A stretch of DNA of 64,000 nt from Hyphomonas sp. (GTDB taxonomy: Bacteria > Pseudomonadota > Alphaproteobacteria > Caulobacterales > Hyphomonadaceae). Position numbers and translations under genes: made by a program. Each line of letters opens with the position of its first letter. Positions within the stretch are counted from its first letter, which is position 1. The DNA lies in contig VMTE01000051.1 of assembly GCA_013791775.1 (NCBI GenBank), forward strand, positions 1 through 64,000. Direction: 5' to 3'. Below the pieces are notes generated by a model. It saw only the letters and a list, made by a program, of their open reading frames with translations. It was not told where the DNA came from and did not search any database. Positions 1 to 64,000 of this stretch are shown one piece after another.

Positions 1-350
1 ACAAGGCGGCGCGGGCTGCAGCAGAATCGGTGGGCGCCGTGAACCCGTATCTCTGGCGCGCCACGCTGGACACGATGGCCGCCCTGCCCGTGCAGAGCGC
101 GGACCCGATCGGCGGCCTGGTCATCTACGACTGGAAGAGCTTCGAGGCCGCCCCGGACGAGCGCATCAAGGCGACCGTCTATATTCTTGACTCGCGCCTG
201 CGCGCCGATGGCGTGAAAGTCAGCATCTACCGCCAGGTCAATGCCGAAGGCACCTGGACCGATGCGGGCGTTGACGTGGAAACCGGCCAGCAACTCGAAA
301 ACAAGATTCTCGAGCGGGCCCGGCTTCTTAAGGCATCCGAGATCGGCTAA
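1..350 (+). CDS. DUF3576 domain protein, 5' end cut by window
   Basis: The reading frame is open from base 3 and enters the window already in coding sequence, so the N-terminus is missing. A GTG at 30 is internal, because family members read through NPYLWRA here. The visible part has the DUF3576 pattern: NPYLWRATLDT, then a SADPIGG/DWKS segment and a VYILDSRLRADG strand. This family is usually a short exported lipoprotein of unknown function, and any signal peptide would lie outside the window. It sits 47 bases upstream of leuS in the same direction, which is its usual place in Caulobacter-type genomes as I know them. Family assignment is from memory of the motif. Confidence 0.8.
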   Translation, partial: KAARAAAESVGAVNPYLWRATLDTMAALPVQSADPIGGLVIYDWKSFEAAPDERIKATVYILDSRLRADGVKVSIYRQVNAEGTWTDAGVDVETGQQLENKILERARLLKASEIG

Positions 351-397
351 AGGGCCGGACTTCGACTTCACTTCTGATGCCTTAGAGGGAGCCCCCC

Positions 398-2962
398 ATG
401 GCAACCCGGTATGATCCGCAGTCGGCGGAGCCCAGATGGCGTGATGCCTGGGCCGCAGCCGACCTGTTCCGCGCGAAACGTCCGGCCGACGCCGCTGGCG
501 CGCCGAAGGCGTACATCCTCGAGATGTTCCCCTACCCGTCGGGCCGCCTGCACATGGGCCATGTGCGCAACTACGCGATGGGCGATGTGGTTGCCCGCCA
601 CCGCCGCGCCAAGGGTTATAATGTCCTCCACCCGATGGGCTGGGACGCGTTCGGCATGCCGGCCGAGAATGCCGCGATGGAACGCGGGATTCATCCCGGC
701 AAATGGACCTATGCCAACATCGACGCCATGAAGGCGCAGTTCAAGAAGCTCGGCCTGTCGCTGGACTGGAGCCGGGAGTTCGCGACCTGCGATCCGGAAT
801 ACTACGGCGCCCAGCAGGCGCTGTTCCTGAAGATGCTGGACAAGGGCCTCGTCTATCGCAAGGCCTCGAAGGTGAACTGGGATCCGGTGGACAACACCGT
901 GCTCGCCAACGAACAGGTGATCGATGGACGCGGCTGGCGCTCCGGCGCCATCGTCGAACAGCGCGAGCTGACGCAATGGTTCTTCCGGATCACGGCGTAT
1001 GCGGACGACCTGCTGACCGAAGTGCAGAAGCTGGAGCGCTGGCCCGAGAAGGTCCGCACGATGCAGGCGAACTGGATCGGCAAGTCCGAAGGGCTGCAGC
1101 TGCGCTTCGACTTTGCCGGCAAGGCGCCCGCCGGGTTCGAAAGCGGCATCGAGGTGTTCACGACGCGCCCCGACACCTTATTCGGCGCAAGTTTCGTGGC
1201 AATCTCGCCCGACCATCCGCTGACGATCCAGATGGCCGAGACGTCGGACGCGCTGAAAGCCTTCCGCGCGAAATGCGCGCAGATCGGCACCAGCGAGGAA
1301 GCGATCGAGAAAGCCGAGAAGCTCGGCTTCGATACCGGCCTTACCGTGGCACACCCTTTCATTGAAGGCGCCACGCTGCCGGTCTGGGCCGCGAACTTCG
1401 TGCTGATGGGCTATGGTACCGGCGCGATCTTCGGCTGCCCGGCGCATGACCAGCGCGACATCGACTTTGCCCGCAAGTTCGGCCTGAACGTCACGCCGGT
1501 CGTGCTGCCGCCGGACGCCGATCCCGAGACTTTCGACGTGGGCGACAAGGCCTATACGGGGCCAGGGCGGATCTTCAATTCGGGCTTTCTCGACGGATTG
1601 CCGGTGGACGAGGCCAAGCGCCAGGCCATTGCGCGGATCGAAGCGGCGGGCCATGGTCAGGGTACGGTCAATTACCGCCTGCGCGACTGGGGCGTCTCGC
1701 GCCAGCGCTATTGGGGCTGCCCGATCCCGGTGATCCATTGCGAGGATTGCGGCATCGTGCCGGTTCCGGCCGCCGACTTGCCGGTGCGCCTGCCGGATGA
1801 TGTGACCTTCGACCAGCCGGGCAATCCGCTGGAGCGCCACCCGACCTGGAAGCAGGTGGCGTGCCCGACGTGCAACAAGCCCGCGCGGCGCGAGACCGAC
1901 ACGCTGGACACGTTCGTGGACAGTTCCTGGTATTATGCCCGCTTTGCGAGCAGCGATGACCCGGCCGAGCGCGCCTACTGGCTGCCCGTGGATCAGTATG
2001 TCGGCGGCGTCGAGCACGCCGTGCTGCACCTTCTCTATTCCCGCTTCTTTGCCCGGGCGATGCGCGATTGCGGCGAACTTGACCTGCCTTCGGGCGAGCC
2101 GTTTGCGGGTCTCTTCACGCAAGGCATGGTGACGCACGAGACCTACCGGGCGGCCGGCGGCACATGGCTTGAGCCGGGCGCCGTCACGCGCGACGGCGCG
2201 GCGGTGACCGAAACAGCAACCGGCAAGCCGGTCGAGGTCGGCGCCATCGAGAAGATGTCGAAGTCCAAGAAGAACACGGTCGATCCGGACGCGATTGTGG
2301 CCACCTATGGCGCGGATGTTGCGCGCTGGTTTGTCCTGTCGGACTCCCCGCCGGAGCGCGATGTGGAATGGACGCAGGCCGGGGTTGAAGGCGCGGGCCG
2401 GTTTGCCCAGCGTATCTGGAGCCTCGCCGACAGCCTGCCCGCCGCCCCCTACCCTGCCCCGGGCGAGGATGCGGCATCGCTTGAACTGCGCCGGGTCAGC
2501 CACCGCGCCGTCCTCAATGTGGACAAGGCGATTGACGAGTTCCGGTTCAATTCGGCCATCGCGGCGATCCATGAATGGGTCAATGCACTGAAGAAGGCCG
2601 AACAGGCCGAGGGGCTGACCGGCGCCCGCGCGGAAGCCCTGTCGATGCTGGCGCGCTGCGTGACGCCGTTCATGCCCCACCTCGCGGAGAGCGTGTGGGA
2701 GCGGATCGGCGGCGAGGGGTTCGTTTCCGCCGCCGCCTGGCCCGAGGCCGATCCGGCCCTGACAACCGACGATTCGGTGACGCTGGCGGTTCAGGTGAAC
2801 GGCAAGCGGCGGGGCGAAATCACTGTCGCCAAGGATCTCGGCAACGACGCCGTGGAGGCCGCCGCCCGGGCCTTGCCTGAGGTTGAAGCCTTCATTGCCG
2901 GCAAGGACGTGAAGAAAACCATTGTCGTTCCCGGACGCATCGTGAATATCGTGGTGGCATGA
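398..2962 (+). CDS. leuS: Leucyl-tRNA synthetase
   Basis: Class I aminoacyl-tRNA synthetase that charges tRNA-Leu in the cytoplasm. The 854-residue length is normal for bacterial LeuRS. The HIGH signature appears as HMGH at residues 52-55 within [12 protein letters not shown], and KMSKS is at residues 619-623. Between them are the editing (CP1) region with [10 protein letters not shown] and a zinc-ribbon-like segment with CEDC and CPTC. The C-terminal anticodon-binding part ends in VNGKRRGEI. The ATG at 398 is preceded by a GGGAG ribosome-binding site about 8 bases upstream. The stop overlaps the lptE start by 4 bases, so leuS, lptE and holA are probably one transcript. Confidence 0.99.
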
Positions 2963-3444
2963 AACGCCTCGCCGCCGCCCTGCTCATCGCCAGCCTCGGT
3001 GCCACACTTGGCGCCTGCGGGTTTCGTCCGGTCTATGCGCCGGTGGACGGCAAACTGGCCGATGGCGGCCTGATCGAAGTTGAAACCGTTCGCGGCCGCG
3101 CCGGGCACATGCTGCGCCAGGCGTTGCTTCAGGAACTGGCGCTCGGCGTGCCGGGCCTGACCGAACGGGTGACCCTGACGGTTGATCTCAACGACCAGCT
3201 CGCCCGCCTCGCCTTTCAGCCGGACGGCGCAGCGTCGCGCTCCAGCGTGCTCGCAACCGGAAACTATTCACTCTCAGGCGAGTCCGTTTCGGTGTCGGGG
3301 AGCGTCAATGTCGAGACCGGCTTCCTCGTGCCGGATTCGCCGTATGGCGACATTGCGGCCCAGACGAGCGCGTCGGACCGGGCCATGCGCATGTTGGCCA
3401 AACGGATCGCGGACGACATCCGCCTGAAATTCGCCGACAACTGA
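2959..3444 (+). CDS. lptE: LPS-assembly lipoprotein LptE
   Basis: Outer-membrane lipoprotein that plugs the LptD barrel and helps place lipopolysaccharide on the cell surface. The N-terminus is a lipoprotein signal: KR, a hydrophobic stretch, then LGAC with the acylated Cys at residue 20, followed by GFRPVYAP, the usual mature start of alphaproteobacterial LptE. The 161-residue length fits. The start overlaps leuS as ATGA and its stop overlaps the holA start as TGATG. The position between leuS and holA is conserved in Proteobacteria, which supports the call despite weak sequence conservation in this family. Confidence 0.93.
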
Positions 3445-4475
3445 TGCTGCACAAGGGCCGGCAAGCTGAAAGCTTTGCCCGGCGTCCCGGCGACGGCATC
3501 TGGGCGGTCGTGGCGTTCTCCGACGACGAAGGCCTTGCCTCGGATGCGGCCCAGTCGGTGCTGGCGGCCTGGGGCGGCAAGGCCGGACTGGATGTCACGG
3601 TCCTGGATGACGATGCGATCCGGAAGGATCCATCCCTTCTGTTTGATGCGCTTGAAGCGGTGTCCCTGCTCGGTGACGCGCGCGCCGTGCGGGTGCGCAC
3701 GAGCGGCGACAAGATTGCGGCGCTCCTGATCGAAGCCATCGAAGCGGGGGACGCGGCGCCGGACCGATACGCCGCCCGCCTCGTCGTCGAGACCGGCAGC
3801 CTCGCGTCAAAGTCGAAACTCAGAATCGCGGCTGAGAAGGCGGCGCGCACCGCCTGTCTCCAGCTCTTCGCCGACGAGGCAGGCGATATCGGCGACCGGG
3901 TGCGCGCTGCCTTGCTCGCCGACGGCGCCACTATCTCTGACGACGCGCTGGAGCTGTTCACCGGCGACCTTCCCGGCCACCGGGCCATTGCCAATGCCGA
4001 GATCGAAAAGCTCGCGCTTTTTTCCAGAGGTCTCGGCCGGCCGGTCGGGGTCGAAGATGTCCGCGCGCTGACCGCGACCAGCTTGCGCCAGGACATGAGC
4101 GGCGTGCTGATCGCCGCGCTTGATGGCCGCCCGGCCGATGCCCACAATGCGCTCGACCGTTTGACCGAGGCCGGCACCAGCCCGATCTCGATCCTGCGCT
4201 CCCTGCAGATGGAAACCCTCCGCATGCTGAGCGCGCATGAAAAGACTGCTGCGGGCGATTCCAATCCGGGCCGGAGCCTTCGCCCGCCCATCTGGCCGAA
4301 CGAGTGGCCCGCATTCCGTAGCCGGATGAATGCCTGGCCGCCCAAGCGGCTGATGCGCATCATGGAGCGCATCCATGATGCAGAACGGCAGGCCAAGACG
4401 GCAGGGCCGACGGCCGAGCCGATCGTCCGCCTACTGATTAACGATTTGGCAAGAGCTGCCGAAGCGGCCCGCTGA
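3444..4475 (+). CDS. holA: DNA polymerase III delta subunit
   Basis: Delta subunit of the clamp loader, which opens the beta clamp during replication. The 343-residue protein is near the family length. It has a degenerate AAA+ fold in the first half and an all-alpha C-terminal domain with LTEAGTSPISILRSLQMETLRML. As in other delta subunits, no Walker A motif is visible. The start codon overlaps the lptE stop. It ends 3 bases short of the convergent parB gene, with no room for a separate terminator. Confidence 0.93.
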   Translation: MLHKGRQAESFARRPGDGIWAVVAFSDDEGLASDAAQSVLAAWGGKAGLDVTVLDDDAIRKDPSLLFDALEAVSLLGDARAVRVRTSGDKIAALLIEAIEAGDAAPDRYAARLVVETGSLASKSKLRIAAEKAARTACLQLFADEAGDIGDRVRAALLADGATISDDALELFTGDLPGHRAIANAEIEKLALFSRGLGRPVGVEDVRALTATSLRQDMSGVLIAALDGRPADAHNALDRLTEAGTSPISILRSLQMETLRMLSAHEKTAAGDSNPGRSLRPPIWPNEWPAFRSRMNAWPPKRLMRIMERIHDAERQAKTAGPTAEPIVRLLINDLARAAEAAR

Positions 4476-4478
4476 CGC

Positions 4479-5420
4479 TCACGGCCGGCGTTTTGCCGTC
4501 AGGCGTTTGCAGACTTCATCGAGCTGTTCGAGATCGCGGTACTTGATCCGGATCTCGCCCCCTTCCCGGCCGTGGCGGATATCGACCACGAGGCCCAGCT
4601 CGCGGCTGATGTCGGCTTCCAGCGCCTCGGTATCAACGTCCTTCTCGGGCGCCGGTTTCGGCGGCATGGACTTGGTTTCCAGCGGCACGCTCTCGCGCGA
4701 CTCGCGCGCCTTGGCTTCCAGTTCGCGCACGCTGAAGCCGCGTTCGATGGCCATCTGGATCAACGCTTCGGGGTCGGCGCCGCCTAGCGCGGCGCGCGCA
4801 TGGCCGGCGCTGATGCGCCCTTCGCGGACGTGGCGGCGGGCGGTTTCGGGCAGCTGCAGCAGGCGGAGCGTGTTCGAGATATGAACGCGGCTCTTGCCAA
4901 CGCTGGCGGCGAGGCTGTCCTGCGTCCGGCCGAACCGTTTGATCAGCGCGTCGTAGGCCTCGGCCTCGTCGATGGCATTCAGGTCGGCGCGCTGGACGTT
5001 CTCGATGATGCCGATTTCGAGCAGGGCGAGTTCGTCAACATCCTTGACCACGGCCGGAATGGAGGTGAGGCCCGCCATGCGCGCCGCGCGCCACCGGCGC
5101 TCTCCGGCGATGATCTGGTACTTGCCGGCCTCTTTCGGATCCGGCCGCACGAGGATGGCCTGGAGGACGCCCTTGGTCTTCAGCGACTCGGCGAGTTCGC
5201 GCAGTTCGGCGTCGTCAAAGCTGCGGCGCGGCTGCGCCGGGTTGCGCCGGATATGATCGATATTGATCTCGTTCGGACGCTCGGTCGGCGGTAAGTCCGG
5301 TGTGGGTCCTGCCGCTGGCGGACGGGTCGTGCCCATCGCTTCCACTTCGCCGATCAGCGCCGAGAGGCCGCGTCCCAGCCGCGAGACTTTGCGGCCATCA
5401 TCTTGGGGATCGCCGCTCAT
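4479..5420 (-). CDS. parB: Chromosome-partitioning protein ParB
   Basis: CTP-dependent DNA clamp that loads at parS sites and spreads to build the origin-proximal segregation complex. Visible parts are the GERRWR box at residues 106-111 and ENVQR at 140-144 (the CTP-binding and arginine-patch motifs), a helix-turn-helix around KSRVHISNTLRLLQL, and a C-terminal dimerisation domain. The 313-residue length is typical. The start overlaps the parA stop by 4 bases (ATGA), so parA and parB are translationally coupled. Two perfect parS sites lie 1.4-1.9 kb from the parB start. Confidence 0.98.
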   Translation of the reverse strand: MSGDPQDDGRKVSRLGRGLSALIGEVEAMGTTRPPAAGPTPDLPPTERPNEINIDHIRRNPAQPRRSFDDAELRELAESLKTKGVLQAILVRPDPKEAGKYQIIAGERRWRAARMAGLTSIPAVVKDVDELALLEIGIIENVQRADLNAIDEAEAYDALIKRFGRTQDSLAASVGKSRVHISNTLRLLQLPETARRHVREGRISAGHARAALGGADPEALIQMAIERGFSVRELEAKARESRESVPLETKSMPPKPAPEKDVDTEALEADISRELGLVVDIRHGREGGEIRIKYRDLEQLDEVCKRLTAKRRP

Positions 5421-6223
5421 GCTACCCGCGCCTTCTCGCGCTGAAGAACCTCCGATGCGAGACGGATATACGCCTCACTGCCCGGGCAACGGTAATCATA
5501 GAGAAGGGCTGGCTTGCCGAAAGACGGCGCTTCCGACAGGCGGACGTTGCGCGGGATGACGGTGTTGTAGACCTTGCTGCCGAAGAAGGCGCGGACCTCG
5601 TTGGCCACCTGATCGGACAGCGAGTTGCGCCGGTCATACATCGTCAGCACCACGCCCTGGATTTCGAGGGTCGGGTTGAGACCGGAGCGGACGACCTCGA
5701 CGGTGCGCAGAAGCTGCGACAGACCTTCGAGCGCCAGGAACTCGCACTGCAGCGGAACCAGCAACGCATCCGACGCGGTCATCGCGTTCATGGTCAAAGC
5801 CGACAGCGACGGCGGGCAGTCGATCAGCACATAATCATACTTAACGAGGTCGCCGGTTTCGGCGCGCGCGATATAGGTCTGAAGCGCTTCCTTGAGACGG
5901 TAGGAACGGTGGGTGTCGCCCGCGAGTTCGGTTTCCACCCCGGACAGGTTCTCGTCTCCGGGGATGATGTCGAGGCGCGGCACGATGGTGGAGAGCACCG
6001 CCTCCTCGAGCGGAATCCGGTCCACGACCAGATCGTAGGAGGTGCGCAGCCGTTCGGCGCGCGAGATTCCGAGTCCGGTCGATGCGTTGCCCTGGGCATC
6101 GAAATCGACGATCAGGACGCGCCGGCCGACGGCGGCGAGCGCGGTGCCCAGATTGATGGAGGTCGTCGTTTTACCGACACCGCCCTTCTGGTTCACAACG
6201 GCAAATATTCTAGGCCTGGCCAT
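5417..6223 (-). CDS. parA: Chromosome-partitioning ATPase ParA
   Basis: Deviant Walker-type ATPase that drives movement of ParB-parS complexes. The Walker A motif KGGVGKTT is at residues 13-20, followed by DFDAQGNASTGLG and DCPPSLSALTMNAM. I chose the ATG at 6223, giving MARPRIFAVVNQKGG and 268 residues, with a GGGAGG about 12 bases upstream. The frame stays open to a TTG at 6247, which would add eight unremarkable residues. The start lies inside the 3' end of rsmG, so rsmG, parA and parB are probably co-transcribed. Confidence 0.97.
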   Translation of the reverse strand: MARPRIFAVVNQKGGVGKTTTSINLGTALAAVGRRVLIVDFDAQGNASTGLGISRAERLRTSYDLVVDRIPLEEAVLSTIVPRLDIIPGDENLSGVETELAGDTHRSYRLKEALQTYIARAETGDLVKYDYVLIDCPPSLSALTMNAMTASDALLVPLQCEFLALEGLSQLLRTVEVVRSGLNPTLEIQGVVLTMYDRRNSLSDQVANEVRAFFGSKVYNTVIPRNVRLSEAPSFGKPALLYDYRCPGSEAYIRLASEVLQREKARVA

Positions 6224-6839
6224 GGCGTCTCGCAGCCTCCCGCACAATCAAGATTACCCCGGACCCACCACTGCGACTTGGAATCGCTTGATACGCGAAA
6301 TTCCACCTTTGCCGGGCTGCCGTCAATTCATCTTTCCAGCGTTCGCCTTTCGGGAAAACCCCTGTTGCACCTTTGCACAGCCAGGGCGCAGCATAATCGA
6401 GCAATTCCGGAAGCGGCGCGAAGGCCCGTGCGGTGACATATTCGGCCTGGATCGGCGGCGCCGCCTCGACCCGGCCTTGGTGGACCGTGGCCGGAAGGCC
6501 CGCTGCCTCGATCGCCGCGCGAAGGAACGCGCACTTCTTCCCGACACTTTCGATCAGGGTGACGTGTCCGGCAGGACGGGCTGCGGCGATGATCAATCCC
6601 GGAAAGCCGGCGCCCGAGCCCAGGTCCACGACCCGGGCCGTGTCCGGAATCCGGTCAAGCAGCTGCACCGAATCGCCGACATGCCGGGTCCAGATCTGCG
6701 GCCATTCGTTCGGCCCGATCAGATTACTGCGTGTGCGCCAGTCGTCGAGCGTCGCAATGATGATATCAAGGCGCGCCAATGTTTCACGTGAAACATCGTG
6801 GGCGGCGAGAAACGCCGCGCGATCATTTGAGTCTGTCAT
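6210..6839 (-). CDS. rsmG: 16S rRNA (guanine527-N7)-methyltransferase RsmG (GidB)
   Basis: SAM-dependent enzyme that methylates G527 of 16S rRNA. The SAM-binding loop reads VVDLGSGAGFPGL, and the 209-residue length is normal. The N-terminal DVSRET segment at residues 15-20 is encoded by a perfect parS site, so DNA partition signal and protein sequence coincide. It lies 3 bases downstream of mnmG and overlaps parA, forming the usual mnmG-rsmG-parA-parB series. Confidence 0.97.
   Translation of the reverse strand: MTDSNDRAAFLAAHDVSRETLARLDIIIATLDDWRTRSNLIGPNEWPQIWTRHVGDSVQLLDRIPDTARVVDLGSGAGFPGLIIAAARPAGHVTLIESVGKKCAFLRAAIEAAGLPATVHQGRVEAAPPIQAEYVTARAFAPLPELLDYAAPWLCKGATGVFPKGERWKDELTAARQRWNFAYQAIPSRSGGSGVILIVREAARRHGQA
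6780..6795. promoter_or_regulatory. parS: parS centromere-like site in rsmG
   Basis: Sixteen bases read TGTTTCACGTGAAACA, a perfect palindrome and an exact match to the bacterial parS consensus bound by ParB. It sits near the 5' end of rsmG, about 7.5 kb from the predicted origin, and is one of two perfect copies in the window. Confidence 0.95.
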
Positions 6840-6842
6840 TTT

Positions 6843-8708
6843 CTATCCCGTCCGGCGGACGCGTTTCACGTGGCCAAGCAAGGCCGTCAAGGCCCCCGGG
6901 GTCACCCCTTCGATCCGGGCGGCCTGGCCGAGCGTGACCGGACGCACCGCCTTGAGCTTCTGCCGGACCTCGTTCGACAGTCCGCCAATGGCGTCATAGT
7001 CGAGGCCGTCCGGAAGCGTCAGGGACTCGTCCCGGCGAAGCGCGGCGACGTCTTCGGACTGCCGGTCGAGATACGCCGCATACAGCGCCTCGATTTCGAT
7101 CTGGGCGCCGATCCCGTCCGGGATCGCTTCAAGCTCCGGCCAGATGGCGCGAAGATGCGCGAGCGTGATGTCCTTGTAGGAGAGGTATTCCCAGGCCGAC
7201 CGGACCCGGCCATCCTGGTTGACGGCCCAACCCGCCTTCACGGCCGCAGCCGGGGACAAGGTCAAAGCCCTGAGCATGGTCCGGGCGTCCTCGAGCGCGC
7301 GATGTTTCACGTGAAACATTCCAGCGCGCCCCGAGCCGACAACCCCGGCCTCGATCCCGCGCGGGGTCAGCCGCTGGTCGGCATTGTCCGCGCGAAGGGC
7401 AAGGCGGTATTCGGCGCGGGACGTAAACATCCGATAGGGCTCGGTCACGCCGCGTGTGACGAGGTCGTCGATCAGAACCCCGATATAGGCTTCGGCGCGG
7501 TCAAAGATCACGGGTTCCTTGCCGGCGGCCGCGCGCGCCGCATTGAGGCCGGCCATCAGGCCCTGGGCGCCGGCCTCTTCATATCCCGTCGTGCCGTTGA
7601 TCTGCCCGGCCAGATAGAGGCCCGAAAGCGCCTTCACCTCGAGCGCAGGCGACAGGGCACGCGGGTCCACATAATCATACTCGATGGCATAAGCGTGCTG
7701 GAGGATGGCGACATCCTCGAGGCCGGGAATGGTCCGGATGAACTGGTCCTGAATCTCCTCCGGAAGCGAGGTGGAGATGCCATTCGGATAGACGGTGTGA
7801 TCGTCCAGCCCTTCCGGTTCGAGGAAGATCTGGTGCCGGTCCCGGTCAGCGAAGCGGTGGACCTTGTCCTCGATGGAGGGACAGTAACGCGGACCGCGTC
7901 CGGCAATCGCGCCCGAGTAAACGGCCGACTGGTTGATGTTCTCGTCAATGATCCTGTGGGTCTCGGGCGTTGTCCAGGTGATGCCGCACGCAACCTGGCG
8001 CACGTCGATCTGCGCATTCAGGAAGCTGAACGGGATGGGCTGGTCATCGGCCGCTTGCATCTCCAGCCGGTCCCAATGGATCGTCCGGCCGTCGAGGCGG
8101 GCGGGGGTTCCGGTCTTGAGGCGGCCCATCGGCAGACCGAGGGCATACAGCCGGTCCGACAATCCGATGGCGGGGGCTTCGCCGACCCGGCCGGCCGGGA
8201 TGCGCTTCGCGCCGATATGAATGACGCCTTTGAGGAATGTGCCGGTGGTGATGACGACCTTGGCGGCGCGGTACACCGTTCCGGTGAGACCGGTGATGCC
8301 GGCGACCCTGCCATCGTCCACGATCAGGTCTTCGGCGCCGTCTTCGAGGATCGTCAGGTTGGGATAATCCGAGAGCTCGGCCTGCATCGCTTCGCGGTAA
8401 AGCTTCCGGTCGATCTGGGCGCGGGGGCCCCAGACGGCTGGACCCTTGGACCGGTTGAGCATCCGGAACTGGATGCCGGCCTTGTCGGCCATGCGGCCCA
8501 TGACCCCGTCCAGCGCATCAATCTCACGGACGAGGTGGCCCTTGCCGAGACCGCCGATGGCGGGGTTGCAACTCATCTCGCCGATGGTCGTGCGCTTGTG
8601 GGTGACCAGCGCCGTGCGCGCGCCGAAACGGGCGGCCGCGGCTGCGGCTTCGCAACCGGCATGGCCGCCGCCAATCACGATCACATCAAAGTCGGCCGGG
8701 TCCGGCAT
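6843..8708 (-). CDS. mnmG: tRNA uridine-5-carboxymethylaminomethyl modification enzyme MnmG (GidA)
   Basis: FAD- and folate-dependent subunit of the MnmE-MnmG complex that modifies the wobble uridine in tRNAs. The N-terminal FAD motif is [12 protein letters not shown] near residues 10-21, followed by [22 protein letters not shown]. The 621-residue length matches the family. A second parS site is inside the gene, where it encodes MFHVKH near residue 464. The start codon overlaps a TTAA-N7-TTAA motif. mnmE lies 65 bases upstream and rsmG 3 bases downstream on the same strand. Confidence 0.98.
7303..7318. promoter_or_regulatory. parS: parS centromere-like site in mnmG
   Basis: A second exact 16-base parS palindrome, identical to the copy at 6780 and 523 bases from it. 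It lies inside the mnmG coding region. Two close perfect sites near parAB and the predicted origin are what a chromosomal ParB loading zone looks like. Confidence 0.95.
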
Positions 8709-8722
8709 TAACCATCTCTTAA
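8708..8722. promoter_or_regulatory. CtrA-box-like motif at the mnmG start
   Basis: The bases read TTAA, then CCATCTC, then TTAA: an exact TTAA-N7-TTAA CtrA full-site pattern. It covers the first base of the mnmG start codon and the bases just upstream, in the mnmE-mnmG gap. By eye only one other perfect copy exists in the window, at the predicted origin. A site here could block mnmG translation signals or transcription, but function is inferred only from the motif. Confidence 0.5.
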
Positions 8723-8773
8723 GGTGGGGGTTCGGCCGGGTATATAGCGCCGGGCGCCCTCAATCCCTAGAGC

Positions 8774-10105
8774 CTATTTCCCGATGCAGAACCGGGAGAA
8801 GACCGCGCCAAGAATATCCTCGACCCCGATCTCGCCGATGATCGCTCGCATCTCCCGGATGGCCAGGCGGAGGTCTTCGGCGACGAGTTCGAAGCCGAGG
8901 TCCTGGTCCAGCGCCGTCCGGGCGGAAGCCAGAGCGGCGAGCCCCCGGCCCAGTTTTTCTCGGTGGCGGGCCCGGGTGATGACGGGCGATTCCACCGATC
9001 CGGCGAGGGCAGCGATGCGGGCCGCGAGCCCGGCTTCGAGCGTTTCGAGGCCGGCGCCTTCCTTGGCACTGATAATAAAGTCAGCCGGGGCTATGCCTTC
9101 GGGGCCCGAAAGGTCCGCCTTGTTTACCACCCGAATCCCCTTGGGGGGCGGGTAGGGGAGGGGAGGGGGGCTCACCGGATCCGAGGCATCGACCAGCTGG
9201 ATGCAGAGGTCGGCGTCGTCGGCCGTCATCCTGGCGCGGCGGATTCCCTCGGCTTCGATCTCGTCTTCCGTTTCCCGCAAACCGGCGGTGTCCGCTATCC
9301 ACACAACCTGGCCTCCGAGCACCCGCCGGATCTCGATCACGTCGCGGGTCGTTCCCGGCCTTGCGGTGACGATGGCCGCCTCGCGTCCGGCGAGCCGGTT
9401 GAGCAGTGTGGACTTGCCGGCATTCGGTGCGCCGATGATAGCGATGCGGAAACCGTCCCGGATACGTTCGCCGATGCCGCCATCACCGAGGGCGGCTTCG
9501 ACGTCTATCATCAGGCGGGCAACACCCTCGCGGACCGGAGCGGCGGCGCCGGACCCGACATCGCCCTCATCCGGAAAATCAACCATCACTTCGACCAGGG
9601 CGAGAAGCCCGGTCAGGTCATCTCGCCACGCATTGTAGATATTCGACAACCCGCCCGAGACTTGCCGGAGGGCCTGGGACTTTTGCGCGAGGGTCTCCGC
9701 TTCGATGAGATCGGCGACGCCTTCGGCTTCGGTCAGGTCGAGCTTGCCGGCTTCGAAGGCGCGGCGGGTGAACTCGCCGGGCTCGGCCAGCCGCACACCA
9801 TGCACCGCGGTCAGGGCGTCCAGGGCGTGCGCGATGACAGCCGGTCCGCCATGCAGATAGAGCTCGAGCGTGTCTTCGCCGGTATAGGAGTGCGGGGCAG
9901 GGGAGAAGAGGACGAGGCCTTCATCGACCTCCGCGCCGCGCAAATCCTGAATCCGGGTCAGCACCGCCCGCCGGGGTTCTGGCAACCCGGATGCCAATAG
10001 CTGGGCGCACACGTTGCGGACGGCAGGTCCGGAAACCCGCACGACGGCAATCGCCGACGGCGGCGGCCCGGAGGCGAGGGCGCAGATGGTGTCGGGCGCG
10101 CCCAT
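8774..10105 (-). CDS. mnmE: tRNA modification GTPase MnmE (TrmE)
   Basis: GTPase partner of MnmG in wobble-uridine modification. It has an N-terminal folate-binding domain, a helical domain and an inserted G domain with GAPNAGKST at residues 225-233 and DTAGLRETEDEIE as switch II. The protein ends in the required FCIGK motif, whose Cys is needed for the reaction, so it is complete at 443 residues. It lies 16 bases downstream of rho and 65 bases upstream of mnmG. Confidence 0.98.
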   Translation of the reverse strand: MGAPDTICALASGPPPSAIAVVRVSGPAVRNVCAQLLASGLPEPRRAVLTRIQDLRGAEVDEGLVLFSPAPHSYTGEDTLELYLHGGPAVIAHALDALTAVHGVRLAEPGEFTRRAFEAGKLDLTEAEGVADLIEAETLAQKSQALRQVSGGLSNIYNAWRDDLTGLLALVEVMVDFPDEGDVGSGAAAPVREGVARLMIDVEAALGDGGIGERIRDGFRIAIIGAPNAGKSTLLNRLAGREAAIVTARPGTTRDVIEIRRVLGGQVVWIADTAGLRETEDEIEAEGIRRARMTADDADLCIQLVDASDPVSPPPLPYPPPKGIRVVNKADLSGPEGIAPADFIISAKEGAGLETLEAGLAARIAALAGSVESPVITRARHREKLGRGLAALASARTALDQDLGFELVAEDLRLAIREMRAIIGEIGVEDILGAVFSRFCIGK

Positions 10106-10121
10106 CGGCAGGCGCCTCCTG

Positions 10122-11411
10122 TCAGTTCTTCATCGCTTCGAAGAACTCGTCGTTGGTCTTCGTCTGGCGCAGCTTGTCGATCAGGAAGTCGATGGCGTCC
10201 GAGGTGCCCATCGGGCCGAGGATGCGGCGCAGGATGTAGATCTTCGACAGCTGGTCCTGCGGCGTGATGAGTTCTTCTTTCCGCGTGCCGGACTTCATGA
10301 TGTCGAGCGCCGGGAAGGTGCGCTTGTCGGCAATCTTCCGGTCGAGGACGATCTCGGAGTTACCCGTGCCCTTGAATTCCTCGAAGATGACCTCGTCCAT
10401 ACGGCTGCCGGTATCGATCAGCGCGGTCGCCACAATGGTCAGCGAACCGCCATTCTCGACATTGCGCGCGGCGCCGAAGAACCGCTTCGGGCGTTGCAGG
10501 GCGTTGGCGTCCACACCGCCGGTCAGCACTTTGCCGGAGGAGGGGACCGTCGTGTTGTAGGCGCGCCCGAGACGGGTGATCGAGTCGAGCAGGATCACGA
10601 CATCGCGTTTGTGCTCAACCAGGCGCTTGGCCTTTTCGATCACCATTTCGGCGACCTGAACGTGGCGCGTCGCCGGCTCGTCGAAGGTCGAAGCGACGAC
10701 TTCGCCTTTCACCGTGCGGCGCATGTCGGTCACTTCTTCCGGGCGCTCGTCGATCAGCAGAACGATGAGATAGCACTCGGGATGGTTCTCTTCGATCGCC
10801 GCCGCGATGTTCTGCATGAGAACGGTTTTACCCGTGCGCGGCGGGGCGACGATCAGGGCGCGCTGGCCCTTGCCGATCGGGGCGACGATGTCGATGACCC
10901 GGCCGGAGCGATCCTTCTTGGTCGGATCCCGGCTTTCCATTTTCAGGCGGCGGTCCGGATACAGCGGCGTCAGGTTGTCGAAGTGAACCTTCTTGTTGGC
11001 CTTGTCCGGGTCTTCGAAATTGATCTGACTCACATCGGTCAGGGCGAAGTAGCGCTCCGAATCCTGGGGTGCAACAATCGGGCCTTCCACCGTATCGCCG
11101 GTGCGGATGTTCGCCTTCTTGAGCACTTCGGGGCTGACATAGATGTCGTCCGGGCCCGGCAGGTAGTTCGATTCCGGCGAGCGCAGGAAGCCGAAGCCAT
11201 CGACGAGAACCTCGAGCACACCCTGGCCCGTGATCTCGACTTCGCTGTCGGCCAGCTCCTTCAGGATCGCGAACAGCATATCCTGGGTTCGCATCGAGGA
11301 CGCATTCTCGACCTCAAGCTCCTCGGCATAGAGCAGAAGCTCTTCAGGGGATTTTGCTTTGAGTTCGCGCAGCGTGACGCTGGTAAGGTTGTCGAGCATC
11401 GAGGAAGCCAT
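10122..11411 (-). CDS. rho: Transcription termination factor Rho
   Basis: Hexameric RNA helicase that ends transcription at unstructured C-rich RNA. The N-terminal RNA-binding domain includes DGFGFLRS. The ATPase has PPRTGKT at residues 190-196 and the [11 protein letters not shown] segment. The 429 residues are normal for alphaproteobacterial Rho. The 138-base gap to hemJ on its upstream side holds the likely promoter. No internal insertion is visible. Confidence 0.98.
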
Positions 11412-11549
11412 TCGGAGCGGTCCGGGTTTTGGATCTAGCTAAGGGGGGTGCCGGTCAGGAAAAAGTGGGCGCCACGAGGACTGGGCGCACCGGCATGCGC
11501 CTCTCATCGCCAATTTGTCCCGAAACGTCAAGCCGGAAAGGACTGCCGG

Positions 11550-11993
11550 TCAGGTCGGGCGGACAATCACCAGGATCACCGCCCCGATCATCAGCAGGAA
11601 CGGCACTTCGTTCAACAGGCGCAACGTCCGGGCTTGAACGGTGCCGGTGACCGCATCGACCCGCTTTCCAAGCCCGATGAAATAGCCATGCAGCCCGCTG
11701 AGTCCGAGCACCAGCACCAGTTTGGCGTGCATCCACCCTTCCAGGTACATCCGGCCACCGCGCGCATAGTCCAGGTACAGCATCAGAAGGCCGAGAACCC
11801 AGACGAGTACGAGGCTTGGATTCAGGATGATCCGCCTCAACCGGTTGGACGCGTCCTTCATGGTTTCAAACAATGGCTCGCCCGGCCGACTGGAAAGCTG
11901 GTGGATCTTGTAGCGCGGATAGATCAGCAGTCCGGCCATCAGGGCGATCACGAACACGACGTGCGCCGACTTCACCCAAAGATAAATGTCCAT
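11550..11993 (-). CDS. hemJ: Protoporphyrinogen oxidase HemJ
   Basis: Membrane haem-synthesis enzyme of the UPF0093/HemJ family, which oxidises protoporphyrinogen IX to protoporphyrin IX. The 147 residues form about four transmembrane helices. Two residues conserved in the family are present: His11 in the first helix (KSAHVVFVIALMAG) and Lys91 in GWMHAKLVLV. The gene is 9 bases downstream of hemH and beyond it hemE, so the last three haem enzymes are together and most likely form one transcript. The context makes the assignment firm. Confidence 0.93.
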   Translation of the reverse strand: MDIYLWVKSAHVVFVIALMAGLLIYPRYKIHQLSSRPGEPLFETMKDASNRLRRIILNPSLVLVWVLGLLMLYLDYARGGRMYLEGWMHAKLVLVLGLSGLHGYFIGLGKRVDAVTGTVQARTLRLLNEVPFLLMIGAVILVIVRPT

Positions 11994-12002
11994 CCCGGCC
12001 CC

Positions 12003-13076
12003 TCAGACGGTTGTTTCGTTGACGCGTTCACCCGCCTTCTGGGGACGGACGGCATGCGGACAGCCTGACCATTCCGAAGGACAAAGCCGGCCACCGGCGC
12101 AGGACCGCAAGGTGCCCTTCATGCCGAGCGCCGCAAGGGTTTCCTGGGCCAACGTCTGGATAAAATCCTTATGCGTGCCCAGCGCTTCCACCCGCGTGTA
12201 GCTCGCCGCACCGTGCGATGTGGCCAGCAGGCGGTATTCCTCACCCAGTTCGACCAGCGTTTCGATATGCTCGGACACGAATGCGATCGGCGCAATCAGG
12301 ATGTGCTTGCCCTCACGCGCGGCGCGTTCGACTTGCGCATCCGTAGCTGGTCCGATCCATTTCAGCGGTCCGACCCGCGACTGGTAGCAGCCGATCACCT
12401 CCCAACCGGCCGGCACACGTCCGGCGATCATTTCGGCGAGGGCCTCACACTGCCATTGGTAGGGATCGCCGCCGCGGACAACCTGCTCCGGCAGACCATG
12501 CGCGGACAGCAGCAACGTCACCTGATCGGGCGCGCCGGCCTTGCGGTGGGCATCGAGGATGCGGTCAACATGGGCAGCCACGAAGTTTTCGTCGAAGGGA
12601 TAGCAGCACACGGTGCGGGTCGGGCCGGGATAGGCCTTTCGCCAAGCCTCCAGCGAAGACCCCGTCGTGGTGGTCGAGAACTGCGGATAGAGCGGCAGGA
12701 GGATGACCTCATCGGCCTTCCAGCGTTTCACGTCGGCGGCCGCTTCTTCCGTGAACGGGTGCCAGTAGCGCATCGCGATGAAGCACTTGACCTCGTCGCC
12801 GGGCAGCGATGCCGCGAGACTGGCCTCCAGCGCGCTGGCCTGCGCCTCGGTTTCACGGAGCAGGGGAGACCCGCCGCCCGCGTCCATCATCGCATAGTTC
12901 TTCTTCACCGCCGGCGCCCGGGTCCGGGAAATCAGCCGCGCCAGGAACCAGCGCACCGGCAAGGGGGCCCGGATGATGGCCGCATCGCGGAACAGGTTCT
13001 GCAGGAAAGGCTGCACCGAAGCCGGTTTGTCCGGTCCGCCGAGATTGAACAGTACGACGGCAATTCTTCGGCCCAT
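12003..13076 (-). CDS. hemH: Ferrochelatase
   Basis: Inserts ferrous iron into protoporphyrin IX, the last step of haem b synthesis. The N-terminus VVLFNLGGPD and the active-site strand LLLSAHGLPE are typical. At 357 residues it has a C-terminal tail with Cys326, Cys332 and Cys339 (C-x5-C-x6-C, in RSCAGGRLCP and SGCPHA). Some ferrochelatases, including the Caulobacter enzyme, carry a 2Fe-2S cluster held partly by C-terminal cysteines, and this tail is a good candidate for the same. It lies 8 bases downstream of hemE. Confidence 0.97.
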   Translation of the reverse strand: MGRRIAVVLFNLGGPDKPASVQPFLQNLFRDAAIIRAPLPVRWFLARLISRTRAPAVKKNYAMMDAGGGSPLLRETEAQASALEASLAASLPGDEVKCFIAMRYWHPFTEEAAADVKRWKADEVILLPLYPQFSTTTTGSSLEAWRKAYPGPTRTVCCYPFDENFVAAHVDRILDAHRKAGAPDQVTLLLSAHGLPEQVVRGGDPYQWQCEALAEMIAGRVPAGWEVIGCYQSRVGPLKWIGPATDAQVERAAREGKHILIAPIAFVSEHIETLVELGEEYRLLATSHGAASYTRVEALGTHKDFIQTLAQETLAALGMKGTLRSCAGGRLCPSEWSGCPHAVRPQKAGERVNETTV

Positions 13077-13084
13077 GGGGGAAG

Positions 13085-14122
13085 TTATCCTTTTCGAACC
13101 CGGTCGAGGACGCGCTCGACATGCGCGATCGGCGTTTCGGGCCTGACCCCGTGACCGAGATTGAAGATATGGGGCCGGTGCCGGTAGGCGTCCAGAAGTT
13201 GATCCACCCGTGCGTCAAGACGCCGGCCGCCTTCGATCAGCAGAAGCGGATCCAGGTGGCCCTGGACCGGGAAATTCGCAGGCAGTTCGCGGTTGATGAA
13301 TTTCGGGGATGCGGCCGTATCGAGGCCCACGGCGGTCACACCGGTGGCTGCCACATAGTCCGGCACCATGACGCCGGCGCCGCGCGGAAATCCGATGATC
13401 GGTACGGTGACCCCCAGGCTGCGCAAACGGTCCACCAGCTTCCGGGTCGGGGCGATGATCACTTCCTCGAAAATATTGTCGGGCAGGCCTTCGGCCCAGC
13501 TGTCGAACAGCATCAGGGCGTCGGCCCCGGCTTCGACCTGGCGGGCAAGGTAATGGGCTGTGGCTTCCCCGACGAGGTCCATTGCTTCGGCGAGTTCGTC
13601 CGGCCGGCCGTGCGCCCAACGCAAGGCCGCCGACTTGTCCGTCTTCCCTCGCCCCTCGACGGCATACAGCGTCACCGTCCACGGCGAGCCGGCGAACCCC
13701 ATCAGGGTAGTTTCAGGCGGCAAGGCAGATTTCACCCGCGCCACGGTTTCATAGACCGGCGACAATTTGTCAGCTGCGGCTTCCGGCTTGATCCGTCTGA
13801 GATCCGCCGGCGCGGAGATTTCCTCCACCAGCGGGCCTTCACCTTTCTCGAACCGGACGCCTAGCCCCATCGCATCGAGGATCAGCAGAATGTCGGCGAA
13901 CAGGATCGCCGCATCCATCCCGTACCGGCGTACCGGCTGCAGTGTGGCTTCCGCAGCGAGGGACGGCGTGTAGCAGAAATCCAGAAAGTCGCGCGCCTGC
14001 GCCCGGGTTTCGAGATATTCCGGCAGGTGCCGGCCGGCTTGCCGCATCATCCAGACCGGAGGTGTTGCCTCGACCTGACCCGCCAGCACGTTCAGTATTT
14101 TTTTCCTGCCGGTTGCCGCCAT
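13085..14122 (-). CDS. hemE: Uroporphyrinogen decarboxylase
   Basis: Decarboxylates uroporphyrinogen III to coproporphyrinogen III. The signature PPVWMMRQAGRHLPEY near residues 18-33 holds the substrate-binding arginines, and GFAGSPWTV follows. The 345-residue length is normal. It is the first gene left of the predicted origin and is transcribed away from it. In Caulobacter hemE also borders the origin, and CtrA represses its promoter there; a perfect CtrA box lies 174 bases upstream of this start. Confidence 0.98.
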   Translation of the reverse strand: MAATGRKKILNVLAGQVEATPPVWMMRQAGRHLPEYLETRAQARDFLDFCYTPSLAAEATLQPVRRYGMDAAILFADILLILDAMGLGVRFEKGEGPLVEEISAPADLRRIKPEAAADKLSPVYETVARVKSALPPETTLMGFAGSPWTVTLYAVEGRGKTDKSAALRWAHGRPDELAEAMDLVGEATAHYLARQVEAGADALMLFDSWAEGLPDNIFEEVIIAPTRKLVDRLRSLGVTVPIIGFPRGAGVMVPDYVAATGVTAVGLDTAASPKFINRELPANFPVQGHLDPLLLIEGGRRLDARVDQLLDAYRHRPHIFNLGHGVRPETPIAHVERVLDRVRKG

Positions 14123-14230
14123 GCCCAGACCCCTTTTCAGTCCAATTCAAACCAGCCCGTCAGGGCGCTTATCATTATGATGCTGCGAATTGCTGGGAGA
14201 ACGCAGTTTCAACGGCTTTGTCCACCAAAA

Positions 14231-14247
14231 TCCACAAGCGAGTCACA
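14231..14247 (+). repeat. Composite origin repeat, copy 1
   Basis: TCCACAAGCGAGTCACA joins the 3' core of a DnaA-type box (TCCACA) to a GANTC methylation site four bases later. It is repeated with one mismatch exactly 180 bases downstream. Confidence 0.7.
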
Positions 14248-14424
14248 GTCTCCACTCGCCTGCCGGGCGAGAAGATTCTTCACGACTCTCAGAGATTAAC
14301 GGGGGGTTAACAGCCCCCTTGGAATCACAGCGCGGAACAAGACGCGATCATCGGGAGTCGATTCCGCCCAACTGTGGAAAGCATGTGAGTCCCTGTGCAG
14401 TCGGGGGCTTTCCACAGGCGAGTC
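14240..14424. other. Cluster of eight GANTC (CcrM) sites
   Basis: GANTC occurs at 14240, 14274, 14284, 14322, 14355, 14360, 14387 and 14420, eight times in 185 bases, against fewer than one expected by chance. Four belong to a longer GANTCACA octamer (14240, 14322 and 14420 on the plus strand; 14384-14391 on the minus strand). GANTC is the target of the cell-cycle methylase CcrM in Caulobacter-type bacteria. Confidence 0.85.
14296..14310. promoter_or_regulatory. CtrA box in the predicted origin
   Basis: TTAA-CGGGGGG-TTAA is an exact TTAA-N7-TTAA full site for the response regulator CtrA. In Caulobacter CtrA binds such sites in the origin, blocks initiation in swarmer cells and represses hemE. 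Location and match together make this the best-supported CtrA site in the window. Confidence 0.8.
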
Positions 14425-14427
14425 ACA
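14411..14427 (+). repeat. Composite origin repeat, copy 2
   Basis: TCCACAGGCGAGTCACA matches copy 1 at 14231 in 16 of 17 bases, in direct orientation. Its 5' part is the DnaA-like CTTTCCACA at 14408-14416, so the box and the GANTC site are fused as in copy 1. Confidence 0.7.
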
Positions 14428-14467
14428 ACCCTTGTGCAAATCGAGAAGCCCCGGCAAGAGAAACGCC

Positions 14468-15310
14468 ATGACCCGGCCGATGCGACCCGCCATCTATTTC
14501 AACGTCCACCTCGTCTCCGACTCGACGGGGGAAACGCTGAACGCTGTGCAGCGCGCAGCCTGTGCCCAGTTCGAAAATATCCAGCCGCTGGAGCATAATT
14601 ACTACCTGGTGCGCTCCGAGCGCCAGCTCGAACGCGTCACGCGCGAAATCGAGGCCGCGCCCGGCGTCGTCTGGTACACGATCTCGGACAGCGCCTTGCG
14701 CGCGCGGCTGGAAGCCTTCTGCCGTGAACGGAGCATTCCGACTCTGCCGGTGCTCGATCCGTCGATCGCCATGCTCAGCCGCCATCTTGGCGTCTCGGCC
14801 AACAACCGCGTCGCCGGCCAGCACGCCATGGACGAGGACTACTTCGAGCGGATGGAAGCCATCAACTTCACACTGGCCCATGATGACGGCCAGAATGTCG
14901 ACAGTCTGATCGGCGCCGATGTCATCCTGCTGGGGGTCAGCCGGACGTCGAAGACACCGACGTGTGTGTACCTCGCCAACCGCAAGGTCCGCGCCGGCAA
15001 CATTCCGCTGGTGCCCGGCGTGGCGCTGCCGGATTTCCTCGAAGCGATGGGCGACAAGGGACCGCTCGTCGTCGGGCTCAAGATCTCGGCCGAGCGCCTC
15101 GTGCAGATCCGCCGGCAGCGGCTCATCTCGCTCAACCAGGAAGATGCCGGCGACTATGCGGACGAAGAAGCTGTGCGCGATGAAATCACCCAGGCGAACC
15201 GCCTGTTCCAGCGCAACCAGTGGAAGACCATTGATGTCTCCCGCCGGTCTGTCGAGGAAACCGCCGCCGGTATCCTCAACCTGCTGATCGAACGCCGGGG
15301 CTTCGCGTGA
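14468..15310 (+). CDS. ppsR: Pyruvate, phosphate dikinase / PEP synthase regulatory protein (DUF299)
   Basis: Bifunctional kinase and pyrophosphorylase of the DUF299 family that switches PEP-forming dikinases off and on by threonine phosphorylation. The N-terminus FNVHLVSDSTGETLNAV and the P-loop-like GVSRTSKT at residues 156-163 are diagnostic. I chose the ATG at 14468 (280 residues); an in-frame GTG at 14432 would place extra residues inside origin sequence and lacks family support. It is the first gene right of the origin, as in Caulobacter, and overlaps maf by four bases. Confidence 0.95.
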   Translation: MTRPMRPAIYFNVHLVSDSTGETLNAVQRAACAQFENIQPLEHNYYLVRSERQLERVTREIEAAPGVVWYTISDSALRARLEAFCRERSIPTLPVLDPSIAMLSRHLGVSANNRVAGQHAMDEDYFERMEAINFTLAHDDGQNVDSLIGADVILLGVSRTSKTPTCVYLANRKVRAGNIPLVPGVALPDFLEAMGDKGPLVVGLKISAERLVQIRRQRLISLNQEDAGDYADEEAVRDEITQANRLFQRNQWKTIDVSRRSVEETAAGILNLLIERRGFA

Positions 15311-15903
15311 TTCCCGGCGTCATCCTGGCTTCCGGCAGCGCCAGCCGGCGCGCGGTACTCGCGGCCGCCGGTGTTGTTGCCGAATCCGTGGCGCCGAACG
15401 TCGATGAAGACGCCTTCCGCGCCGCCATGCGCGCGGACGCTGTGCCTGTACGCGATCAGGCGATGCGGCTCGCCGAAATGAAAGCCATCCGGGTTTCGCA
15501 GGCGCGCGCTGGTCTCGTGATCGGCGGCGACCAGATGCTGGCGCTCGGTGACGAAGCCTTCGACAAGCCGCGCGACCTCGCCGAAGCGAAAAACCATCTC
15601 CGCCGCCTCTCCGGAAAGAGCCACACGCTCGAAACCGCCATTGTCATCTGCGAGGGCGGCCTGCCAGTCTGGCGCCATCTCAGCCGGCCGAAACTGACCA
15701 TGCGGATCCTGTCGCCCGGATTCATCGACACCTATGCCGAAGCGTGCGGCGACACACTCCTGTCCACGGTCGGTGCTTACCAGCTCGAAGGCCTTGGCGC
15801 GCAGCTCTTTTCGCGCATAGAAGGAGACTATTTCTCGATACTCGGACTGCCCCTGCTGCCGCTGCTCGATTATCTCCGTATCCGGAAGGTGCTCGCACAA
15901 TGA
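15307..15903 (+). CDS. maf: Maf-type nucleotide pyrophosphatase
   Basis: Hydrolyses non-canonical or modified nucleoside triphosphates to monophosphates. The N-terminal loop LASGSASRRAVLAAAG and the central VIGGDQM segment are typical of the Maf fold, and 198 residues is normal. It starts with GTG overlapping the ppsR stop (GTGA) and ends overlapping aroE (ATGA). Which Maf subfamily and substrate cannot be decided from the sequence by eye. Confidence 0.94.
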   Translation: MIPGVILASGSASRRAVLAAAGVVAESVAPNVDEDAFRAAMRADAVPVRDQAMRLAEMKAIRVSQARAGLVIGGDQMLALGDEAFDKPRDLAEAKNHLRRLSGKSHTLETAIVICEGGLPVWRHLSRPKLTMRILSPGFIDTYAEACGDTLLSTVGAYQLEGLGAQLFSRIEGDYFSILGLPLLPLLDYLRIRKVLAQ

Positions 15904-16715
15904 GACGGCTCCTCGGTGTCATCGGCGATCCCGTCGCCCATTCGCTTTCGCCGTACATCCACAATCACTGGCTGCGCGAAAACGAGATTGATGCGGTCTA
16001 CGCCGCGCTCGAAGTGAAGTCCGGCGAGCTCGCTGCGGCGCTCACCTCGCTGCTCAACCACGGCGCCGCCGGTCTCAACGTCACACTGCCGCACAAGGAA
16101 GACGCGCTCAGACTCGCATCCAGCGTCGGTGATACGGCGCGCCGCATCGGCGCCGCCAATACGCTGGTGCGCACTCCGGCCGGCGAATGGCGCGCCGAGA
16201 ATACCGATGCCCCCGGCTTCGCCCTCACGCTGGACTATGGCGACATCGCCGTGGAGGGGCGGGACGTCTTCCTGCTCGGGGCAGGGGGGGCGGCCCGGGC
16301 GGTCGCAGATGTGCTCACCCGGCGCGGCGCCCGCCTGACCCTCTGTAACCGGACGATTGCCCGCGCCGAAGCCCTGGCACTGGATCTCGCTCCGGCGGCC
16401 CGCATCCTGTCGCTTGATGAGGGATTGAAACAGCTGCCGAAAGCTGCGGTCGTGATCAACACGCTGAGCCTCGGGCATGCCGGAGGTGTTCTCGAGCTGC
16501 CCGCCTCGGCGGGCGGGATCTTCTATGACATCAGTTACGGCAAGGGCGCTGCCGCCAGTCTCGCCGAAGCCAGCCGCAAGGGCTGGCGCACGCTCGACGG
16601 GCTCGGCATGCTGGTCGCCCAGGCTGCGCTGAGTTTCGAACTCTGGTTCGGCATCACGCCGGACCTTGCCGCCGCGCATGCCCGGGCCCGCACCTTGCTG
16701 GAGGCCGTCCAATGA
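15900..16715 (+). CDS. aroE: Shikimate dehydrogenase
   Basis: NADPH-dependent reduction of 3-dehydroshikimate in aromatic amino-acid synthesis. The shikimate-binding SLSPYIHN, the NVTLPHKED segment with its catalytic Lys, and the dinucleotide-binding [11 protein letters not shown] are present. The frame is open upstream to 15744, but the ATG at 15900 gives [12 protein letters not shown], the family N-terminus, and 271 residues. The start overlaps the maf stop and the stop overlaps the coaE start, both as ATGA. Confidence 0.97.
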
Positions 16716-17320
16716 TCATCCTGGGACTGACAGGTTCGATCGGCATGGGAAAATCGGCCACGGCAAACCTGTTCCGCGAAGAGGGTGTGCCGGTCTACGA
16801 TGCCGACGCGGCGGTCCACGCGCTCTATGCCGAAGGCGGAGCGGCGGTCGCGCCCATTGAGGCGGCGTTTCCAGGCGTCGTCGATGGCGGCGCGGTGGAC
16901 CGTAGTAAGCTGCGCACCCGCGTGCTGGACAATCCGGACGCAATGAAACGGCTCGAAGGCATCGTTCATCCACTCGCCGGGGCCGCACAGGCCGCGTTTC
17001 GCCAGCAGGTCCACGGCGAAGGCGCGCCGTTCTCTGTGCTCGATATTCCGCTCCTGTTCGAAACCGGCGGTGATCGGCACTGCGACTATACCTTGGTCGT
17101 CACCGCACCTGCCGCCGTCCAGCGCGAGCGTGTGCTGGCGCGTCCGGGTGTGACGCCGGAAACCTTCGAGGCGATCCTCGCCCGCCAGATGCCGGACGCT
17201 GACAAGCGCGCCCGGGCCGACTTCATCCTCTCCACCGCCCACGGCTTCGACTTTGCCCGCGACCAGGTTCGCGCCATAGGTGCCCTGATGATTCGCGTCG
17301 CTGGAGACCGCAACGGATGA
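16712..17320 (+). CDS. coaE: Dephospho-CoA kinase
   Basis: Last step of coenzyme A synthesis, phosphorylation of dephospho-CoA. The P-loop is [13 protein letters not shown] near residues 5-17, followed by [10 protein letters not shown] and the substrate segment [10 protein letters not shown]. The 202 residues are the usual size. It overlaps aroE upstream and dnaQ downstream by four bases each, so it is in the middle of a tightly coupled five-gene chain. Confidence 0.97.
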
Positions 17321-18018
17321 CCGCAAAGATCCGCGAAATCGCTTTCGATACCGAGACAACCGGGCTCGATCCCGCGCAGGGCGAACGCGTCATCGAGATG
17401 GGCGCTGTCGAGCTGATGAACCACATCCCGACCGGGCGCACGTTTCATTGCCGCATCAATCCGGGCAAGCCGGTTTCCGAAGCCACCATCCGGATCACCG
17501 GTATCACCGACGCCGACCTCAAGGATTGTCCGCCGTTCGGGCATCCGGATGTCGTCGATGCTTTCCTGAGTTTTGTCGGTGACGCGACCATCGTGGCCCA
17601 CAATGCGGCCTTCGATCGGGGGTTCCTGAATGCCGAACTGGCCCTGTGCGGGCGCGCGCCCATCCCGGAAAGCCGCTGGATCGATACCGTGGCCATGGCC
17701 CGCAAGCGGTTTCCCGGCGCGCCGGCCAACCTCGACGCGCTGTGCAAGCGGTTCGACATTTCGCTGGAAAGCCGAACCTTCCACGGCGCACTGCTCGATA
17801 GCCAGCTGCTGGCCGGCGTCTATCTGGAACTGCTGGGTGGGCGCGCCCGGGCCTTCAGTTTCGAAGGTGCCAACGGCCTGGAGAATGGCGCCGTCCGGCC
17901 GCCCGCGCTGCAGCGCCCGCAGCCGATTGCCAGCCAGGCGACGGCCGAAGAACTGGCCGCGCACGAAAAGCTCATCGAAAAGCTTGGCGCCGGCGCGATC
18001 TGGAAAACCGTAAACTAG
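17317..18018 (+). CDS. dnaQ: DNA polymerase III epsilon subunit (3'-5' exonuclease)
   Basis: Proofreading exonuclease of the replicative polymerase. The three exonuclease motifs are visible: [10 protein letters not shown] near residue 9, [10 protein letters not shown] in the middle, and [14 protein letters not shown]. The C-terminal part after about residue 190 is the flexible tail that binds the alpha subunit. The 233 residues are normal. Its TAG stop shares the palindrome CTAG with the stop of convergent secB. Confidence 0.97.
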
Positions 18019-18506
18019 GCGGGCGGTGTTCCGGCGCGTTCAGCCGCCTTGCGGTACTGCGCCTGGTAGAGCTGCACGAAATCGACCGGGTCGATCAGCA
18101 GGGGCGGGAAGCCGCCCTCGCGGGTGATCTCGGCAATGATCCGCCGCGCGAACGGAAACAAAAGGCGCGGGCACTCGATCAGCAGCATCGGCTCGATCTG
18201 CTTTTCGGTCACGTTCGACAGCTGGAACAGGCCGGCATAGTCGAGTTCGGTGATGAACAGCGTCGTTTCGCCGGCAACCGCCTTGGCGGACAGTTTCAGC
18301 GAGACCTCGAAAATTCCATTGCCATCGGTATGCGGCGCCGCGCCGACGTCGATCCCCAGGTCGATGTTCGGCTGGGTCTGAACCGGTGGGTGGCCCGGAT
18401 TTTCGAATGACAGATCTTTCACATACTGGCCAAGTACACGCAGCGAAGGCGCAACAGGCGCCTTGTCGTCAGGCGTGGGGTTTGCGGGCGCGCTGGTATC
18501 TGTCAT
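18015..18506 (-). CDS. secB: Protein-export chaperone SecB
   Basis: Tetrameric cytoplasmic chaperone that keeps pre-proteins unfolded and hands them to SecA. The core starts with VLGQYVKDLSFENPG, and LFPFARRIIAEITREGGFPPLLIDPVDF is the conserved C-terminal half. I chose the ATG at 18506 (MTDTSAPAN, 163 residues); the longer open frame to 18671 is unlike SecB. It is transcribed toward dnaQ, and the two stop codons overlap. Confidence 0.97.
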   Translation of the reverse strand: MTDTSAPANPTPDDKAPVAPSLRVLGQYVKDLSFENPGHPPVQTQPNIDLGIDVGAAPHTDGNGIFEVSLKLSAKAVAGETTLFITELDYAGLFQLSNVTEKQIEPMLLIECPRLLFPFARRIIAEITREGGFPPLLIDPVDFVQLYQAQYRKAAERAGTPPA

Positions 18507-18642
18507 TATCAATCCTCTACATTCTCGCGCCCCGCGCCTAACATGCGCCCCTTGGCCGCGCAACGCAAAGGCTGGCACCCTTGCAACGGCTGCACTATCT
18601 ACCCGGTACACCTGTGGAATATTTAAGGATCCCGTCTTCGCA

Positions 18643-19257
18643 ATGTCCAATCCCGTGATCGAAGTCCTCATCCTGGCGGCCGTGGCACTGTTCGTGCTCT
18701 GGCGGCTTTATGTGGCCCTCGGCCGGGGAGGGGACGAACGCCCGATGCAGCGTCCCGCGCCGGCGCCCGAACAGCGCGGCGGTTCCCAGGACGTACCCGC
18801 ACCCGCGCCTCGGCGCAGCGAAGCGGACCGCCCGGTCTTCACCGGCCCGGCGGCGGCCGGTCTCGAAGACATCTACGAAGCCGACCGCACGTTCACCGCC
18901 GAAAGTTTCCTGCGCGGCGCCAAGGCCGCCTACCAGATGATCGTCGGCGCCTATGCGCGCGGTGACCGGGAGGCGCTTCGCCCGTTGCTGGATGACGACG
19001 TGTTTGCGGCCTGGGACGCGGCCATCACGGCCCGCGAAGGATCAGGCGAGCGGGCCTTCGAACTCCTGCGTATCAAGCGCGCCGAGATCGACCGCGCCGA
19101 ACTGGAAAGCGGAACAGCCCGGGTGTCGGTGCGCTACGAGGCCGATCTGGGCGACGGCGAAACCACCCGCACGGCCAAGGAAATCTGGACCTTCAAGCGC
19201 AACGTCGCCTCCAGCGATCCCAACTGGCTGCTCGACGACGTCGACGTCGCGGGCTGA
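18643..19257 (+). CDS. Tim44/TimA-family membrane-anchored protein
   Basis: A 204-residue protein with one N-terminal transmembrane helix (residues about 4-22), a Pro/Arg-rich linker, and a C-terminal Tim44-like domain with FTAESFLRGAKAAYQMIVGAYARGD and DVFAAWDAAI. Bacterial members are related to the mitochondrial import factor Tim44 and bind membranes; their role is not settled. The frame is open back to 18463, but the ATG at 18643 gives the usual short N-terminal helix. It is divergent from secB with a 136-base promoter gap. Confidence 0.87.
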   Translation: MSNPVIEVLILAAVALFVLWRLYVALGRGGDERPMQRPAPAPEQRGGSQDVPAPAPRRSEADRPVFTGPAAAGLEDIYEADRTFTAESFLRGAKAAYQMIVGAYARGDREALRPLLDDDVFAAWDAAITAREGSGERAFELLRIKRAEIDRAELESGTARVSVRYEADLGDGETTRTAKEIWTFKRNVASSDPNWLLDDVDVAG

Positions 19258-19324
19258 CCGGCTAAACCTCGGTACGCGAATCGGCGGGTGGCCGGGCGGT
19301 CCGTTTTGCGGCATATCCGGTCGC

Positions 19325-20529
19325 ATGCGCCGTCTCCGATTCCTGCTTCCCGCTCTCCTTTTGCTTACCGGCTGTCAGACGCAGCCAGCCCCGATCGTCA
19401 TTGCCCGCCCGGACCCCGGTATCACCGCGCCGCCGCCATCGGCCAATCCGGCGACCTATCTGGAACTGCCCGGCTGGAGCGCCGCCCCGCTCGACGCGCC
19501 GCTGCAGGCCTTCCGCCGCACCTGCGACCGCTTCACCCGCCGCGCCTGGGATGCGCCCCTGTCGAAGAACGCGCCTTGGGCGGGCACCGCGCGGGACTGG
19601 CAACCCGGCTGCGACGCCCTGATTGCCGCGCGGGATGGCGCCGCCGCCCGCGCCATCTTCGAAACCCATTTCATCCCGCTCGAAATCATCGACCGCGAAG
19701 GCAAGCAGAGATTCACCGGCTACTACGAACCGGTGTACGAGGCCCGCCACACGCCAGAGGCGCCCTTCACCGAGCCTGTGTTTGCGCTCCCGTCAGACTT
19801 TGTGGCGAACGGCGACCAGCCGCTGCAGCGCCTCGCGGACGGCTCGACGCGGCCGTATCCCGCCCGGTCCGAAATCACCGCGCGGGGCGGCCCGGCGATT
19901 GCCTATGCCCATCCGTCGGATGTCTTCTTCCTGCAGGTGCAGGGCTCCGGCCGTCTCAAGTTTCCGGACGGCACGACCCTGCGCGCCGGGTATGCGGCGC
20001 ATAACGGCCAGCCGTTCAAGTCGGTCGCCAACTGGCTGATCCAGACTGGCCGCATTACCACGGGACAGGGCTCGATGCAGGGCATCCGCGCCTGGATGGA
20101 CCGCTCGAGCGCCGCCGAAGTGCGCGAAGCCATGAACATCAATTCGCGCTTCGTCTTCTTCCAATCCTTGCCGGAAGGCGATCCGAACCTCGGCCCCAAC
20201 GGGGCCCACAATGTCCCGCTGACGCCGCTCGGCTCGATGGCCGTCGATCCCGAGTTCCATGCGCTCGGCGTGCCAATGTTCGTGCAGACCACCGCGCCGG
20301 GTCTCGGCGGCGACTGGTCCGGGCTGCTGATCTCGCAGGATACCGGCGGCGCCATCAAGGGCCCGGTCCGGGGTGATATCTATTTCGGCACGGGGCTGGA
20401 GGCCGGCAACCGCGCCGGCACGATGAACGCGCCCGGCCGCCTCTGGGTCCTGCTTCCGCGCGCGGTGGCCGAGCGGATGTTCGCCGCCGGCCTGATCGCC
20501 AGCGCCGGGGCGCCGGGCCAGCCCGGCTG

Positions 20530-20530
<1 letters not shown>
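19325..20530 (+). CDS. mltA: Membrane-bound lytic murein transglycosylase A
   Basis: Outer-membrane lipoprotein that cleaves peptidoglycan glycan strands to 1,6-anhydro products. The lipoprotein signal ends in LLTGC with Cys17. The MltA domain includes GYYEPVYEARH, and the C-terminal 3D domain has QDTGGAIKGPVRGDIYFG with the catalytic Asp. I chose the ATG at 19325 (401 residues); the frame is open further upstream but only this start gives a signal peptide. The TGA stop overlaps the smr ATG by one base. Confidence 0.95.
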
Positions 20531-22109
<1,579 letters not shown>

Positions 22110-22784
22110 TTACTCGAAGTCGCGGAACACATCGTCGGCCGAGAAGCTCTTCCGGTGTGCGTTTTCGGGCTCGGGTTCGGGCTCGAAGGCCGGCGTGTCC
22201 TGCGCCGGAACAAGGCCGGGGCCTTCCGAACGGGCAGCTTTCTCGGCATCCATCTTGCGCCGCTTGTCGGCAGCCTTGGCGATCACTTCGTCCAGCTCGA
22301 TCTGCGTGCAAAGGCCCAGCGTTACCGGGTCAACCGGTTTGATGTTGGTGGCATTCCAGTGCGACTTGTCGCGCACGTTGTTGATCGTCGCCTTGGTCGT
22401 GCCGATCAGCTTGATGACCTGCGCATCGGACACTTCCGGGTGGTTGCGGATGAACCAGGCCACGGCGTCCGGCTTGTCGGCGCGCCGGATGACCGGCGTG
22501 TAGCGGCTGCCCTTGCGCTTGGGCTGCGGGATATGGTCGATCCGCGAGTCGGCCATCTTCAGCTCGTGGCCGGCGTCCGCCTCGCCCCGGGCGATCTCCT
22601 CGCGCGACAGGATACCGCCGGCAATCGGGTCGACGCCGCGCATGTTCTCGGCGACGTCGCCGTCCGCGATGCCCTTCACCTCGAGATGGTGCAGGCCGCA
22701 GAATTTCGCGATCTGGGTGAAGGTCAGCGTGGTGTTGTCGAGCAGCCAGACCGCAGTGGCGCGGGGCATCAGAACGTCGGACAT
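22110..22784 (-). CDS. trcR: Cell-cycle transcriptional regulator TrcR (DUF1013)
   Basis: A 224-residue protein with the DUF1013 pattern: MPRATAVWLLDNTTLTFTQIAKFCGLHHLEVKGIADGD, a predicted helix-turn-helix, and a second HTH-like part around PEVSDAQVIKLIGTTKATI. The family is confined to Alphaproteobacteria, and the name TrcR comes from Rickettsiales/Caulobacter annotation. I chose the ATG at 22784; the frame is open to 22835. The tail is acidic and Pro-rich. DNA targets cannot be read from the sequence. Confidence 0.88.
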   Translation of the reverse strand: MSDVLMPRATAVWLLDNTTLTFTQIAKFCGLHHLEVKGIADGDVAENMRGVDPIAGGILSREEIARGEADAGHELKMADSRIDHIPQPKRKGSRYTPVIRRADKPDAVAWFIRNHPEVSDAQVIKLIGTTKATINNVRDKSHWNATNIKPVDPVTLGLCTQIELDEVIAKAADKRRKMDAEKAARSEGPGLVPAQDTPAFEPEPEPENAHRKSFSADDVFRDFE

Positions 22785-22824
22785 CTGTATTCTCCTGAAC
22801 TCTTGCTTGCCGCCTGAAATGCAG

Positions 22825-22851
22825 CCGCCCGGCACTTGGGGTGCCGGGCGG
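22825..22851 (-). terminator. GC-rich hairpin between the oxidoreductase gene and trcR
   Basis: CCGCCCGGCAC, a 5-base loop and GTGCCGGGCGG form a perfect 11-pair stem. There is no T-tract on either side, so it may be a weak terminator for the upstream oxidoreductase gene or a leader structure of trcR. Confidence 0.4.
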
Positions 22852-22938
22852 GTCGGGTCCAGGACAGCTGGTACCTTACAGGGGCCTATACGTCAGAAGG
22901 GCGCCGGTGGAAAGGGACCCGCTGGAATCGCGTCCCAA

Positions 22939-23913
22939 TCACGGCCTCAGAAGGATTTTCCCCGAATGTCCGCCGTGCGCCATCCGGGCGAGTGCCGCCT
23001 CGGCCTCGGCCAGCGGGAAGGCGCCGTCGAGCACCGGCTTGATGCGGCCGGAGAGGACGTGCGGCCAGAAATCCCGCTCCACCGCATCGCGGATCCGGCG
23101 CTTGTCGGCCAGCGGCCGCGCCCGCAGCGTCGTCGCCATGATCGACAGGCGTTTCATCAGCACCGGCCCGAAATTGAGGCTCGCGGCGAAGCCGTCCTGA
23201 TAGGCAATATTGATGATCCGGCCATCCGGTTTCGCGGCCGAAATGTTCTTCTGGATATAGTCCCCGCCGACCATGTCGAGCGTCACATCGGCGCCGCCCT
23301 CGGCTTTGACGATCTCCTCGAAGGCTTCGGTCCGGTAATTGATGGCGCGCGTCGCGCCCAGCTCCCGGGCGAGCGCGCACTTCTCTTCCGATCCCGCCGT
23401 GCCGAAGATCGGGCTTGCGCCCCAGACCTTCGCCATCTGCAGCGCCATCACGCCGATGCCGCTGGTGGCGCCGTGGCAGAGGAAGGCCTCGCCCGGTTTG
23501 AGGCCCGCCCGGTCAAACACGTTGGCCCACACGGTGAACATCGCTTCCGGGAAACAGCAGGCGAGCGCCAGGTCAAACCCTGCCGGCACCGGCAGCACCG
23601 ATCCCTCGTCAGCCACGGTATGAGTTGCATAGCCGCCGCCGCCGAGCAGTGCGGCGACGCGGTCACCCACCTTGAACCGGTCCGTGCCCGGACCCACCGC
23701 CGACACGATGCCCGAAACCTCGAGGCCCAGAATGGCCGACGCGCCGGGCGGCGGCGGGTACACGCCGGCCTTCTGCGCGAGGTCTGCGCGGTTGAGCCCG
23801 GCAGCCGCCACCTCGATCTGCACTTCGCCGGGGCCCGGCACCGGCCGGGGCATCGCGGTCAGCACCAGCGGCGCGCCGGCCGGCGCAGTGGCCGCTTGCA
23901 TCAGGTCTGTCAT
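22939..23913 (-). CDS. Zinc-free medium-chain NAD(P)H:quinone oxidoreductase (PIG3/QOR type)
   Basis: Medium-chain dehydrogenase of the quinone-oxidoreductase branch. It has an N-terminal GroES-like domain with NRADLAQKAGVYPPPPGAS, which is diagnostic of the PIG3 group, and a Rossmann domain with CHGATSGIGVMALQMAK. No zinc-binding cysteine set is visible. The ATG at 23913 gives MTDLMQAAT and 324 residues; the frame extends upstream but without family likeness. Physiological substrate unknown; quinones are the usual test substrates. Confidence 0.92.
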   Translation of the reverse strand: MTDLMQAATAPAGAPLVLTAMPRPVPGPGEVQIEVAAAGLNRADLAQKAGVYPPPPGASAILGLEVSGIVSAVGPGTDRFKVGDRVAALLGGGGYATHTVADEGSVLPVPAGFDLALACCFPEAMFTVWANVFDRAGLKPGEAFLCHGATSGIGVMALQMAKVWGASPIFGTAGSEEKCALARELGATRAINYRTEAFEEIVKAEGGADVTLDMVGGDYIQKNISAAKPDGRIINIAYQDGFAASLNFGPVLMKRLSIMATTLRARPLADKRRIRDAVERDFWPHVLSGRIKPVLDGAFPLAEAEAALARMAHGGHSGKILLRP

Positions 23914-24008
23914 CTCGGCGCCTCCGGGGCAGGGCTGGGAACGTGGATTTCGAGTCGCTTCTAACCGGTCTTTCTGCTTTCCTGAAACCGTAAACGGGAG
24001 GAATGCCG

Positions 24009-24194
24009 ATGGCTGTATCCGACGAAGAACCAGTGCTGGTCCGGCGCCCGCAGGCCCTCGACCAGATGTCGGTGACCGAGCTGGAAGTGAGGATCGCGCA
24101 GCTGAAAGCCGAGATTGCCGCCTGCGAAGTGGAAATCGAACGCAAGCAGGCACAGAAACGTGCGGCAGATGCCTTGTTTGGGGGCGGCAGTTAA
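24009..24194 (+). CDS. DUF1192 family small protein
   Basis: Small coiled-coil protein of about 61 residues. After VLVRRPQALDQMSVTELEVRIAQL comes a heptad-rich helix rich in Glu and Ala, as in DUF1192. An ATG at 24003 is directly against the GGGAGG at 23996-24001, so the ATG at 24009, seven bases from it, is the better start. It is followed at 62 bases by a DUF1465 gene, a pair I recall as conserved in Alphaproteobacteria. Function unknown. Confidence 0.85.
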   Translation: MAVSDEEPVLVRRPQALDQMSVTELEVRIAQLKAEIAACEVEIERKQAQKRAADALFGGGS

Positions 24195-24256
24195 GTGTCG
24201 CGAAAGGGCTGACGGGTAGGGTTCAGGGTTCCGGCACCGAAAGCAGAGGGGCGCAC

Positions 24257-24802
24257 ATGGCAGAAAGTGATCCGGTCGACCCGGTGGCGGCGCCCGAGCC
24301 CTTCACCGGCGGAAAGCTGTTCGACACCGTGTTCACGCGCGGCATGGCGCTGGTCGAGGAAACGGCCTCCTATCTCGACGGGCCCGGCCGCGACCAGGCC
24401 AAGGGTCTCGCCCGCGATGCCAGCCTCACCTATTCGGCCTGGAGCATGGAGCTGACGACGCGCTTGATGCAGGCGGCGTCCTGGCTGGTGATGCAGAAGG
24501 CCGTGCGCGACGGCGAGATGCGCCGCGAAGAGGCGAGCGCGCGCAAGTACCGGATCAGGCGCGACGAGCCGCCGCTCAATCCCGAAGCCCAGCGCAGCCG
24601 CGGCCTGCCGCCGCGCTTCCTCGATCTGGTGGGCCGCGCCGAGGCACTCTACGAGCAGATCTGCCGGCTGGACGAAGCACTCTACCAGGGCGCCCGGGCG
24701 AAAGTCGCCCCCAATCCGGTTTCTGATCAGATCGCCCAATTGCAGAAGGCCGCCGAAACCGGCGCCTTCGACCCCCTGATGATCTGGCGCCGCACGAAAT
24801 AG
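24257..24802 (+). CDS. DUF1465 family protein
   Basis: A 181-residue, mostly helical cytoplasmic protein matching DUF1465: KLFDTVFTRGMALVEETASYLDGPGR, then SMELTTRLMQAASWLVMQKAVRDGEM, and a final DPLMIWRRTK. The open frame starts far upstream, but the ATG at 24257 is the only start consistent with the family, and upstream translation looks non-coding. Function unknown; in Caulobacter-type genomes the family accompanies DUF1192. Confidence 0.88.
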   Translation: MAESDPVDPVAAPEPFTGGKLFDTVFTRGMALVEETASYLDGPGRDQAKGLARDASLTYSAWSMELTTRLMQAASWLVMQKAVRDGEMRREEASARKYRIRRDEPPLNPEAQRSRGLPPRFLDLVGRAEALYEQICRLDEALYQGARAKVAPNPVSDQIAQLQKAAETGAFDPLMIWRRTK

Positions 24803-24828
24803 GCCGGCCGGCCCAAACCCTCAGGAAA

Positions 24829-25452
24829 TCAGAACGCGCCGTAAGTGCGCAGGAACGCAGCCGACTGGTCGGCGCAGAAGCCTTCCTTCACCGGCGCCCG
24901 CATGATCGTCAGGCGGTGGAAGATCGGGCCGAGCAGTTGCTCGATCACGTCATCGAGTTCGAAATCACGGCGGATCACGCGTTTCGCGGCCAGTTCGGCC
25001 AGCAACATGCGCAGCGGCTGGCGGATGTCGCGGCCCACCCAGGCGCGCCAGACTTCACCGGCTTCCTTGTCATCGGCGGCGGCCAGCAGCGCCACGCGCA
25101 GCACGGCATGGCCCTGACCCGTGCGGGCGGCGGCTTCCAGCGGAATGATCAGCGCGGTGATGCGCTCCTGCGGATCGCGGCCACCTTCCGGCGCGTCCGG
25201 GATCAGGGCGAGGGCGGCGTCCACGCACATCGCGCCGATCGATGGCCACCAGCGATAGATCGTCTGCTTTGAGGCACTGGCGCGCTTGGCGACCGAGTCG
25301 ACACTGAATCCGCGCCAGCCATTCTCGGCCATTTCCTCGCGGGCGGCCTCGAGGATGGCGGACTTCGACACCTCGCTGCGCGTCGGTCCTTTGCGGGACT
25401 TGGCCGCCGCCGGGGCAGGGGCCGAGGGTTGCGCGTCGGTCGGCGTGTTCAT
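24829..25452 (-). CDS. TetR/AcrR family transcriptional regulator
   Basis: A 207-residue repressor-type regulator. After an Ala/Pro-rich N-terminus, the TetR DNA-binding domain spans about residues 25-75 with ILEAAREEMAENGWRGFSVDSVAKRASASKQTIYRWW. The C-terminal ligand domain is helical, with no recognisable ligand signature. It is divergent from the carbonic anhydrase gene with a 149-base gap holding a candidate operator, so autoregulation or control of that gene are both possible. Confidence 0.93.
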   Translation of the reverse strand: MNTPTDAQPSAPAPAAAKSRKGPTRSEVSKSAILEAAREEMAENGWRGFSVDSVAKRASASKQTIYRWWPSIGAMCVDAALALIPDAPEGGRDPQERITALIIPLEAAARTGQGHAVLRVALLAAADDKEAGEVWRAWVGRDIRQPLRMLLAELAAKRVIRRDFELDDVIEQLLGPIFHRLTIMRAPVKEGFCADQSAAFLRTYGAF

Positions 25453-25509
25453 TCCTGTCTCCTTGGCCCCCGCTGAGGTTATAGCCGAAATTGGCGGCGG
25501 GGCGATACT

Positions 25510-25521
25510 GACCGTACCGTT
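25510..25521. promoter_or_regulatory. Candidate TetR operator
   Basis: GACCGTACCGTT is an imperfect palindrome (8 of 12 bases match its reverse complement), and the half GACCGTAC resembles a common TetR-family operator. It lies 58 bases upstream of the tetR start in the divergent gap. This is motif resemblance only. Confidence 0.35.
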
Positions 25522-25601
25522 CTAGGCACCATTGGTTTCGAAATCGCTTGCACCGCAGCCGGAATTGCCTGATTCGCGGCCGGACACTGCACGAGGCGAA
25601 G

Positions 25602-26225
25602 ATGAAAACGGTCAATGACCTGTTTGCCGGCTACCGGCGGTTCCGCGCCGGCGTTTACGCTGAACAAGCCCAGCTTTACAGGGATCTCGGCGAAGGCCAG
25701 GACCCGGATGTGATGCTGATCGCCTGCGCCGACAGCCGGGCCGAACCGTCGGATATTTTCAACGCCGCCCCCGGCGAGATGTTCGTGGTCCGCAACGTCG
25801 CCAACCTCGTGCCGCCCTATTCGCCGGACGGCGGCCTGCATGGGGTTTCGGCCGCGCTGGAGTTCGCCGTCAACGTGCTGAAGGTGCGCCATATCGTGGT
25901 CATGGGCCATGGCGGCTGCGGCGGTATCACCGCCTCTCTCACCGAGACGAAAAGCGCGCTGATCGGCGAGTTCGTGGCGCCCTGGGTGAAGCTGCTGGAC
26001 GAGGCCCGCGCGCGCGTCCTGGCCAGCGGCTCGGTCAATCCGCAATTCGCGCTCGAGCTGGAAGGCATCGAAACCTCGCTCGAAAACCTGATGAGCTTTC
26101 CCTGGGTCGCCGAGGCGGTCGCCCGCGGCGATCTCGAACTCCACGGCGCCTGGTTCGCGATCAAGCACGGCGAGCTGCACTGGCGCAACCAGACCACAAG
26201 ACGGTTTGAAGTGGTCGCCCCCTGA
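25602..26225 (+). CDS. Beta-class carbonic anhydrase
   Basis: Interconverts CO2 and bicarbonate using zinc. The zinc site is visible: Cys in IACADSRAEPSDIF (with the Asp-Arg dyad) and His and Cys in MGHGGCGGI. RNVANLVPPY is also diagnostic. The ATG at 25602 gives MKTVNDLFAGYRRFR and 207 residues; the frame is open further upstream without family likeness. It is followed by a tRNA gene in the same direction. Confidence 0.95.
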   Translation: MKTVNDLFAGYRRFRAGVYAEQAQLYRDLGEGQDPDVMLIACADSRAEPSDIFNAAPGEMFVVRNVANLVPPYSPDGGLHGVSAALEFAVNVLKVRHIVVMGHGGCGGITASLTETKSALIGEFVAPWVKLLDEARARVLASGSVNPQFALELEGIETSLENLMSFPWVAEAVARGDLELHGAWFAIKHGELHWRNQTTRRFEVVAP

Positions 26226-26299
26226 TCCGCCTGCACAGGGGAGCGGCACAAAGCCCTCTTCCACTCGGAAATCCCGGCCGCTATATCTCCGCCCGGAGT

Positions 26300-26375
26300 G
26301 GGGACGTAGCTCAGCTGGGAGAGCGCGGCGTTCGCAATGCCGAGGTCGGGAGTTCGATCCTCCTCGTCTCCACCA
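26300..26375 (+). tRNA. tRNA-Ala, anticodon CGC
   Basis: The 76 bases fold as a full cloverleaf: acceptor stem GGGGACG/CGTCTCC, D arm GCTC-AGCTGGGA-GAGC, anticodon stem CGGCG/TGCCG around loop TTCGCAA, T stem GGGAG/CTCCT around TTCGATC, and an encoded CCA end. The anticodon CGC reads codon GCG (alanine), a frequent codon in this GC-rich genome. An open frame over this region is spurious. Confidence 0.97.
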
Positions 26376-26399
26376 TCCTGCTTCGCACCTTCGGCGCTT

Positions 26400-26418
26400 C
26401 GCAGGACTTTGTCCTGCG
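26400..26418. terminator. Hairpin downstream of tRNA-Ala
   Basis: CGCAGGAC-TTT-GTCCTGCG is a perfect 8-pair stem 24 bases after the tRNA, between it and the convergent ppa gene. No T-tract follows, so terminator function is uncertain. Confidence 0.4.
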
Positions 26419-26428
26419 GGGCGGCGCC

Positions 26429-26962
26429 TCAGCCCTCCGCCTTGGCCCGCTCCACGGCGTCGCGGATCAGCTCGCGCGCCTTGTCGACGCCGTACCAGCC
26501 TTCAACCCGTGTCCACTTGCCTTGCTCCAGGTCCTTGTAGTGCTGGAAGAAGTGCTGGACTTTGTCGATCAGCGTCTGTGGCAGGTCGTGATAGGTGGCG
26601 ATCTTGTCGTAATAGGCCGTCAGCTTCGGGTGCGGCACGGCGAGGATCTTCTCGTCCTGGCCCTTGTCGTCGGTCATCATCAGCACGCCGACCGGGCGCA
26701 CGCGCAGCACCGAGCCCGGCACCAGCGGGCGGTTACCCACCACCATCACGTCGATCGGGTCGCCGTCGAGGCTCAGCGTGTGGGGCACGAAGCCGTAGTT
26801 ACACGGGTAGCGCATCTCGGTGTACAGGAACCGGTCCACGAACATCGCGCCGGACTCCTTGTCGATCTCATACTTGATCGCATCCCCGCCCAGCGGCACC
26901 TCGATCAGCACGTTCACATCGTCCGGCGGGTTGTTACCGGTCTTGATCTTGGAAAGGTCCAT
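26429..26962 (-). CDS. ppa: Inorganic pyrophosphatase
   Basis: Family I soluble pyrophosphatase that hydrolyses PPi and drives biosynthetic reactions. The [11 protein letters not shown] segment holds the metal-binding aspartates, and [19 protein letters not shown] is the conserved N-terminal region. The 177 residues are normal for bacteria. It lies 97 bases downstream of a small operon on the same strand but is probably expressed on its own. Confidence 0.97.
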
Positions 26963-27059
26963 GGCGGGCTAAGTCCTTCGGCGGGGCAGAGGGAGGATTT
27001 CCGCCGACCCGATGACGCGCTGCAGCATAAAGGTCAAGGTCCCGCCGCCCGCGAGTGGG

Positions 27060-27362
27060 TTAACGTACCGGCTGGATTTCCGCAGCCTCGAAAATCTGCA
27101 TGGCGGTCGGCTCGGGCGACAACGTGCGGATTGCCCTCACGAAAGCGCCGCTTGCCGGCACGGCGAAGTGCGCCTTCAGCGCCGCCATGTCCGCCCACTT
27201 TTCCACGAACATCAGCCGCGAAGGGTTCTCGCAATCCACATGCACATTGTGCCCCAGGCAGCCCGGTTCGGCCCGCGAGCGCACGCTGTGTTCAATGCAC
27301 AGCCGGGTGATCTCGGCCGCCGTTTCCGGCGAGGTCATCACGTGTCCGGTCACAAGGATCAT
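27060..27362 (-). CDS. Antibiotic biosynthesis monooxygenase (ABM) fold protein
   Basis: A 100-residue dimeric alpha-beta barrel protein. The pattern SRAEPGCLGHNVHVDCENPSRLMFVEKWADMAALKAHF is typical of the ABM/YgiN group, whose members act as small quinol or haem monooxygenases or have no known activity. The ATG at 27362 overlaps the end of the upstream gene as ATGA. A second ABM protein of the same group lies at 62032, sharing RAEPGCL. Substrate unknown. Confidence 0.87.
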   Translation of the reverse strand: MILVTGHVMTSPETAAEITRLCIEHSVRSRAEPGCLGHNVHVDCENPSRLMFVEKWADMAALKAHFAVPASGAFVRAIRTLSPEPTAMQIFEAAEIQPVR

Positions 27363-27970
27363 GGTCTTCTCCGTACTGCATAATTGAAGCTCACCGAAAT
27401 CCGCGCCTCTTCGGCCGCGTTTGGCATCACCTCGTGGCGCAGCCAGCTTTCCCACAACAGGCAGTGGCCCTCCGCCGGCGTCACGTAGACAAACCGCCGC
27501 GCCGCCTCCGGGGCATCCTCCAGCAGCTGCGGCGCCGCCATCAGCATCGGCAAACGCGGGTCTTCGAATTTCAGGCGCCCGGCGCCGTCCGGCACGCAGA
27601 CATAATAGGTGCCGGAAATGACAGAGCCCGGATGAATATGCCCGGTATGGTGCCCGCCTTCGCCGAGCACGTTCACCCACAGCGCATCCAGCTCCAGCGC
27701 CAGCCCGTCCATGTCCCAGTGCAGCGCCTTCGCAAACGCCGCCGCCGCCTTGTCGAGCAGCTTCTTCAGCGCGGCAAATTCGGGAAACCGCTGCGGCAGG
27801 TCGTCCAGTGAGGCATAGGACGTATAGCCGGGATAGCCCTCGGCCTCGCACCAGTCATTGCCCGCTGTGTCGTCGTCCGACAGCACCCAGATGGCGCGCT
27901 CCAGGCTCGCCCGCAGAGCCTCGTCGCCCACCGGCGTCTCGTCAATCAGGCTGGCAAACAGGTGTCGCAT
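27359..27970 (-). CDS. TIGR02466-type 2OG-Fe(II) oxygenase-like protein
   Basis: A 203-residue protein with the double-stranded beta-helix pattern of the TIGR02466 family. HTGHIHPGSVISGTYYV carries likely iron ligands, GRLKFEDPRLP follows, and WESWLRHEVMPN with RISVSFNY holds the distal His and the 2-oxoglutarate-binding Arg. Substrate unknown. It lies between an SRPBCC gene (23 bases upstream) and the ABM gene (overlapping), in one leftward operon headed by a TetR regulator. Confidence 0.8.
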   Translation of the reverse strand: MRHLFASLIDETPVGDEALRASLERAIWVLSDDDTAGNDWCEAEGYPGYTSYASLDDLPQRFPEFAALKKLLDKAAAAFAKALHWDMDGLALELDALWVNVLGEGGHHTGHIHPGSVISGTYYVCVPDGAGRLKFEDPRLPMLMAAPQLLEDAPEAARRFVYVTPAEGHCLLWESWLRHEVMPNAAEEARISVSFNYAVRRRP

Positions 27971-27993
27971 TCAGGGCTCTCCGTCCCCGCGCG

Positions 27994-28476
27994 TTACAGG
28001 GTCTTGGCGAGCGCTTCAAGCTGGTTGGCGGCCATGCCCCAGCCTTCATGGAAGCCCATCGCTTCGTGTCCCTTCATCGCCTCTTCGGTCCAGTGCAGGG
28101 CCCGCGCGATGTACCGTGTCCGGCCCTGACCGGCATCAGCGAAGGCCGTGTCGGCCACCATGAAGGCCTGTTCCGCCGGAACCCATCCGGGCAGGAAGGC
28201 ATCCGTCGAGACCAGCCGCTTCATCGGCTCGACGGCGAGGAAGATGCCCACGTTCCCGACCCGCTCGCCGTCCGGCCCGTGCATCACGTTCGAAAACTCG
28301 CCCCCGGGCTTCAGGTCCATCACGGCGTCCGTCACATACCAGGGCTTGGGGCAGAACCATTGCTCCAGCAGTTCCGGTTCGGTCCAGCACCGCCAGACCT
28401 TTTCAACAGGCGCGTCCAGCACGCGGTCGAGGGTCAGCACATATTTCGGCTGCGTGTGGCTCTGTGTGTCCGTCAT
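27994..28476 (-). CDS. SRPBCC/AHSA1 domain protein
   Basis: A 160-residue START-like ligand-binding protein. LTLDRVLDAPVEKVWRCWTEPELLEQWFCPKPW is the typical AHSA1 N-terminal pattern, and HEAMGFHEGWGMAANQLEALAKTL closes the fold with the long C-terminal helix. The ATG at 28476 (MTDTQSHTQ) was chosen over an upstream extension that overlaps tetR. It lies 16 bases downstream of the TetR gene and is likely co-transcribed with it. Ligand unknown. Confidence 0.88.
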   Translation of the reverse strand: MTDTQSHTQPKYVLTLDRVLDAPVEKVWRCWTEPELLEQWFCPKPWYVTDAVMDLKPGGEFSNVMHGPDGERVGNVGIFLAVEPMKRLVSTDAFLPGWVPAEQAFMVADTAFADAGQGRTRYIARALHWTEEAMKGHEAMGFHEGWGMAANQLEALAKTL

Positions 28477-28492
28477 GGCGAAGTCTCCCGTT

Positions 28493-29167
28493 TCAGTGGT
28501 TTGTGTCAGGCGAAAGAACCGGCCCACCGCGCGCAAACAGCAGTTCGACATAACGCCTCAGATGCCGGATCGCCTCGCGCGCCATCTCCGCGTCGCCGCT
28601 GGCTTTGGCCAGGATGAAGGCGCCCTGCAGCACGGCCTGCGTGTGCAGCGCCAGGCTCCGCGCGGTCCATCCCGGCGAAACATCGTGCGCTGCCATCGCG
28701 GCGGCGATGTCGTCTTCCAGCTTGCCGGCATGGCCCGAAATGCTGTCCCAGCAGGCCGCCTGAACCGGCGGGCTGGTCGCCCAGGCCTCCTGTACCATCG
28801 TGCCGACGAAACAGGTGAAGGCCTCCGGCGCGCCGTCGATCAGCGCCGCGCGAAACGCGATATAGCCGAGCACCCGGTCCAGCGGATCAGCGGCGGCATG
28901 GTACGGCGCGGCGTCGAACATCGCGCCGGTCGTCTCCGACCAATGGTCCGCCGCCGCGGCCGCCAGATGTTCCTTGCTCTTGAAGTGATGGAAGAACGCG
29001 CCCTTCGACACGCCCGCCGCGCCGCAGATCTCGTCCACGCTGGTTGCGCTGAGGCCCTGCGCCCGCACCAGCCCGAAGGCGGCCTCCATCAGCGCGTCGC
29101 GTGTCTCGCCCGCGCTGCGCCGCAAGGCCGGTTTCCGGGGGGAAGGGGATGTCTCGGTCAAGGGCAA
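28493..29167 (-). CDS. TetR/AcrR family transcriptional regulator
   Basis: TetR-family protein of about 224 residues with DALMEAAFGLVRAQGLSATSVDEICGAAGVSKGAFFHHFKSKEHL as the DNA-binding domain. No good ATG is present. AGGAGG lies just upstream of TTG codons at 29167 and 29161, so a TTG start is likely; 29167 is chosen but the exact start is uncertain. It heads the leftward operon with the SRPBCC, TIGR02466 and ABM genes. An imperfect palindrome lies about 20 bases upstream. Confidence 0.88.
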   Translation of the reverse strand: MPLTETSPSPRKPALRRSAGETRDALMEAAFGLVRAQGLSATSVDEICGAAGVSKGAFFHHFKSKEHLAAAAADHWSETTGAMFDAAPYHAAADPLDRVLGYIAFRAALIDGAPEAFTCFVGTMVQEAWATSPPVQAACWDSISGHAGKLEDDIAAAMAAHDVSPGWTARSLALHTQAVLQGAFILAKASGDAEMAREAIRHLRRYVELLFARGGPVLSPDTNH

Positions 29168-29185
29168 TGTGCCTCCTGACGTTTT

Positions 29186-29209
29186 ACATACCAACCAGTC
29201 GGTTTATGT
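29186..29209. promoter_or_regulatory. Candidate TetR operator
   Basis: ACATA-CC-AACC-AGTC-GGTT-TATGT is an inverted repeat: AACC pairs with GGTT and ACATA with TATGT, with a two-base offset. It lies just upstream of the tetR start, where an autoregulatory operator would be. Confidence 0.45.
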
Positions 29210-29292
29210 GTCAACCGCAGTTCCGGCTACAGCTGCCTCGCACCCAACACGCCGTCTCAATATCCCAACCGCTCCCAACCCCTCCCATCCGC

Positions 29293-29373
29293 TCATCCCG
29301 GCGAAAGCCGGGACCGAGACTTGGAACCTGGCCGCAACGCTTGCCCACTGGATCCCGGCTTTCGCCGGGAAGA
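29293..29373. repeat. REP-like inverted pair
   Basis: TCATCCCGGCGAAAGCCGGGA at one end and its near-perfect inverse (ATCCCGGCTTTCGCCGGGAAGA) at the other are 39 bases apart. Each arm is itself palindromic (CCCGGC...GCCGGG). Such extragenic palindromes are common in Alphaproteobacteria and can be scattered by RAYT-type transposases. Confidence 0.75.
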
Positions 29374-29433
29374 GTGGAGGAAAAGCACGCCAAACTTCAA
29401 TCCCGCCCCAATCTCCGTCCCCTCATTGTCGCC

Positions 29434-29465
29434 ATCCCGGAATTTGCGCAACAAAGGTCCGGGAT
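29434..29465. repeat. Second extragenic inverted repeat
   Basis: ATCCCGGA and TCCGGGAT flank 16 bases (29434-29441 and 29458-29465). Together with the adjacent REP-like pair it forms a compact patch of palindromes in the same intergenic gap. Confidence 0.6.
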
Positions 29466-29661
29466 CCCGCGTCAAAAAAGAGCTGAGCCCCGGCCTTCGC
29501 CCTTCCGGCGCAGACCGTCTTGCCCCGACAGCAAAGCGCTCAAATCAGACATCTGGAACAGCCGGCCCGGCGACCGGGATTTGGGCCGAAGCGGTCATTG
29601 CAATTGACGCCATTTCTACCAATAGTGGCGTATTGGCTGTCAGACGGTGAGAGGTCCGAAC

Positions 29662-30957
29662 ATGCGACGCATGATGGTTTTGTTGGCTTTCGCGGCAATT
29701 CCCGGAATCCCTTCGGTGTTCGCCCAAGAGCCTCCTGGCAGCAAAACCTGGCAGATCGTGGTCGAGGCTGACGGACTCGGTGAGATCGAGAAGCTGGCCG
29801 TCGCGTCGAATGGCGACCTTCTGGTTGCAGGGTTTCTCGACAGAGCGGGCCCCAACGTTGGAGGCAGCCGCCACGACGCCTGGCTAGCTCGATACACTCC
29901 CGATGGACGACAGCTTTGGTCTCGTCGTTTGGGTGACGAATATCGTGATGAAGCACTGGACATGGCGGTTTCTGCCGACGGTTCAATCATCATAGCGGGA
30001 TGGCGTGACGTGCAATTCACAACGGCGATTCAACAAAGCAACGGCTTTGTTGGCAAATTCGCTCCCGACGGCGAGCTGATATGGCAAGTGACGCTCGCAG
30101 AGCCTTCACTTTGGTTTGTAATCTTGAGTACGTTGATCCTCGATGACGGATCGATTCTCGTCGCGGGTCAGGATGAGGCGGAGGGTTGCTCGCGAGCCCG
30201 CGCGTTCGTGGCAAAGGTTAGCGCCGATGGGCGGACGGAATGGATGTTCAATCCGCCAGAGTATGTCGATGGCGTAACGCCGATACTCGAAAACGCGATT
30301 CGCGTCAGTCAGCCCGGATGCCCCACGGGCGCAAAGGAAAGTGCTCGCTTCGGCCGGATAGGAGTAGATGGAACGATCGAAGTGCATGTCGCGCAAGCGA
30401 CGTTTGGCTTTCCAGAAATGTTCGTGGCACGCTGCGCTGTCGTTTCACTTTCTGCGGGCCAATTGGTGAGTGAGGATTGCGGACCGCCACTTGCGCCGGG
30501 CTATCGGCCGCCGGACAGGTATTCCGGGGAAACGGTGGGCGGGTTTGCAAATGGCGATGCATTGATCCGAAAATTCGACCCCTCCGGCAGAGAGGTCTGG
30601 TCGCGGACTTTGACGTCGGATGGGGGAGATGGCGTCTATGCCGTCGCACCTACTCCGGACGGGGGTGTCGTCGGCGCCGGATTTGCCCTCGCAGGACCGC
30701 GGGTCGGTCGAGATAACTGGGATGGATTGCTGATCCGGCTGGATTCATCCGGGCGCGAAGTCTGGCGAAAGAAGCTTGGCGGAGACAAGCGCGATGAACT
30801 CAACGGTGTCGCCGTCCTCGAAGATGGTTCCATCGTGGTGGCTGGATATACCGGTTCCCGAAGATCCGCTTACTGGGAGCCTTGGCTTATGCGCTTGAAT
30901 GCTGCAGGCGAGCTTGAAGGTTCAGCGGCGGAGAGGTTCGAGCTAGACGCTCAATAG
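29662..30957 (+). CDS. Secreted beta-propeller-like repeat protein
   Basis: A 431-residue exported protein. Residues 1-21 form a signal peptide (MRRMMVLLAFAAIPGIPSVFA, cut before QEPP). The rest contains repeats of the form D-W-L-x-R-x-x-x-x-G-x-x-x-W-x-x-x-x-G, followed by DxxxxVAxxxDGSIxVAG, for example DAWLARYTPDGRQLW and DGLLIRLDSSGREVW, as in WD/SBBP-type propellers. The ATG at 29662 has GAGAGG upstream; an in-frame GTG at 29647 is possible. Two 60-base lines I counted are 52-53% G+C against about 75% in a neighbour, and the gene is flanked by repeats, so recent acquisition is possible. Function unknown. Confidence 0.8.
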   Translation: MRRMMVLLAFAAIPGIPSVFAQEPPGSKTWQIVVEADGLGEIEKLAVASNGDLLVAGFLDRAGPNVGGSRHDAWLARYTPDGRQLWSRRLGDEYRDEALDMAVSADGSIIIAGWRDVQFTTAIQQSNGFVGKFAPDGELIWQVTLAEPSLWFVILSTLILDDGSILVAGQDEAEGCSRARAFVAKVSADGRTEWMFNPPEYVDGVTPILENAIRVSQPGCPTGAKESARFGRIGVDGTIEVHVAQATFGFPEMFVARCAVVSLSAGQLVSEDCGPPLAPGYRPPDRYSGETVGGFANGDALIRKFDPSGREVWSRTLTSDGGDGVYAVAPTPDGGVVGAGFALAGPRVGRDNWDGLLIRLDSSGREVWRKKLGGDKRDELNGVAVLEDGSIVVAGYTGSRRSAYWEPWLMRLNAAGELEGSAAERFELDAQ

Positions 30958-31104
30958 CGGCTACCAGCCTTCACTTCCAAAGGGAGAGAATGGCCAATAG
31001 CGGCGATCCTGAACGGGCACGTCTTGCCGTTTCCAGCAGCCGCTTTTTGCACCGAAACCGTCCGCAGCCGGATTTCCCAAAGGCAGGCGACCCACCCCCC
31101 CCAA

Positions 31105-31139
31105 AACGCAAAAACCGTCCACACGCGTGTGGACGGTTT
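31105..31139 (-). terminator. Strong intrinsic terminator for the methyltransferase gene
   Basis: Bases 31112-31139 are a perfect 28-base palindrome with arms AAACCGTCCACACG. On the minus strand it is followed by TTTTTGCGTTTT, making a classic hairpin plus T-tract 30 bases after the stop of the leftward gene. Confidence 0.85.
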
Positions 31140-31169
31140 GTGGACTGCCCGGGGCAGGGAGGAGGGGCC

Positions 31170-32054
31170 TTATTCCGGCTTGCGGAACTTCAGCGTCATC
31201 CGGTCGCTTTCGCCGATGGCCTTGTACTTTTCCGGGTCGAAGCCTTCGACCGCCGCGCCGTCGCGGCCGGTCGCCGTGTTGTTCGGCGGCAGGGTCCAGA
31301 CTCCGAAGGGATGGTCCGCAGTGTCGGCGGGGTTGGCGTTGATTTCGCTGGCTTCAACGAATTCGAAGCCGGCCGCCGCGGCGAGCGCCTTCACATAGTC
31401 CTCGTGCACATAGCCGCTGCTGGCCTTCGGGTCCTGCGCCTGGGTCGAGGGCAGGCGGTGTTCCACCACGCCCAGCACGCCGCCTGGTTTCAAGGCGTCA
31501 TAGGCATCGGCGAAGAATTTCTCGGTGTAACCAGCCGCCATCCAGTTGTGCAGGTTGCGGAAGGTCAGCACCACATCGGCCGTGCCGGCTTCGGTCAGCG
31601 GGCCGGACGAGGCGGAAAAGACCGAGTATTCCATGTTGCCGAATTTCGGGTCGGCATAGACGGCCTTGAATTCGGCGAGGCGCTCTTCGGTGCGGGCGCG
31701 CCGCTCGGGGTCTTCAATTGCGGCGGCGTCGAAACCGGCGGCCACCAGTGTGCCGCCGCCCGAGCCCAGCCAGGGCGCGAGGATATTCGTGTACCAGCCG
31801 CCGCCGGGCCAGACTTCGACGACCTTGTGTGCCGGCTGGACGCCGAAGAATTCCAGCGTTTCGGCAGGGTGGCGCCAGGCATCGCGGGCCTTTTCCGCGT
31901 CGCTGCGCAGGTCCGAGGCGACCGCGTCCTGCAGGGTCATGGCGCGCGTCTCGGCCGCCACTTCTGCATCCACCGAAGCCGGCGCCGGTATTTTCGCCGG
32001 TGTGCAGGCAGAAAAGACGAGGGCCGAAGCGGCCACGAGCAGCACGTGTTTCAT
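31170..32054 (-). CDS. Lipoprotein SAM-dependent methyltransferase-like protein
   Basis: A 294-residue protein with two unexpected halves together. The N-terminus is a lipoprotein signal (KHVLLVAASALVFSAC, Cys17), so the mature protein should be outside the cytoplasm. The body is a class I methyltransferase fold: VVEVWPGGGWYTNILAPWLG as the SAM loop, ADVVLTFRNLHNWMAAG, and DALKPGGVLGVVEHRLP. Similar exported proteins are known in Proteobacteria, but how SAM would reach them is unclear, so catalysis is doubtful. The ATG at 32054 was chosen; an intrinsic terminator follows. Confidence 0.85.
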   Translation of the reverse strand: MKHVLLVAASALVFSACTPAKIPAPASVDAEVAAETRAMTLQDAVASDLRSDAEKARDAWRHPAETLEFFGVQPAHKVVEVWPGGGWYTNILAPWLGSGGGTLVAAGFDAAAIEDPERRARTEERLAEFKAVYADPKFGNMEYSVFSASSGPLTEAGTADVVLTFRNLHNWMAAGYTEKFFADAYDALKPGGVLGVVEHRLPSTQAQDPKASSGYVHEDYVKALAAAAGFEFVEASEINANPADTADHPFGVWTLPPNNTATGRDGAAVEGFDPEKYKAIGESDRMTLKFRKPE

Positions 32055-32078
32055 TGTCAGATCTCCATCCCGGGGGCT

Positions 32079-32107
32079 CTTGATAGACCTCATACGCTAC
32101 CCAAATA
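32079..32107 (+). promoter_or_regulatory. Sigma32-type heat-shock promoter of hsp20
   Basis: CTTGATA (32079-32085), 14 bases, then CCCAAATA (32100-32107) match the RpoH pattern CTTGAAA-N13/14-CCCCATTTA with few mismatches. Transcription would start near 32114, giving a leader of about 140 bases before the hsp20 ATG. Confidence 0.65.
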
Positions 32108-32205
32108 GCAAGTGTCACGGTGCTGCCCAGCAGGCCGTGGCCGGACGCTTCGGGCCAGTGCCGGTGATCGGGCTGGAAAATACGGAAGCGGCCGAACGCC
32201 AATCC

Positions 32206-32257
32206 GGACGGTCTGGACCGTCCACAGTCGCTTGAAGCGAAAGGACTGTATATCAAA
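32206..32257 (+). promoter_or_regulatory. Possible RNA thermometer in the hsp20 leader
   Basis: Two consecutive hairpins precede the ATG. GGACGGTC-TG-GACCGTCC is a perfect inverted repeat at 32206-32223. ACAGTCGCT (32224-32232) can pair with AGCG (32236-32239) and ACTGT (32245-32249), enclosing or bordering the AAAGGA ribosome-binding site. Small heat-shock genes of Alphaproteobacteria often carry ROSE-type thermometers. No exact ROSE sequence was recognised. Confidence 0.5.
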
Positions 32258-32740
32258 ATGAGCACTATTGATCTGAACCCCCTGTATCGCACCATGGTCG
32301 GATTCGACCGGCTCGCCGGCATGATGGACCAGGCATCCCGCCTTGATGGCACGCAGGGCTACCCGCCCTACAACATTGAGCGCGTTGACGAGAATGCCTT
32401 CGCGATCGACATCGCCGTCGCCGGCTTCACCGAAGCCGAGCTCGACATCGAAACCAAGGAAGGCCTTCTGACGGTCGCCGGCAAGAAAGCCGAAACCGAA
32501 GACGCCCCGGGGCGTAATTTCCTGCACCGCGGCATTGCCCAGCGCAGCTTCATCCGCCGCTTCCAGCTCGCCGATCACGTTCTCGTAACGGGTGCGAACC
32601 TTGAGCACGGCGTGCTCCGGATCGACCTCATCCGCGAGATTCCGGAAGAGAAGAAAGCCCGCAAGATCGAGATCGGCGCCCCCGCTGCTTCCAACGAGCC
32701 GCGCCTGATCGGCAAGAAGAAAGCCTCCGACGCGGCCTGA
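32258..32740 (+). CDS. Small heat-shock protein, Hsp20/IbpA family
   Basis: ATP-independent chaperone that holds denatured proteins. The 160 residues contain an alpha-crystallin domain from about residue 40 to 135 with YPPYNIERVDENAFAIDIAVAGF, ETKEGLLTVAGKK and the closing NLEHGVLRIDLIREIPE. A Lys/Ala-rich tail follows. The gene has its own sigma32-type promoter, a structured leader and an intrinsic terminator, so it is a single-gene heat-shock unit. Confidence 0.95.
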   Translation: MSTIDLNPLYRTMVGFDRLAGMMDQASRLDGTQGYPPYNIERVDENAFAIDIAVAGFTEAELDIETKEGLLTVAGKKAETEDAPGRNFLHRGIAQRSFIRRFQLADHVLVTGANLEHGVLRIDLIREIPEEKKARKIEIGAPAASNEPRLIGKKKASDAA

Positions 32741-32767
32741 CCGCCGCGTCCCCTCCGCTCACGGACG

Positions 32768-32800
32768 AACCCCCCGCAGCCCCTCCTGCGGGGGGTTTTC
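32768..32800 (+). terminator. Intrinsic terminator of hsp20
   Basis: AACCCCCCGCAG, a 6-base loop, then CTGCGGGGGGTT and TTC. A 12-pair stem followed by a short T run, 28 bases after the hsp20 stop and just before the convergent GST gene. Confidence 0.85.
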
Positions 32801-32803
32801 GTT

Positions 32804-33796
32804 TCAGGAGACGTAAGCCCGCGCGCCTGCGGCATCGAGGAAAGCGGGGAGAGCCGGGTCGCTCATCCGTCCGGCCACTTCGGCCCGCACGGCGGCGAAG
32901 GCGCGGGCGGCGTAGGATTGTGTCGCCTGCTCGAACACGCCGTCATCGAAGGTCACCGAAAACCGCTTCTTCTCGCGTGAGGCGCTCGCCGCATTGGCAA
33001 AGGCCCAGGGTAGGTAGGTGCGCGAAACTTCGCCTTCGAAGATCGGCAGCAGCGTCGCCGACAGCTCATCGAGCGGCGCGAACGGTCCGGAGGCCTTGGG
33101 GTCTTCCATGTGCCCGCACCAGGCGACCACGAACGGTGCGCGGTCCGTCAGCCAGGTGGCGGGCGTTGGATCGGTCAGCATCTGCTGGAACTGCGCCGCG
33201 ATGGCAAAGTCCGCCGCGCTCGGCCGGCCGCCGAAAATGAAGAGGTGATTCTGCAGGTGCGCGTTGAGGAGCTGGGCAAAGCGCCGGTAGGACGCCTCCA
33301 GCGTCGCGGCATTCTCCGGCTCGGCGCCGACGAGCGGCAGGCGCGCCAGCATCCGCGAGGCAATCTGCTTGGCCGGCGCCTTGAAGGCGCGCGGGCGTTT
33401 GCCGTCACTCAGCTGAACCAGCACACGCAGCGCCGCCGCGTCCCGGTCCGGCTGCTGGCCCCAGCGCTGCTGGAACATGCACTTGTTGAGCCACTCGTCG
33501 CCGTAATCTTCAAGGATCAGCGCCAGCGCGGCGCAGGTGGGCTCTTCCGGAGCCGCTTCCGGTTCGGGGTGCGCAGTGTTGAGGGCGGCGAGGATCAGGG
33601 TCGAATCCTGCGCGGGCGCGTGGTCCGGCGACAGGAGCAACGGCACGGTTGGTGTTGCGGCGCTCTTGCGGAATTCCGCTTCATTGCTGGCCGAGCGCGA
33701 CACCCAATCGAAGGCGAGGCCCTTGTAGCGAAGGGCCGATCGCACCTTCAGCGAATAAGGAGACGTCTCTGCGCCGAAGAGGCGATACGCGGCCAT
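32804..33796 (-). CDS. Glutathione S-transferase family protein
   Basis: A 330-residue protein with an N-terminal thioredoxin-like domain (YRLFGAETSPYSLKVRSALRYKGLAFDWV) and a long helical C-terminal domain with GGRPSAADFAIAAQFQQML. The C-terminal part is longer than in a standard GST of about 210 residues, so it belongs to an extended subgroup. Its role could be detoxification, but the substrate is unknown. It is convergent with hsp20. Confidence 0.87.
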   Translation of the reverse strand: MAAYRLFGAETSPYSLKVRSALRYKGLAFDWVSRSASNEAEFRKSAATPTVPLLLSPDHAPAQDSTLILAALNTAHPEPEAAPEEPTCAALALILEDYGDEWLNKCMFQQRWGQQPDRDAAALRVLVQLSDGKRPRAFKAPAKQIASRMLARLPLVGAEPENAATLEASYRRFAQLLNAHLQNHLFIFGGRPSAADFAIAAQFQQMLTDPTPATWLTDRAPFVVAWCGHMEDPKASGPFAPLDELSATLLPIFEGEVSRTYLPWAFANAASASREKKRFSVTFDDGVFEQATQSYAARAFAAVRAEVAGRMSDPALPAFLDAAGARAYVS

Positions 33797-33938
33797 CAGG
33801 TCACCCGGGGTTTCTAGGGGGTCTGTCTAGGCAGTTCATGCCGGGCTGCCAAGCGGCGTTTGCCCGCAGGCGCTTTCCCCGCTAATCGCTGTGGGTACAG
33901 TAAATCCCCGCCGAGCAGGACCGGGGCAGGAGAACCGG

Positions 33939-34988
33939 ATGCGCGTATTGCATGTGATGGCGGGTGCGGACGAAGGCGGCGCCGAGAATATCATGTTGGA
34001 ATCGGTGCTCGCGCTCGCCGAGGCCGGCGTCACCCAGCACGTCGTGACGCGCCCCGGCAACAGGTTCCGGATCGAGAAGTTCGAAGCCGCCGGCATCGGC
34101 ACCGCGACCGCGAGCTTCAACACCAGCTGGCCTTTTCCCAGCCGGAAAATCATCGGCGAGGCGATCGCGGCGTTCAAGCCGGATGTCATCGAATACTGGA
34201 TGGGCCGCGCCGGGCAGTTTGCGCCCGCCGCTTACCGGGCGCGGTCGATCGCCTGGTATGGCGGCTATTACAAACTCTCGCGCTTCCGGAACTGCGAATG
34301 GCATGTCGGGCTGACCATCGATCTGTTGCGCCACATCCGCGAACAGGGTGTGGGCGAAGACCGCTCGACCATCATCCACACCTATGCCGATTTCCGCGGC
34401 GCCGAGCCCACGCCGCGCGCCAGCCTGTCCACGCCGGAGGGTGTGCCGGTGGCGCTGTCGCTGGCGCGGCTGCATGAGAAGAAGGGGCTGGACACGCTGC
34501 TCGAGGCCGCCGCCCGCTTGCCGGACCTCTTCGTCTGGATAGCGGGGGAGGGCCCCCTCGAAGCCGAGCTGAAAGCGCAGTCGGCGCGGCTCGGTCTTGA
34601 CTCGCGTGTGCGGTTTCTGGGCTGGCGCAATGATCGCGGCGCGCTGCTGGCGGCCTGCGATGTGGTGGCGTTCCCGTCGCGCTATGAACCGTTCGGCACG
34701 GTGACGGTTGATGCCTGGGCGGCCGGCCGGCCACTGGTTGCGGCCGATGCGGTGGGCCCGGCAGCCTATGTGAAAGACGGCGTCAACGGGTTGCTGGTTG
34801 CCAAGAATGACGTCGATGCCCTGGCGTCCGCGCTCGGCCGTGTGATCTATGACAAGGCGCTGGCCGCAAGACTGGTTGAAGGCGGGCGCGCGAGCTACGA
34901 TTCCCAGTTCACCAAGGCCGTTTTCCAGCGCGACTCGCTGGCGCTGTACGAGCGGATCCGGGCCCATGCCGGACCGTTCGCGGGCTGA
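33939..34988 (+). CDS. Glycosyltransferase, GT4-like
   Basis: A 349-residue GT-B fold enzyme that transfers a sugar from a nucleotide donor. The N-terminal domain has MRVLHVMAGADEGGAENIM, typical of GT4. The donor-binding domain has LARLHEKKGLDTLLEAAARLP, GEGPLEAELK, and the E-x7-E motif region in SRYEPFGTVTVDAWAAGRPLVAAD. The ATG at 33939 has GGAG upstream. It ends one base before a convergent deaminase gene. Acceptor unknown; lipopolysaccharide core or capsule synthesis is plausible. Confidence 0.9.
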   Translation: MRVLHVMAGADEGGAENIMLESVLALAEAGVTQHVVTRPGNRFRIEKFEAAGIGTATASFNTSWPFPSRKIIGEAIAAFKPDVIEYWMGRAGQFAPAAYRARSIAWYGGYYKLSRFRNCEWHVGLTIDLLRHIREQGVGEDRSTIIHTYADFRGAEPTPRASLSTPEGVPVALSLARLHEKKGLDTLLEAAARLPDLFVWIAGEGPLEAELKAQSARLGLDSRVRFLGWRNDRGALLAACDVVAFPSRYEPFGTVTVDAWAAGRPLVAADAVGPAAYVKDGVNGLLVAKNDVDALASALGRVIYDKALAARLVEGGRASYDSQFTKAVFQRDSLALYERIRAHAGPFAG

Positions 34989-35435
34989 TCATCTCGGCGT
35001 TGCGGCAAAGAACCAGGCATAGCGCTGCGCGGCGTTGCGGCCGCCCGGACCGATCAGGACGCGGATGCCGGATTCCCTCAGTACACGGATACCGTCCCTC
35101 GCCGTCGGGTGCGGATCTTCCACCGCAACAACCACGCGGGCGATCCCCGCGCTGACCAGTTTCGACGCGCAGGACGCAGCCCCGCTGGAGCGCTCACGGC
35201 AGGGCTCAAGGGTGACATAAGCCGTGCCGCCTCGCGCCCGGCCCGCCGACTCGTCCAGCGCGATTTCCTCCGCATGCGGCCGGCCGCCCTTGCCGGTAAC
35301 ACCTTCGCCAGCGATGTGACCGGCGGCGTCAACAATCACGCAGCCCACGGAGGGATTCGGGCCGGTCAAGCCCTGGTTCAGTCCGGCCAGCGCGAGCGCC
35401 CGGCCCATCAGGCGCTGGTCGCGGCGCTTGCTCAC
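34989..35435 (-). CDS. RibD-like cytidine-deaminase-fold protein, deaminase domain only
   Basis: A 148-residue protein matching the deaminase half of RibD: MGRALALAGLNQGLTGPNPSVGCVIVD, the zinc-site HAEEIALDE and TLEPCRERSSGAASC. A complete RibD of about 360 residues would also contain a reductase domain, which is absent; the stop follows directly. It may deaminate the riboflavin pyrimidine intermediate with the reductase encoded elsewhere, or act on another substrate. Its start overlaps the gpmA stop by four bases, which couples the two. Confidence 0.83.
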   Translation of the reverse strand: MSKRRDQRLMGRALALAGLNQGLTGPNPSVGCVIVDAAGHIAGEGVTGKGGRPHAEEIALDESAGRARGGTAYVTLEPCRERSSGAASCASKLVSAGIARVVVAVEDPHPTARDGIRVLRESGIRVLIGPGGRNAAQRYAWFFAATPR

Positions 35436-36145
35436 GGCAATGCCGGAAGTTTCTGTGCGCGGGCCTGGTCGAGATAGCGCACTGAGACCGGCTTCAGTTG
35501 GGCATCAAGCTCAATGAGCAGCGGATTGCCGGTCGGGATCTCGACGCTGGTGATCGTCGCGTCGGGCACCTTGAACAGATGCTTGACCAGCGCGCGCAGC
35601 GAATTGCCGTGGGCAGCGATCAGCGTGTCCTTGCCGGCCTGCAGCTCGGGCGCAATGCGGCTTTCCCAATAGGGCAGCACCCGTTCGAGCGTGGTCTTCA
35701 GGCTCTCCGTGTCCGGAATGGCGATACCGCGATAGCGCGGGTCGGTTGAGAGGTCATAGGTGCTGCCCACTTGCAGCGGCGGCGGCGGGATGTCGTAGCT
35801 GCGGCGCCAGATGTGGACCTGTTCCTCGCCGTGCAGGGCCGCCGTCTCGGCCTTGTCGAGTCCGGTCAGGCCGCCATAGTGACGCTCGTTCAGGCGCCAG
35901 TCTTTCTCCAGCGGCAGCCAGACCCGCTTCATCTCGGTCAGCGCCAGCCACATCGTGCGGATGGCGCGGGTCTGTACGCTGGTGAAGCCGGCGCGGAAAT
36001 CGGCGTCGAGCTCGGCAAGCAGTATGCCGGAGGCGCGCGCTTCGGCTTCGCCCTGCGCAGTGAGGTCGGCGTCCCACCAGCCGGTGAAGCGGTTTTCGAG
36101 GTTCCAGGCGGATTGTCCGTGGCGGATGAGAACAAGCTTGGTCAT
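35432..36145 (-). CDS. gpmA: 2,3-bisphosphoglycerate-dependent phosphoglycerate mutase
   Basis: Interconverts 3- and 2-phosphoglycerate in glycolysis and gluconeogenesis. The catalytic His is in LIRHGQSAWNLENRFTGW near residue 8, and NERHYGGLTGLDKAE and IAAHGNSLRALVKHL are the other active-site stretches. The 237 residues are typical. It is followed by an overlapping deaminase gene and preceded by an unrelated epimerase-like gene 61 bases away. Confidence 0.96.
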   Translation of the reverse strand: MTKLVLIRHGQSAWNLENRFTGWWDADLTAQGEAEARASGILLAELDADFRAGFTSVQTRAIRTMWLALTEMKRVWLPLEKDWRLNERHYGGLTGLDKAETAALHGEEQVHIWRRSYDIPPPPLQVGSTYDLSTDPRYRGIAIPDTESLKTTLERVLPYWESRIAPELQAGKDTLIAAHGNSLRALVKHLFKVPDATITSVEIPTGNPLLIELDAQLKPVSVRYLDQARAQKLPALP

Positions 36146-36206
36146 GCGGATCCTGATCGTGAAGGCGCGGAAGTTGGCGCCTTATGCGGCTCAATAGTGA
36201 AAGATT

Positions 36207-37349
36207 TCAAGCGTCCATGATTCGGATCAGCTCGGCGAGGGCGAGCACGACATGGTAGCCGGTCGAGGCGGGCATGTCCTTGGCCAGCACGCTGCCGTCT
36301 TCGGCGAAATGGTCGATCCAGCCACCGTCTTCGGTGAGGAATTCGTCCATCAGCACGTCGAAGCTGCGGCAGGCGGCAGCAGCAAAGCGTGCCTCGCCGC
36401 GTTGCTCGAACAGGGCGAGATGGGCCTTCAATGCTTCGGTTTGCGGCCAGGTGCGCCGCGAAGGATCATGCGGCGCGCCGTCGCGGGTCACTTCCTGACA
36501 GGCGCGGCCAGCTGCATCGAGGGTCGAGACGCCAAACGTGTAGAGGCGCAGGGCCGCCTCCGGCAAAGGCTTCTGCGCAAGGCGGGACCATGTGTGCAGC
36601 AGCCAGACCCATTCAAACTGGTGGCCGGGCTCGACAATCCGGGCGGCGTCACCGCCGGGCGCCGACCAGTCGGCCGCGAACTTCTCGCCGAGAAGGCCGC
36701 CGGATCCGGCCGTGAACTTCGTGTCGAACAGGCCGACAATCTCGGCGGCGCGCGTGAGGTGCCCGGCGTCCGGCTCGGACCGGTGCAGCGCCAGACAGGC
36801 TTCAAGCAGGTGCATGTGCGGGTTCTGCAGGCGCGTGGTGGGGGCGGGCAGGACTTCGGCGTAACCGCCATGTTCGGAATCGCGCATCAGCTGGTCGAGC
36901 GCGCCGAGGACTTGCCGGGCGGCCGACAGCGGCGCAGCGGGGTCAAGCGGCCCGCGCGCGGCTTCCGCCAGCGCGAACAGCACGAAAGCGGTGTCGTAGA
37001 GATCAGCCGAGGCATCCGCGAGCGTGCCGCGTTCGGCGTTCAGCGTGCGCCCTGGAAGACCGGAGGGAGCGAGCGCCGGTCCGGACACGACCGATACGCC
37101 GGCCTGCACAAGCCGCGCCGCGGCGTCGCGCTTCCAGCCGAGGCGCCAGGCTTCGGCAAACACATAGGTCTGGCGGGCCTGGACGCGAACCCGCGTCAGC
37201 TCGCGCCCGACCTCGTCATGGGTCAGCGACAGGACTTCGGGAAACAGGCCGGCCGGGGTCAGTCCGTATTCCGCCCAAAGCGGAAAGCAGCTGTCGAACA
37301 ACCAGCGCCGGGCTTCCTTGGCCCGGCGGCGCAGTGCGCTTGTCGTCAT
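36207..37349 (-). CDS. AGE family epimerase/isomerase
   Basis: A 380-residue alpha6/alpha6-barrel protein of the N-acylglucosamine 2-epimerase group, which also contains mannose isomerases. Conserved stretches are RVRVQARQTYVFAEAWRLGW, NPHMHLLEACLALH, EPGHQFEWVWLLHTW and RTWPQTEALKAHLAL, which hold the active-site His and Glu residues. I chose the ATG at 37349 rather than the longer frame to 37427. The likely product is a mannose-6-phosphate or aldose isomerase; which sugar is unknown. Confidence 0.9.
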   Translation of the reverse strand: MTTSALRRRAKEARRWLFDSCFPLWAEYGLTPAGLFPEVLSLTHDEVGRELTRVRVQARQTYVFAEAWRLGWKRDAAARLVQAGVSVVSGPALAPSGLPGRTLNAERGTLADASADLYDTAFVLFALAEAARGPLDPAAPLSAARQVLGALDQLMRDSEHGGYAEVLPAPTTRLQNPHMHLLEACLALHRSEPDAGHLTRAAEIVGLFDTKFTAGSGGLLGEKFAADWSAPGGDAARIVEPGHQFEWVWLLHTWSRLAQKPLPEAALRLYTFGVSTLDAAGRACQEVTRDGAPHDPSRRTWPQTEALKAHLALFEQRGEARFAAAACRSFDVLMDEFLTEDGGWIDHFAEDGSVLAKDMPASTGYHVVLALAELIRIMDA

Positions 37350-37483
37350 TCTGATGCATCCTCCCGCCTGCAGGCTCGCGCTGCAAATGGCTCGCCAATC
37401 AACCCGCGACCCTGCTAACAGGAGCATCCCGACTTGGCCAGCGTGGCGCGTGTCGGGTTTGGATGACGGCGGAGGACAGCATC

Positions 37484-38065
37484 ATGCGCGACCGGATCTT
37501 CTTTCCTCTCGCCGGCCTGCTTGTTGTGTTGATGGTGTTTGTTGCGCTGCAGCCGGGGATCGGCCAGTTGCCGACCGGCTCGGTCGCGGGCGACGGGGTC
37601 AACTACGACCGGATCGTGATTGAGGGGCGCTATCTCAACAAGGTGATTGCCGGTGGTGAGGCGCGCACCCGGCTGCTGCGCACGCAGGACAAGGGGTACG
37701 TGCTCCAGATCGATGCCGACGCCGACGCGCTCGCCGATGCGCCGGAGCTCGGCCCGCATTTCCGTCTGGCACCCGATATCGAGGTTCAGTTCTCCGGCCG
37801 GAAGATCCGCGCCACGGTGCGGGCGCGGCCGGCGGACGATCAGGGCGCGATGGAGATCAAGGTGAACTATTCGGCCGGCCGGGTCGGCGAGTCGGGATGG
37901 CAGGTGTTTGCGCTGCAGCCTGGCTTTACGGACTTCAGTTTCGAGTATGACGTGCCGGTCGTCTCGGGCGAGCAGGGGGTCGACTATCTTGCCGTGCGTC
38001 CGGTGGTGCCGGCGAAGCGCCGGTCAATCTTCATTGAAAGCATCGTGCTCGAACGCCTGCCCTGA
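37484..38065 (+). CDS. Hypothetical single-pass exported protein
   Basis: A 193-residue protein that I do not recognise. Residues 6-22 are a hydrophobic segment (IFFPLAGLLVVLMVFVA), probably an uncleaved membrane anchor. The rest is predicted beta-rich and soluble, with VNYDRIVIEGRYLNKVIAGGEARTRLL and GFTDFSFEYDVPVV, and may be a carbohydrate-binding-like fold. GGAGG lies seven bases before the ATG at 37484, which supports this start over 37463. It is divergent from the AGE-family gene. Confidence 0.75.
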   Translation: MRDRIFFPLAGLLVVLMVFVALQPGIGQLPTGSVAGDGVNYDRIVIEGRYLNKVIAGGEARTRLLRTQDKGYVLQIDADADALADAPELGPHFRLAPDIEVQFSGRKIRATVRARPADDQGAMEIKVNYSAGRVGESGWQVFALQPGFTDFSFEYDVPVVSGEQGVDYLAVRPVVPAKRRSIFIESIVLERLP

Positions 38066-38145
38066 GCCGGTTTACAAGCCTGCGGACTGTTGACTATCAA
38101 ACCGGCTTCGCGCTCGCGCCCGGATGCCGGCGGCTGCGCTCCAGA

Positions 38146-40326
38146 ATGAGGAACCCACATTTGCGCGCCGTTCTAATTTCCCTCACCGCCCTCGCCCTTG
38201 CTGCCTGTGCAACAGGCCCAGACCCGGAGACAACCGTGACCGCTGAAACCCAGGCTGAAACGGCCGCTTACGACGAAACGGCAGACCTCTGGCTGGAAGA
38301 GGTCGAGGGCGCAGACGCGCTCGCCTGGGTCAATGCGCAGAACACGCGCACGCTGGCCGAGCTGGAAGCCGATCCGCGCTATGCGGGTTACGAGGCGGCG
38401 GCGCTTGAGGTGCTGAATTCCAGCGAGCGCATCCCGTACGGCAATGTGCGCGACGGCCTCGTGTACAATTTCTGGCAGGATTCGGTGAACGTGCGCGGCC
38501 TGTGGCGCCGCACGACACTGGCGAGCTACGCGGCCGATGCGCCGGACTGGGAGACGATCCTCGATATCGACAAGCTCGCCGCCGATGAAGGCAAGAACTG
38601 GGTTTACAAGGGCGCCGACTGTTTCCGGCCCAAGGCGGGCGGCAAGTACAGCTGTCTCCTGTCGCTGTCGGATGGCGGCAAGGACGCGGTGATCAACCGC
38701 GAGTTCGACATCGAGACGAAATCGTTCGTGGACGGCGGGTTTGTCACGGCAGAGGCCAAGCAGGGTCTCGCCTGGGCGGGGCCGGACACGTTGCTGATCG
38801 CCACCAACTGGGGCGAGGGTACGCTGACGGAGTCCGGCTATCCGTTCATCGTCAAGCGCTGGCAGCGCGGCACGCCGGTGGAGAGCGCCGAAGAGGTGAT
38901 ACGCGGCACCGCCACGGATGTCGGCGTCTGGCCGATGACCATGAAACTGGAAGACGGCCGCATTCTGCAGGGCGCGGTGCAGGCCGAGACCTTCTTCACC
39001 TCGAAATACTTCTGGTTCCCGGAAGGCGAAACCGGGGCGGTGCAATGGCCGCTGCCGCTGAAAGCGTCGCCGAAGGGCATCTACAAGGGCCAGTTCCTGT
39101 TCACGCTGGAGCAGGACTGGACACCCGACGGGCAGGACGCGTTCAAGGCGGGCGATCTTGTCGCGTTCGAACTCGACGCCTTCCTGACCACGCGCGCGCT
39201 GCCGCCGGTCAGCCTCGTCTTCCGGCCGTCGGCCACGCAGGCCGTTGACGGCGTCGCCGTCGCGAAAGGGGCCGCCCTGCTGGCGATCAGCGACAATGTC
39301 GTGGGCAAGGTGTTGCGGCTCGAGCCTTCGGACGGCGGCTGGACCACCGCGCCAATCACCCTGCCGGGCTCCGGCCAGGTCGGGATTGCCTTCGCGGACC
39401 AGGACGAAACGGCGGTGTTCCTCAACTACGAGGACTTCCTGACGCCGGATTCGCTGCTGAGCTATGACATCACGACCGGTGACGCGGCGACCCTCAAGAG
39501 CCTGCCGGCGAAGTTCGATACCGAAGGCCTGAAGGTCGAGCAGCACTTTGCGACCTCGAAGGACGGCACGCAGGTGCCCTACTTCATCGTTCACCGCGAA
39601 GACATGAAGCTCGACGCGGCGACGCCGACCCTGCTCTATGGGTATGGCGGGTTCCAGGTGTCGATGACGCCGGGCTACAGCCCGGTCACCGGCCGGCTCT
39701 GGCTGGAGCAGGGCGGGGTCTATGTGCTGGCCAATATCCGGGGCGGCGGGGAGTTCGGACCGAACTGGCACCAGGCGGGCCTCAAGCTGAACCGCCAGCG
39801 CATCTATGATGACTTCATTGCGGTCGGCGAAGACCTCGTGGCGCGCAAGATCACAAGCCCTGAACATCTCGGCATCATGGGCGGCTCGAATGGCGGCCTG
39901 CTGATGGGCGTGATGCTGAACCAGCGGCCGGACCTCTGGAACGCCGTCGTCGTTCAGGTGCCGCTGCTCGACATGCTGCGCTACCACCTGTTGCTGGCGG
40001 GCGCCTCATGGGTCGGCGAGTATGGCTCGCCCGACATTGCCGAGGAGCGCGCTTTCCTCGAGACAATCTCGCCCTACCAGAACTTCGATGCGTCGAAGCC
40101 GTACCCCGTGCCGTTCTTCGTCACCTCGACCAAGGATGACCGGGTGCACCCGGGCCATGCCCGCAAGATGGCGAAACGCTTCGAAGAGGCCGGCCTGCCG
40201 TTCCTGTATTTCGAGAACACCGATGGCGGCCACGCGGCCGCCGCCGATCAGACGGCCCGCGCCAAACGCTCGGCGCTGGAATACACCTACCTCGCCCGGC
40301 AACTGTTTCCGAAAACTGGAAACTAG
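38146..40326 (+). CDS. Prolyl oligopeptidase family serine peptidase, lipoprotein
   Basis: A 726-residue enzyme of peptidase family S9A that cuts short proline-containing peptides. The N-terminus is a lipoprotein signal ending in LALAAC with Cys21, so it is probably periplasmic and membrane-tethered. The middle is a beta-propeller, and the C-terminal alpha/beta-hydrolase has the nucleophile Ser in GGSNGG, Asp in TKDDRVHPGHARKMA and His in NTDGGHAAA. It is complete, with all three catalytic residues visible. Confidence 0.95.
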   Translation: MRNPHLRAVLISLTALALAACATGPDPETTVTAETQAETAAYDETADLWLEEVEGADALAWVNAQNTRTLAELEADPRYAGYEAAALEVLNSSERIPYGNVRDGLVYNFWQDSVNVRGLWRRTTLASYAADAPDWETILDIDKLAADEGKNWVYKGADCFRPKAGGKYSCLLSLSDGGKDAVINREFDIETKSFVDGGFVTAEAKQGLAWAGPDTLLIATNWGEGTLTESGYPFIVKRWQRGTPVESAEEVIRGTATDVGVWPMTMKLEDGRILQGAVQAETFFTSKYFWFPEGETGAVQWPLPLKASPKGIYKGQFLFTLEQDWTPDGQDAFKAGDLVAFELDAFLTTRALPPVSLVFRPSATQAVDGVAVAKGAALLAISDNVVGKVLRLEPSDGGWTTAPITLPGSGQVGIAFADQDETAVFLNYEDFLTPDSLLSYDITTGDAATLKSLPAKFDTEGLKVEQHFATSKDGTQVPYFIVHREDMKLDAATPTLLYGYGGFQVSMTPGYSPVTGRLWLEQGGVYVLANIRGGGEFGPNWHQAGLKLNRQRIYDDFIAVGEDLVARKITSPEHLGIMGGSNGGLLMGVMLNQRPDLWNAVVVQVPLLDMLRYHLLLAGASWVGEYGSPDIAEERAFLETISPYQNFDASKPYPVPFFVTSTKDDRVHPGHARKMAKRFEEAGLPFLYFENTDGGHAAAADQTARAKRSALEYTYLARQLFPKTGN

Positions 40327-40377
40327 TCGCGCCCTCGTGATTTGTCCGGGCGCGCCGGTTATGGCACGAATAGCGCC

Positions 40378-40968
40378 ATGAAACTCGACGCGCCCGGTCT
40401 TGAGGTTGCGGGTGTGCGGTTGGATCTTCTCACGGAGGCCCATCGCACGGCGCTCGCGGAGTCCGGCGCGGTAGAGGCGATGTGGCAGTGGATGCCGGTC
40501 ATCCCCACGGGCACCAATTTCAAGGCCTATTTCGACCACACGCTGGCCGACGCGCTGACCGGCCGGTCGGTGCCGTTTGCCGTCACACGCATGTCGGACG
40601 GCGCCTTTGCGGGGGTCGCCGCCTATCTCGATATTTCCCGCACGCACCGGCGCCTGCGCATCGGATACCAGTGGCATCCCAAGGAGATGCGCAGCGGCGT
40701 TGTGCCGGCAGCCACCGCGCTGGCGCTGATCGGCCGGGCCAAGGCTTGCCGCATCCGCCGCATCGAATACCTGATCGATGAAGAGAATATCCCGGCGATC
40801 AAGTCGGTCGAGCGCCTCGGCGCCACGCGGGAAGGCTTGCTGCGCAGCCACATGCGCGTCGCCAAGGGCACCTGGGCCAACATGGCGGTCTATTCCCTCG
40901 TGGATACGGAGATCCGCACCGCCATGACGCTGCTGCAGGACCGGGTCCGGGCCCTGCAGGTTGCTTGA
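40378..40968 (+). CDS. GNAT family N-acetyltransferase (RimJ/RimL-like)
   Basis: A 196-residue acetyl-CoA-dependent acyltransferase. VAGVRLDLLTEAHRTALAES is the usual start of this group, GYQWHPKEMRSGVVPAATALALI holds the acetyl-CoA-binding part, and DEENIPAIKSVERLGATREGLLRSHM is the conserved Asn-x-x-Ser-x-x-x-x-Glu region. I chose the ATG at 40378. Targets could be a ribosomal protein N-terminus or a small molecule. Confidence 0.9.
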   Translation: MKLDAPGLEVAGVRLDLLTEAHRTALAESGAVEAMWQWMPVIPTGTNFKAYFDHTLADALTGRSVPFAVTRMSDGAFAGVAAYLDISRTHRRLRIGYQWHPKEMRSGVVPAATALALIGRAKACRIRRIEYLIDEENIPAIKSVERLGATREGLLRSHMRVAKGTWANMAVYSLVDTEIRTAMTLLQDRVRALQVA

Positions 40969-41121
40969 CCTGTGGAATGCGCCGTGCTTTACGGCCCCCA
41001 CATCTCGCGCAATTTGATAAGCGCGCCCTGACTGGCCCTTGAGGCAAGCGGGGCCCCCCGCCCGGCGAAGTTTCGCTCAGCGGGGCTTTTCGGCTTTGCG
41101 CGTCATGAGGAGACGGAAGCG

Positions 41122-42612
41122 ATGTTCGACACCCTGAGCGAACGCCTTGGCAGTATCTTTGACGGCCTGACCGGGCGCGGCGCGCTGTCCGAAAAGGACG
41201 TCAGCGAAGCCTTGCGCGAAATCCGGGTGGCGCTGCTCGAGGCCGACGTCGCCTTGCCGGTGGTGAAGGACTTCATCGAAACGGTGCGGGCGCGCGCGGT
41301 CGGCGAGGAAGTCATCCGCTCGGTTCGCCCGGGCCAGCAGGTCATCAAGATCGTCTATGACGCCCTCGTCGAAATGCTCGGCGCGGATGAGGAAGAGTCC
41401 CACCTGCGCGTTGATGTTCCGCCGGCCGTCGTGATGATGGCCGGCCTTCAGGGTTCGGGTAAAACGACGACGACAGGCAAGATCGCCAAGCGCCTTGCCG
41501 ACCGGGGCAAGAAGCGCGTGCTGCTCGCCTCGCTCGACGTGCGCCGCCCGGCCGCCATGGAACAGCTGGCAGTCCTTGCCCAGCAGGCCGGCCCGAACGT
41601 TTCGTCCCTCCCGATCATCCCCGGCCAGCTGCCTGCGGACATCGCGCGGCGCGCCGTGCAGGCTGCCAAGATCGGCGGCTACGACGTCCTCTTCCTCGAT
41701 ACGGCGGGCCGCACCTCGATCGACGAGCAGATGATGAGCGAGGCGGCCGAGATTGCCGCCATTGCCAACCCGTCGGAAGTGCTGCTGGTCGCCGATGCGC
41801 TGACCGGTCAGGACGCCGTGGAAACCGCGCGGCGCTTCCATGAGCGCCTGCCGCTGACCGGACTCGTCCTGACACGGATGGACGGCGACGGACGCGGCGG
41901 CGCGGCGCTGTCGATGCGCGCGGTTACCGGCCTGCCGATCAAGTTCCTCGGCGTCGGCGAAAAGCTGGACGGTCTCGACACCTTCGATGCCAAGCGCATT
42001 GCGGGCCGTATTCTCGGGCAAGGCGACATTGTCAGCCTGGTCGAAAAAGCGGCCGAGCAGATGGACGCCGAAAAAGCCGAGCGCATGGCCGCGAAGCTCA
42101 AGAAGGGCGAATTCGACCTCGACGACCTGGCGGAACAATTGCGCCAGATGCAGCGCATGGGCGGCCTCGGCGGCATCATGGGCATGATGCCGGGCGCACG
42201 CAAAGCCAAGGAAGCGATGGCGAATGCCAATCTCGACGACCGGGTTCTGAAGCGCCAGGAGGCGATCATCCTGTCGATGACGAAAACCGAACGCCGCAAG
42301 CCGGCCGTGCTGAACGCTTCGCGCCGCAAACGGATTGCCGCCGGCGCCGGCGTCGATGTGTCGGACGTCAACAAGCTCCTGAAGATGCATCTCCAGATGG
42401 CGACCATGATGAAGAAGATGCGCACCAAGGGCGGCATGAAAAGCATGCTCGGTGCCGCGCAGGCCGCCGGCCTCTCGCCCGCTGACCTCGCCAAGATGGG
42501 CGGCATGGGCGGCGGCGGGGGCCTGCCGGGTCTCGGCGGACCTTCCGCAGGCGGACTACCCGGCCTCGGTGGCGGCTCGCTGCCCGGCCTTCCCGGGAGC
42601 AAGAAGAAATGA
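41122..42612 (+). CDS. ffh: Signal recognition particle protein Ffh
   Basis: GTPase that binds signal sequences of nascent membrane proteins with SRP RNA. It has an N domain, a G domain with GLQGSGKTTTTGKIA, DTAGRTSIDEQMM and LTRMDGDGRGGAAL, and a methionine-rich M domain with GGIMGMMPG and KMHLQMATMMKKM. The 496 residues include a C-terminal glycine/proline-rich tail (GLPGLGG repeats) beyond the usual end. It starts a transcript that runs through the chorismate mutase gene to rpsP. No SRP RNA gene was found nearby. Confidence 0.98.
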   Translation: MFDTLSERLGSIFDGLTGRGALSEKDVSEALREIRVALLEADVALPVVKDFIETVRARAVGEEVIRSVRPGQQVIKIVYDALVEMLGADEEESHLRVDVPPAVVMMAGLQGSGKTTTTGKIAKRLADRGKKRVLLASLDVRRPAAMEQLAVLAQQAGPNVSSLPIIPGQLPADIARRAVQAAKIGGYDVLFLDTAGRTSIDEQMMSEAAEIAAIANPSEVLLVADALTGQDAVETARRFHERLPLTGLVLTRMDGDGRGGAALSMRAVTGLPIKFLGVGEKLDGLDTFDAKRIAGRILGQGDIVSLVEKAAEQMDAEKAERMAAKLKKGEFDLDDLAEQLRQMQRMGGLGGIMGMMPGARKAKEAMANANLDDRVLKRQEAIILSMTKTERRKPAVLNASRRKRIAAGAGVDVSDVNKLLKMHLQMATMMKKMRTKGGMKSMLGAAQAAGLSPADLAKMGGMGGGGGLPGLGGPSAGGLPGLGGGSLPGLPGSKKK

Positions 42613-42920
42613 CCCACCCCGACCAGACCCTCGCCCTGTTCCAGCTGAACCAGCTTCGCTCGTCCATCGACAACATGGACTCGATCCTGATCCACACGCT
42701 GGCCGAACGCTTCAAGCTGACCCAGGAAGTCGGCAAGCTGAAGGCGCTGCACGATATGCCGCCGGCGGACAAATCCCGCGAGTCCGAGCAGATTGACCGC
42801 CTCAAGCGCCTCGCCAACGAGTCCGGCCTCGATCCGGCTTTCGCCGAGAAAATCATCGCCTTCATCGTGGCGGAAGTGATCCGCCACCATGAACAGATCC
42901 GTGGCCGTGAGGCCGAATAG
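42609..42920 (+). CDS. Chorismate mutase (AroQ type)
   Basis: A 103-residue all-helical enzyme that converts chorismate to prephenate for Phe and Tyr synthesis. The helix LNQLRSSIDNMDSILIHTLAERFKLTQEVGKLK, with its arginine and lysine residues, is typical of AroQ. The start overlaps the ffh stop by four bases and it is 40 bases upstream of rpsP, so all three genes are probably co-transcribed; such an arrangement is common in Alphaproteobacteria. Confidence 0.93.
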   Translation: MTHPDQTLALFQLNQLRSSIDNMDSILIHTLAERFKLTQEVGKLKALHDMPPADKSRESEQIDRLKRLANESGLDPAFAEKIIAFIVAEVIRHHEQIRGREAE

Positions 42921-42960
42921 ACCAAGAACCCCGAGAGACAAGACTTAACAGGAGATCCCC

Positions 42961-43362
42961 ATGTCACTCAAAATCAGGCTCGCCCGCGGCGGGTCCAAGA
43001 AACGCCCCTTCTACTCGATCGTCGTGGCCGATGCGCGCGCCCCGCGTGACGGCCGCTTCATCGAGAAGATCGGCACCTATGATCCGCGCCTCGCGAAAGA
43101 TTCCGCCGAGCGCGTGAAGGTCGATGCGGTCAAGGCTGCCGACTGGATCAAGAAGGGCGCCCAGCCGACAGAGCGCGTGCTGCGCTTCCTCTCGAAAGTC
43201 GAAGTGGACGGCAAACCTGTGGCGACGTTCACCAACGGCAACAACCCGAAAAAGGGCGAACCCGGCAAGAAAGCCCAGGAACGTGCCAAGGAGCGCGCCG
43301 GCAAGGCCGCCGCGAAGGCCGCCGCTGCCGCTGCGCCGGTTGAGGCCGCCGAAGCCGAATAG
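42961..43362 (+). CDS. rpsP: 30S ribosomal protein bS16
   Basis: Small-subunit ribosomal protein. The N-terminus [41 protein letters not shown] is unmistakable. At 133 residues it exceeds the usual 80-90 core because of a Lys/Ala-rich tail after about residue 95, common in Alphaproteobacteria. A strong intrinsic terminator follows 31 bases later, so transcription from ffh probably ends here rather than continuing to rimM. Confidence 0.98.
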
Positions 43363-43393
43363 GCTGATCGCCGGCAGGCGCGCAGTTCACCAG

Positions 43394-43426
43394 AAGGTCG
43401 GCGTCCCCTGGGCGCCGGCCTTTTGT
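43394..43426 (+). terminator. Intrinsic terminator after rpsP
   Basis: AAGGTCGGCG, a 9-base loop and CGCCGGCCTT form a 10-pair stem ending in TTTT. It closes the ffh-chorismate mutase-rpsP unit and separates it from the crystallin genes and rimM. Confidence 0.85.
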
Positions 43427-43514
43427 ATTTGGGCGGTGCGTTCGTGCGGGACGGGAACGGAACACGGCCTGGGGCGTTAATACCGTATCGACCCCTCAAA
43501 CGGAGATTCTGCCC

Positions 43515-44180
43515 GTGATCCGCCCCTCCAAATTGCTCGCAGGCGCCGCCTGCATCGCCGCTCTCGTCATTCCCGCCTGTGTCTCCGGCGGCTACGGACC
43601 AGGCTACGGCGGAATCGAGCGCAGCGAGGTGGTGGTGCACGAGGGCGAAAACTATTCCGGCACCGCGCAGTCATTCGACGGGGCGGTGCCGGATTTCGTG
43701 GAGTACCGCCTGAATGATGCGATCTCCTCGATCCGGATCAATTCCGGCAGTTGGGAAGTCTGCACGGATGCCAATTTCCGTGGGCGGTGCGAAGTGCTGA
43801 CGTCCAGCACGCCCAGCCTCCGGGCCCTGCAAATGAACAACAACATTTCATCCATGCGTCCGGTGGACGGTTACGGCTATCCGCCCGGACAGGCCGGTCC
43901 CGGCTATGGCAGCCTCACCTTGTTTTCGCAGACTGGACTTCGCGGTGACGCGCTGACCGTGAACCGGGACGAGCCGAACCTGTCGCGGGCCGGCTTCAAC
44001 GACCGCGCGCGCAGCGTCGATGTGCGCTCGGGCGTGTGGGCAGTCTGCGCGGACGGCAATTATCTAGGCCGGTGCGTCACGCTCGACCGGCCGGTGAGTG
44101 ATCTCAGGGATGCCGGGCTTTCGGGCAGCATCTCCTCGGTCCGCCTCCTGCCGGATAACCGGCATCGCCGCGGGTACTGA
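43515..44180 (+). CDS. Exported beta/gamma-crystallin domain protein 1
   Basis: A 221-residue exported protein with two beta/gamma-crystallin domains, about residues 37-115 and 132-212. Each has a Greek-key pattern ending in GxWxVCxDxNxxGRC and ISSxR. The first domain has two canonical calcium-clamp motifs of the form N/D-N/D-x-x-S/T-S: NDAISS (67-72) and NNNISS (108-113). In the second the clamps are altered (NDRARS, SGSISS). The signal ends near IPAC with Cys22, a possible but imperfect lipobox (Pro at -2). The start is GTG with GGAG upstream. It lies between rpsP and rimM. Function unknown. Confidence 0.85.
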   Translation: MIRPSKLLAGAACIAALVIPACVSGGYGPGYGGIERSEVVVHEGENYSGTAQSFDGAVPDFVEYRLNDAISSIRINSGSWEVCTDANFRGRCEVLTSSTPSLRALQMNNNISSMRPVDGYGYPPGQAGPGYGSLTLFSQTGLRGDALTVNRDEPNLSRAGFNDRARSVDVRSGVWAVCADGNYLGRCVTLDRPVSDLRDAGLSGSISSVRLLPDNRHRRGY

Positions 44181-44270
44181 TCCGCCGGGCTGAACGGCGG
44201 CCAACAAGCTCCGCATTGTCCGTTCAGGTGGGCTGCGGCAGAAATGTCTCTGTTTTCTGGAGACTGTGCC

Positions 44271-45155
44271 ATGCCCCGTGATATTCTCGCCCAATCGCTT
44301 CTCGCCGCCGCCTTCCTGGTGATGGCGGCCGCGCCCGGGGCGCAGGCCCAGAAGGATGAGGTGGAAGCCTTCCGGCGCGGCCCGCCGCCGGCGAACGGTC
44401 CGGCCGAGATCACCCTCTTTGCCGATACCGGCCTGCGCGGCGCGTCGGTCACGCTGACGGGCGACCAGACGAGTTTCAGCCGGCTCCGCTTCAACGACAC
44501 GGCGCGCAGCGTCGAGGTCAAGGGCGGCGTCTGGCTCCTGTGCTCGGACAGCAACCTGAAGGGCCGCTGCGAATACGTTGACCGCACGGTGCGCAATCTC
44601 GGGGAGATCGGCCTGTCGGGCAATATCTCGTCGGCCCAGGTCACCGCCTATGACCGTGGCCCGCGCAGCTATGACATCGCCTTCTTCGCCAACCGGGATT
44701 TCCGCGGACCCTTCCTCGGCTTCGATGAAGGTGAGGCGCGCCTCAGCCAGTTCCGCTTCAACGACACGGCCGGCTCGGTCCTGATCACGCGCGGCACCTG
44801 GCTGGTCTGCGCCGACAACGACTATCGCGGCACTTGCGAACTCCTGGATGCGTCGGTCAGTGATCTGGGCGCCATCACCCTGAATGATGCGATCTCGTCG
44901 TTCCGCCGGTATGATGAGCGCCGCGAGGGGCCGTGGCGCCGGCCGGTACCGGACCCCTTCTATCCACCCGGCCCGGGCGGCGGAGCAGGGGGCTTCGAGG
45001 GCGAACAGTCGGTGTTCTTCCCGGCGCCGACCTATCGCGGGGCCCGCATTTCCAACCGCGACGGCGCAGCAACCCGGTTTTGCCAGGACAACGGTTTTGA
45101 CGAGGCCGCATATAAAGCACCGGGGCCTGTTCTCTCGGACGTGGTCTGCCGCTAG
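44271..45155 (+). CDS. Exported beta/gamma-crystallin domain protein 2
   Basis: A 294-residue exported protein. The signal peptide is residues 1-26 (QSLLAAAFLVMAAAPGAQAQ). Two crystallin domains span about 46-123 and 134-212, with the paired cysteines GVWLLCSDSNLKGRC and GTWLVCADNDYRGTC. The canonical clamp NDAISS is at 205-210; the others are degenerate (NDTARS, NDTAGS, SGNISS). A Pro/Gly linker leads to a short C-terminal module (about 245-294) with Cys271 and Cys293. The ATG at 44271 has GGAG eight bases upstream. rimM starts ten bases after its stop. Confidence 0.87.
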   Translation: MPRDILAQSLLAAAFLVMAAAPGAQAQKDEVEAFRRGPPPANGPAEITLFADTGLRGASVTLTGDQTSFSRLRFNDTARSVEVKGGVWLLCSDSNLKGRCEYVDRTVRNLGEIGLSGNISSAQVTAYDRGPRSYDIAFFANRDFRGPFLGFDEGEARLSQFRFNDTAGSVLITRGTWLVCADNDYRGTCELLDASVSDLGAITLNDAISSFRRYDERREGPWRRPVPDPFYPPGPGGGAGGFEGEQSVFFPAPTYRGARISNRDGAATRFCQDNGFDEAAYKAPGPVLSDVVCR

Positions 45156-45164
45156 AAGCGGCGC

Positions 45165-45725
45165 ATGGCAGCCAAAACCCCTGACAGACTGATTGCTGTG
45201 GGCGTCCTGAGGGGCGCCCATGGTGTTCGCGGCGAAGTCCGCGTGAAGAGCCTCACAGCCGATCCGGAGGCCCTGTTCGGCTATGGACCGCTGACGGATG
45301 AACACGGCGCCGTCGTGCTCACGCCGAAATCCGCCCGGCCGGGCAAGGACCATTTCATCGTCCGGCCAAAGGAGATGAAGCAGAAGGAAGAATGGGACGC
45401 CCTGCGCGGCCGCCTGCTGCATGTGCCGCGCGCCCGTCTTCCCGAGGCCGGGGACGATGAGTTCTACATCGAGGATCTCGCCGGGCTGGACGTGTTCACC
45501 GGCGGCGATGCGCCGGCCGGGCGCGTGCGCTCGGTCCAGAATTTCGGGTCCGGCGATCTGCTCGAAGTCGAGGTGACCGGCCTTCCGGCAACCGTGTTCG
45601 TGCCGTTCACCCGCGCCGATGTGCCCGTCATCGACATGGCCGCGCGCCGCGTGATGATCCCGGACCTGGCGGTCTGGAGCGAGCCGGGAAGTGATGACCC
45701 GGCCGGAGACGAGTGCAGCCAATAG
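45165..45725 (+). CDS. rimM: Ribosome maturation factor RimM
   Basis: Binds S19 and helps 30S subunit maturation. The N-terminal RimM domain has VGVLRGAHGVRGEVRVKSLT, the usual signature, and the C-terminal PRC-barrel has EFYIEDLAGLDVF and LLEVEVTGLPATVFVPFT. The 186 residues are normal. In most bacteria it lies directly between rpsP and trmD; here it is 1.8 kb from rpsP and 5.2 kb from trmD. It starts ten bases after crystallin gene 2 and is probably co-transcribed with it. Confidence 0.96.
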   Translation: MAAKTPDRLIAVGVLRGAHGVRGEVRVKSLTADPEALFGYGPLTDEHGAVVLTPKSARPGKDHFIVRPKEMKQKEEWDALRGRLLHVPRARLPEAGDDEFYIEDLAGLDVFTGGDAPAGRVRSVQNFGSGDLLEVEVTGLPATVFVPFTRADVPVIDMAARRVMIPDLAVWSEPGSDDPAGDECSQ

Positions 45726-45805
45726 CCGTGTTTCGGCGCCGCATGTTGCGCGGGGTTCATATCCCGCATGTCATTCTGCAGGTGTAATGGACGAAAGGAG
45801 TCCGC

Positions 45806-47197
45806 ATGCGCCGCTTATCCTTGCGCACCGTCATCGCCTTGACGGTTCCTGCCTTCTTCACCGCGCCGTCTGCGCTTGCGCAGTACGCTGCAGACTATGG
45901 CCGCGGCGGCGAGGACGTACCGGCCGCCATCGCGCTGTTCAGTGACGAGAACTATTACGGCGATGTCCGGGATGTGTACGATCCCTTCAACAAGCTGAGC
46001 GATCTCGGCTTCAATGACCGCCCGCGCTCCGTTGCCGTCTTTGCCGGTCAGTGGGAGCTGTGCGAGCACAAGGACTTCACCGGGCGCTGCGTGTTCATCC
46101 GCGAGGATGTCAGCGACCTCGGCTGGTTCGGTCTGGCGGGACGCGTATCGTCCGCCCGCCCGGTTTACGAATACACCGAGGCCCAGCACGGCCTCATGTT
46201 CACCCGCGACAAGTATGGCTACATCCGGTACGCCGACAACGAAATCTACGGATACGACACCTGGACCAATGGCTATGCCAGCTCCTGGGGGATCAGCGTC
46301 TCCCACTACGGTTCTTCGCCCGACTATTACCGCTACGGTTATTACAGCCCGACCTGGGGCTACGACCCCTATGGTTTTGCGTGGAGCCCGCGCGGCAGGA
46401 TCCGGTACACCACCAGCTATCGCTGGCATCCGCGTCCGTCCGTGATCAACCCCTACTGGAGCGGTTGGGACTATCGCCGGTCGGACTGGCGGCACGGTCA
46501 CTGGAGCTGGCGTGACGGCCGGCGCGGTGGCGACGACTGGCGCGATGGCCGTGGCGGAGACGGTCGCGACGGACGGGATGGCCGCGATGGTCGCGGCGGC
46601 GACAGACGCCCCGGTGACACCGGCGGTGGCCGTGACGGACGTGATGATCGTCCGGGCCGGGACGTTCCGGGTGACCGTTGGGGCCCGGGCGCCGGCGGTT
46701 CGGGTACGGTCACGCTTGATCCGCGCCCCGGGCGCGGCGGCGACGGCCGGCGCGGCACGGGCAGCTTGACCAGTCCCATCCCGTCAGATCCGGGTTCGGG
46801 TCGCGGCCGGGGCGGGGTCTTGCCCGGCGCAGGTTCGGGACCAGCCCTCGTGACGCCGCCCGCCGATCCCCGGCCGGGCCGGGGTGGGCGCGGCGGTGAA
46901 CCGGTCGGCCTGCTCGGTGGTCCGTCCCCGGAGGTTTCCGGCCCGCGCGGCGCTGGCGGAGATGGCTGGCGCGGCGGCGGCCGGGGCGGCGACGGTGATC
47001 GCCGCATCGGACGCTCGGGTGACGGCATTTCCAGCGGAGACGGCGGGCGGCGGGCCTCGCCGGCTGCGGCTTCTCCTCCTCCGCCACCACCGCCTCCGGC
47101 AGAAGCGCCGCAGGAGACGCGCCGGGACGTCAACCGGGATGCCGCGCCGCGAGACAGCGGCAAGGGCGGGTTCCGCCGCCGTAACGGCGATGACTAG
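45806..47197 (+). CDS. Exported beta/gamma-crystallin protein 3 with Arg/Gly-rich tail
   Basis: A 463-residue exported protein. The signal peptide is residues 1-25 (cut near SALAQ). A single crystallin domain spans about 40-118, with GQWELCEHKDFTGRCVFI and FNDRPRSV. A Tyr/Trp-rich part follows (about 120-235, many YG and YY pairs), then a long low-complexity tail of Arg, Gly and Asp (repeats of GRDGRD, DGRGGD) and a proline run near 425. The tail is encoded by repetitive GC-rich DNA but keeps one frame, so it is genuine coding sequence. It looks like a secreted matrix or surface protein; that is inference. Confidence 0.82.
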   Translation: MRRLSLRTVIALTVPAFFTAPSALAQYAADYGRGGEDVPAAIALFSDENYYGDVRDVYDPFNKLSDLGFNDRPRSVAVFAGQWELCEHKDFTGRCVFIREDVSDLGWFGLAGRVSSARPVYEYTEAQHGLMFTRDKYGYIRYADNEIYGYDTWTNGYASSWGISVSHYGSSPDYYRYGYYSPTWGYDPYGFAWSPRGRIRYTTSYRWHPRPSVINPYWSGWDYRRSDWRHGHWSWRDGRRGGDDWRDGRGGDGRDGRDGRDGRGGDRRPGDTGGGRDGRDDRPGRDVPGDRWGPGAGGSGTVTLDPRPGRGGDGRRGTGSLTSPIPSDPGSGRGRGGVLPGAGSGPALVTPPADPRPGRGGRGGEPVGLLGGPSPEVSGPRGAGGDGWRGGGRGGDGDRRIGRSGDGISSGDGGRRASPAAASPPPPPPPPAEAPQETRRDVNRDAAPRDSGKGGFRRRNGDD

Positions 47198-47217
47198 ATT
47201 GCCCTGATTGAACCAGG

Positions 47218-47967
47218 TTAGCCGCCGCGTGGATCGTTCCACTCGGCGGCGACGCCGTATCCGCCCCGGCGGACCAGCCAGAACATACCGATCAGGTCAA
47301 AGATGCCGGCGCCGAGCCGTCCGAGGAATCCATACTTGGACTGACCGGCCAGGCGCGGCCGGTCGTTCACGCGTTCTTCGCGCACGTCCCAGCCCGCACG
47401 TTTGACCAGCGCCGGCAGGAAACGGTGCATCGACGCAAAGAAGGGCAGGTCGCGAAACGCCGCCGTGCGGATCAGTTTCCAGCCGCAGCCCGTATCGGTG
47501 GCATCGTCCTGCAGCACGAACCGGCGCACCCCGTTGGCGACGCGCGATTGCACCCATTTGAATCCGGAATCGTTGCGGCTGCTCCGCTTGCCGGCGATGA
47601 TGCCGAGGCGCGGCGGCGCGCCGGGCGCGATCTGCTCCTTCCAGACACGCGCCGTGTCCGCCGGATCGTTCTGGCCGTCCCCGTCGAGCAGCTGGACCCA
47701 GGTGCCGCGCACGGACTTGAGGCCGGTGAACAGCGCCGCCGATTTGCCGCGCCGCGCCACATGCGTCAGCACCCGGACCGTGCCCGGATGCTTCGCCTGC
47801 GCTTCGGCCAGCTCGGTGCCTGTGGCATCGCCCGAGCAGTCGTTCACGCAGATGATCTCGAAATCGATGCCCGCCAGCGCAGCCTGCACCTCGTCGATCA
47901 CGGGGTGCACGTTGCCCGCTTCATTGAAGAAGGGGATCAGAACGGAAAGGGCAGGGGCGTCGGTCAT
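47218..47967 (-). CDS. Glycosyltransferase family 2 (dolichol-phosphate mannosyltransferase-like)
   Basis: A 249-residue GT-A fold enzyme. SVLIPFFNEAGNVHPVIDEV starts the fold, ICVNDCSGDATG holds the first aspartates, and QLLDGDGQNDPAD is the metal-binding DxD-like region. GQSKYGFLGRLGAGIFDLIGMFWL follows, typical of the polyprenyl-phosphate sugar transferases. The C-terminus is hydrophobic and may sit in the membrane. It is convergent with crystallin gene 3 and may glycosylate a lipid carrier. Donor and acceptor unknown. Confidence 0.9.
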   Translation of the reverse strand: MTDAPALSVLIPFFNEAGNVHPVIDEVQAALAGIDFEIICVNDCSGDATGTELAEAQAKHPGTVRVLTHVARRGKSAALFTGLKSVRGTWVQLLDGDGQNDPADTARVWKEQIAPGAPPRLGIIAGKRSSRNDSGFKWVQSRVANGVRRFVLQDDATDTGCGWKLIRTAAFRDLPFFASMHRFLPALVKRAGWDVREERVNDRPRLAGQSKYGFLGRLGAGIFDLIGMFWLVRRGGYGVAAEWNDPRGG

Positions 47968-48018
47968 GCGCCTCCTGCCTAGTCCAGCCCGGGCCGGAAT
48001 CCAATCGGTGCGGCGAAA

Positions 48019-48456
48019 TCAGCCCGCAAAGACCTGCTGGCCGGCATGCCGGGCGAGCTCGGCGTGCAGCACGGCCGGGCTTTCGACCGGGCGGCGCTGA
48101 AGACCGGACAGGGCGAACGGCGCGTCGTAGCCATAGGTTTCGGTCCACACGCTGTCGAGACGGGCCTTGGTCAGCGCGCCGGTATAGGCGACTTCCTTGA
48201 CGCGGGTGGCCTCCGCGCGGCGGCCGGTGCCTGGCAGGTAGATCGTGCCGTTGGAGAAATCGACGGCGAAAGCGATCACGCCGGGCACCAGGAACAGCAG
48301 CAGGCCGATACCATCGAGAATGGCGACCGTGGTGTCGATCTTGCCGTCGATCTGTCCTTTTCGCTCGGGATACATGATCGTGCCGCAGGCGCTGAGCGAG
48401 ACGGCGGCGAGGGTGAGGCCGGTACCGGCCAGAAGTTGACGGCGGGACGGGGTCAT
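48019..48456 (-). CDS. Conserved lipoprotein with one membrane-like segment
   Basis: A 145-residue protein. The N-terminus SRRQLLAGTGLTLAAVSLSAC combines a twin-arginine-like motif with a lipobox (Cys24), so it may be a Tat-exported lipoprotein. The rest has GTIMYPERKGQIDGKID, then AILDGIGLLLFLVPGVIAFAVDFSNGTIYLP, a pattern I recall from widespread uncharacterised lipoproteins, sometimes misnamed polynucleotide phosphorylase. Function unknown. It is 51 bases upstream of the glycosyltransferase gene on the same strand. Confidence 0.82.
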   Translation of the reverse strand: MTPSRRQLLAGTGLTLAAVSLSACGTIMYPERKGQIDGKIDTTVAILDGIGLLLFLVPGVIAFAVDFSNGTIYLPGTGRRAEATRVKEVAYTGALTKARLDSVWTETYGYDAPFALSGLQRRPVESPAVLHAELARHAGQQVFAG

Positions 48457-48606
48457 GGGGGGGCTCCTGTTGCAATGTGCCTTGTATATGCGCCTGAATC
48501 TTCAGAAACCCTAACCGGTTGATGTCCGGCTTGGCGCGGTACCTGCCGCCCCATTTGCGCCTGCGGGCGGGGCCTGTAAGGTTTGCGGGCGAGACAGGAG
48601 ACCGTC

Positions 48607-50409
48607 ATGGCAGTCGAATCCCACGGGCCGGATCTCGGCGCCATCGTTGTCCTGCTCGGCTCGGCCGTGCTGGCCGTGCCCCTCTTCAAGCGGATCGGCT
48701 TCGGCTCGGTGCTGGGCTATCTCGCCGCCGGCCTCGTGATCGGGCCCTTCGGTTTCCGCGTCTTCACCGAGCCGGAGGCCATCCTGCACGTCGCTGAGCT
48801 TGGCGTGGTGATGTTCCTGTTCATCATCGGCCTCGAGATGCAGCCGTCGCGGCTCTGGTCGATGCGCAAGGAGATCTTCGGGCTCGGGCTGGCGCAAGTG
48901 CTGGTCTGCATCCTGCTGCTGTCCTGGGTCGGGGTCGCGCTCGGCTATACGCCGCAGCAATCGCTGATCGCCGGCACCGGCTTCGTGCTCACCTCGACCG
49001 CCATCGTCATGCAGATGCTGCAGGAACGCGGCGACCTCGCCAAGCAGAAGGGCCAGCGGATTGTCTCCATCCTGCTGCTGGAAGATCTCGCCATCGTGCC
49101 GCTTCTGGCTCTGGTCGCCTTCCTCGCGCCGGGCGGGGGCGAGGTGTCGATCACCGAGCGGTTGCGCGGCGTGGCCATCGGGATTGGCGCCATCGCGGCG
49201 CTCGTGGTCGCAGGCCGCTATCTGCTCAACCCCGTCTTCCGCCTGCTTGCCGCCGCAAGGGCGCGCGAGGTGATGACCGCAGCGGCGCTGCTCATCGTTT
49301 TGGGCGCGGCCTGGGGTATGCAGCTTGGCGGCCTGTCGACGGCGATGGGGGCTTTCCTCGCCGGTGTACTTCTATCTGAATCGTCCTATCGCCATGAACT
49401 CGAAGCCGATGTGGAGCCGTTCCGCGGCATCCTGCTCGGCCTCTTCTTCCTCGCCGTCGGCATGTCGCTGGACCTGAACGTCGTGGCGCGCAACTGGCAG
49501 CTGATCGCCCTCAGCGTGATTGCGTTCACGCTGCTCAAGGCGGCGGGCGTCTACGGCGTCGCGCGCCTGTTCCGGGCCAGTCACCGCGAAGCGGCCGAGC
49601 GCACCGTCCTGATGACGCAAGGCGGCGAGTTCGCCTTCGTGCTCTACGCCGCCGCGCTCGGCGTCGGGTTGATCGACGCGGAAGGCAGCGCTGTCCTCAC
49701 CGCGATCATCATCGTCTCGATGGTGATGACGCCGTTGATGGTGGCCATCCACGACCGGCTGATGCCGGAAGTCGTGGTCGACGAGACCGGCATGGAGACG
49801 CCGAAAGACGCGGTCGGCACGGCGCTGCTGATCGGGTTCGGCCGGTTCGGCCAGGTCGTCAGCCAACCGCTGCTGTCACGCGGCTATTCCGTCACCACCA
49901 TCGACAATGATCCGGAGATGATCCGGGTCGCGGCCTCCTTCGGCTTCAAGGTCTATTTCGGCGACGGCGCGCGGCTGGACATCCTCCACGCCGCCGGGGC
50001 CGGGAACGCGTCGCTCATCCTGGTCTGCGTCGATGACCGCGCGGCGGCGACCCGGATGGTCGAGCTGGTGCGCCATGAATTCCCGAACGCGCTGTTGCTC
50101 GCCCGCGCCTATGACCGCGAGCACGGCCTTGAGCTGGTGAAGGCCGGGGTGGACTATCCGGTGCGCGAAACCTTCGAATCCGCCATCAAGTTCGCCCGCG
50201 CCGCGCTGGACCGTCTGGGCGAGCCCGAGGATGCCATCGATGATGCCATCGCGGAACTGCGCCGCCGCGACGAGGAACGCTTCGCCCTGCAGCTGACCGG
50301 CGGCATGATGGCCGGGCGCGAGTTGATGATCGGCAATGGCGGCGCGGAAAAGCCGAAGGATGTGGACCCGCCGGAACTCAAGCCGGACGAGAGCACGATT
50401 GGCGGATGA
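48607..50409 (+). CDS. Kef-type monovalent cation:proton antiporter (CPA2) with TrkA-N domain
   Basis: A 600-residue membrane transporter. About 12 helices in the first 390 residues include GYLAAGLVIGPFGF, LIIGLEMQPSRLW-like segments and LTSTAIVMQML, as in KefB/KefC. A cytoplasmic Rossmann domain with LIGFGRFGQVVSQPLL and TTIDNDPE (TrkA-N) follows, ending in a Pro/Asp-rich tail. It exchanges K+ or Na+ for protons, probably gated by NAD(H) or glutathione adducts. The ATG at 48607 has GGAG upstream. Which ion and gating ligand are not decidable here. Confidence 0.93.
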   Translation: MAVESHGPDLGAIVVLLGSAVLAVPLFKRIGFGSVLGYLAAGLVIGPFGFRVFTEPEAILHVAELGVVMFLFIIGLEMQPSRLWSMRKEIFGLGLAQVLVCILLLSWVGVALGYTPQQSLIAGTGFVLTSTAIVMQMLQERGDLAKQKGQRIVSILLLEDLAIVPLLALVAFLAPGGGEVSITERLRGVAIGIGAIAALVVAGRYLLNPVFRLLAAARAREVMTAAALLIVLGAAWGMQLGGLSTAMGAFLAGVLLSESSYRHELEADVEPFRGILLGLFFLAVGMSLDLNVVARNWQLIALSVIAFTLLKAAGVYGVARLFRASHREAAERTVLMTQGGEFAFVLYAAALGVGLIDAEGSAVLTAIIIVSMVMTPLMVAIHDRLMPEVVVDETGMETPKDAVGTALLIGFGRFGQVVSQPLLSRGYSVTTIDNDPEMIRVAASFGFKVYFGDGARLDILHAAGAGNASLILVCVDDRAAATRMVELVRHEFPNALLLARAYDREHGLELVKAGVDYPVRETFESAIKFARAALDRLGEPEDAIDDAIAELRRRDEERFALQLTGGMMAGRELMIGNGGAEKPKDVDPPELKPDESTIGG

Positions 50410-50410
50410 G

Positions 50411-50827
50411 TCAGAACGTGTCCGCCACCAACATGCCGGGCGCGATACGCTTGTACGCGAAGCAGGCGCGCAACCCGTTCACAATCCCGAGTATCAAGGC
50501 GGCGTATACGAATATCCAAGCCACACTGGTCGTGCCGCTGACGATCTTCAGGAAGGTTTCCAGGAGGAATAGGGCGAGAAGGAGAACGCCGCTCACAACG
50601 CCCCGGTGCATCGAGAAACGCCACGTGAACAAGAGGATCAGCAGGAGCTCGGCACCGATACCGATCATGCTGCCAAGCTTGTCTTCGGCCGCTATGTCTC
50701 CGCCGAAAAGGACGAACAGTAAGCCGAGCAGCGTCATCGCGGCAACGACCAGGCCGCAGATTCCTGCCGTCCGCAGCGCCTTGTTGATGTCGTCCATTGT
50801 CTCGAATTTCGGGATCAACTTTTCCAT
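50411..50827 (-). CDS. Small hypothetical membrane protein
   Basis: A 138-residue protein with about four transmembrane helices (near residues 24-42, 54-70, 76-98 and 103-122) after a short charged N-terminus MEKLIPKFETMDDINKAL. I do not recognise the family. The longer frame to 50890 was rejected because the ATG at 50827 gives a sensible hydrophilic start. It is convergent with the antiporter gene, one base apart. Function unknown. Confidence 0.72.
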   Translation of the reverse strand: MEKLIPKFETMDDINKALRTAGICGLVVAAMTLLGLLFVLFGGDIAAEDKLGSMIGIGAELLLILLFTWRFSMHRGVVSGVLLLALFLLETFLKIVSGTTSVAWIFVYAALILGIVNGLRACFAYKRIAPGMLVADTF

Positions 50828-50947
50828 GGCGCCCTCCACAACCCCTCCGGTGAACGCGTTTATCTTCAGGTTGATGTCGCAGGCTGTCAATCATCGTCTG
50901 CCGCGAAGGCCATGGCGCCGCACGGCGGGATGAATTAGGCACACGGC

Positions 50948-51673
50948 ATGTTCACCGCCACCTGCATCACCCTCGTGCCTGAGGCATATCCCGGCCCGCT
51001 CGGCGTCTCGATCCTGGGTCGGTCGCGCGCCGAGGGCATCTGGGCGCTGGAGACGGTCGACCTGCGCACCTTCGGGCTCGGCAAGCATCGCAAGGTCGAT
51101 GACACGCCGGCCGGGGGCGGGGCGGGCCTCGTCCTGCGCGCCGATGTGGCCGCTGCCGCCATCGACAGCGTGCCCCGGAATGGCCGCCCCCTCGTTTACC
51201 TCTCCCCGCGCGGCCCCCGCTTTGACCAGAAAATAGCTCGCGACTGGGCGGCCGGTCCCGGCGTCGTCTTGTTCTGCGGCCGGTTCGAGGGGCTGGACGA
51301 GCGGGTCCTCGAAGCCCGGGGCATGCAGGAAGTCTCGCTGGGCGATTTTGTCCTCGCCGGCGGCGATGTGGCGGGCATGGCGATGGTTGAGGCGGCGGTG
51401 CGATTGTTGCCCGGGGTGGCGGGCAATGCGGCCTCCCTGACGGGCGAGTCTTTCGAGACCGGCCTCCTCGAACACCCCCAATATACCCAGCCCCGGGACT
51501 GGGAAGGGCGGCCAATTCCCGACATTCTCCTCTCCGGAGACCATAAGCGTATAGAAGAGTGGCGCCTCAGCCGCTCAAAGGCGTTGACTTTTGACCGCCG
51601 CCCCGATTTATACGCCGCTTACTCCCGACCCCCCACTTCTGTTGCGCCGGAGACTGGCGATGAACCTGATTAA
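50948..51673 (+). CDS. trmD: tRNA (guanine37-N1)-methyltransferase TrmD
   Basis: SAM-dependent methylase that protects the reading frame by modifying G37 of tRNAs. The trefoil-knot SAM site includes [15 protein letters not shown] and [28 protein letters not shown]; the N-terminal [13 protein letters not shown] is also typical. The 241 residues fit. It overlaps rplS by 14 bases. In most bacteria rimM lies directly upstream; here the gap is over 5 kb. Confidence 0.97.
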
Positions 51674-52241
51674 AGAGCTTGAGACGGCCGAAATGGCCCG
51701 CGTTCTCGGCGACAAGAAAATTCCGACTTTCTCGCCCGGCGACACGCTGGCGGTGAACGTCAAGATCAAGGAAGGCGACCGTGAGCGCGTCCAGCGCTAC
51801 GAGGGCGTCTGCATCGCCCGCGCCGGCCAGGGTCTCAACGAGAGCTTCACGGTCCGCAAGATCTCCTTCGGTGAAGGCGTCGAGCGCGTGTTCCCGGTGG
51901 TCTCGCCGTCGATCGACTCGATCGAAGTGGTCCGCAAGGGCCGCGTCCGCCGCGCGAAACTCTACTATCTGCGCGACCTGCGCGGCAAAGGCGCCCGTAT
52001 CGCCGAGCGCACCACGGGCCACGGCATCGAGACGCAGGAAGTCGCCGTCTCGAAAACCGAGCGCCGCCGCCAGAAGGACGCCGAAAAGGTTGCCCGCAAG
52101 GACACCGCTGCCAAGGCCCGCGCCGAAGCTGCTGAAGCGGCCGCTGCCGCCGAGGCCGTTGCCGCTGCAGAAGCCGCCGCCGCTGAAGCCGCAGCTGCCG
52201 CTGCCGCTGCCGCTGCCGAGGCACCCGCGACCGAAGAATAG
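51660..52241 (+). CDS. rplS: 50S ribosomal protein bL19
   Basis: Large-subunit protein at the subunit interface. The core is residues 1-120 with [31 protein letters not shown] and [18 protein letters not shown]. At 193 residues it exceeds the usual 115-130 by an Ala/Glu/Lys-rich tail of about 70 residues, ending in a long run of Ala before PATEE. The start codon is inside the end of trmD with GGAG upstream. An intrinsic terminator follows. Confidence 0.97.
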
Positions 52242-52265
52242 TCATCCCTCCGGACGAAAACGTTC

Positions 52266-52297
52266 AAACGCCTCCGCCATCCGGTGGGGGCGTTTTT
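52266..52297 (+). terminator. Intrinsic terminator after rplS
   Basis: AAACGCCTCCGCC, a 4-base loop and GGTGGGGGCGTTT form a 13-pair stem (two G-T pairs) followed by TT. It ends the trmD-rplS unit before the convergent LysR gene. Confidence 0.9.
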
Positions 52298-52301
52298 CGT
52301 T

Positions 52302-53210
52302 TCAGGGCGCCTGCGTTTCCCGTGCATAGGCGCCGACAGCGCTCACCAGCCGGTCGAACACCAGCCGCATCCGCCGGTTACCCCGCAAGTCTTCGTGCAT
52401 CGTGATCCATGTGCCGAGCGGAAGGGCAATCTCCTGCGGGAACAGGCGCACCATCCCGGCCATCCGCCGGGCAAGGACCGTCTGGCAGATCCCGATTCCG
52501 AACCCGCCCCTCACCGCCGCCAGTTGGGCCAGGTCGCTATCGCTCCGGAAGGCGAACATCTCGCGCGTCAGCGTAACACCCAAGGGCTTCAGGGATTGGA
52601 GCGAAGCGGTATCGCGGTCGACGCCGATCACGGCATGGCTTGCCAGATCCTCCAGCCGCTGCGGCGTGCCGCGCCGGGCCAGGTAATCCTCGCGCGCAAA
52701 CATGCCCAGCATGATGTCGCCGACTGACTGCGCCACCAGCGCGCCCTGGCTCGGCCGCACCATCCGCACGGCGATGTCGGCGTCCCGGCGCAACAGGTCT
52801 GCTGTCTGGTTCGAGGGCACGACTTCGAAGTCGAGGTTCGGGTAGTCGGCGCTGATCCCGGTTAGGATGCCGGGCAGCACTTCCACGCCGATCACCACGC
52901 TCGCCGTGATCCGCACCGTCCCGGCGATCTCGTCTGTGTTGCCTGAAGCTGCGCGCAGCATCGCGGCGGCGGAAGCTTCCATGGCCAATGCATGCGGGAG
53001 CAGCGCGCCCGCCTTGTCTGTCGGCGTGAGGCCTTGCGGCGAACGGATGAACAGTGCGCCGCCGCCGAGCGCGTCCTCAAGCTGGGCTATATGGCGCGCA
53101 ATCGTCGGCTGGGTCTGGCCGCTCGCCCGCGCCGCTGCCGAAAGGCTCCCCGTCCGGCAGACACCGAGGAACGATCGGCAGTGATCCCAGGATAGCGGCG
53201 CCAGATCCAT
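52302..53210 (-). CDS. LysR family transcriptional regulator
   Basis: A 302-residue regulator. The N-terminal winged helix is residues about 8-65 with FLGVCRTGSLSAAARASGQTQPTIARHIAQLEDALGG, followed by SPQGLTPTDKAGALL and a periplasmic-binding-like effector domain (LDFEVVPSNQTADLLRRDADIAVRM). It is divergent from a NAD-dependent epimerase gene with a 100-base gap, the normal arrangement for a LysR activator and its target. Ligand unknown. Confidence 0.93.
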   Translation of the reverse strand: MDLAPLSWDHCRSFLGVCRTGSLSAAARASGQTQPTIARHIAQLEDALGGGALFIRSPQGLTPTDKAGALLPHALAMEASAAAMLRAASGNTDEIAGTVRITASVVIGVEVLPGILTGISADYPNLDFEVVPSNQTADLLRRDADIAVRMVRPSQGALVAQSVGDIMLGMFAREDYLARRGTPQRLEDLASHAVIGVDRDTASLQSLKPLGVTLTREMFAFRSDSDLAQLAAVRGGFGIGICQTVLARRMAGMVRLFPQEIALPLGTWITMHEDLRGNRRMRLVFDRLVSAVGAYARETQAP

Positions 53211-53237
53211 TATTTTCGTTTAGCAGGTACAGATATT

Positions 53238-53250
53238 ACGGCAATTCCGT
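53238..53250. promoter_or_regulatory. Candidate LysR-type operator
   Basis: ACGG-c-AATT-CCGT is an inverted repeat with one inserted base, between the divergent LysR and epimerase genes. Location is right, but the sequence is too short to assign with confidence. Confidence 0.35.
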
Positions 53251-53310
53251 TTATCGCGCCGGCGCTGCAACTTCTCCTCATCAGCGGAATCAGCCGCAAA
53301 GGAAAACACA

Positions 53311-54312
53311 ATGTCCAAGATCGCTCTCATCCTCGGCGCCACCGGCGGGATAGGCTTTGAAACTGCGCGCGCCCTGAAGCGCCATGGCTGGCAGCTGCGG
53401 GTGCTTCACCGCCGCCCGGACAGCGTGTCCCACCTGCTTCCCGAAGCTGACTGGATCGAGGGCGATGCCCTGTCCGCGGCAGACGTGCAGGACGCCGCCG
53501 TGAACGCGGGCCTGATCGTCCATGCCGTCAATCCCCCGGGCTACCGCAACTGGAAAGGCCTCGCCCTGCCGATGATCGACAACACGGTCGCCGCCGCCAT
53601 CGCCAATCGCGCGCGCATCATCTTCCCCGGCACGATCTACAATTATGGACCGGACGCCTTTCCGCTCGTCAGCGAAACGTCGCCGCAAAATCCGCGCACC
53701 CGCAAAGGTGTGATCCGGGTCGAGATGGAGAGCCGTCTTCGCCGCGCTTCGGAATCGGGCGCGCGCGTGCTGCTCGTCCGCGCCGGGGACTTTTTCGGAC
53801 CGCACATGACCGGCAATGCCTGGCTGTCCTCCGCCATGGTGAAGTCCGGCCGGCCGGTGACAGCGATCACCGACCCCGGCCGGAAGGGCGTCGGGCATGC
53901 CTGGGCCTACCTGCCGGACCTTGCCGAAACAATCGCCCGGCTGGCGGACCTCGATGAGGACCTCGGCACCTTCGAAACCTACCATTTTGGCGGCCACTGG
54001 TTCGACGACGGAGCGGATTTCGCCCGGCATGTCCGCAGCGCGGCGAGCGCGCCATCCGCCAGGATCGGGTCCTTCCCCTGGCCCGTCGTCCTCGCGCTGT
54101 CGCCCTTCGTCCGGCTCTTTGGCGAGATGGCCGAGATGAAATATCTCTGGGACGTGCCGGTGCGCCTCGACAACACGAAACTGGTGCGCCGCCTCGGCCA
54201 GGAGCCGCACACTCCGATCGAAGCGGCCCTGAGGGCGTCGTTGCAAGGCATGAATTGCCTGCCTCGGGACGAATTGACCCCGGCTACCGGCAAAATAGTG
54301 CGCCACGCCTGA
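53311..54312 (+). CDS. NAD(P)-dependent epimerase/dehydratase (SDR family)
   Basis: A 333-residue extended short-chain dehydrogenase-type protein. The Rossmann loop is ILGATGGIGFETARAL near residues 6-21. The sugar-epimerase active-site Tyr-x-x-x-Lys is not clearly conserved, but the FPGTIYNYGPDAFP segment places a Tyr near the expected position. Substrate unknown. It is divergent from the LysR gene and 75 bases upstream of leuC. Confidence 0.86.
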   Translation: MSKIALILGATGGIGFETARALKRHGWQLRVLHRRPDSVSHLLPEADWIEGDALSAADVQDAAVNAGLIVHAVNPPGYRNWKGLALPMIDNTVAAAIANRARIIFPGTIYNYGPDAFPLVSETSPQNPRTRKGVIRVEMESRLRRASESGARVLLVRAGDFFGPHMTGNAWLSSAMVKSGRPVTAITDPGRKGVGHAWAYLPDLAETIARLADLDEDLGTFETYHFGGHWFDDGADFARHVRSAASAPSARIGSFPWPVVLALSPFVRLFGEMAEMKYLWDVPVRLDNTKLVRRLGQEPHTPIEAALRASLQGMNCLPRDELTPATGKIVRHA

Positions 54313-54387
54313 AAAAATGAAACAGCCTCGCGGGCTTTTCTCCGCGCGTTTCGCCGCTATTGTGCGGCGCGCAACGAAGAGGCCCCC

Positions 54388-55785
54388 ATGCCAGGCAAGA
54401 CATTATACGACAAGATCTGGGACGCGCATGTCGTCCATACCGACCCGGCTTCGGGCGAGAGCCTGTTGTATATCGATCTCCACCTGATTCACGAGGTGAC
54501 GACCCCGCAGGCGTTTGACGGCCTGAAGGTCGCGGGCCGCCGCGTGCGCCGCCCGGAACTGACCCTCGCTGTCGCCGATCACAACACGCCGACCGAGAAC
54601 CAGGCCCTCGGCCTCGCCGGCGTCAAGGATCCGGAAGCGCGCAACCAGCTCGAAACGCTGACCCGCAACGTCGCCGAATACGGCATCCAGTTCTTCCCGA
54701 TGGGCGACATCAACAACGGCATCGTCCACGTCGTCGGCCCGGAGCAGGGGAGAACTCAGCCCGGCATGACCATCGTGTGCGGCGACAGCCACACCTCGAC
54801 GCACGGCGCGTTCGGCGCGCTCGCCCACGGCATCGGCACGTCGGAAGTCGAGCATGTGCTGGCGACGCAAACGCTGCGCGCGCGCAAGATGCTGAACATG
54901 GCGGTCGAGGTCTCAGGCCAGCTACGCGAAGGCGTGACCGCGAAAGACCTTGCCCTCCACATCATCGCGATCACCGGCACGGCTGGCGGCACCGGTTATG
55001 TCATCGAATACCGCGGCGAGGTTGTCCGCGACCTGTCGATGGAAGGCCGGATGACGCTGTGCAACCTCTCCATCGAAGGCGGCGCCCGCGCCGGCCTCGT
55101 GGCGCCGGACGAGAAGACGCTGGCTTACGTCAAAGGCCGTCCCGCTGCCCCGCACGGCAGCGCCTGGGACAAGGCGGAACGCTACTGGCAGACGCTGCGC
55201 TCGGATGATGACGCCGTGTTCGATCATGTTCTCAGCATCAAGGGCGAAGACGTCGAACCCACCGTCACCTGGGGCACCAGCCCGGAACAGGGGATAGCCC
55301 TCTCCGCAAATATTCCGCGTCCGGAGGATTTCGCCGATCCTGTCAAGGCCGCCGCCTGCGAACGCGCGCTCGCCTATATGGGTCTTGAAGGCGGCAATCC
55401 CATCGCCGGCACGCCGGTCCAGCGCGTCTTCATCGGTTCGTGCACGAACAGCCGTATCGAAGACCTGCGCGCTGCGGCCGACGTCGCGAAGACCGGCAAG
55501 GTCGCGCCCGGCGTGCGCGCCATGGTCGTGCCCGGCTCCGGCCTCGTGCGCGCGCAGGCGGAAGAAGAAGGCCTCGACCAGATCTTCCTCGCCGCCGGCT
55601 TCGAATGGCGCGAACCCGGCTGCTCGATGTGCCTCGGCATGAACCCGGACATCCTCGCCCCGGGCGAGCGCTGCGCCTCGACCTCCAACCGCAACTTCGA
55701 AGGCCGCCAGGGCCGGGGCGGCCGTACCCACCTGATGAGCCCCCAGCTTGCCGCCCGCGCCGCCCTCACGGGCGTCATCGGATAA
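54388..55785 (+). CDS. leuC: 3-isopropylmalate dehydratase large subunit
   Basis: With LeuD converts 2- to 3-isopropylmalate in leucine synthesis, using a 4Fe-4S cluster. The aconitase-type cysteines are visible in [14 protein letters not shown] and [43 protein letters not shown] is diagnostic. The 465 residues fit. leuD lies 5.4 kb downstream, separated by bioB, cysK and others, an unusual spread for this pathway. Confidence 0.98.
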
Positions 55786-55812
55786 TCCGCTTACAGATAA
55801 AGGAATACTGGA

Positions 55813-56772
55813 ATGACGACGGACATCTCCCCCCGCCAGGACTGGACGCGCGACGAGATCGCCGCCGTCTACGAGCTCCCGCTCGACCAGCTGCTCGCCC
55901 GCGCGCTCGCCGTGAAGGCCGCCAACTGGAAGGACGGCGCGGTCCAGAAATCCCAGCTCCTGTCGATCAAGACCGGCGGCTGCCCGGAAGATTGCGGCTA
56001 TTGCAGCCAGTCGGCCAAGTTCGATACCGGCCTCAAGGCCGAGAAGCTGCTCCCCCTCGACGAGGTCGTCGAGACCGCCCGCCGCGCCAAGGCCAACGGC
56101 GCCGACCGCTTCTGCATGGGCGCCGCCTGGCGGTCGCTGAAGGACCGCGACCTTCCGAAAGTCGCAGAGATGATCTCGGCGGTAAAAGCCGAAGGCCTCG
56201 AAACCTGCGTCACCCTTGGCATGCTCGAAGAGGGACAGGCCGAAGCGCTGAAGGCCGCCGGCCTCGACTATTACAACCACAACCTCGACACCTCGCGCGA
56301 ATATTATGGCGACGTCGTCAGCACACGCACATATGACGACCGGCTCGAAACGCTTGGCCGCGCGCGCATGGCCGGTATCAAGCTCTGCTGCGGCGGTATC
56401 CTCGGCATGGGCGAATCCCGCGCCGACCGCGTCGGCCTGATCCACGAGCTTTCGAAGCTCACGCCGCACCCGGAAAGCGTGCCCGTGAACAAGCTCGTCC
56501 CGATCAAAGGCACGCCGCTCGGCAACAGCGCCGAACTCGACACGCTGGAGCTGGTCCGCGCCATCGCCGCCTGCCGCATCGTCTTCCCGAAAAGCTGGGT
56601 GCGCCTCTCGGCAGGCCGCGAGTCGATGAGCCCGGAAGGCCAGGCCCTCTGCCTGCTCGCCGGCGCCAATTCCATCTTCGTCGGCGACCGCCTCCTCACC
56701 ACGCCCAACCCCGGCATGGACAAGGACGCGAAGCTGCTGGAATCGGTGGGGGGCAGTTGCGGGGAGTGCTGA
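55813..56772 (+). CDS. bioB: Biotin synthase
   Basis: Radical-SAM enzyme that inserts sulfur into dethiobiotin. The radical-SAM cluster is bound by CPEDCGYC at residues 57-64 (Cys57, 61, 64), and the second cluster region includes FCMGAAWR and TCVTLGML. The 319 residues are typical. It starts 27 bases after leuC and is probably co-transcribed with it. No other bio genes are in the window. Confidence 0.98.
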
Positions 56773-57123
56773 TCAGAGCCGCAGGCCGAAACGGGGCCCG
56801 ATCCAGGTCAAGAGTGCGTAAAGCGCGACGGTCAGGGCGCACCCTGCGCCCAGCGCGATCCAGAATGGCAGGCCCTGTTTCAGAAGCGCAGGTATCAGTA
56901 GGAACATCGGCAGGCTCGGCAGGACATACCAGAATGTCGCCGCCGAATGTTGCGCCATGGTTGTCGCGTCGGGCTTGTCGCGCCACAACCACATCATCCC
57001 CATCACCGAGACGAGGGGCAGGGACGCCACCAACGCGCCGATGCCGGGATACCGTTTCGAGATCTCGGACACGGCCGCAATCATGACGCCCGAAATGATG
57101 GCTTTGAGCAGAAGGTAGGTCAT
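56773..57123 (-). CDS. DUF3147 family membrane protein
   Basis: A 116-residue protein with about four transmembrane helices, starting with TYLLLKAIISGVMIAAVSEISKRYPGIGALVASLPLVSVMGMMWLWRD, the DUF3147 pattern. I chose the ATG at 57123 over a TTG at 57141. Its stop adjoins the bioB stop, convergently. Function unknown; transport or membrane-stress roles have been guessed for the family without proof. Confidence 0.83.
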   Translation of the reverse strand: MTYLLLKAIISGVMIAAVSEISKRYPGIGALVASLPLVSVMGMMWLWRDKPDATTMAQHSAATFWYVLPSLPMFLLIPALLKQGLPFWIALGAGCALTVALYALLTWIGPRFGLRL

Positions 57124-57258
57124 GACTTTACTTGACTGCAAGACGCTGGCGCCCGCAACTCCGAACGGTATGCGCTGCGCCTATCGTCTCCCTTCAGTTG
57201 CGTTCCTGCCTATGCGAGCTGATAGTCGGCCCAGAACACTTTGATTGCGGAGAAGCTC

Positions 57259-58242
57259 ATGCCCGGCAATGTAAAACTCGATGGCGGTATCACGCTCGAT
57301 GGCCCGCGGGGGCGCGTCTATGGCTCGATCCTCGAAACCATCGGATCGACGCCCCTGGTGCGCGCCGGGAAGTTCGCGAAGGCCGAAGGCGTGGGCGCCG
57401 ACCTCCTCTTCAAGCTCGAATTCTTCAACCCGCTCGCCAGCGTCAAGGACCGGATTGGCCTCGCCATGGTCCTCGCCCTCGAAGCCGAGGGCAAGCTGAA
57501 GCCCGGCGGCACGCTGATCGAGCCGACCTCGGGCAATACCGGTATCGGCCTCGCCTTCGTCGCCGCCCAGCGCGGCTACCGGCTGATCCTGACGATGCCG
57601 GAATCGATGTCGATCGAGCGGCGCAAGATGCTTGCCTTCCTCGGCGCGGAGCTCGAACTGACGCCGAAGGAAAAGGGCATGGGCGGCGCCATCGCCAAGG
57701 CGAAGGAATTGCTGGACGCCATCCCCGGCGCGGTCATGCCCAGCCAGTTCGACAATCCGGCGAACCCCGCCATCCACGAGAAGACGACCGCCGAGGAAAT
57801 CTGGACCGACACGGACGGCAAGGTGGATGCGGTTATTTCCGGCATCGGCACAGGCGGCACCTTCACCGGCTGCGGGCGTGTCCTAAAGCCGCGCAAACCC
57901 TCGCTCAAGATGTACGCCGTCGAGCCGGAAGCCTCGCCCGTCCTCTCCGGCGGCGCGCCGGGTCCGCACATGATCCAAGGCATCGGTGCAGGTTTTATTC
58001 CCGGCAATGCCGATACGAGCCTCATCGATGAAGTGCTGAAAGTGTCGAACAGCGACGCGATTGCCACGGCCCGCAAGCTGGCGAAGATCGAGGGCATTCC
58101 GGGCGGCATCTCGTCCGGCGCCGCCGCGCATGCGGCTGTCCAGCTCGGCAAGAGGCCGGACATGGCGGGCAAGACCATCGTGGTCATCCTCGCCAGCTTC
58201 GCCGAACGCTATGTCTCGACGGCGCTGTTTGAGGGGCTCTGA
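57259..58242 (+). CDS. cysK: Cysteine synthase A (O-acetylserine sulfhydrylase)
   Basis: PLP enzyme forming cysteine from O-acetylserine and sulfide. The PLP lysine is in [15 protein letters not shown], and the substrate loop [19 protein letters not shown] and the phosphate-binding [13 protein letters not shown] are present. The ATG at 57259, with GGAGAAG upstream, gives 327 residues; an in-frame TTG lies at 57241. The C-terminus ends in ALFEGL rather than the longer tail of some family members. Confidence 0.95.
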
Positions 58243-58249
58243 GCGCGCG

Positions 58250-59554
58250 TTACTTTTTCGGCGGCAATAGCGGCGCGAGCACCGCGGCCGGGCACATGGC
58301 TACCTCTTCGGGCGTGACCGTGCCTGTTGGCATCGGGTGCGCGCGTGTGGGGGCGGGGGTAAAGAACGGCATCACGTGCGCATCGCTCAGGCCAAGGTCC
58401 TCGGCGTTCGGCTTGCCGCGCTTCTCGGCGCTGCGTTCCTCTTGGGTCAAGGTGTCCGCGCCGATCTGTGCAGCGTAGAAGGCGAGGTCGCGGCCCAGAC
58501 GGTCAGCGACCACCGCCTTGTTCGACGCGCGCACGTTGAGCGCGATGTGGCGGCGCACCTCGGCAGGCGAGGGTGGCCAGGCGGCGGCTCTTTCCGCCTT
58601 CAGTGTACGGAGTGCCGTTGTCAAAGCCGAAGCCGAAACGCTCATTTGAGTTGCCCTATCGACAAAGAAGGCATGGTCGATCTCGGTGACTTCCAGATCG
58701 AATTCCGGCGCGGTCCACACCTTGTAGAAGGTTGCGATCTTGCCGCCATCGAAGGATTGGGACCGGTACACGTCCCGGTAGATCTCCCCGACGCTCGGGA
58801 TCTTGCCAAACGTCTTGAAGCCCGCCTTCCAGGCCGCCCGCCGCGCAGGGTCTATCCACACACCGCACAGGTAGATTTCCAGCGGCGAGTCCGCGTTCGC
58901 GCCGTTCAGCTCCAGCATACGGCGCACTGCGGTCGCCTGGCTGCCAAACGCGGCGTCGAGTTCAACCCCGCTCGTCTCCGGCTTCGCCGCGAGAAACGCA
59001 TTCAGGATGGCCTGCACTTCGCGTCCATGCCCTGCGGTCGCACCGTTCGGTCCCCATGTGATGTAGGAGGCGCGATCATTGGAATAGCAGACGTCCTGAC
59101 CTGCTTCGGGATTGTATCGCGGCGAACTCTGGCAATAGTTCCATTCCATGCGGTCATAGTCGGTCGCTTCGAAGGTCAGTTTCAGCGCGGCGGCCCGGGC
59201 GTCCACATCCGGCACCGGCGTGTCCGGCAGCAAGGACTGCCAGAGCGCGGCTGTGATCGCGCCGCTTCGGGCCGGGCTGCCTGGTTCAAGTTGGGCGGAT
59301 ATGGCTTCGCACGCGCTCAGCTGCGTGATGGCGCTGCGCGTGCCGGGCCCGAAGGCGCCGTCTGGCTGCAGCACCTTGTTGATACCGCAGGCCGCCAGTG
59401 CCGGGTTCATCGCCGCCTGGAACTGCGCCACGGCGCCGGACGCGCCATCCCGGATCATGCCGGTGCGGTACTGGTAGAGCACGGCGTCGTCTGCTGCGGC
59501 GGGTGGCACAATCGCCGCAGCCAGCAGGGCTAGTGCCAAAAGCCGGTTTTTCAT
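58250..59554 (-). CDS. Secreted protein with peptidoglycan-binding-like segment
   Basis: A 434-residue exported protein. The signal peptide is residues 1-23 (MKNRLLALALLAAAIVPPAAA). About 40 residues in, DGAFGPGTRSAITQLS resembles the PG-binding-1 repeat. The middle part has DYDRMEWNYCQSSPRYNP and DVCYSNDRASYITWGPNGATAGHGREVQAILNAF, with four cysteines likely in disulfides. I do not recognise the rest. The Glu and Asp residues of DRMEWNY could suit a glycan-cleaving enzyme, but this is only a guess. GGAGG lies eight bases before the ATG at 59554. It is convergent with cysK. Confidence 0.75.
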   Translation of the reverse strand: MKNRLLALALLAAAIVPPAAADDAVLYQYRTGMIRDGASGAVAQFQAAMNPALAACGINKVLQPDGAFGPGTRSAITQLSACEAISAQLEPGSPARSGAITAALWQSLLPDTPVPDVDARAAALKLTFEATDYDRMEWNYCQSSPRYNPEAGQDVCYSNDRASYITWGPNGATAGHGREVQAILNAFLAAKPETSGVELDAAFGSQATAVRRMLELNGANADSPLEIYLCGVWIDPARRAAWKAGFKTFGKIPSVGEIYRDVYRSQSFDGGKIATFYKVWTAPEFDLEVTEIDHAFFVDRATQMSVSASALTTALRTLKAERAAAWPPSPAEVRRHIALNVRASNKAVVADRLGRDLAFYAAQIGADTLTQEERSAEKRGKPNAEDLGLSDAHVMPFFTPAPTRAHPMPTGTVTPEEVAMCPAAVLAPLLPPKK

Positions 59555-59703
59555 GCACACGTCCTCCGTCCGTACCTGTCAGGCGGTCCGGTTGGCCGGG
59601 AGTGTAACGTCGCGATCCTGCGCGGCCAGCCCCCAATCCCCAACGGCATGATTTCCATTTCCCGCCATTGCTTGCATAAGGTGGCCGCCAAACAGGAGTT
59701 TTC

Positions 59704-60339
59704 ATGGCCCGCTACACCCTACACGGCATCTTCGCCTCCGGCCCCACTTACAAGGTGGCGCTGATGTTGCGCCTCACCGGCACGCCGTTCGACTATGAAC
59801 ATGTCGACCTGCGCGCCGGGGCGCACAAGGCGGACGCCTTCCTCGCCCGGAACCGCTACGGACAGGTGCCTGTGCTGGAAGACAGCCAGACCGATTACTG
59901 CCTCTGCCAGTCGTCCGTGATCCTCGACTATCTTGCCGACGAGACCGGTCAGTTCGGCGGCAAGGACCGGGGTGAGCGGCTGCGCGCCCGCGAATGGCAG
60001 CTCTGGGGCGCCGGCACGCTGACCACCGGCATCTACCGCACCCGCGCGCTCAAGCTCGGCTTCTTCAAGTTCCCCGAACAGATTGCCGAGGCCAACCTTC
60101 AATCGGCGCAGGGCGGCCTCAAGGAATTGAACACCCTGCTCGATGGCCGTGACTGGCTGGTCGGCAAGGGCGCCACCATCGCCGACATCGACCTCTACGG
60201 CATCGCCGCCTACGCCCCGCAGGCCGGCATCGACCTCGCGCCCTATGGCAATGTCCGCAAATGGCTCGCCCGCGTCGAAGCGCTGCCAGGCTTCAAGGAC
60301 GTGAACACCTGCCTGCCGCAAGCGAGCGCGAAGGCATGA
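59704..60339 (+). CDS. Glutathione S-transferase family protein
   Basis: A 211-residue protein of normal GST length. The thioredoxin-like domain has SGPTYKVALMLRLTGTPFDYEHVDLRAG and YGQVPVLED, and the glutathione-binding Gln-Ser pair is in CQSSVILDYLADET. The C-terminal domain has DGRDWLVGKGATIADIDLYGIAAYAP, the N-capping motif region. Its stop overlaps the start of the next gene by four bases. Substrate unknown. Confidence 0.92.
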   Translation: MARYTLHGIFASGPTYKVALMLRLTGTPFDYEHVDLRAGAHKADAFLARNRYGQVPVLEDSQTDYCLCQSSVILDYLADETGQFGGKDRGERLRAREWQLWGAGTLTTGIYRTRALKLGFFKFPEQIAEANLQSAQGGLKELNTLLDGRDWLVGKGATIADIDLYGIAAYAPQAGIDLAPYGNVRKWLARVEALPGFKDVNTCLPQASAKA

Positions 60340-61184
60340 TCAGCGGCGTCGATCACATCGTGATCCTGACGCCCGAGATAGATGCGGGCACGGCGGTCTA
60401 TGCTGCCCTCCTCGGCCGATCTCCGGACTGGCGCGCCGACAGCGATACCGGCGTCGCCACGGTTCTCTTCCAGCTGGGCAACACGGCCCTCGAACTCGTC
60501 GCGCCGGCCGGGCACGGACCAAGCGCAGAGCATCTGCGCGAGCGGATCACGGCCGAAGGGCCGGGCCTAAAGTCGCTCGCCTTCCGCTCCACCGACCTGT
60601 CGGGCGATCACCGCGCCTTCGCGCGCCTCGCCCTGTCGCCCACCGTGATCGAGGAGGGGGAGAGCGAAGACATGGCCCGCGAGGCCCGCCGCACCTGGCG
60701 CCGCTTTCGCTGTCCGCCGGAGGCGTCCGCCGGTGTCCGCTGGTTCTTCATCGAGCCGCTGGACGGCGACATCGAGCCGGCGGAAGTCCCGCTCGGCCAT
60801 GTCCACGCGCTCGACCATCTCGTCATCAATACGCCGAACCCGGACCGGGCGATGGCGCTTTACGGCGCCAAGCTCGGTCTGCGCCTGGCGCTGGACCGGT
60901 CGGCGCCGGAATGGGGCGTGCGCCTCATCTTCTTCCGCACCGGCGGCCTGACGGTCGAGATCGCCCACCGGCTGGGGCAGGGGGAAGACCCTGCCGCACC
61001 GGACAGTTTCTGGGGCCTCACCTGGCGGGTCGGTGATATCGAAGCCGCCCATGACCGGCTGGCAAAGGCGGACTTCAACGTCTCGGACGTGCGCACCGGC
61101 CGCCGCGCCGGCACCCGCGTCTTCACCGTCCGCGACGGCACTTTGAGCGTACCCACCCTGTTCATTTCCGGCGTGGCCGATTAA
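60336..61184 (+). CDS. VOC/glyoxalase-like family protein
   Basis: A 282-residue protein with two vicinal-oxygen-chelate modules, about residues 1-120 and 150-282. The first has ISGVDHIVILTPEIDAG, and the second HALDHLVINTPNPDRAMALYGAKLGLRLALDRS. Conserved His and Glu residues for metal binding (DHIV, DHLV) are in place. The ATG at 60336 overlaps the GST stop. Glyoxalase, dioxygenase or resistance functions are all possible; no evidence picks one. leuD starts nine bases after its stop. Confidence 0.87.
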   Translation: MISGVDHIVILTPEIDAGTAVYAALLGRSPDWRADSDTGVATVLFQLGNTALELVAPAGHGPSAEHLRERITAEGPGLKSLAFRSTDLSGDHRAFARLALSPTVIEEGESEDMAREARRTWRRFRCPPEASAGVRWFFIEPLDGDIEPAEVPLGHVHALDHLVINTPNPDRAMALYGAKLGLRLALDRSAPEWGVRLIFFRTGGLTVEIAHRLGQGEDPAAPDSFWGLTWRVGDIEAAHDRLAKADFNVSDVRTGRRAGTRVFTVRDGTLSVPTLFISGVAD

Positions 61185-61193
61185 AACACCCCC

Positions 61194-61823
61194 ATGACCC
61201 CATTCACCTCCCTCACCGGAACCGCCGCGCCCCTGCTCGAGAAGGGCAAGCCGATGTCGAACGTCGACACCGACATGATCATCCCGAAACAGTTCCTGAA
61301 AACGACGACCCGCACCGGCCTTGCGATCGGCCTGTTCCACGAGCTGAAAACCAAGGCGGACGGCTCACCCGATCCGGACTTCGTGCTGAACAGGCCGGCC
61401 TATGCCAAGGCCAGCATCCTGATCGCCGGCGAGAATTTCGGCTGCGGATCGTCGCGCGAGCACGCCCCCTGGGCGCTGCTCGACCAGGGCATCACCTGCG
61501 TCATCGCGCCGAGCTTTGCCGACATCTTCCACAACAACTGCTACAAGAACGGCATCCTGCCCGTCCGCCTGCCGGTGGATGTCTGCGAAAAGCTCGCGAA
61601 AGCCGCCGGCGGATCGAACCACGTCTTCACGGTCGATCTCGCGACGCAGACGGTCACCACGCCGGACGGCGAGGTCCACGCCTTCGACATCGACCCCGGC
61701 CGCAAGTCGAACCTGTTAGCCGGCCTCGACGAGATCGGCGCCTCGCTCACGTCGGCGCCCGAAATCGACGCCTTCGAAGCCCGCCGCCGCGCCGCCACCC
61801 CCTGGCTCGAACCCGCCCGCTGA
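61194..61823 (+). CDS. leuD: 3-isopropylmalate dehydratase small subunit
   Basis: Swivel-domain partner of LeuC. The pattern [23 protein letters not shown] and [37 protein letters not shown] is diagnostic. The 209 residues match the family. It starts nine bases after the VOC gene and is separated from leuB by a small lipoprotein gene and an ABM gene in the same direction. Confidence 0.98.
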
Positions 61824-61852
61824 ACCCCCGCGGGCCAAAAGGAGACGTCCCC

Positions 61853-62035
61853 ATGCCCGGCACCGTCCGCTTCCTCGTTCCGCTCATCCTCCTCGGCGCG
61901 CTCGGCGCCTGCCACACCGATCCCTTCAGCATGAAGCCGGAAGTGCCCGGCGTGAAGATCCCGGAGAAGGCGGCGCCCGTCGAAACCGAAGCCCAGGAAG
62001 AAGAGACCGCTCCCGCACCCGAGGCGGACCAGTGA
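61853..62035 (+). CDS. Small lipoprotein
   Basis: A 60-residue protein with a lipoprotein signal: VRFLVPLILLGALGAC with Cys20, preceded by AGGAG eight bases before the ATG. The mature 41 residues are short, acidic and rich in Pro and Glu, without a recognisable fold. It lies 29 bases after leuD and overlaps the next gene by four bases (GTGA). Function unknown; it is probably co-expressed with leuD and leuB. Confidence 0.75.
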   Translation: MPGTVRFLVPLILLGALGACHTDPFSMKPEVPGVKIPEKAAPVETEAQEEETAPAPEADQ

Positions 62036-62328
62036 TCGTCATCGAAGGCACGGTCCGCATCCCGCCTTCAAACCTCGAGGCTGCCCGCCCGGTGATGGAA
62101 CAGATGGTCCGCGCCAGCCGCGCCGAGCCGGGCTGCCTCGATTATGCCTACAGCGTCGATGTGCTGGACGCCGGCCTCGTGCGCGTCACGGAACGCTGGG
62201 CCAGCCGCGAGGCGCTCGCGGCGCATTTCAAGACCGCCCACATGGCCACCTGGCGGGCCTTCTTCCCCGAACTCGGCATCACGGACCGGTCGCTCCGCCT
62301 CTACGACGCCGAGCCCGAACCGATCTGA
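62032..62328 (+). CDS. Antibiotic biosynthesis monooxygenase (ABM) fold protein
   Basis: A 98-residue dimeric alpha-beta barrel protein that starts with GTG overlapping the lipoprotein stop. SRAEPGCLDYAYSVDVLDAGLVRVTERWASREALAAHFKTAHM fits the YgiN/ABM pattern and resembles the protein at 27060, sharing RAEPGCL. It is between leuD and leuB, which is not a usual place for this family. Substrate unknown. Confidence 0.87.
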   Translation: MIVIEGTVRIPPSNLEAARPVMEQMVRASRAEPGCLDYAYSVDVLDAGLVRVTERWASREALAAHFKTAHMATWRAFFPELGITDRSLRLYDAEPEPI

Positions 62329-62399
62329 CGCCGGTTGCGCGCTGGCGTCCGGCTCGCTACTGACCCCCGGCAGCACGATGCGCGCGGAGACCCCTGACG

Positions 62400-63452
62400 A
62401 TGAAGAAAAAACTCCTCCTCCTGCCCGGCGACGGCATCGGCCCTGAAGTCATCGCCGAAGCGCGCCGCATTGCCGAACTGCTCGTGGCCGACATCGAGAT
62501 CGAAACCGGCCTCGTCGGCGGCGCCAGCTTCGATGCGCATGGCGCCCCGCTGACCGATGAGACGCTGGCCCGTGCGCTGAAATCGGAAGCCGTCCTGCTC
62601 GGCGCCGTCGGCGGCCCGAAATGGACCGGCACTGCGCGCGACCTGCGCCCGGAAGCCGGCCTCCTCGCCTTGCGCAAGGGCCTCGACGTGTTCGCCAACC
62701 TGCGACCTGCCTTCTGCTTTCCCGCCCTCGTGGACGCCTCCAGCCTGAAGCGCGAAAAGGTCGAAGGCCTCGACCTGATGATCGTCCGTGAGCTGACCGG
62801 CGGCGTTTATTTCGGCACCCCGCGCGGCATCGACGAAGTGGGCGGCCTGCGCCGGGGCTATGACACCGCCATCTACACCCATCCGGAAATCGAGCGCGTC
62901 GCCCGCGTCGCATTCGACATCGCGCGCGGCCGTTCGGGCCGCGTCCTTTCGGTGGAGAAATCCAATGTCATGGAATCCGGCCTTTTCTGGCGCCAGGAAG
63001 TGACCCTCGCGCATGCCGAGTTCGGCGGCGGGGTCGCCCTTGCGCATATGTACGCCGATGCCTGCGCGATGGAACTCGTCCGCGCCCCGAAACAGTTTGA
63101 CGTGATCCTCGCCGACAACCTGTTCGGCGACCTCCTGTCCGACGAAGCCGCCATGCTGACGGGCTCGATCGGCATGCTGCCCTCCGCCTCGCTTGGCGCG
63201 CCCGGCACGCCGGGTCTCTATGAACCCGTCCACGGCTCGGCGCCGGACATTGCGGGGCAGGGCATCGCAAACCCCTGCGCCGCCATCCTTTCGCTCGAAA
63301 TGGCCCTGCGCTGGTCGCTCGGGAAAGAAAAGGCCGCCGACGCGCTGCTCGCCGCTGTCGGCAAGGCCCTCGATCGCGGCGCCCGCACCCGCGACCTCGG
63401 CGGCGAGCTGACAACCCGCCAAATGGCCGACGCGGTGATCGCCGCGCTCTGA
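62400..63452 (+). CDS. leuB: 3-isopropylmalate dehydrogenase
   Basis: NAD-dependent oxidative decarboxylation of 3-isopropylmalate. The N-terminus [19 protein letters not shown] and the active-site arginine stretch [19 protein letters not shown], with [27 protein letters not shown], are diagnostic. The 350 residues are normal. It completes leuC, leuD and leuB in the window; leuA was not seen. Confidence 0.98.
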
Positions 63453-63512
63453 TCCGGTTGGACAAGCGGCCCGTCTGTGACATCCTCTGCAAAAACGTGC
63501 GGAGGAAACAAA

Positions 63513-64000
63513 ATGTCTTATGCGGCCGGGCGTCTGATCCATGATGCTGACAGCCATCTCATGGAGATGACCGACGTGCTCGACCCGTATTTCGAGAAGC
63601 GCCTGCTGGCGTGCTATCACGACCTGCCGGTTTACAAGTTGAAGCATTCCCACGCCCACTGGATGAACAAGGAACGCGTCCGCCACGAGGACGCGGCCTA
63701 CCGCGCCGCCGCCGGCGAGGCGATCCTCCTGAAGAAGAACTATGAGGCCCTCGGTGCCTTCCGCCGCGAGGACCGCCCGGCTGCGATGGACCGTCTCGGC
63801 TTCGCCAGCCAGCTTGTCTTCACCACCTTCTGCCTCGGCAATTTCGGCCTCGACCAGTCCGGTGACCTGGAACTTTGCTACGCTGCCGCAGATGCGCACA
63901 ACCGGATGATGACGGACTTCTGTTCCATCGACCGGCGCTTGCTGCCTGTTGCCTATGTGCCACTGGAGGATTTCGCCCGCGCCGATGCCACCGTGAAGCT
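63513..64000 (+). CDS. Amidohydrolase family protein, 3' end cut by window
   Basis: The ATG at 63513, with GGAGGA seven bases upstream, opens a frame that runs to the window end without a stop. The visible 162 residues start with SYAAGRLIHDADSHLMEMTDVLDPYF, where the D-x-D-x-H pattern resembles the first metal-binding motif of the amidohydrolase-2 (decarboxylase-like) group. RPAAMDRLGFASQLVFTTF follows, as in that group. Hydrolytic or decarboxylating action on an aromatic acid is possible; the substrate cannot be told. Confidence 0.82.
   Translation, partial: MSYAAGRLIHDADSHLMEMTDVLDPYFEKRLLACYHDLPVYKLKHSHAHWMNKERVRHEDAAYRAAAGEAILLKKNYEALGAFRREDRPAAMDRLGFASQLVFTTFCLGNFGLDQSGDLELCYAAADAHNRMMTDFCSIDRRLLPVAYVPLEDFARADATVK

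Follow-up and report, generated by a model that had tools for sequence, protein, structure and literature searches.

Putative DnaA boxes fused with CcrM methylation sites form a genus-wide array at the likely chromosome origin of Hyphomonas

The gap between hemE and ppsR in this Hyphomonas (14123..14467), almost certainly its chromosome origin, holds four copies of GANTCACA, in which a CcrM methylation site (GANTC) is joined to the CACA half of a DnaA box; it is referred to below as the composite box. Very probably the array of composite, methylatable boxes is a selected feature. It, and not the position of the origin, is what is new here; the origin itself is known biology, its type being established and the origin of a congener already mapped. 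The reading that fits best, to which we give a probability of roughly 0.6, is one of tandem weak DnaA boxes, one per pair methylatable by CcrM, which would tie assembly of DnaA to methylation state. Among the matches listed from the open-access literature (titles and the starts of abstracts) there is no description of an alphaproteobacterial main chromosome whose origin has DnaA boxes that overlap GANTC. The window referred to throughout is the whole stretch of DNA analysed, namely the opening 64 kb of the 96-kb contig C28, part of a draft genome of 3.93 Mb and 51 contigs.

The gap is 345 bp long and is bounded by hemE, for uroporphyrinogen decarboxylase (13085..14122, minus strand; TIGR01464, 356 bits against a cut-off of 303), and ppsR, for a DUF299/COG1806 regulator (14468..15310, plus strand; NF003742, 314 bits against a cut-off of 225), i.e. 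it has the location of a Caulobacter-type origin, between divergent hemE and COG1806/ppsR. The genes parB, parA, rsmG, mnmG, mnmE, rho, hemJ, hemH and hemE are leftward, and ppsR, maf, aroE, coaE and dnaQ rightward; for rsmG, mnmG, mnmE and aroE these are presumed names, given from the translations. Ten of the flanking genes were checked against NCBIfam, with hemJ and maf under the cut-off and the match for parA generic only. The parB gene (4479..5420, minus strand; TIGR00180, 183 bits against a cut-off of 58) adjoins that for a parA-family partition ATPase (5417..6247, minus strand), whose ParA/MinD-family matches include, among the 25 matches listed, none over its own cut-off. A sequence-only reading had earlier proposed a probable chromosome origin in this gap, on the grounds of a Caulobacter-like gene order, with hemE on one side and the DUF299 gene on the other, and of transcription leftward from parB to hemE and rightward from ppsR to dnaQ. 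Its coordinates are exact, the edges of hemE and ppsR agreeing; both flanking genes score over their cut-offs, and the gene directions hold.

That this Caulobacter-type hemE/ppsR gap is oriC, as then proposed, is now supported by motif density (below), parS sites, the skew of relatives, conservation of the gap and published mapping in Hyphomonas neptunium. Exact matches to parS, TGTTTCACGTGAAACA, are at two positions only in the whole genome, 6780..6795 and 7303..7318 (both plus strand), 7-8 kb from the gap, giving the parABS system with nearby parS that is typical of Caulobacter-type origins. Since a draft in 51 contigs permits no full skew plot, full-chromosome GC skew was tested on relatives, with 20 stretches of 20 kb sampled from each of three single-contig Hyphomonas genomes (G022, G046 and G015) oriented by ppsR. 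To the left of the orthologous gap skew was negative in 8/10, 10/10 and 10/10 stretches respectively, and to the right positive in 8/10, 10/10 and 10/10, two of ten stretches on each side in G022 having the wrong sign. The anticipated sign switch at the gap is accordingly present in the three sampled relatives but not locally on the contig itself, where skew is reversed (+0.013 to the left, -0.018 to the right within the window and, over the 32 kb that remain to the contig end, +0.001 and +0.010); in G022, too, skew close to the gap (within 22 kb) is reversed. Across 59 aligned distinct sequences from Hyphomonas and relatives the gap has held its place, at about 338-374 bp (lengths span the edges of BLAST matches and so are approximate). 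For H. neptunium, replication has been mapped to hemE by marker frequency, with two exact parS sites upstream of a parAB operon, about 7 kb from hemE (PMC6650430), and CtrA binds beside the origin in ChIP (PMC7200025). An origin near dnaA was considered and rejected: dnaA is on another contig, C14, and the 1.8-kb stretch round its start, made up of about 1.2 kb of upstream DNA and 0.6 kb of dnaA itself, is without such a cluster, having one GANTC, two TCCACA, no GANTCACA and no full CtrA site.

Inside the gap, as in Caulobacter-type origins, is a full CtrA site, TTAACGGGGGGTTAA (14296..14310, plus strand), a perfect TTAA-N7-TTAA. Two such sites in the 64-kb window compare with 0.03 expected, and in 21/35 Hyphomonas sequences a full site aligns at this position, with 28/35 having one somewhere in the gap. 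The second full CtrA-type site of the window, TTAACCATCTCTTAA, is at 8708-8722, between mnmG and mnmE. The gap has eight GANTC, where the remaining window would predict 0.59. In the window as a whole GANTC is strongly depleted (117, where dinucleotide shuffles give 302 and a first-order Markov model 300), as is to be expected where CcrM sites are under selection. Of the GANTC sites that have no CACA, those at 14274, 14284 and 14360 are kept in seven, six and two of the 35 Hyphomonas sequences, and that at 14355-14359 is conserved in 30/35. There are three TCCACA cores in the gap against 0.15 expected, and another three-core cluster at 31118, so that clustering of TCCACA alone is not unique to the gap. 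AT content is 44.3% against 34.2% for the window, only 0.3% of 345-bp windows being equally AT-rich. No 9-mer of the gap is within one mismatch of the DnaA-box sequence TTATCCACA. In these respects, a CtrA box, a GANTC cluster, an AT-richer stretch and DnaA boxes that are all imperfect, the sequence-only reading has stood up well. Its DnaA-like sites at 14228, 14373, 14408 and 14433 are four of the nine nonamers ending in CACA, those at 14239, 14321, 14384, 14394 and 14419 having been missed, and its proposal of weak, regulated DnaA binding is plausible but incomplete, the key departure from consensus being fusion with CcrM sites.

A conserved block, CCCGTCAGGGCGCTTATCATTAT (14156..14178, from the alignment), is a candidate unwinding and/or promoter element. 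The candidacy concerns its CTTATnATTAT part (14168-14178), which relatives share with Hyphomonas as a conserved element and with which the most AT-rich 40 bp of the gap begin; about 40 bp separate the AT block from the nearest box, and its likeness to a DnaA-trio is partial and judged by eye. Rfam gave no match at the gathering threshold in 13900-14700.

Six of the nine nonamers ending in CACA pair into three doublets, the two 9-mers of each separated by 2 bp: A at 14228/14239 (plus strand), B at 14373/14384 (minus strand) and C at 14408/14419 (plus strand), and that at 14321 is single. Each doublet in this gap has one TCCACA member and one GANTCACA member. Doublet A opens with AAATCCACA (14228..14236, plus strand), a DnaA-like box whose TCCACA columns are unchanged in 36 sequences, and continues with the composite box CGAGTCACA, GANTC plus CACA (14239..14247, plus strand; GANTCACA in 34/35 Hyphomonas and 1/24 others). 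Doublet B combines the DnaA-like box CTTTCCACA (14373..14381, minus strand), with CACA columns unchanged and a variable 5′ half, and the composite box GGACTCACA (14384..14392, minus strand; GANTCACA in 35/35 and 1/24). In doublet C a second CTTTCCACA comes first (14408..14416, plus strand; CACA columns unchanged) and a second CGAGTCACA follows (14419..14427, plus strand; GANTCACA in 29/35 and 0/24). A and C repeat each other directly over 17 nt, 16 of which are identical, at a distance of 180 bp. The single composite box is GGAATCACA (14321..14329, plus strand; GANTCACA in 34/35 and 0/24). The two further nonamers carry TGCACA: GACTGCACA (14394..14402, minus strand) is poorly conserved in the alignment and probably non-functional, while ATTTGCACA (14433..14441, minus strand) is a weak DnaA-like nonamer with a nearly invariant CACAA (TTGTG on the plus strand, columns with 0-1 changes). 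Pairs of CACA 11 bp apart number exactly three in all 35 distinct Hyphomonas gaps; the 24 gaps of related lineages have one in 21 cases, two in one, three in one and none in one. When the CACA words of the window were placed at random, three 11-bp pairs were reached in 1 of 20,000 trials. The sequence TGATCCACA, taken here as that of the Cori G-box, is absent from the 63 distinct gaps and also from 19 gaps of other families of the order, and from this second absence the letters used may be too strict. All that PMC4468827 gives of the letters is a T to G change.

The comparison draws on 79 loci, of which three are without ppsR (L001-L003) and two without hemE (L005, L043), leaving 74 gaps, 63 of them distinct; the alignment does not include L020, L044, L045 and L047. 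The Hyphomonas set of 35 consists of the sequences whose PpsR is at least 82% identical, and L040 (titled Hyphomonas sp. TMED17, PpsR 68% identical, no GANTCACA) was placed among the 24 others. Every one of the 35 distinct Hyphomonas gaps has three to five composite boxes. They are absent from 23 of the 24 related-lineage gaps, the exception, L064 (genus g9), having two. For the order, 20 of 47 genomes outside the family were taken, one of them without a hemE match, and 18 of the 19 readable gaps have none and one gap has one; with composite boxes mostly missing at this level, a genus-specific role is possible. GANTC flanks read ACA in 145 of 553 cases in Hyphomonas gaps against 7 of 2610 in an 832-kb background (two single-contig relatives plus contig C28). 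Genome-wide avoidance of the composite box was considered and discarded, the seven in 832 kb comparing with a Markov expectation of 8.9, i.e. it is not avoided beyond its sub-words. The genome itself has 82 copies, four of them in the gap, against 63 of the reversed control pattern. Its only other pair within 345 bp, C49:13977/14217, is inside a reading frame, P450-like by translation, and is unremarkable.

A longer pattern, CCACA-N3-GANTCACA, is present in 42/42 Hyphomonas genomes with 73 matches (27 genomes with two, 13 with one and two with three), the reversed control giving one match in the same genomes. The place of ppsR is known in 14 of the 42, and there all 25 matches fall upstream of the gene, at a distance of no more than about 260 bp; G112 and G113 each have one clear extra match. 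In the class, the pattern is present in 21 of 289 genomes, this one and G005 included, and these two alone have it twice at one locus. As a marker, the pattern locates the origin from sequence alone in a genus for which GC skew and DnaA boxes are reported as uninformative, GC skew and DnaA sites having given no clear result for H. neptunium (PMC6650430).

Selection was gauged on a tree from hemE and ppsR of 36 sequences (35 Hyphomonas and L064). The N columns of the four composite boxes changed 4, 5, 6 and 6 times. Mean changes were 0.75 for GA/TC columns and 0.08 for ACA columns against 3.71 for other columns of the gap. Eight of the 12 changes in GA/TC columns are at the 14420 box, whose GANT part changed 3, 3 and 2 times, and 6/35 Hyphomonas are without that GANT part and have kept CACA. 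With N drifting freely while GA-TC and CACA are mostly fixed, both the methylation site and CACA appear selected, the former in keeping with what CcrM recognises and the latter with a DnaA-type core. The core at 14373 is TCCACA in 14 of the 36 sequences, GANTCACA in 13, CCACA in seven and something else in two, with at least three changes on the tree, and at 14427, where 29/35 Hyphomonas have GANTCACA, CCACA ends in 24/24 related-lineage gaps. Exchange of (T)CCACA and GANTCACA at the same sites suggests that one protein accepts both.

As to the proteins, a full-length CcrM homologue with N6_N4_Mtase and RAMA domains is encoded, at 607 bits below the cut-off of 830 of the Caulobacter CcrM model, so that a cognate methyltransferase, as pertains to a methylation-gated origin, is present, albeit under a Caulobacter-specific cut-off. 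By sequence, GANTC stands inside the DnaA-like, putatively initiator, boxes. GcrA is also encoded. For SeqA, the sequestration protein of origins gated in the Dam/SeqA manner, the genome has no PF03925 match, the E. coli positive control having matched. There is one protein with both main DnaA domains, at 309 bits below the NCBIfam equivalog cut-off of 344, and its HTH retains the RDHTT motif. R399 of E. coli DnaA reads the minor groove. At the domain IV position taken to align with it, the residue is K in Hyphomonas, the dnaA of this genome (L001) included, and in genera g1, g4 and g9, and R in g3 and g5, with 5/59 loci lacking a match to the motif filter and not judged. Co-evolution of DnaA with GANTCACA is not supported, K being present also in g4, whose gaps are without GANTCACA.

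Under the favoured reading, DnaA would assemble on three weak-box doublets, 14228-14247 (plus strand), 14373-14392 (minus strand) and 14408-14427 (plus strand), and on the lone box at 14321, with the lone box and one member per doublet, as GANTCACA, serving as weak DnaA box and CcrM methylation site at once. In G1, with the sites fully methylated, DnaA would fill the doublets cooperatively unless CtrA~P occupied 14296-14310. After firing the sites would be hemimethylated until CcrM returned late in the cycle, and hemimethylation would lower DnaA occupancy, directly or via another protein, such that the origin could not fire twice. Fusion of the boxes with GANTC suggests, at the level of sequence, such a built-in 'once per cycle' lock. 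The components of this proposal are of unequal strength. DnaA probably binds GANTCACA, whose departure from TTATCCACA at at least two positions means that affinity could be nil. That methylation state matters for DnaA there, and acts as a licence, is tentative, the odds being if anything slightly against it. It is doubtful that DnaA itself may read m6A in GANTCACA, with only a fully methylated origin building the initiation complex. If it did, CcrM would confer a direct once-per-cycle licence with neither SeqA nor another sequestration protein, a licence that would have arisen in a single genus and the relative nearest to it, through conversion of one box per 11-bp doublet. Counting against the proposal are the CcrM score under the Caulobacter-specific cut-off, the lack of a SeqA match, the DnaA residue K shared with g4, the GANTC at 14355, conserved without CACA, and the 14420 box with its GANT lost in 6/35 and CACA kept. 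C. crescentus without ccrM has a DNA-content profile like that of wild type, and CcrM was regarded by the authors as not required for control of initiation (PMC3973325). RepC of the GANTC-rich repABC origins binds in vitro regardless of methylation (PMC6090056).

Another protein that reads GANTC methylation, for instance GcrA or an unknown sequestration factor, might instead occupy GANTCACA and compete with DnaA on the adjoining TCCACA, the CACA half then belonging to its site. We consider this rather unlikely, even with GcrA encoded in the genome, with its binding reported to depend on adenine methylation (PMC3667746) and with the strong constraint on GANTC, given that TCCACA and GANTCACA exchange at 14373, that CCACA is at 14427 in 24/24 related-lineage gaps, that the 11-bp phase runs between CACA cores of both kinds and that GANTCACA is not notably frequent elsewhere (82 genome copies against 63 of the reversed control). 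Less probable still is a role for the GANTC sites in methylation-controlled promoters of hemE and ppsR (and in origin transcription) and not in an initiation complex. Divergent genes do need promoters, and in Caulobacter GANTC sites are in cell-cycle promoters (PMC4287350), but two promoters have no need of four CACA-bearing sites, spread along 190 bp and both strands, of which three keep a fixed 11-bp distance to another CACA core, and the one sigma-70-like match (14146-14175, plus strand, in a scan for the sigma-70 consensus only) contains none of the four. It is similarly improbable that the origin is an ordinary Caulobacter-type one with GANTCACA as a clade-specific sequence habit of no regulatory meaning, retained through slow evolution of the gap, for though shared ancestry inflates sequence counts and the whole gap is conserved, the same tree has 3.71 changes in outside columns and 4-6 in N columns against 0.75 in GA/TC and 0.08 in ACA.

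The array of putative weak, methylatable DnaA boxes has parallels in several known systems. Shared with Cori of Caulobacter crescentus are gene neighbourhood, CtrA control, low-affinity DnaA boxes, several GANTC and parS within 8 kb (PMC4468827, PMC1914354, PMC3973325), whereas Cori has five high-affinity CtrA sites where one full site is present here, and the fusion of DnaA-like boxes with GANTC is a further difference. The H. neptunium origin, from the same genus, is alike in replication at hemE, two exact parS about 7 kb off and adjoining CtrA (PMC6650430, PMC7200025); the available parts of both papers carry no account of box architecture or methylation, 'GANTC', 'CcrM' and 'methylation' not being among the words of the main text of PMC7200025. 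In E. coli oriC the low-affinity DnaA boxes R5, I2, I3, tau1 and tau2 overlap GATC (PMC4285127), and opposed arrays of weak boxes are common to both, but here the site is GANTC with a CcrM homologue and not Dam GATC, no SeqA was found, and CcrM, unlike E. coli Dam, acts late in the cycle. At oriII of Vibrio cholerae the methylation site is likewise part of the initiator sites (RctB 11/12-mers), which must be fully methylated for efficient binding of RctB (PMC2865523); that case involves RctB, GATC and a secondary chromosome, and the present one probably DnaA, with GANTC and the main chromosome. The repABC origins of secondary replicons in Alphaproteobacteria are also GANTC-rich, and CcrM affects firing of Agrobacterium ori2 (PMC11514494, PMC6090056), but they use RepC and not DnaA, and the effect of CcrM is proposed to be via repABC expression and GcrA. 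Whether CcrM acts on alphaproteobacterial chromosome origins is disputed (PMC2865523 versus PMC3973325), the Caulobacter origin being said to need methylation of both strands to fire, by a mechanism unknown (PMC2865523). In this regard Hyphomonas provides an origin with the methylation site inside probable initiator boxes, genus-wide and with H. neptunium already genetically studied.

Some entries in the survey are irregular. The locus L020, from a Hyphomonas MAG, has a 754-bp hemE-ppsR gap that holds four GANTCACA, and at G128:C18:3390-4001 two doublets are 596 bp apart, against about 181 bp as usual; insertion or misassembly, possibly in one and the same genome, may account for both. Four loci titled Acidobacteria or Sulfopaludibacter (L005, L007, L008 and L010) are nonetheless Hyphomonas-like at ppsR, with PpsR 93-95% identical, and are probably from mislabelled or contaminated MAGs.
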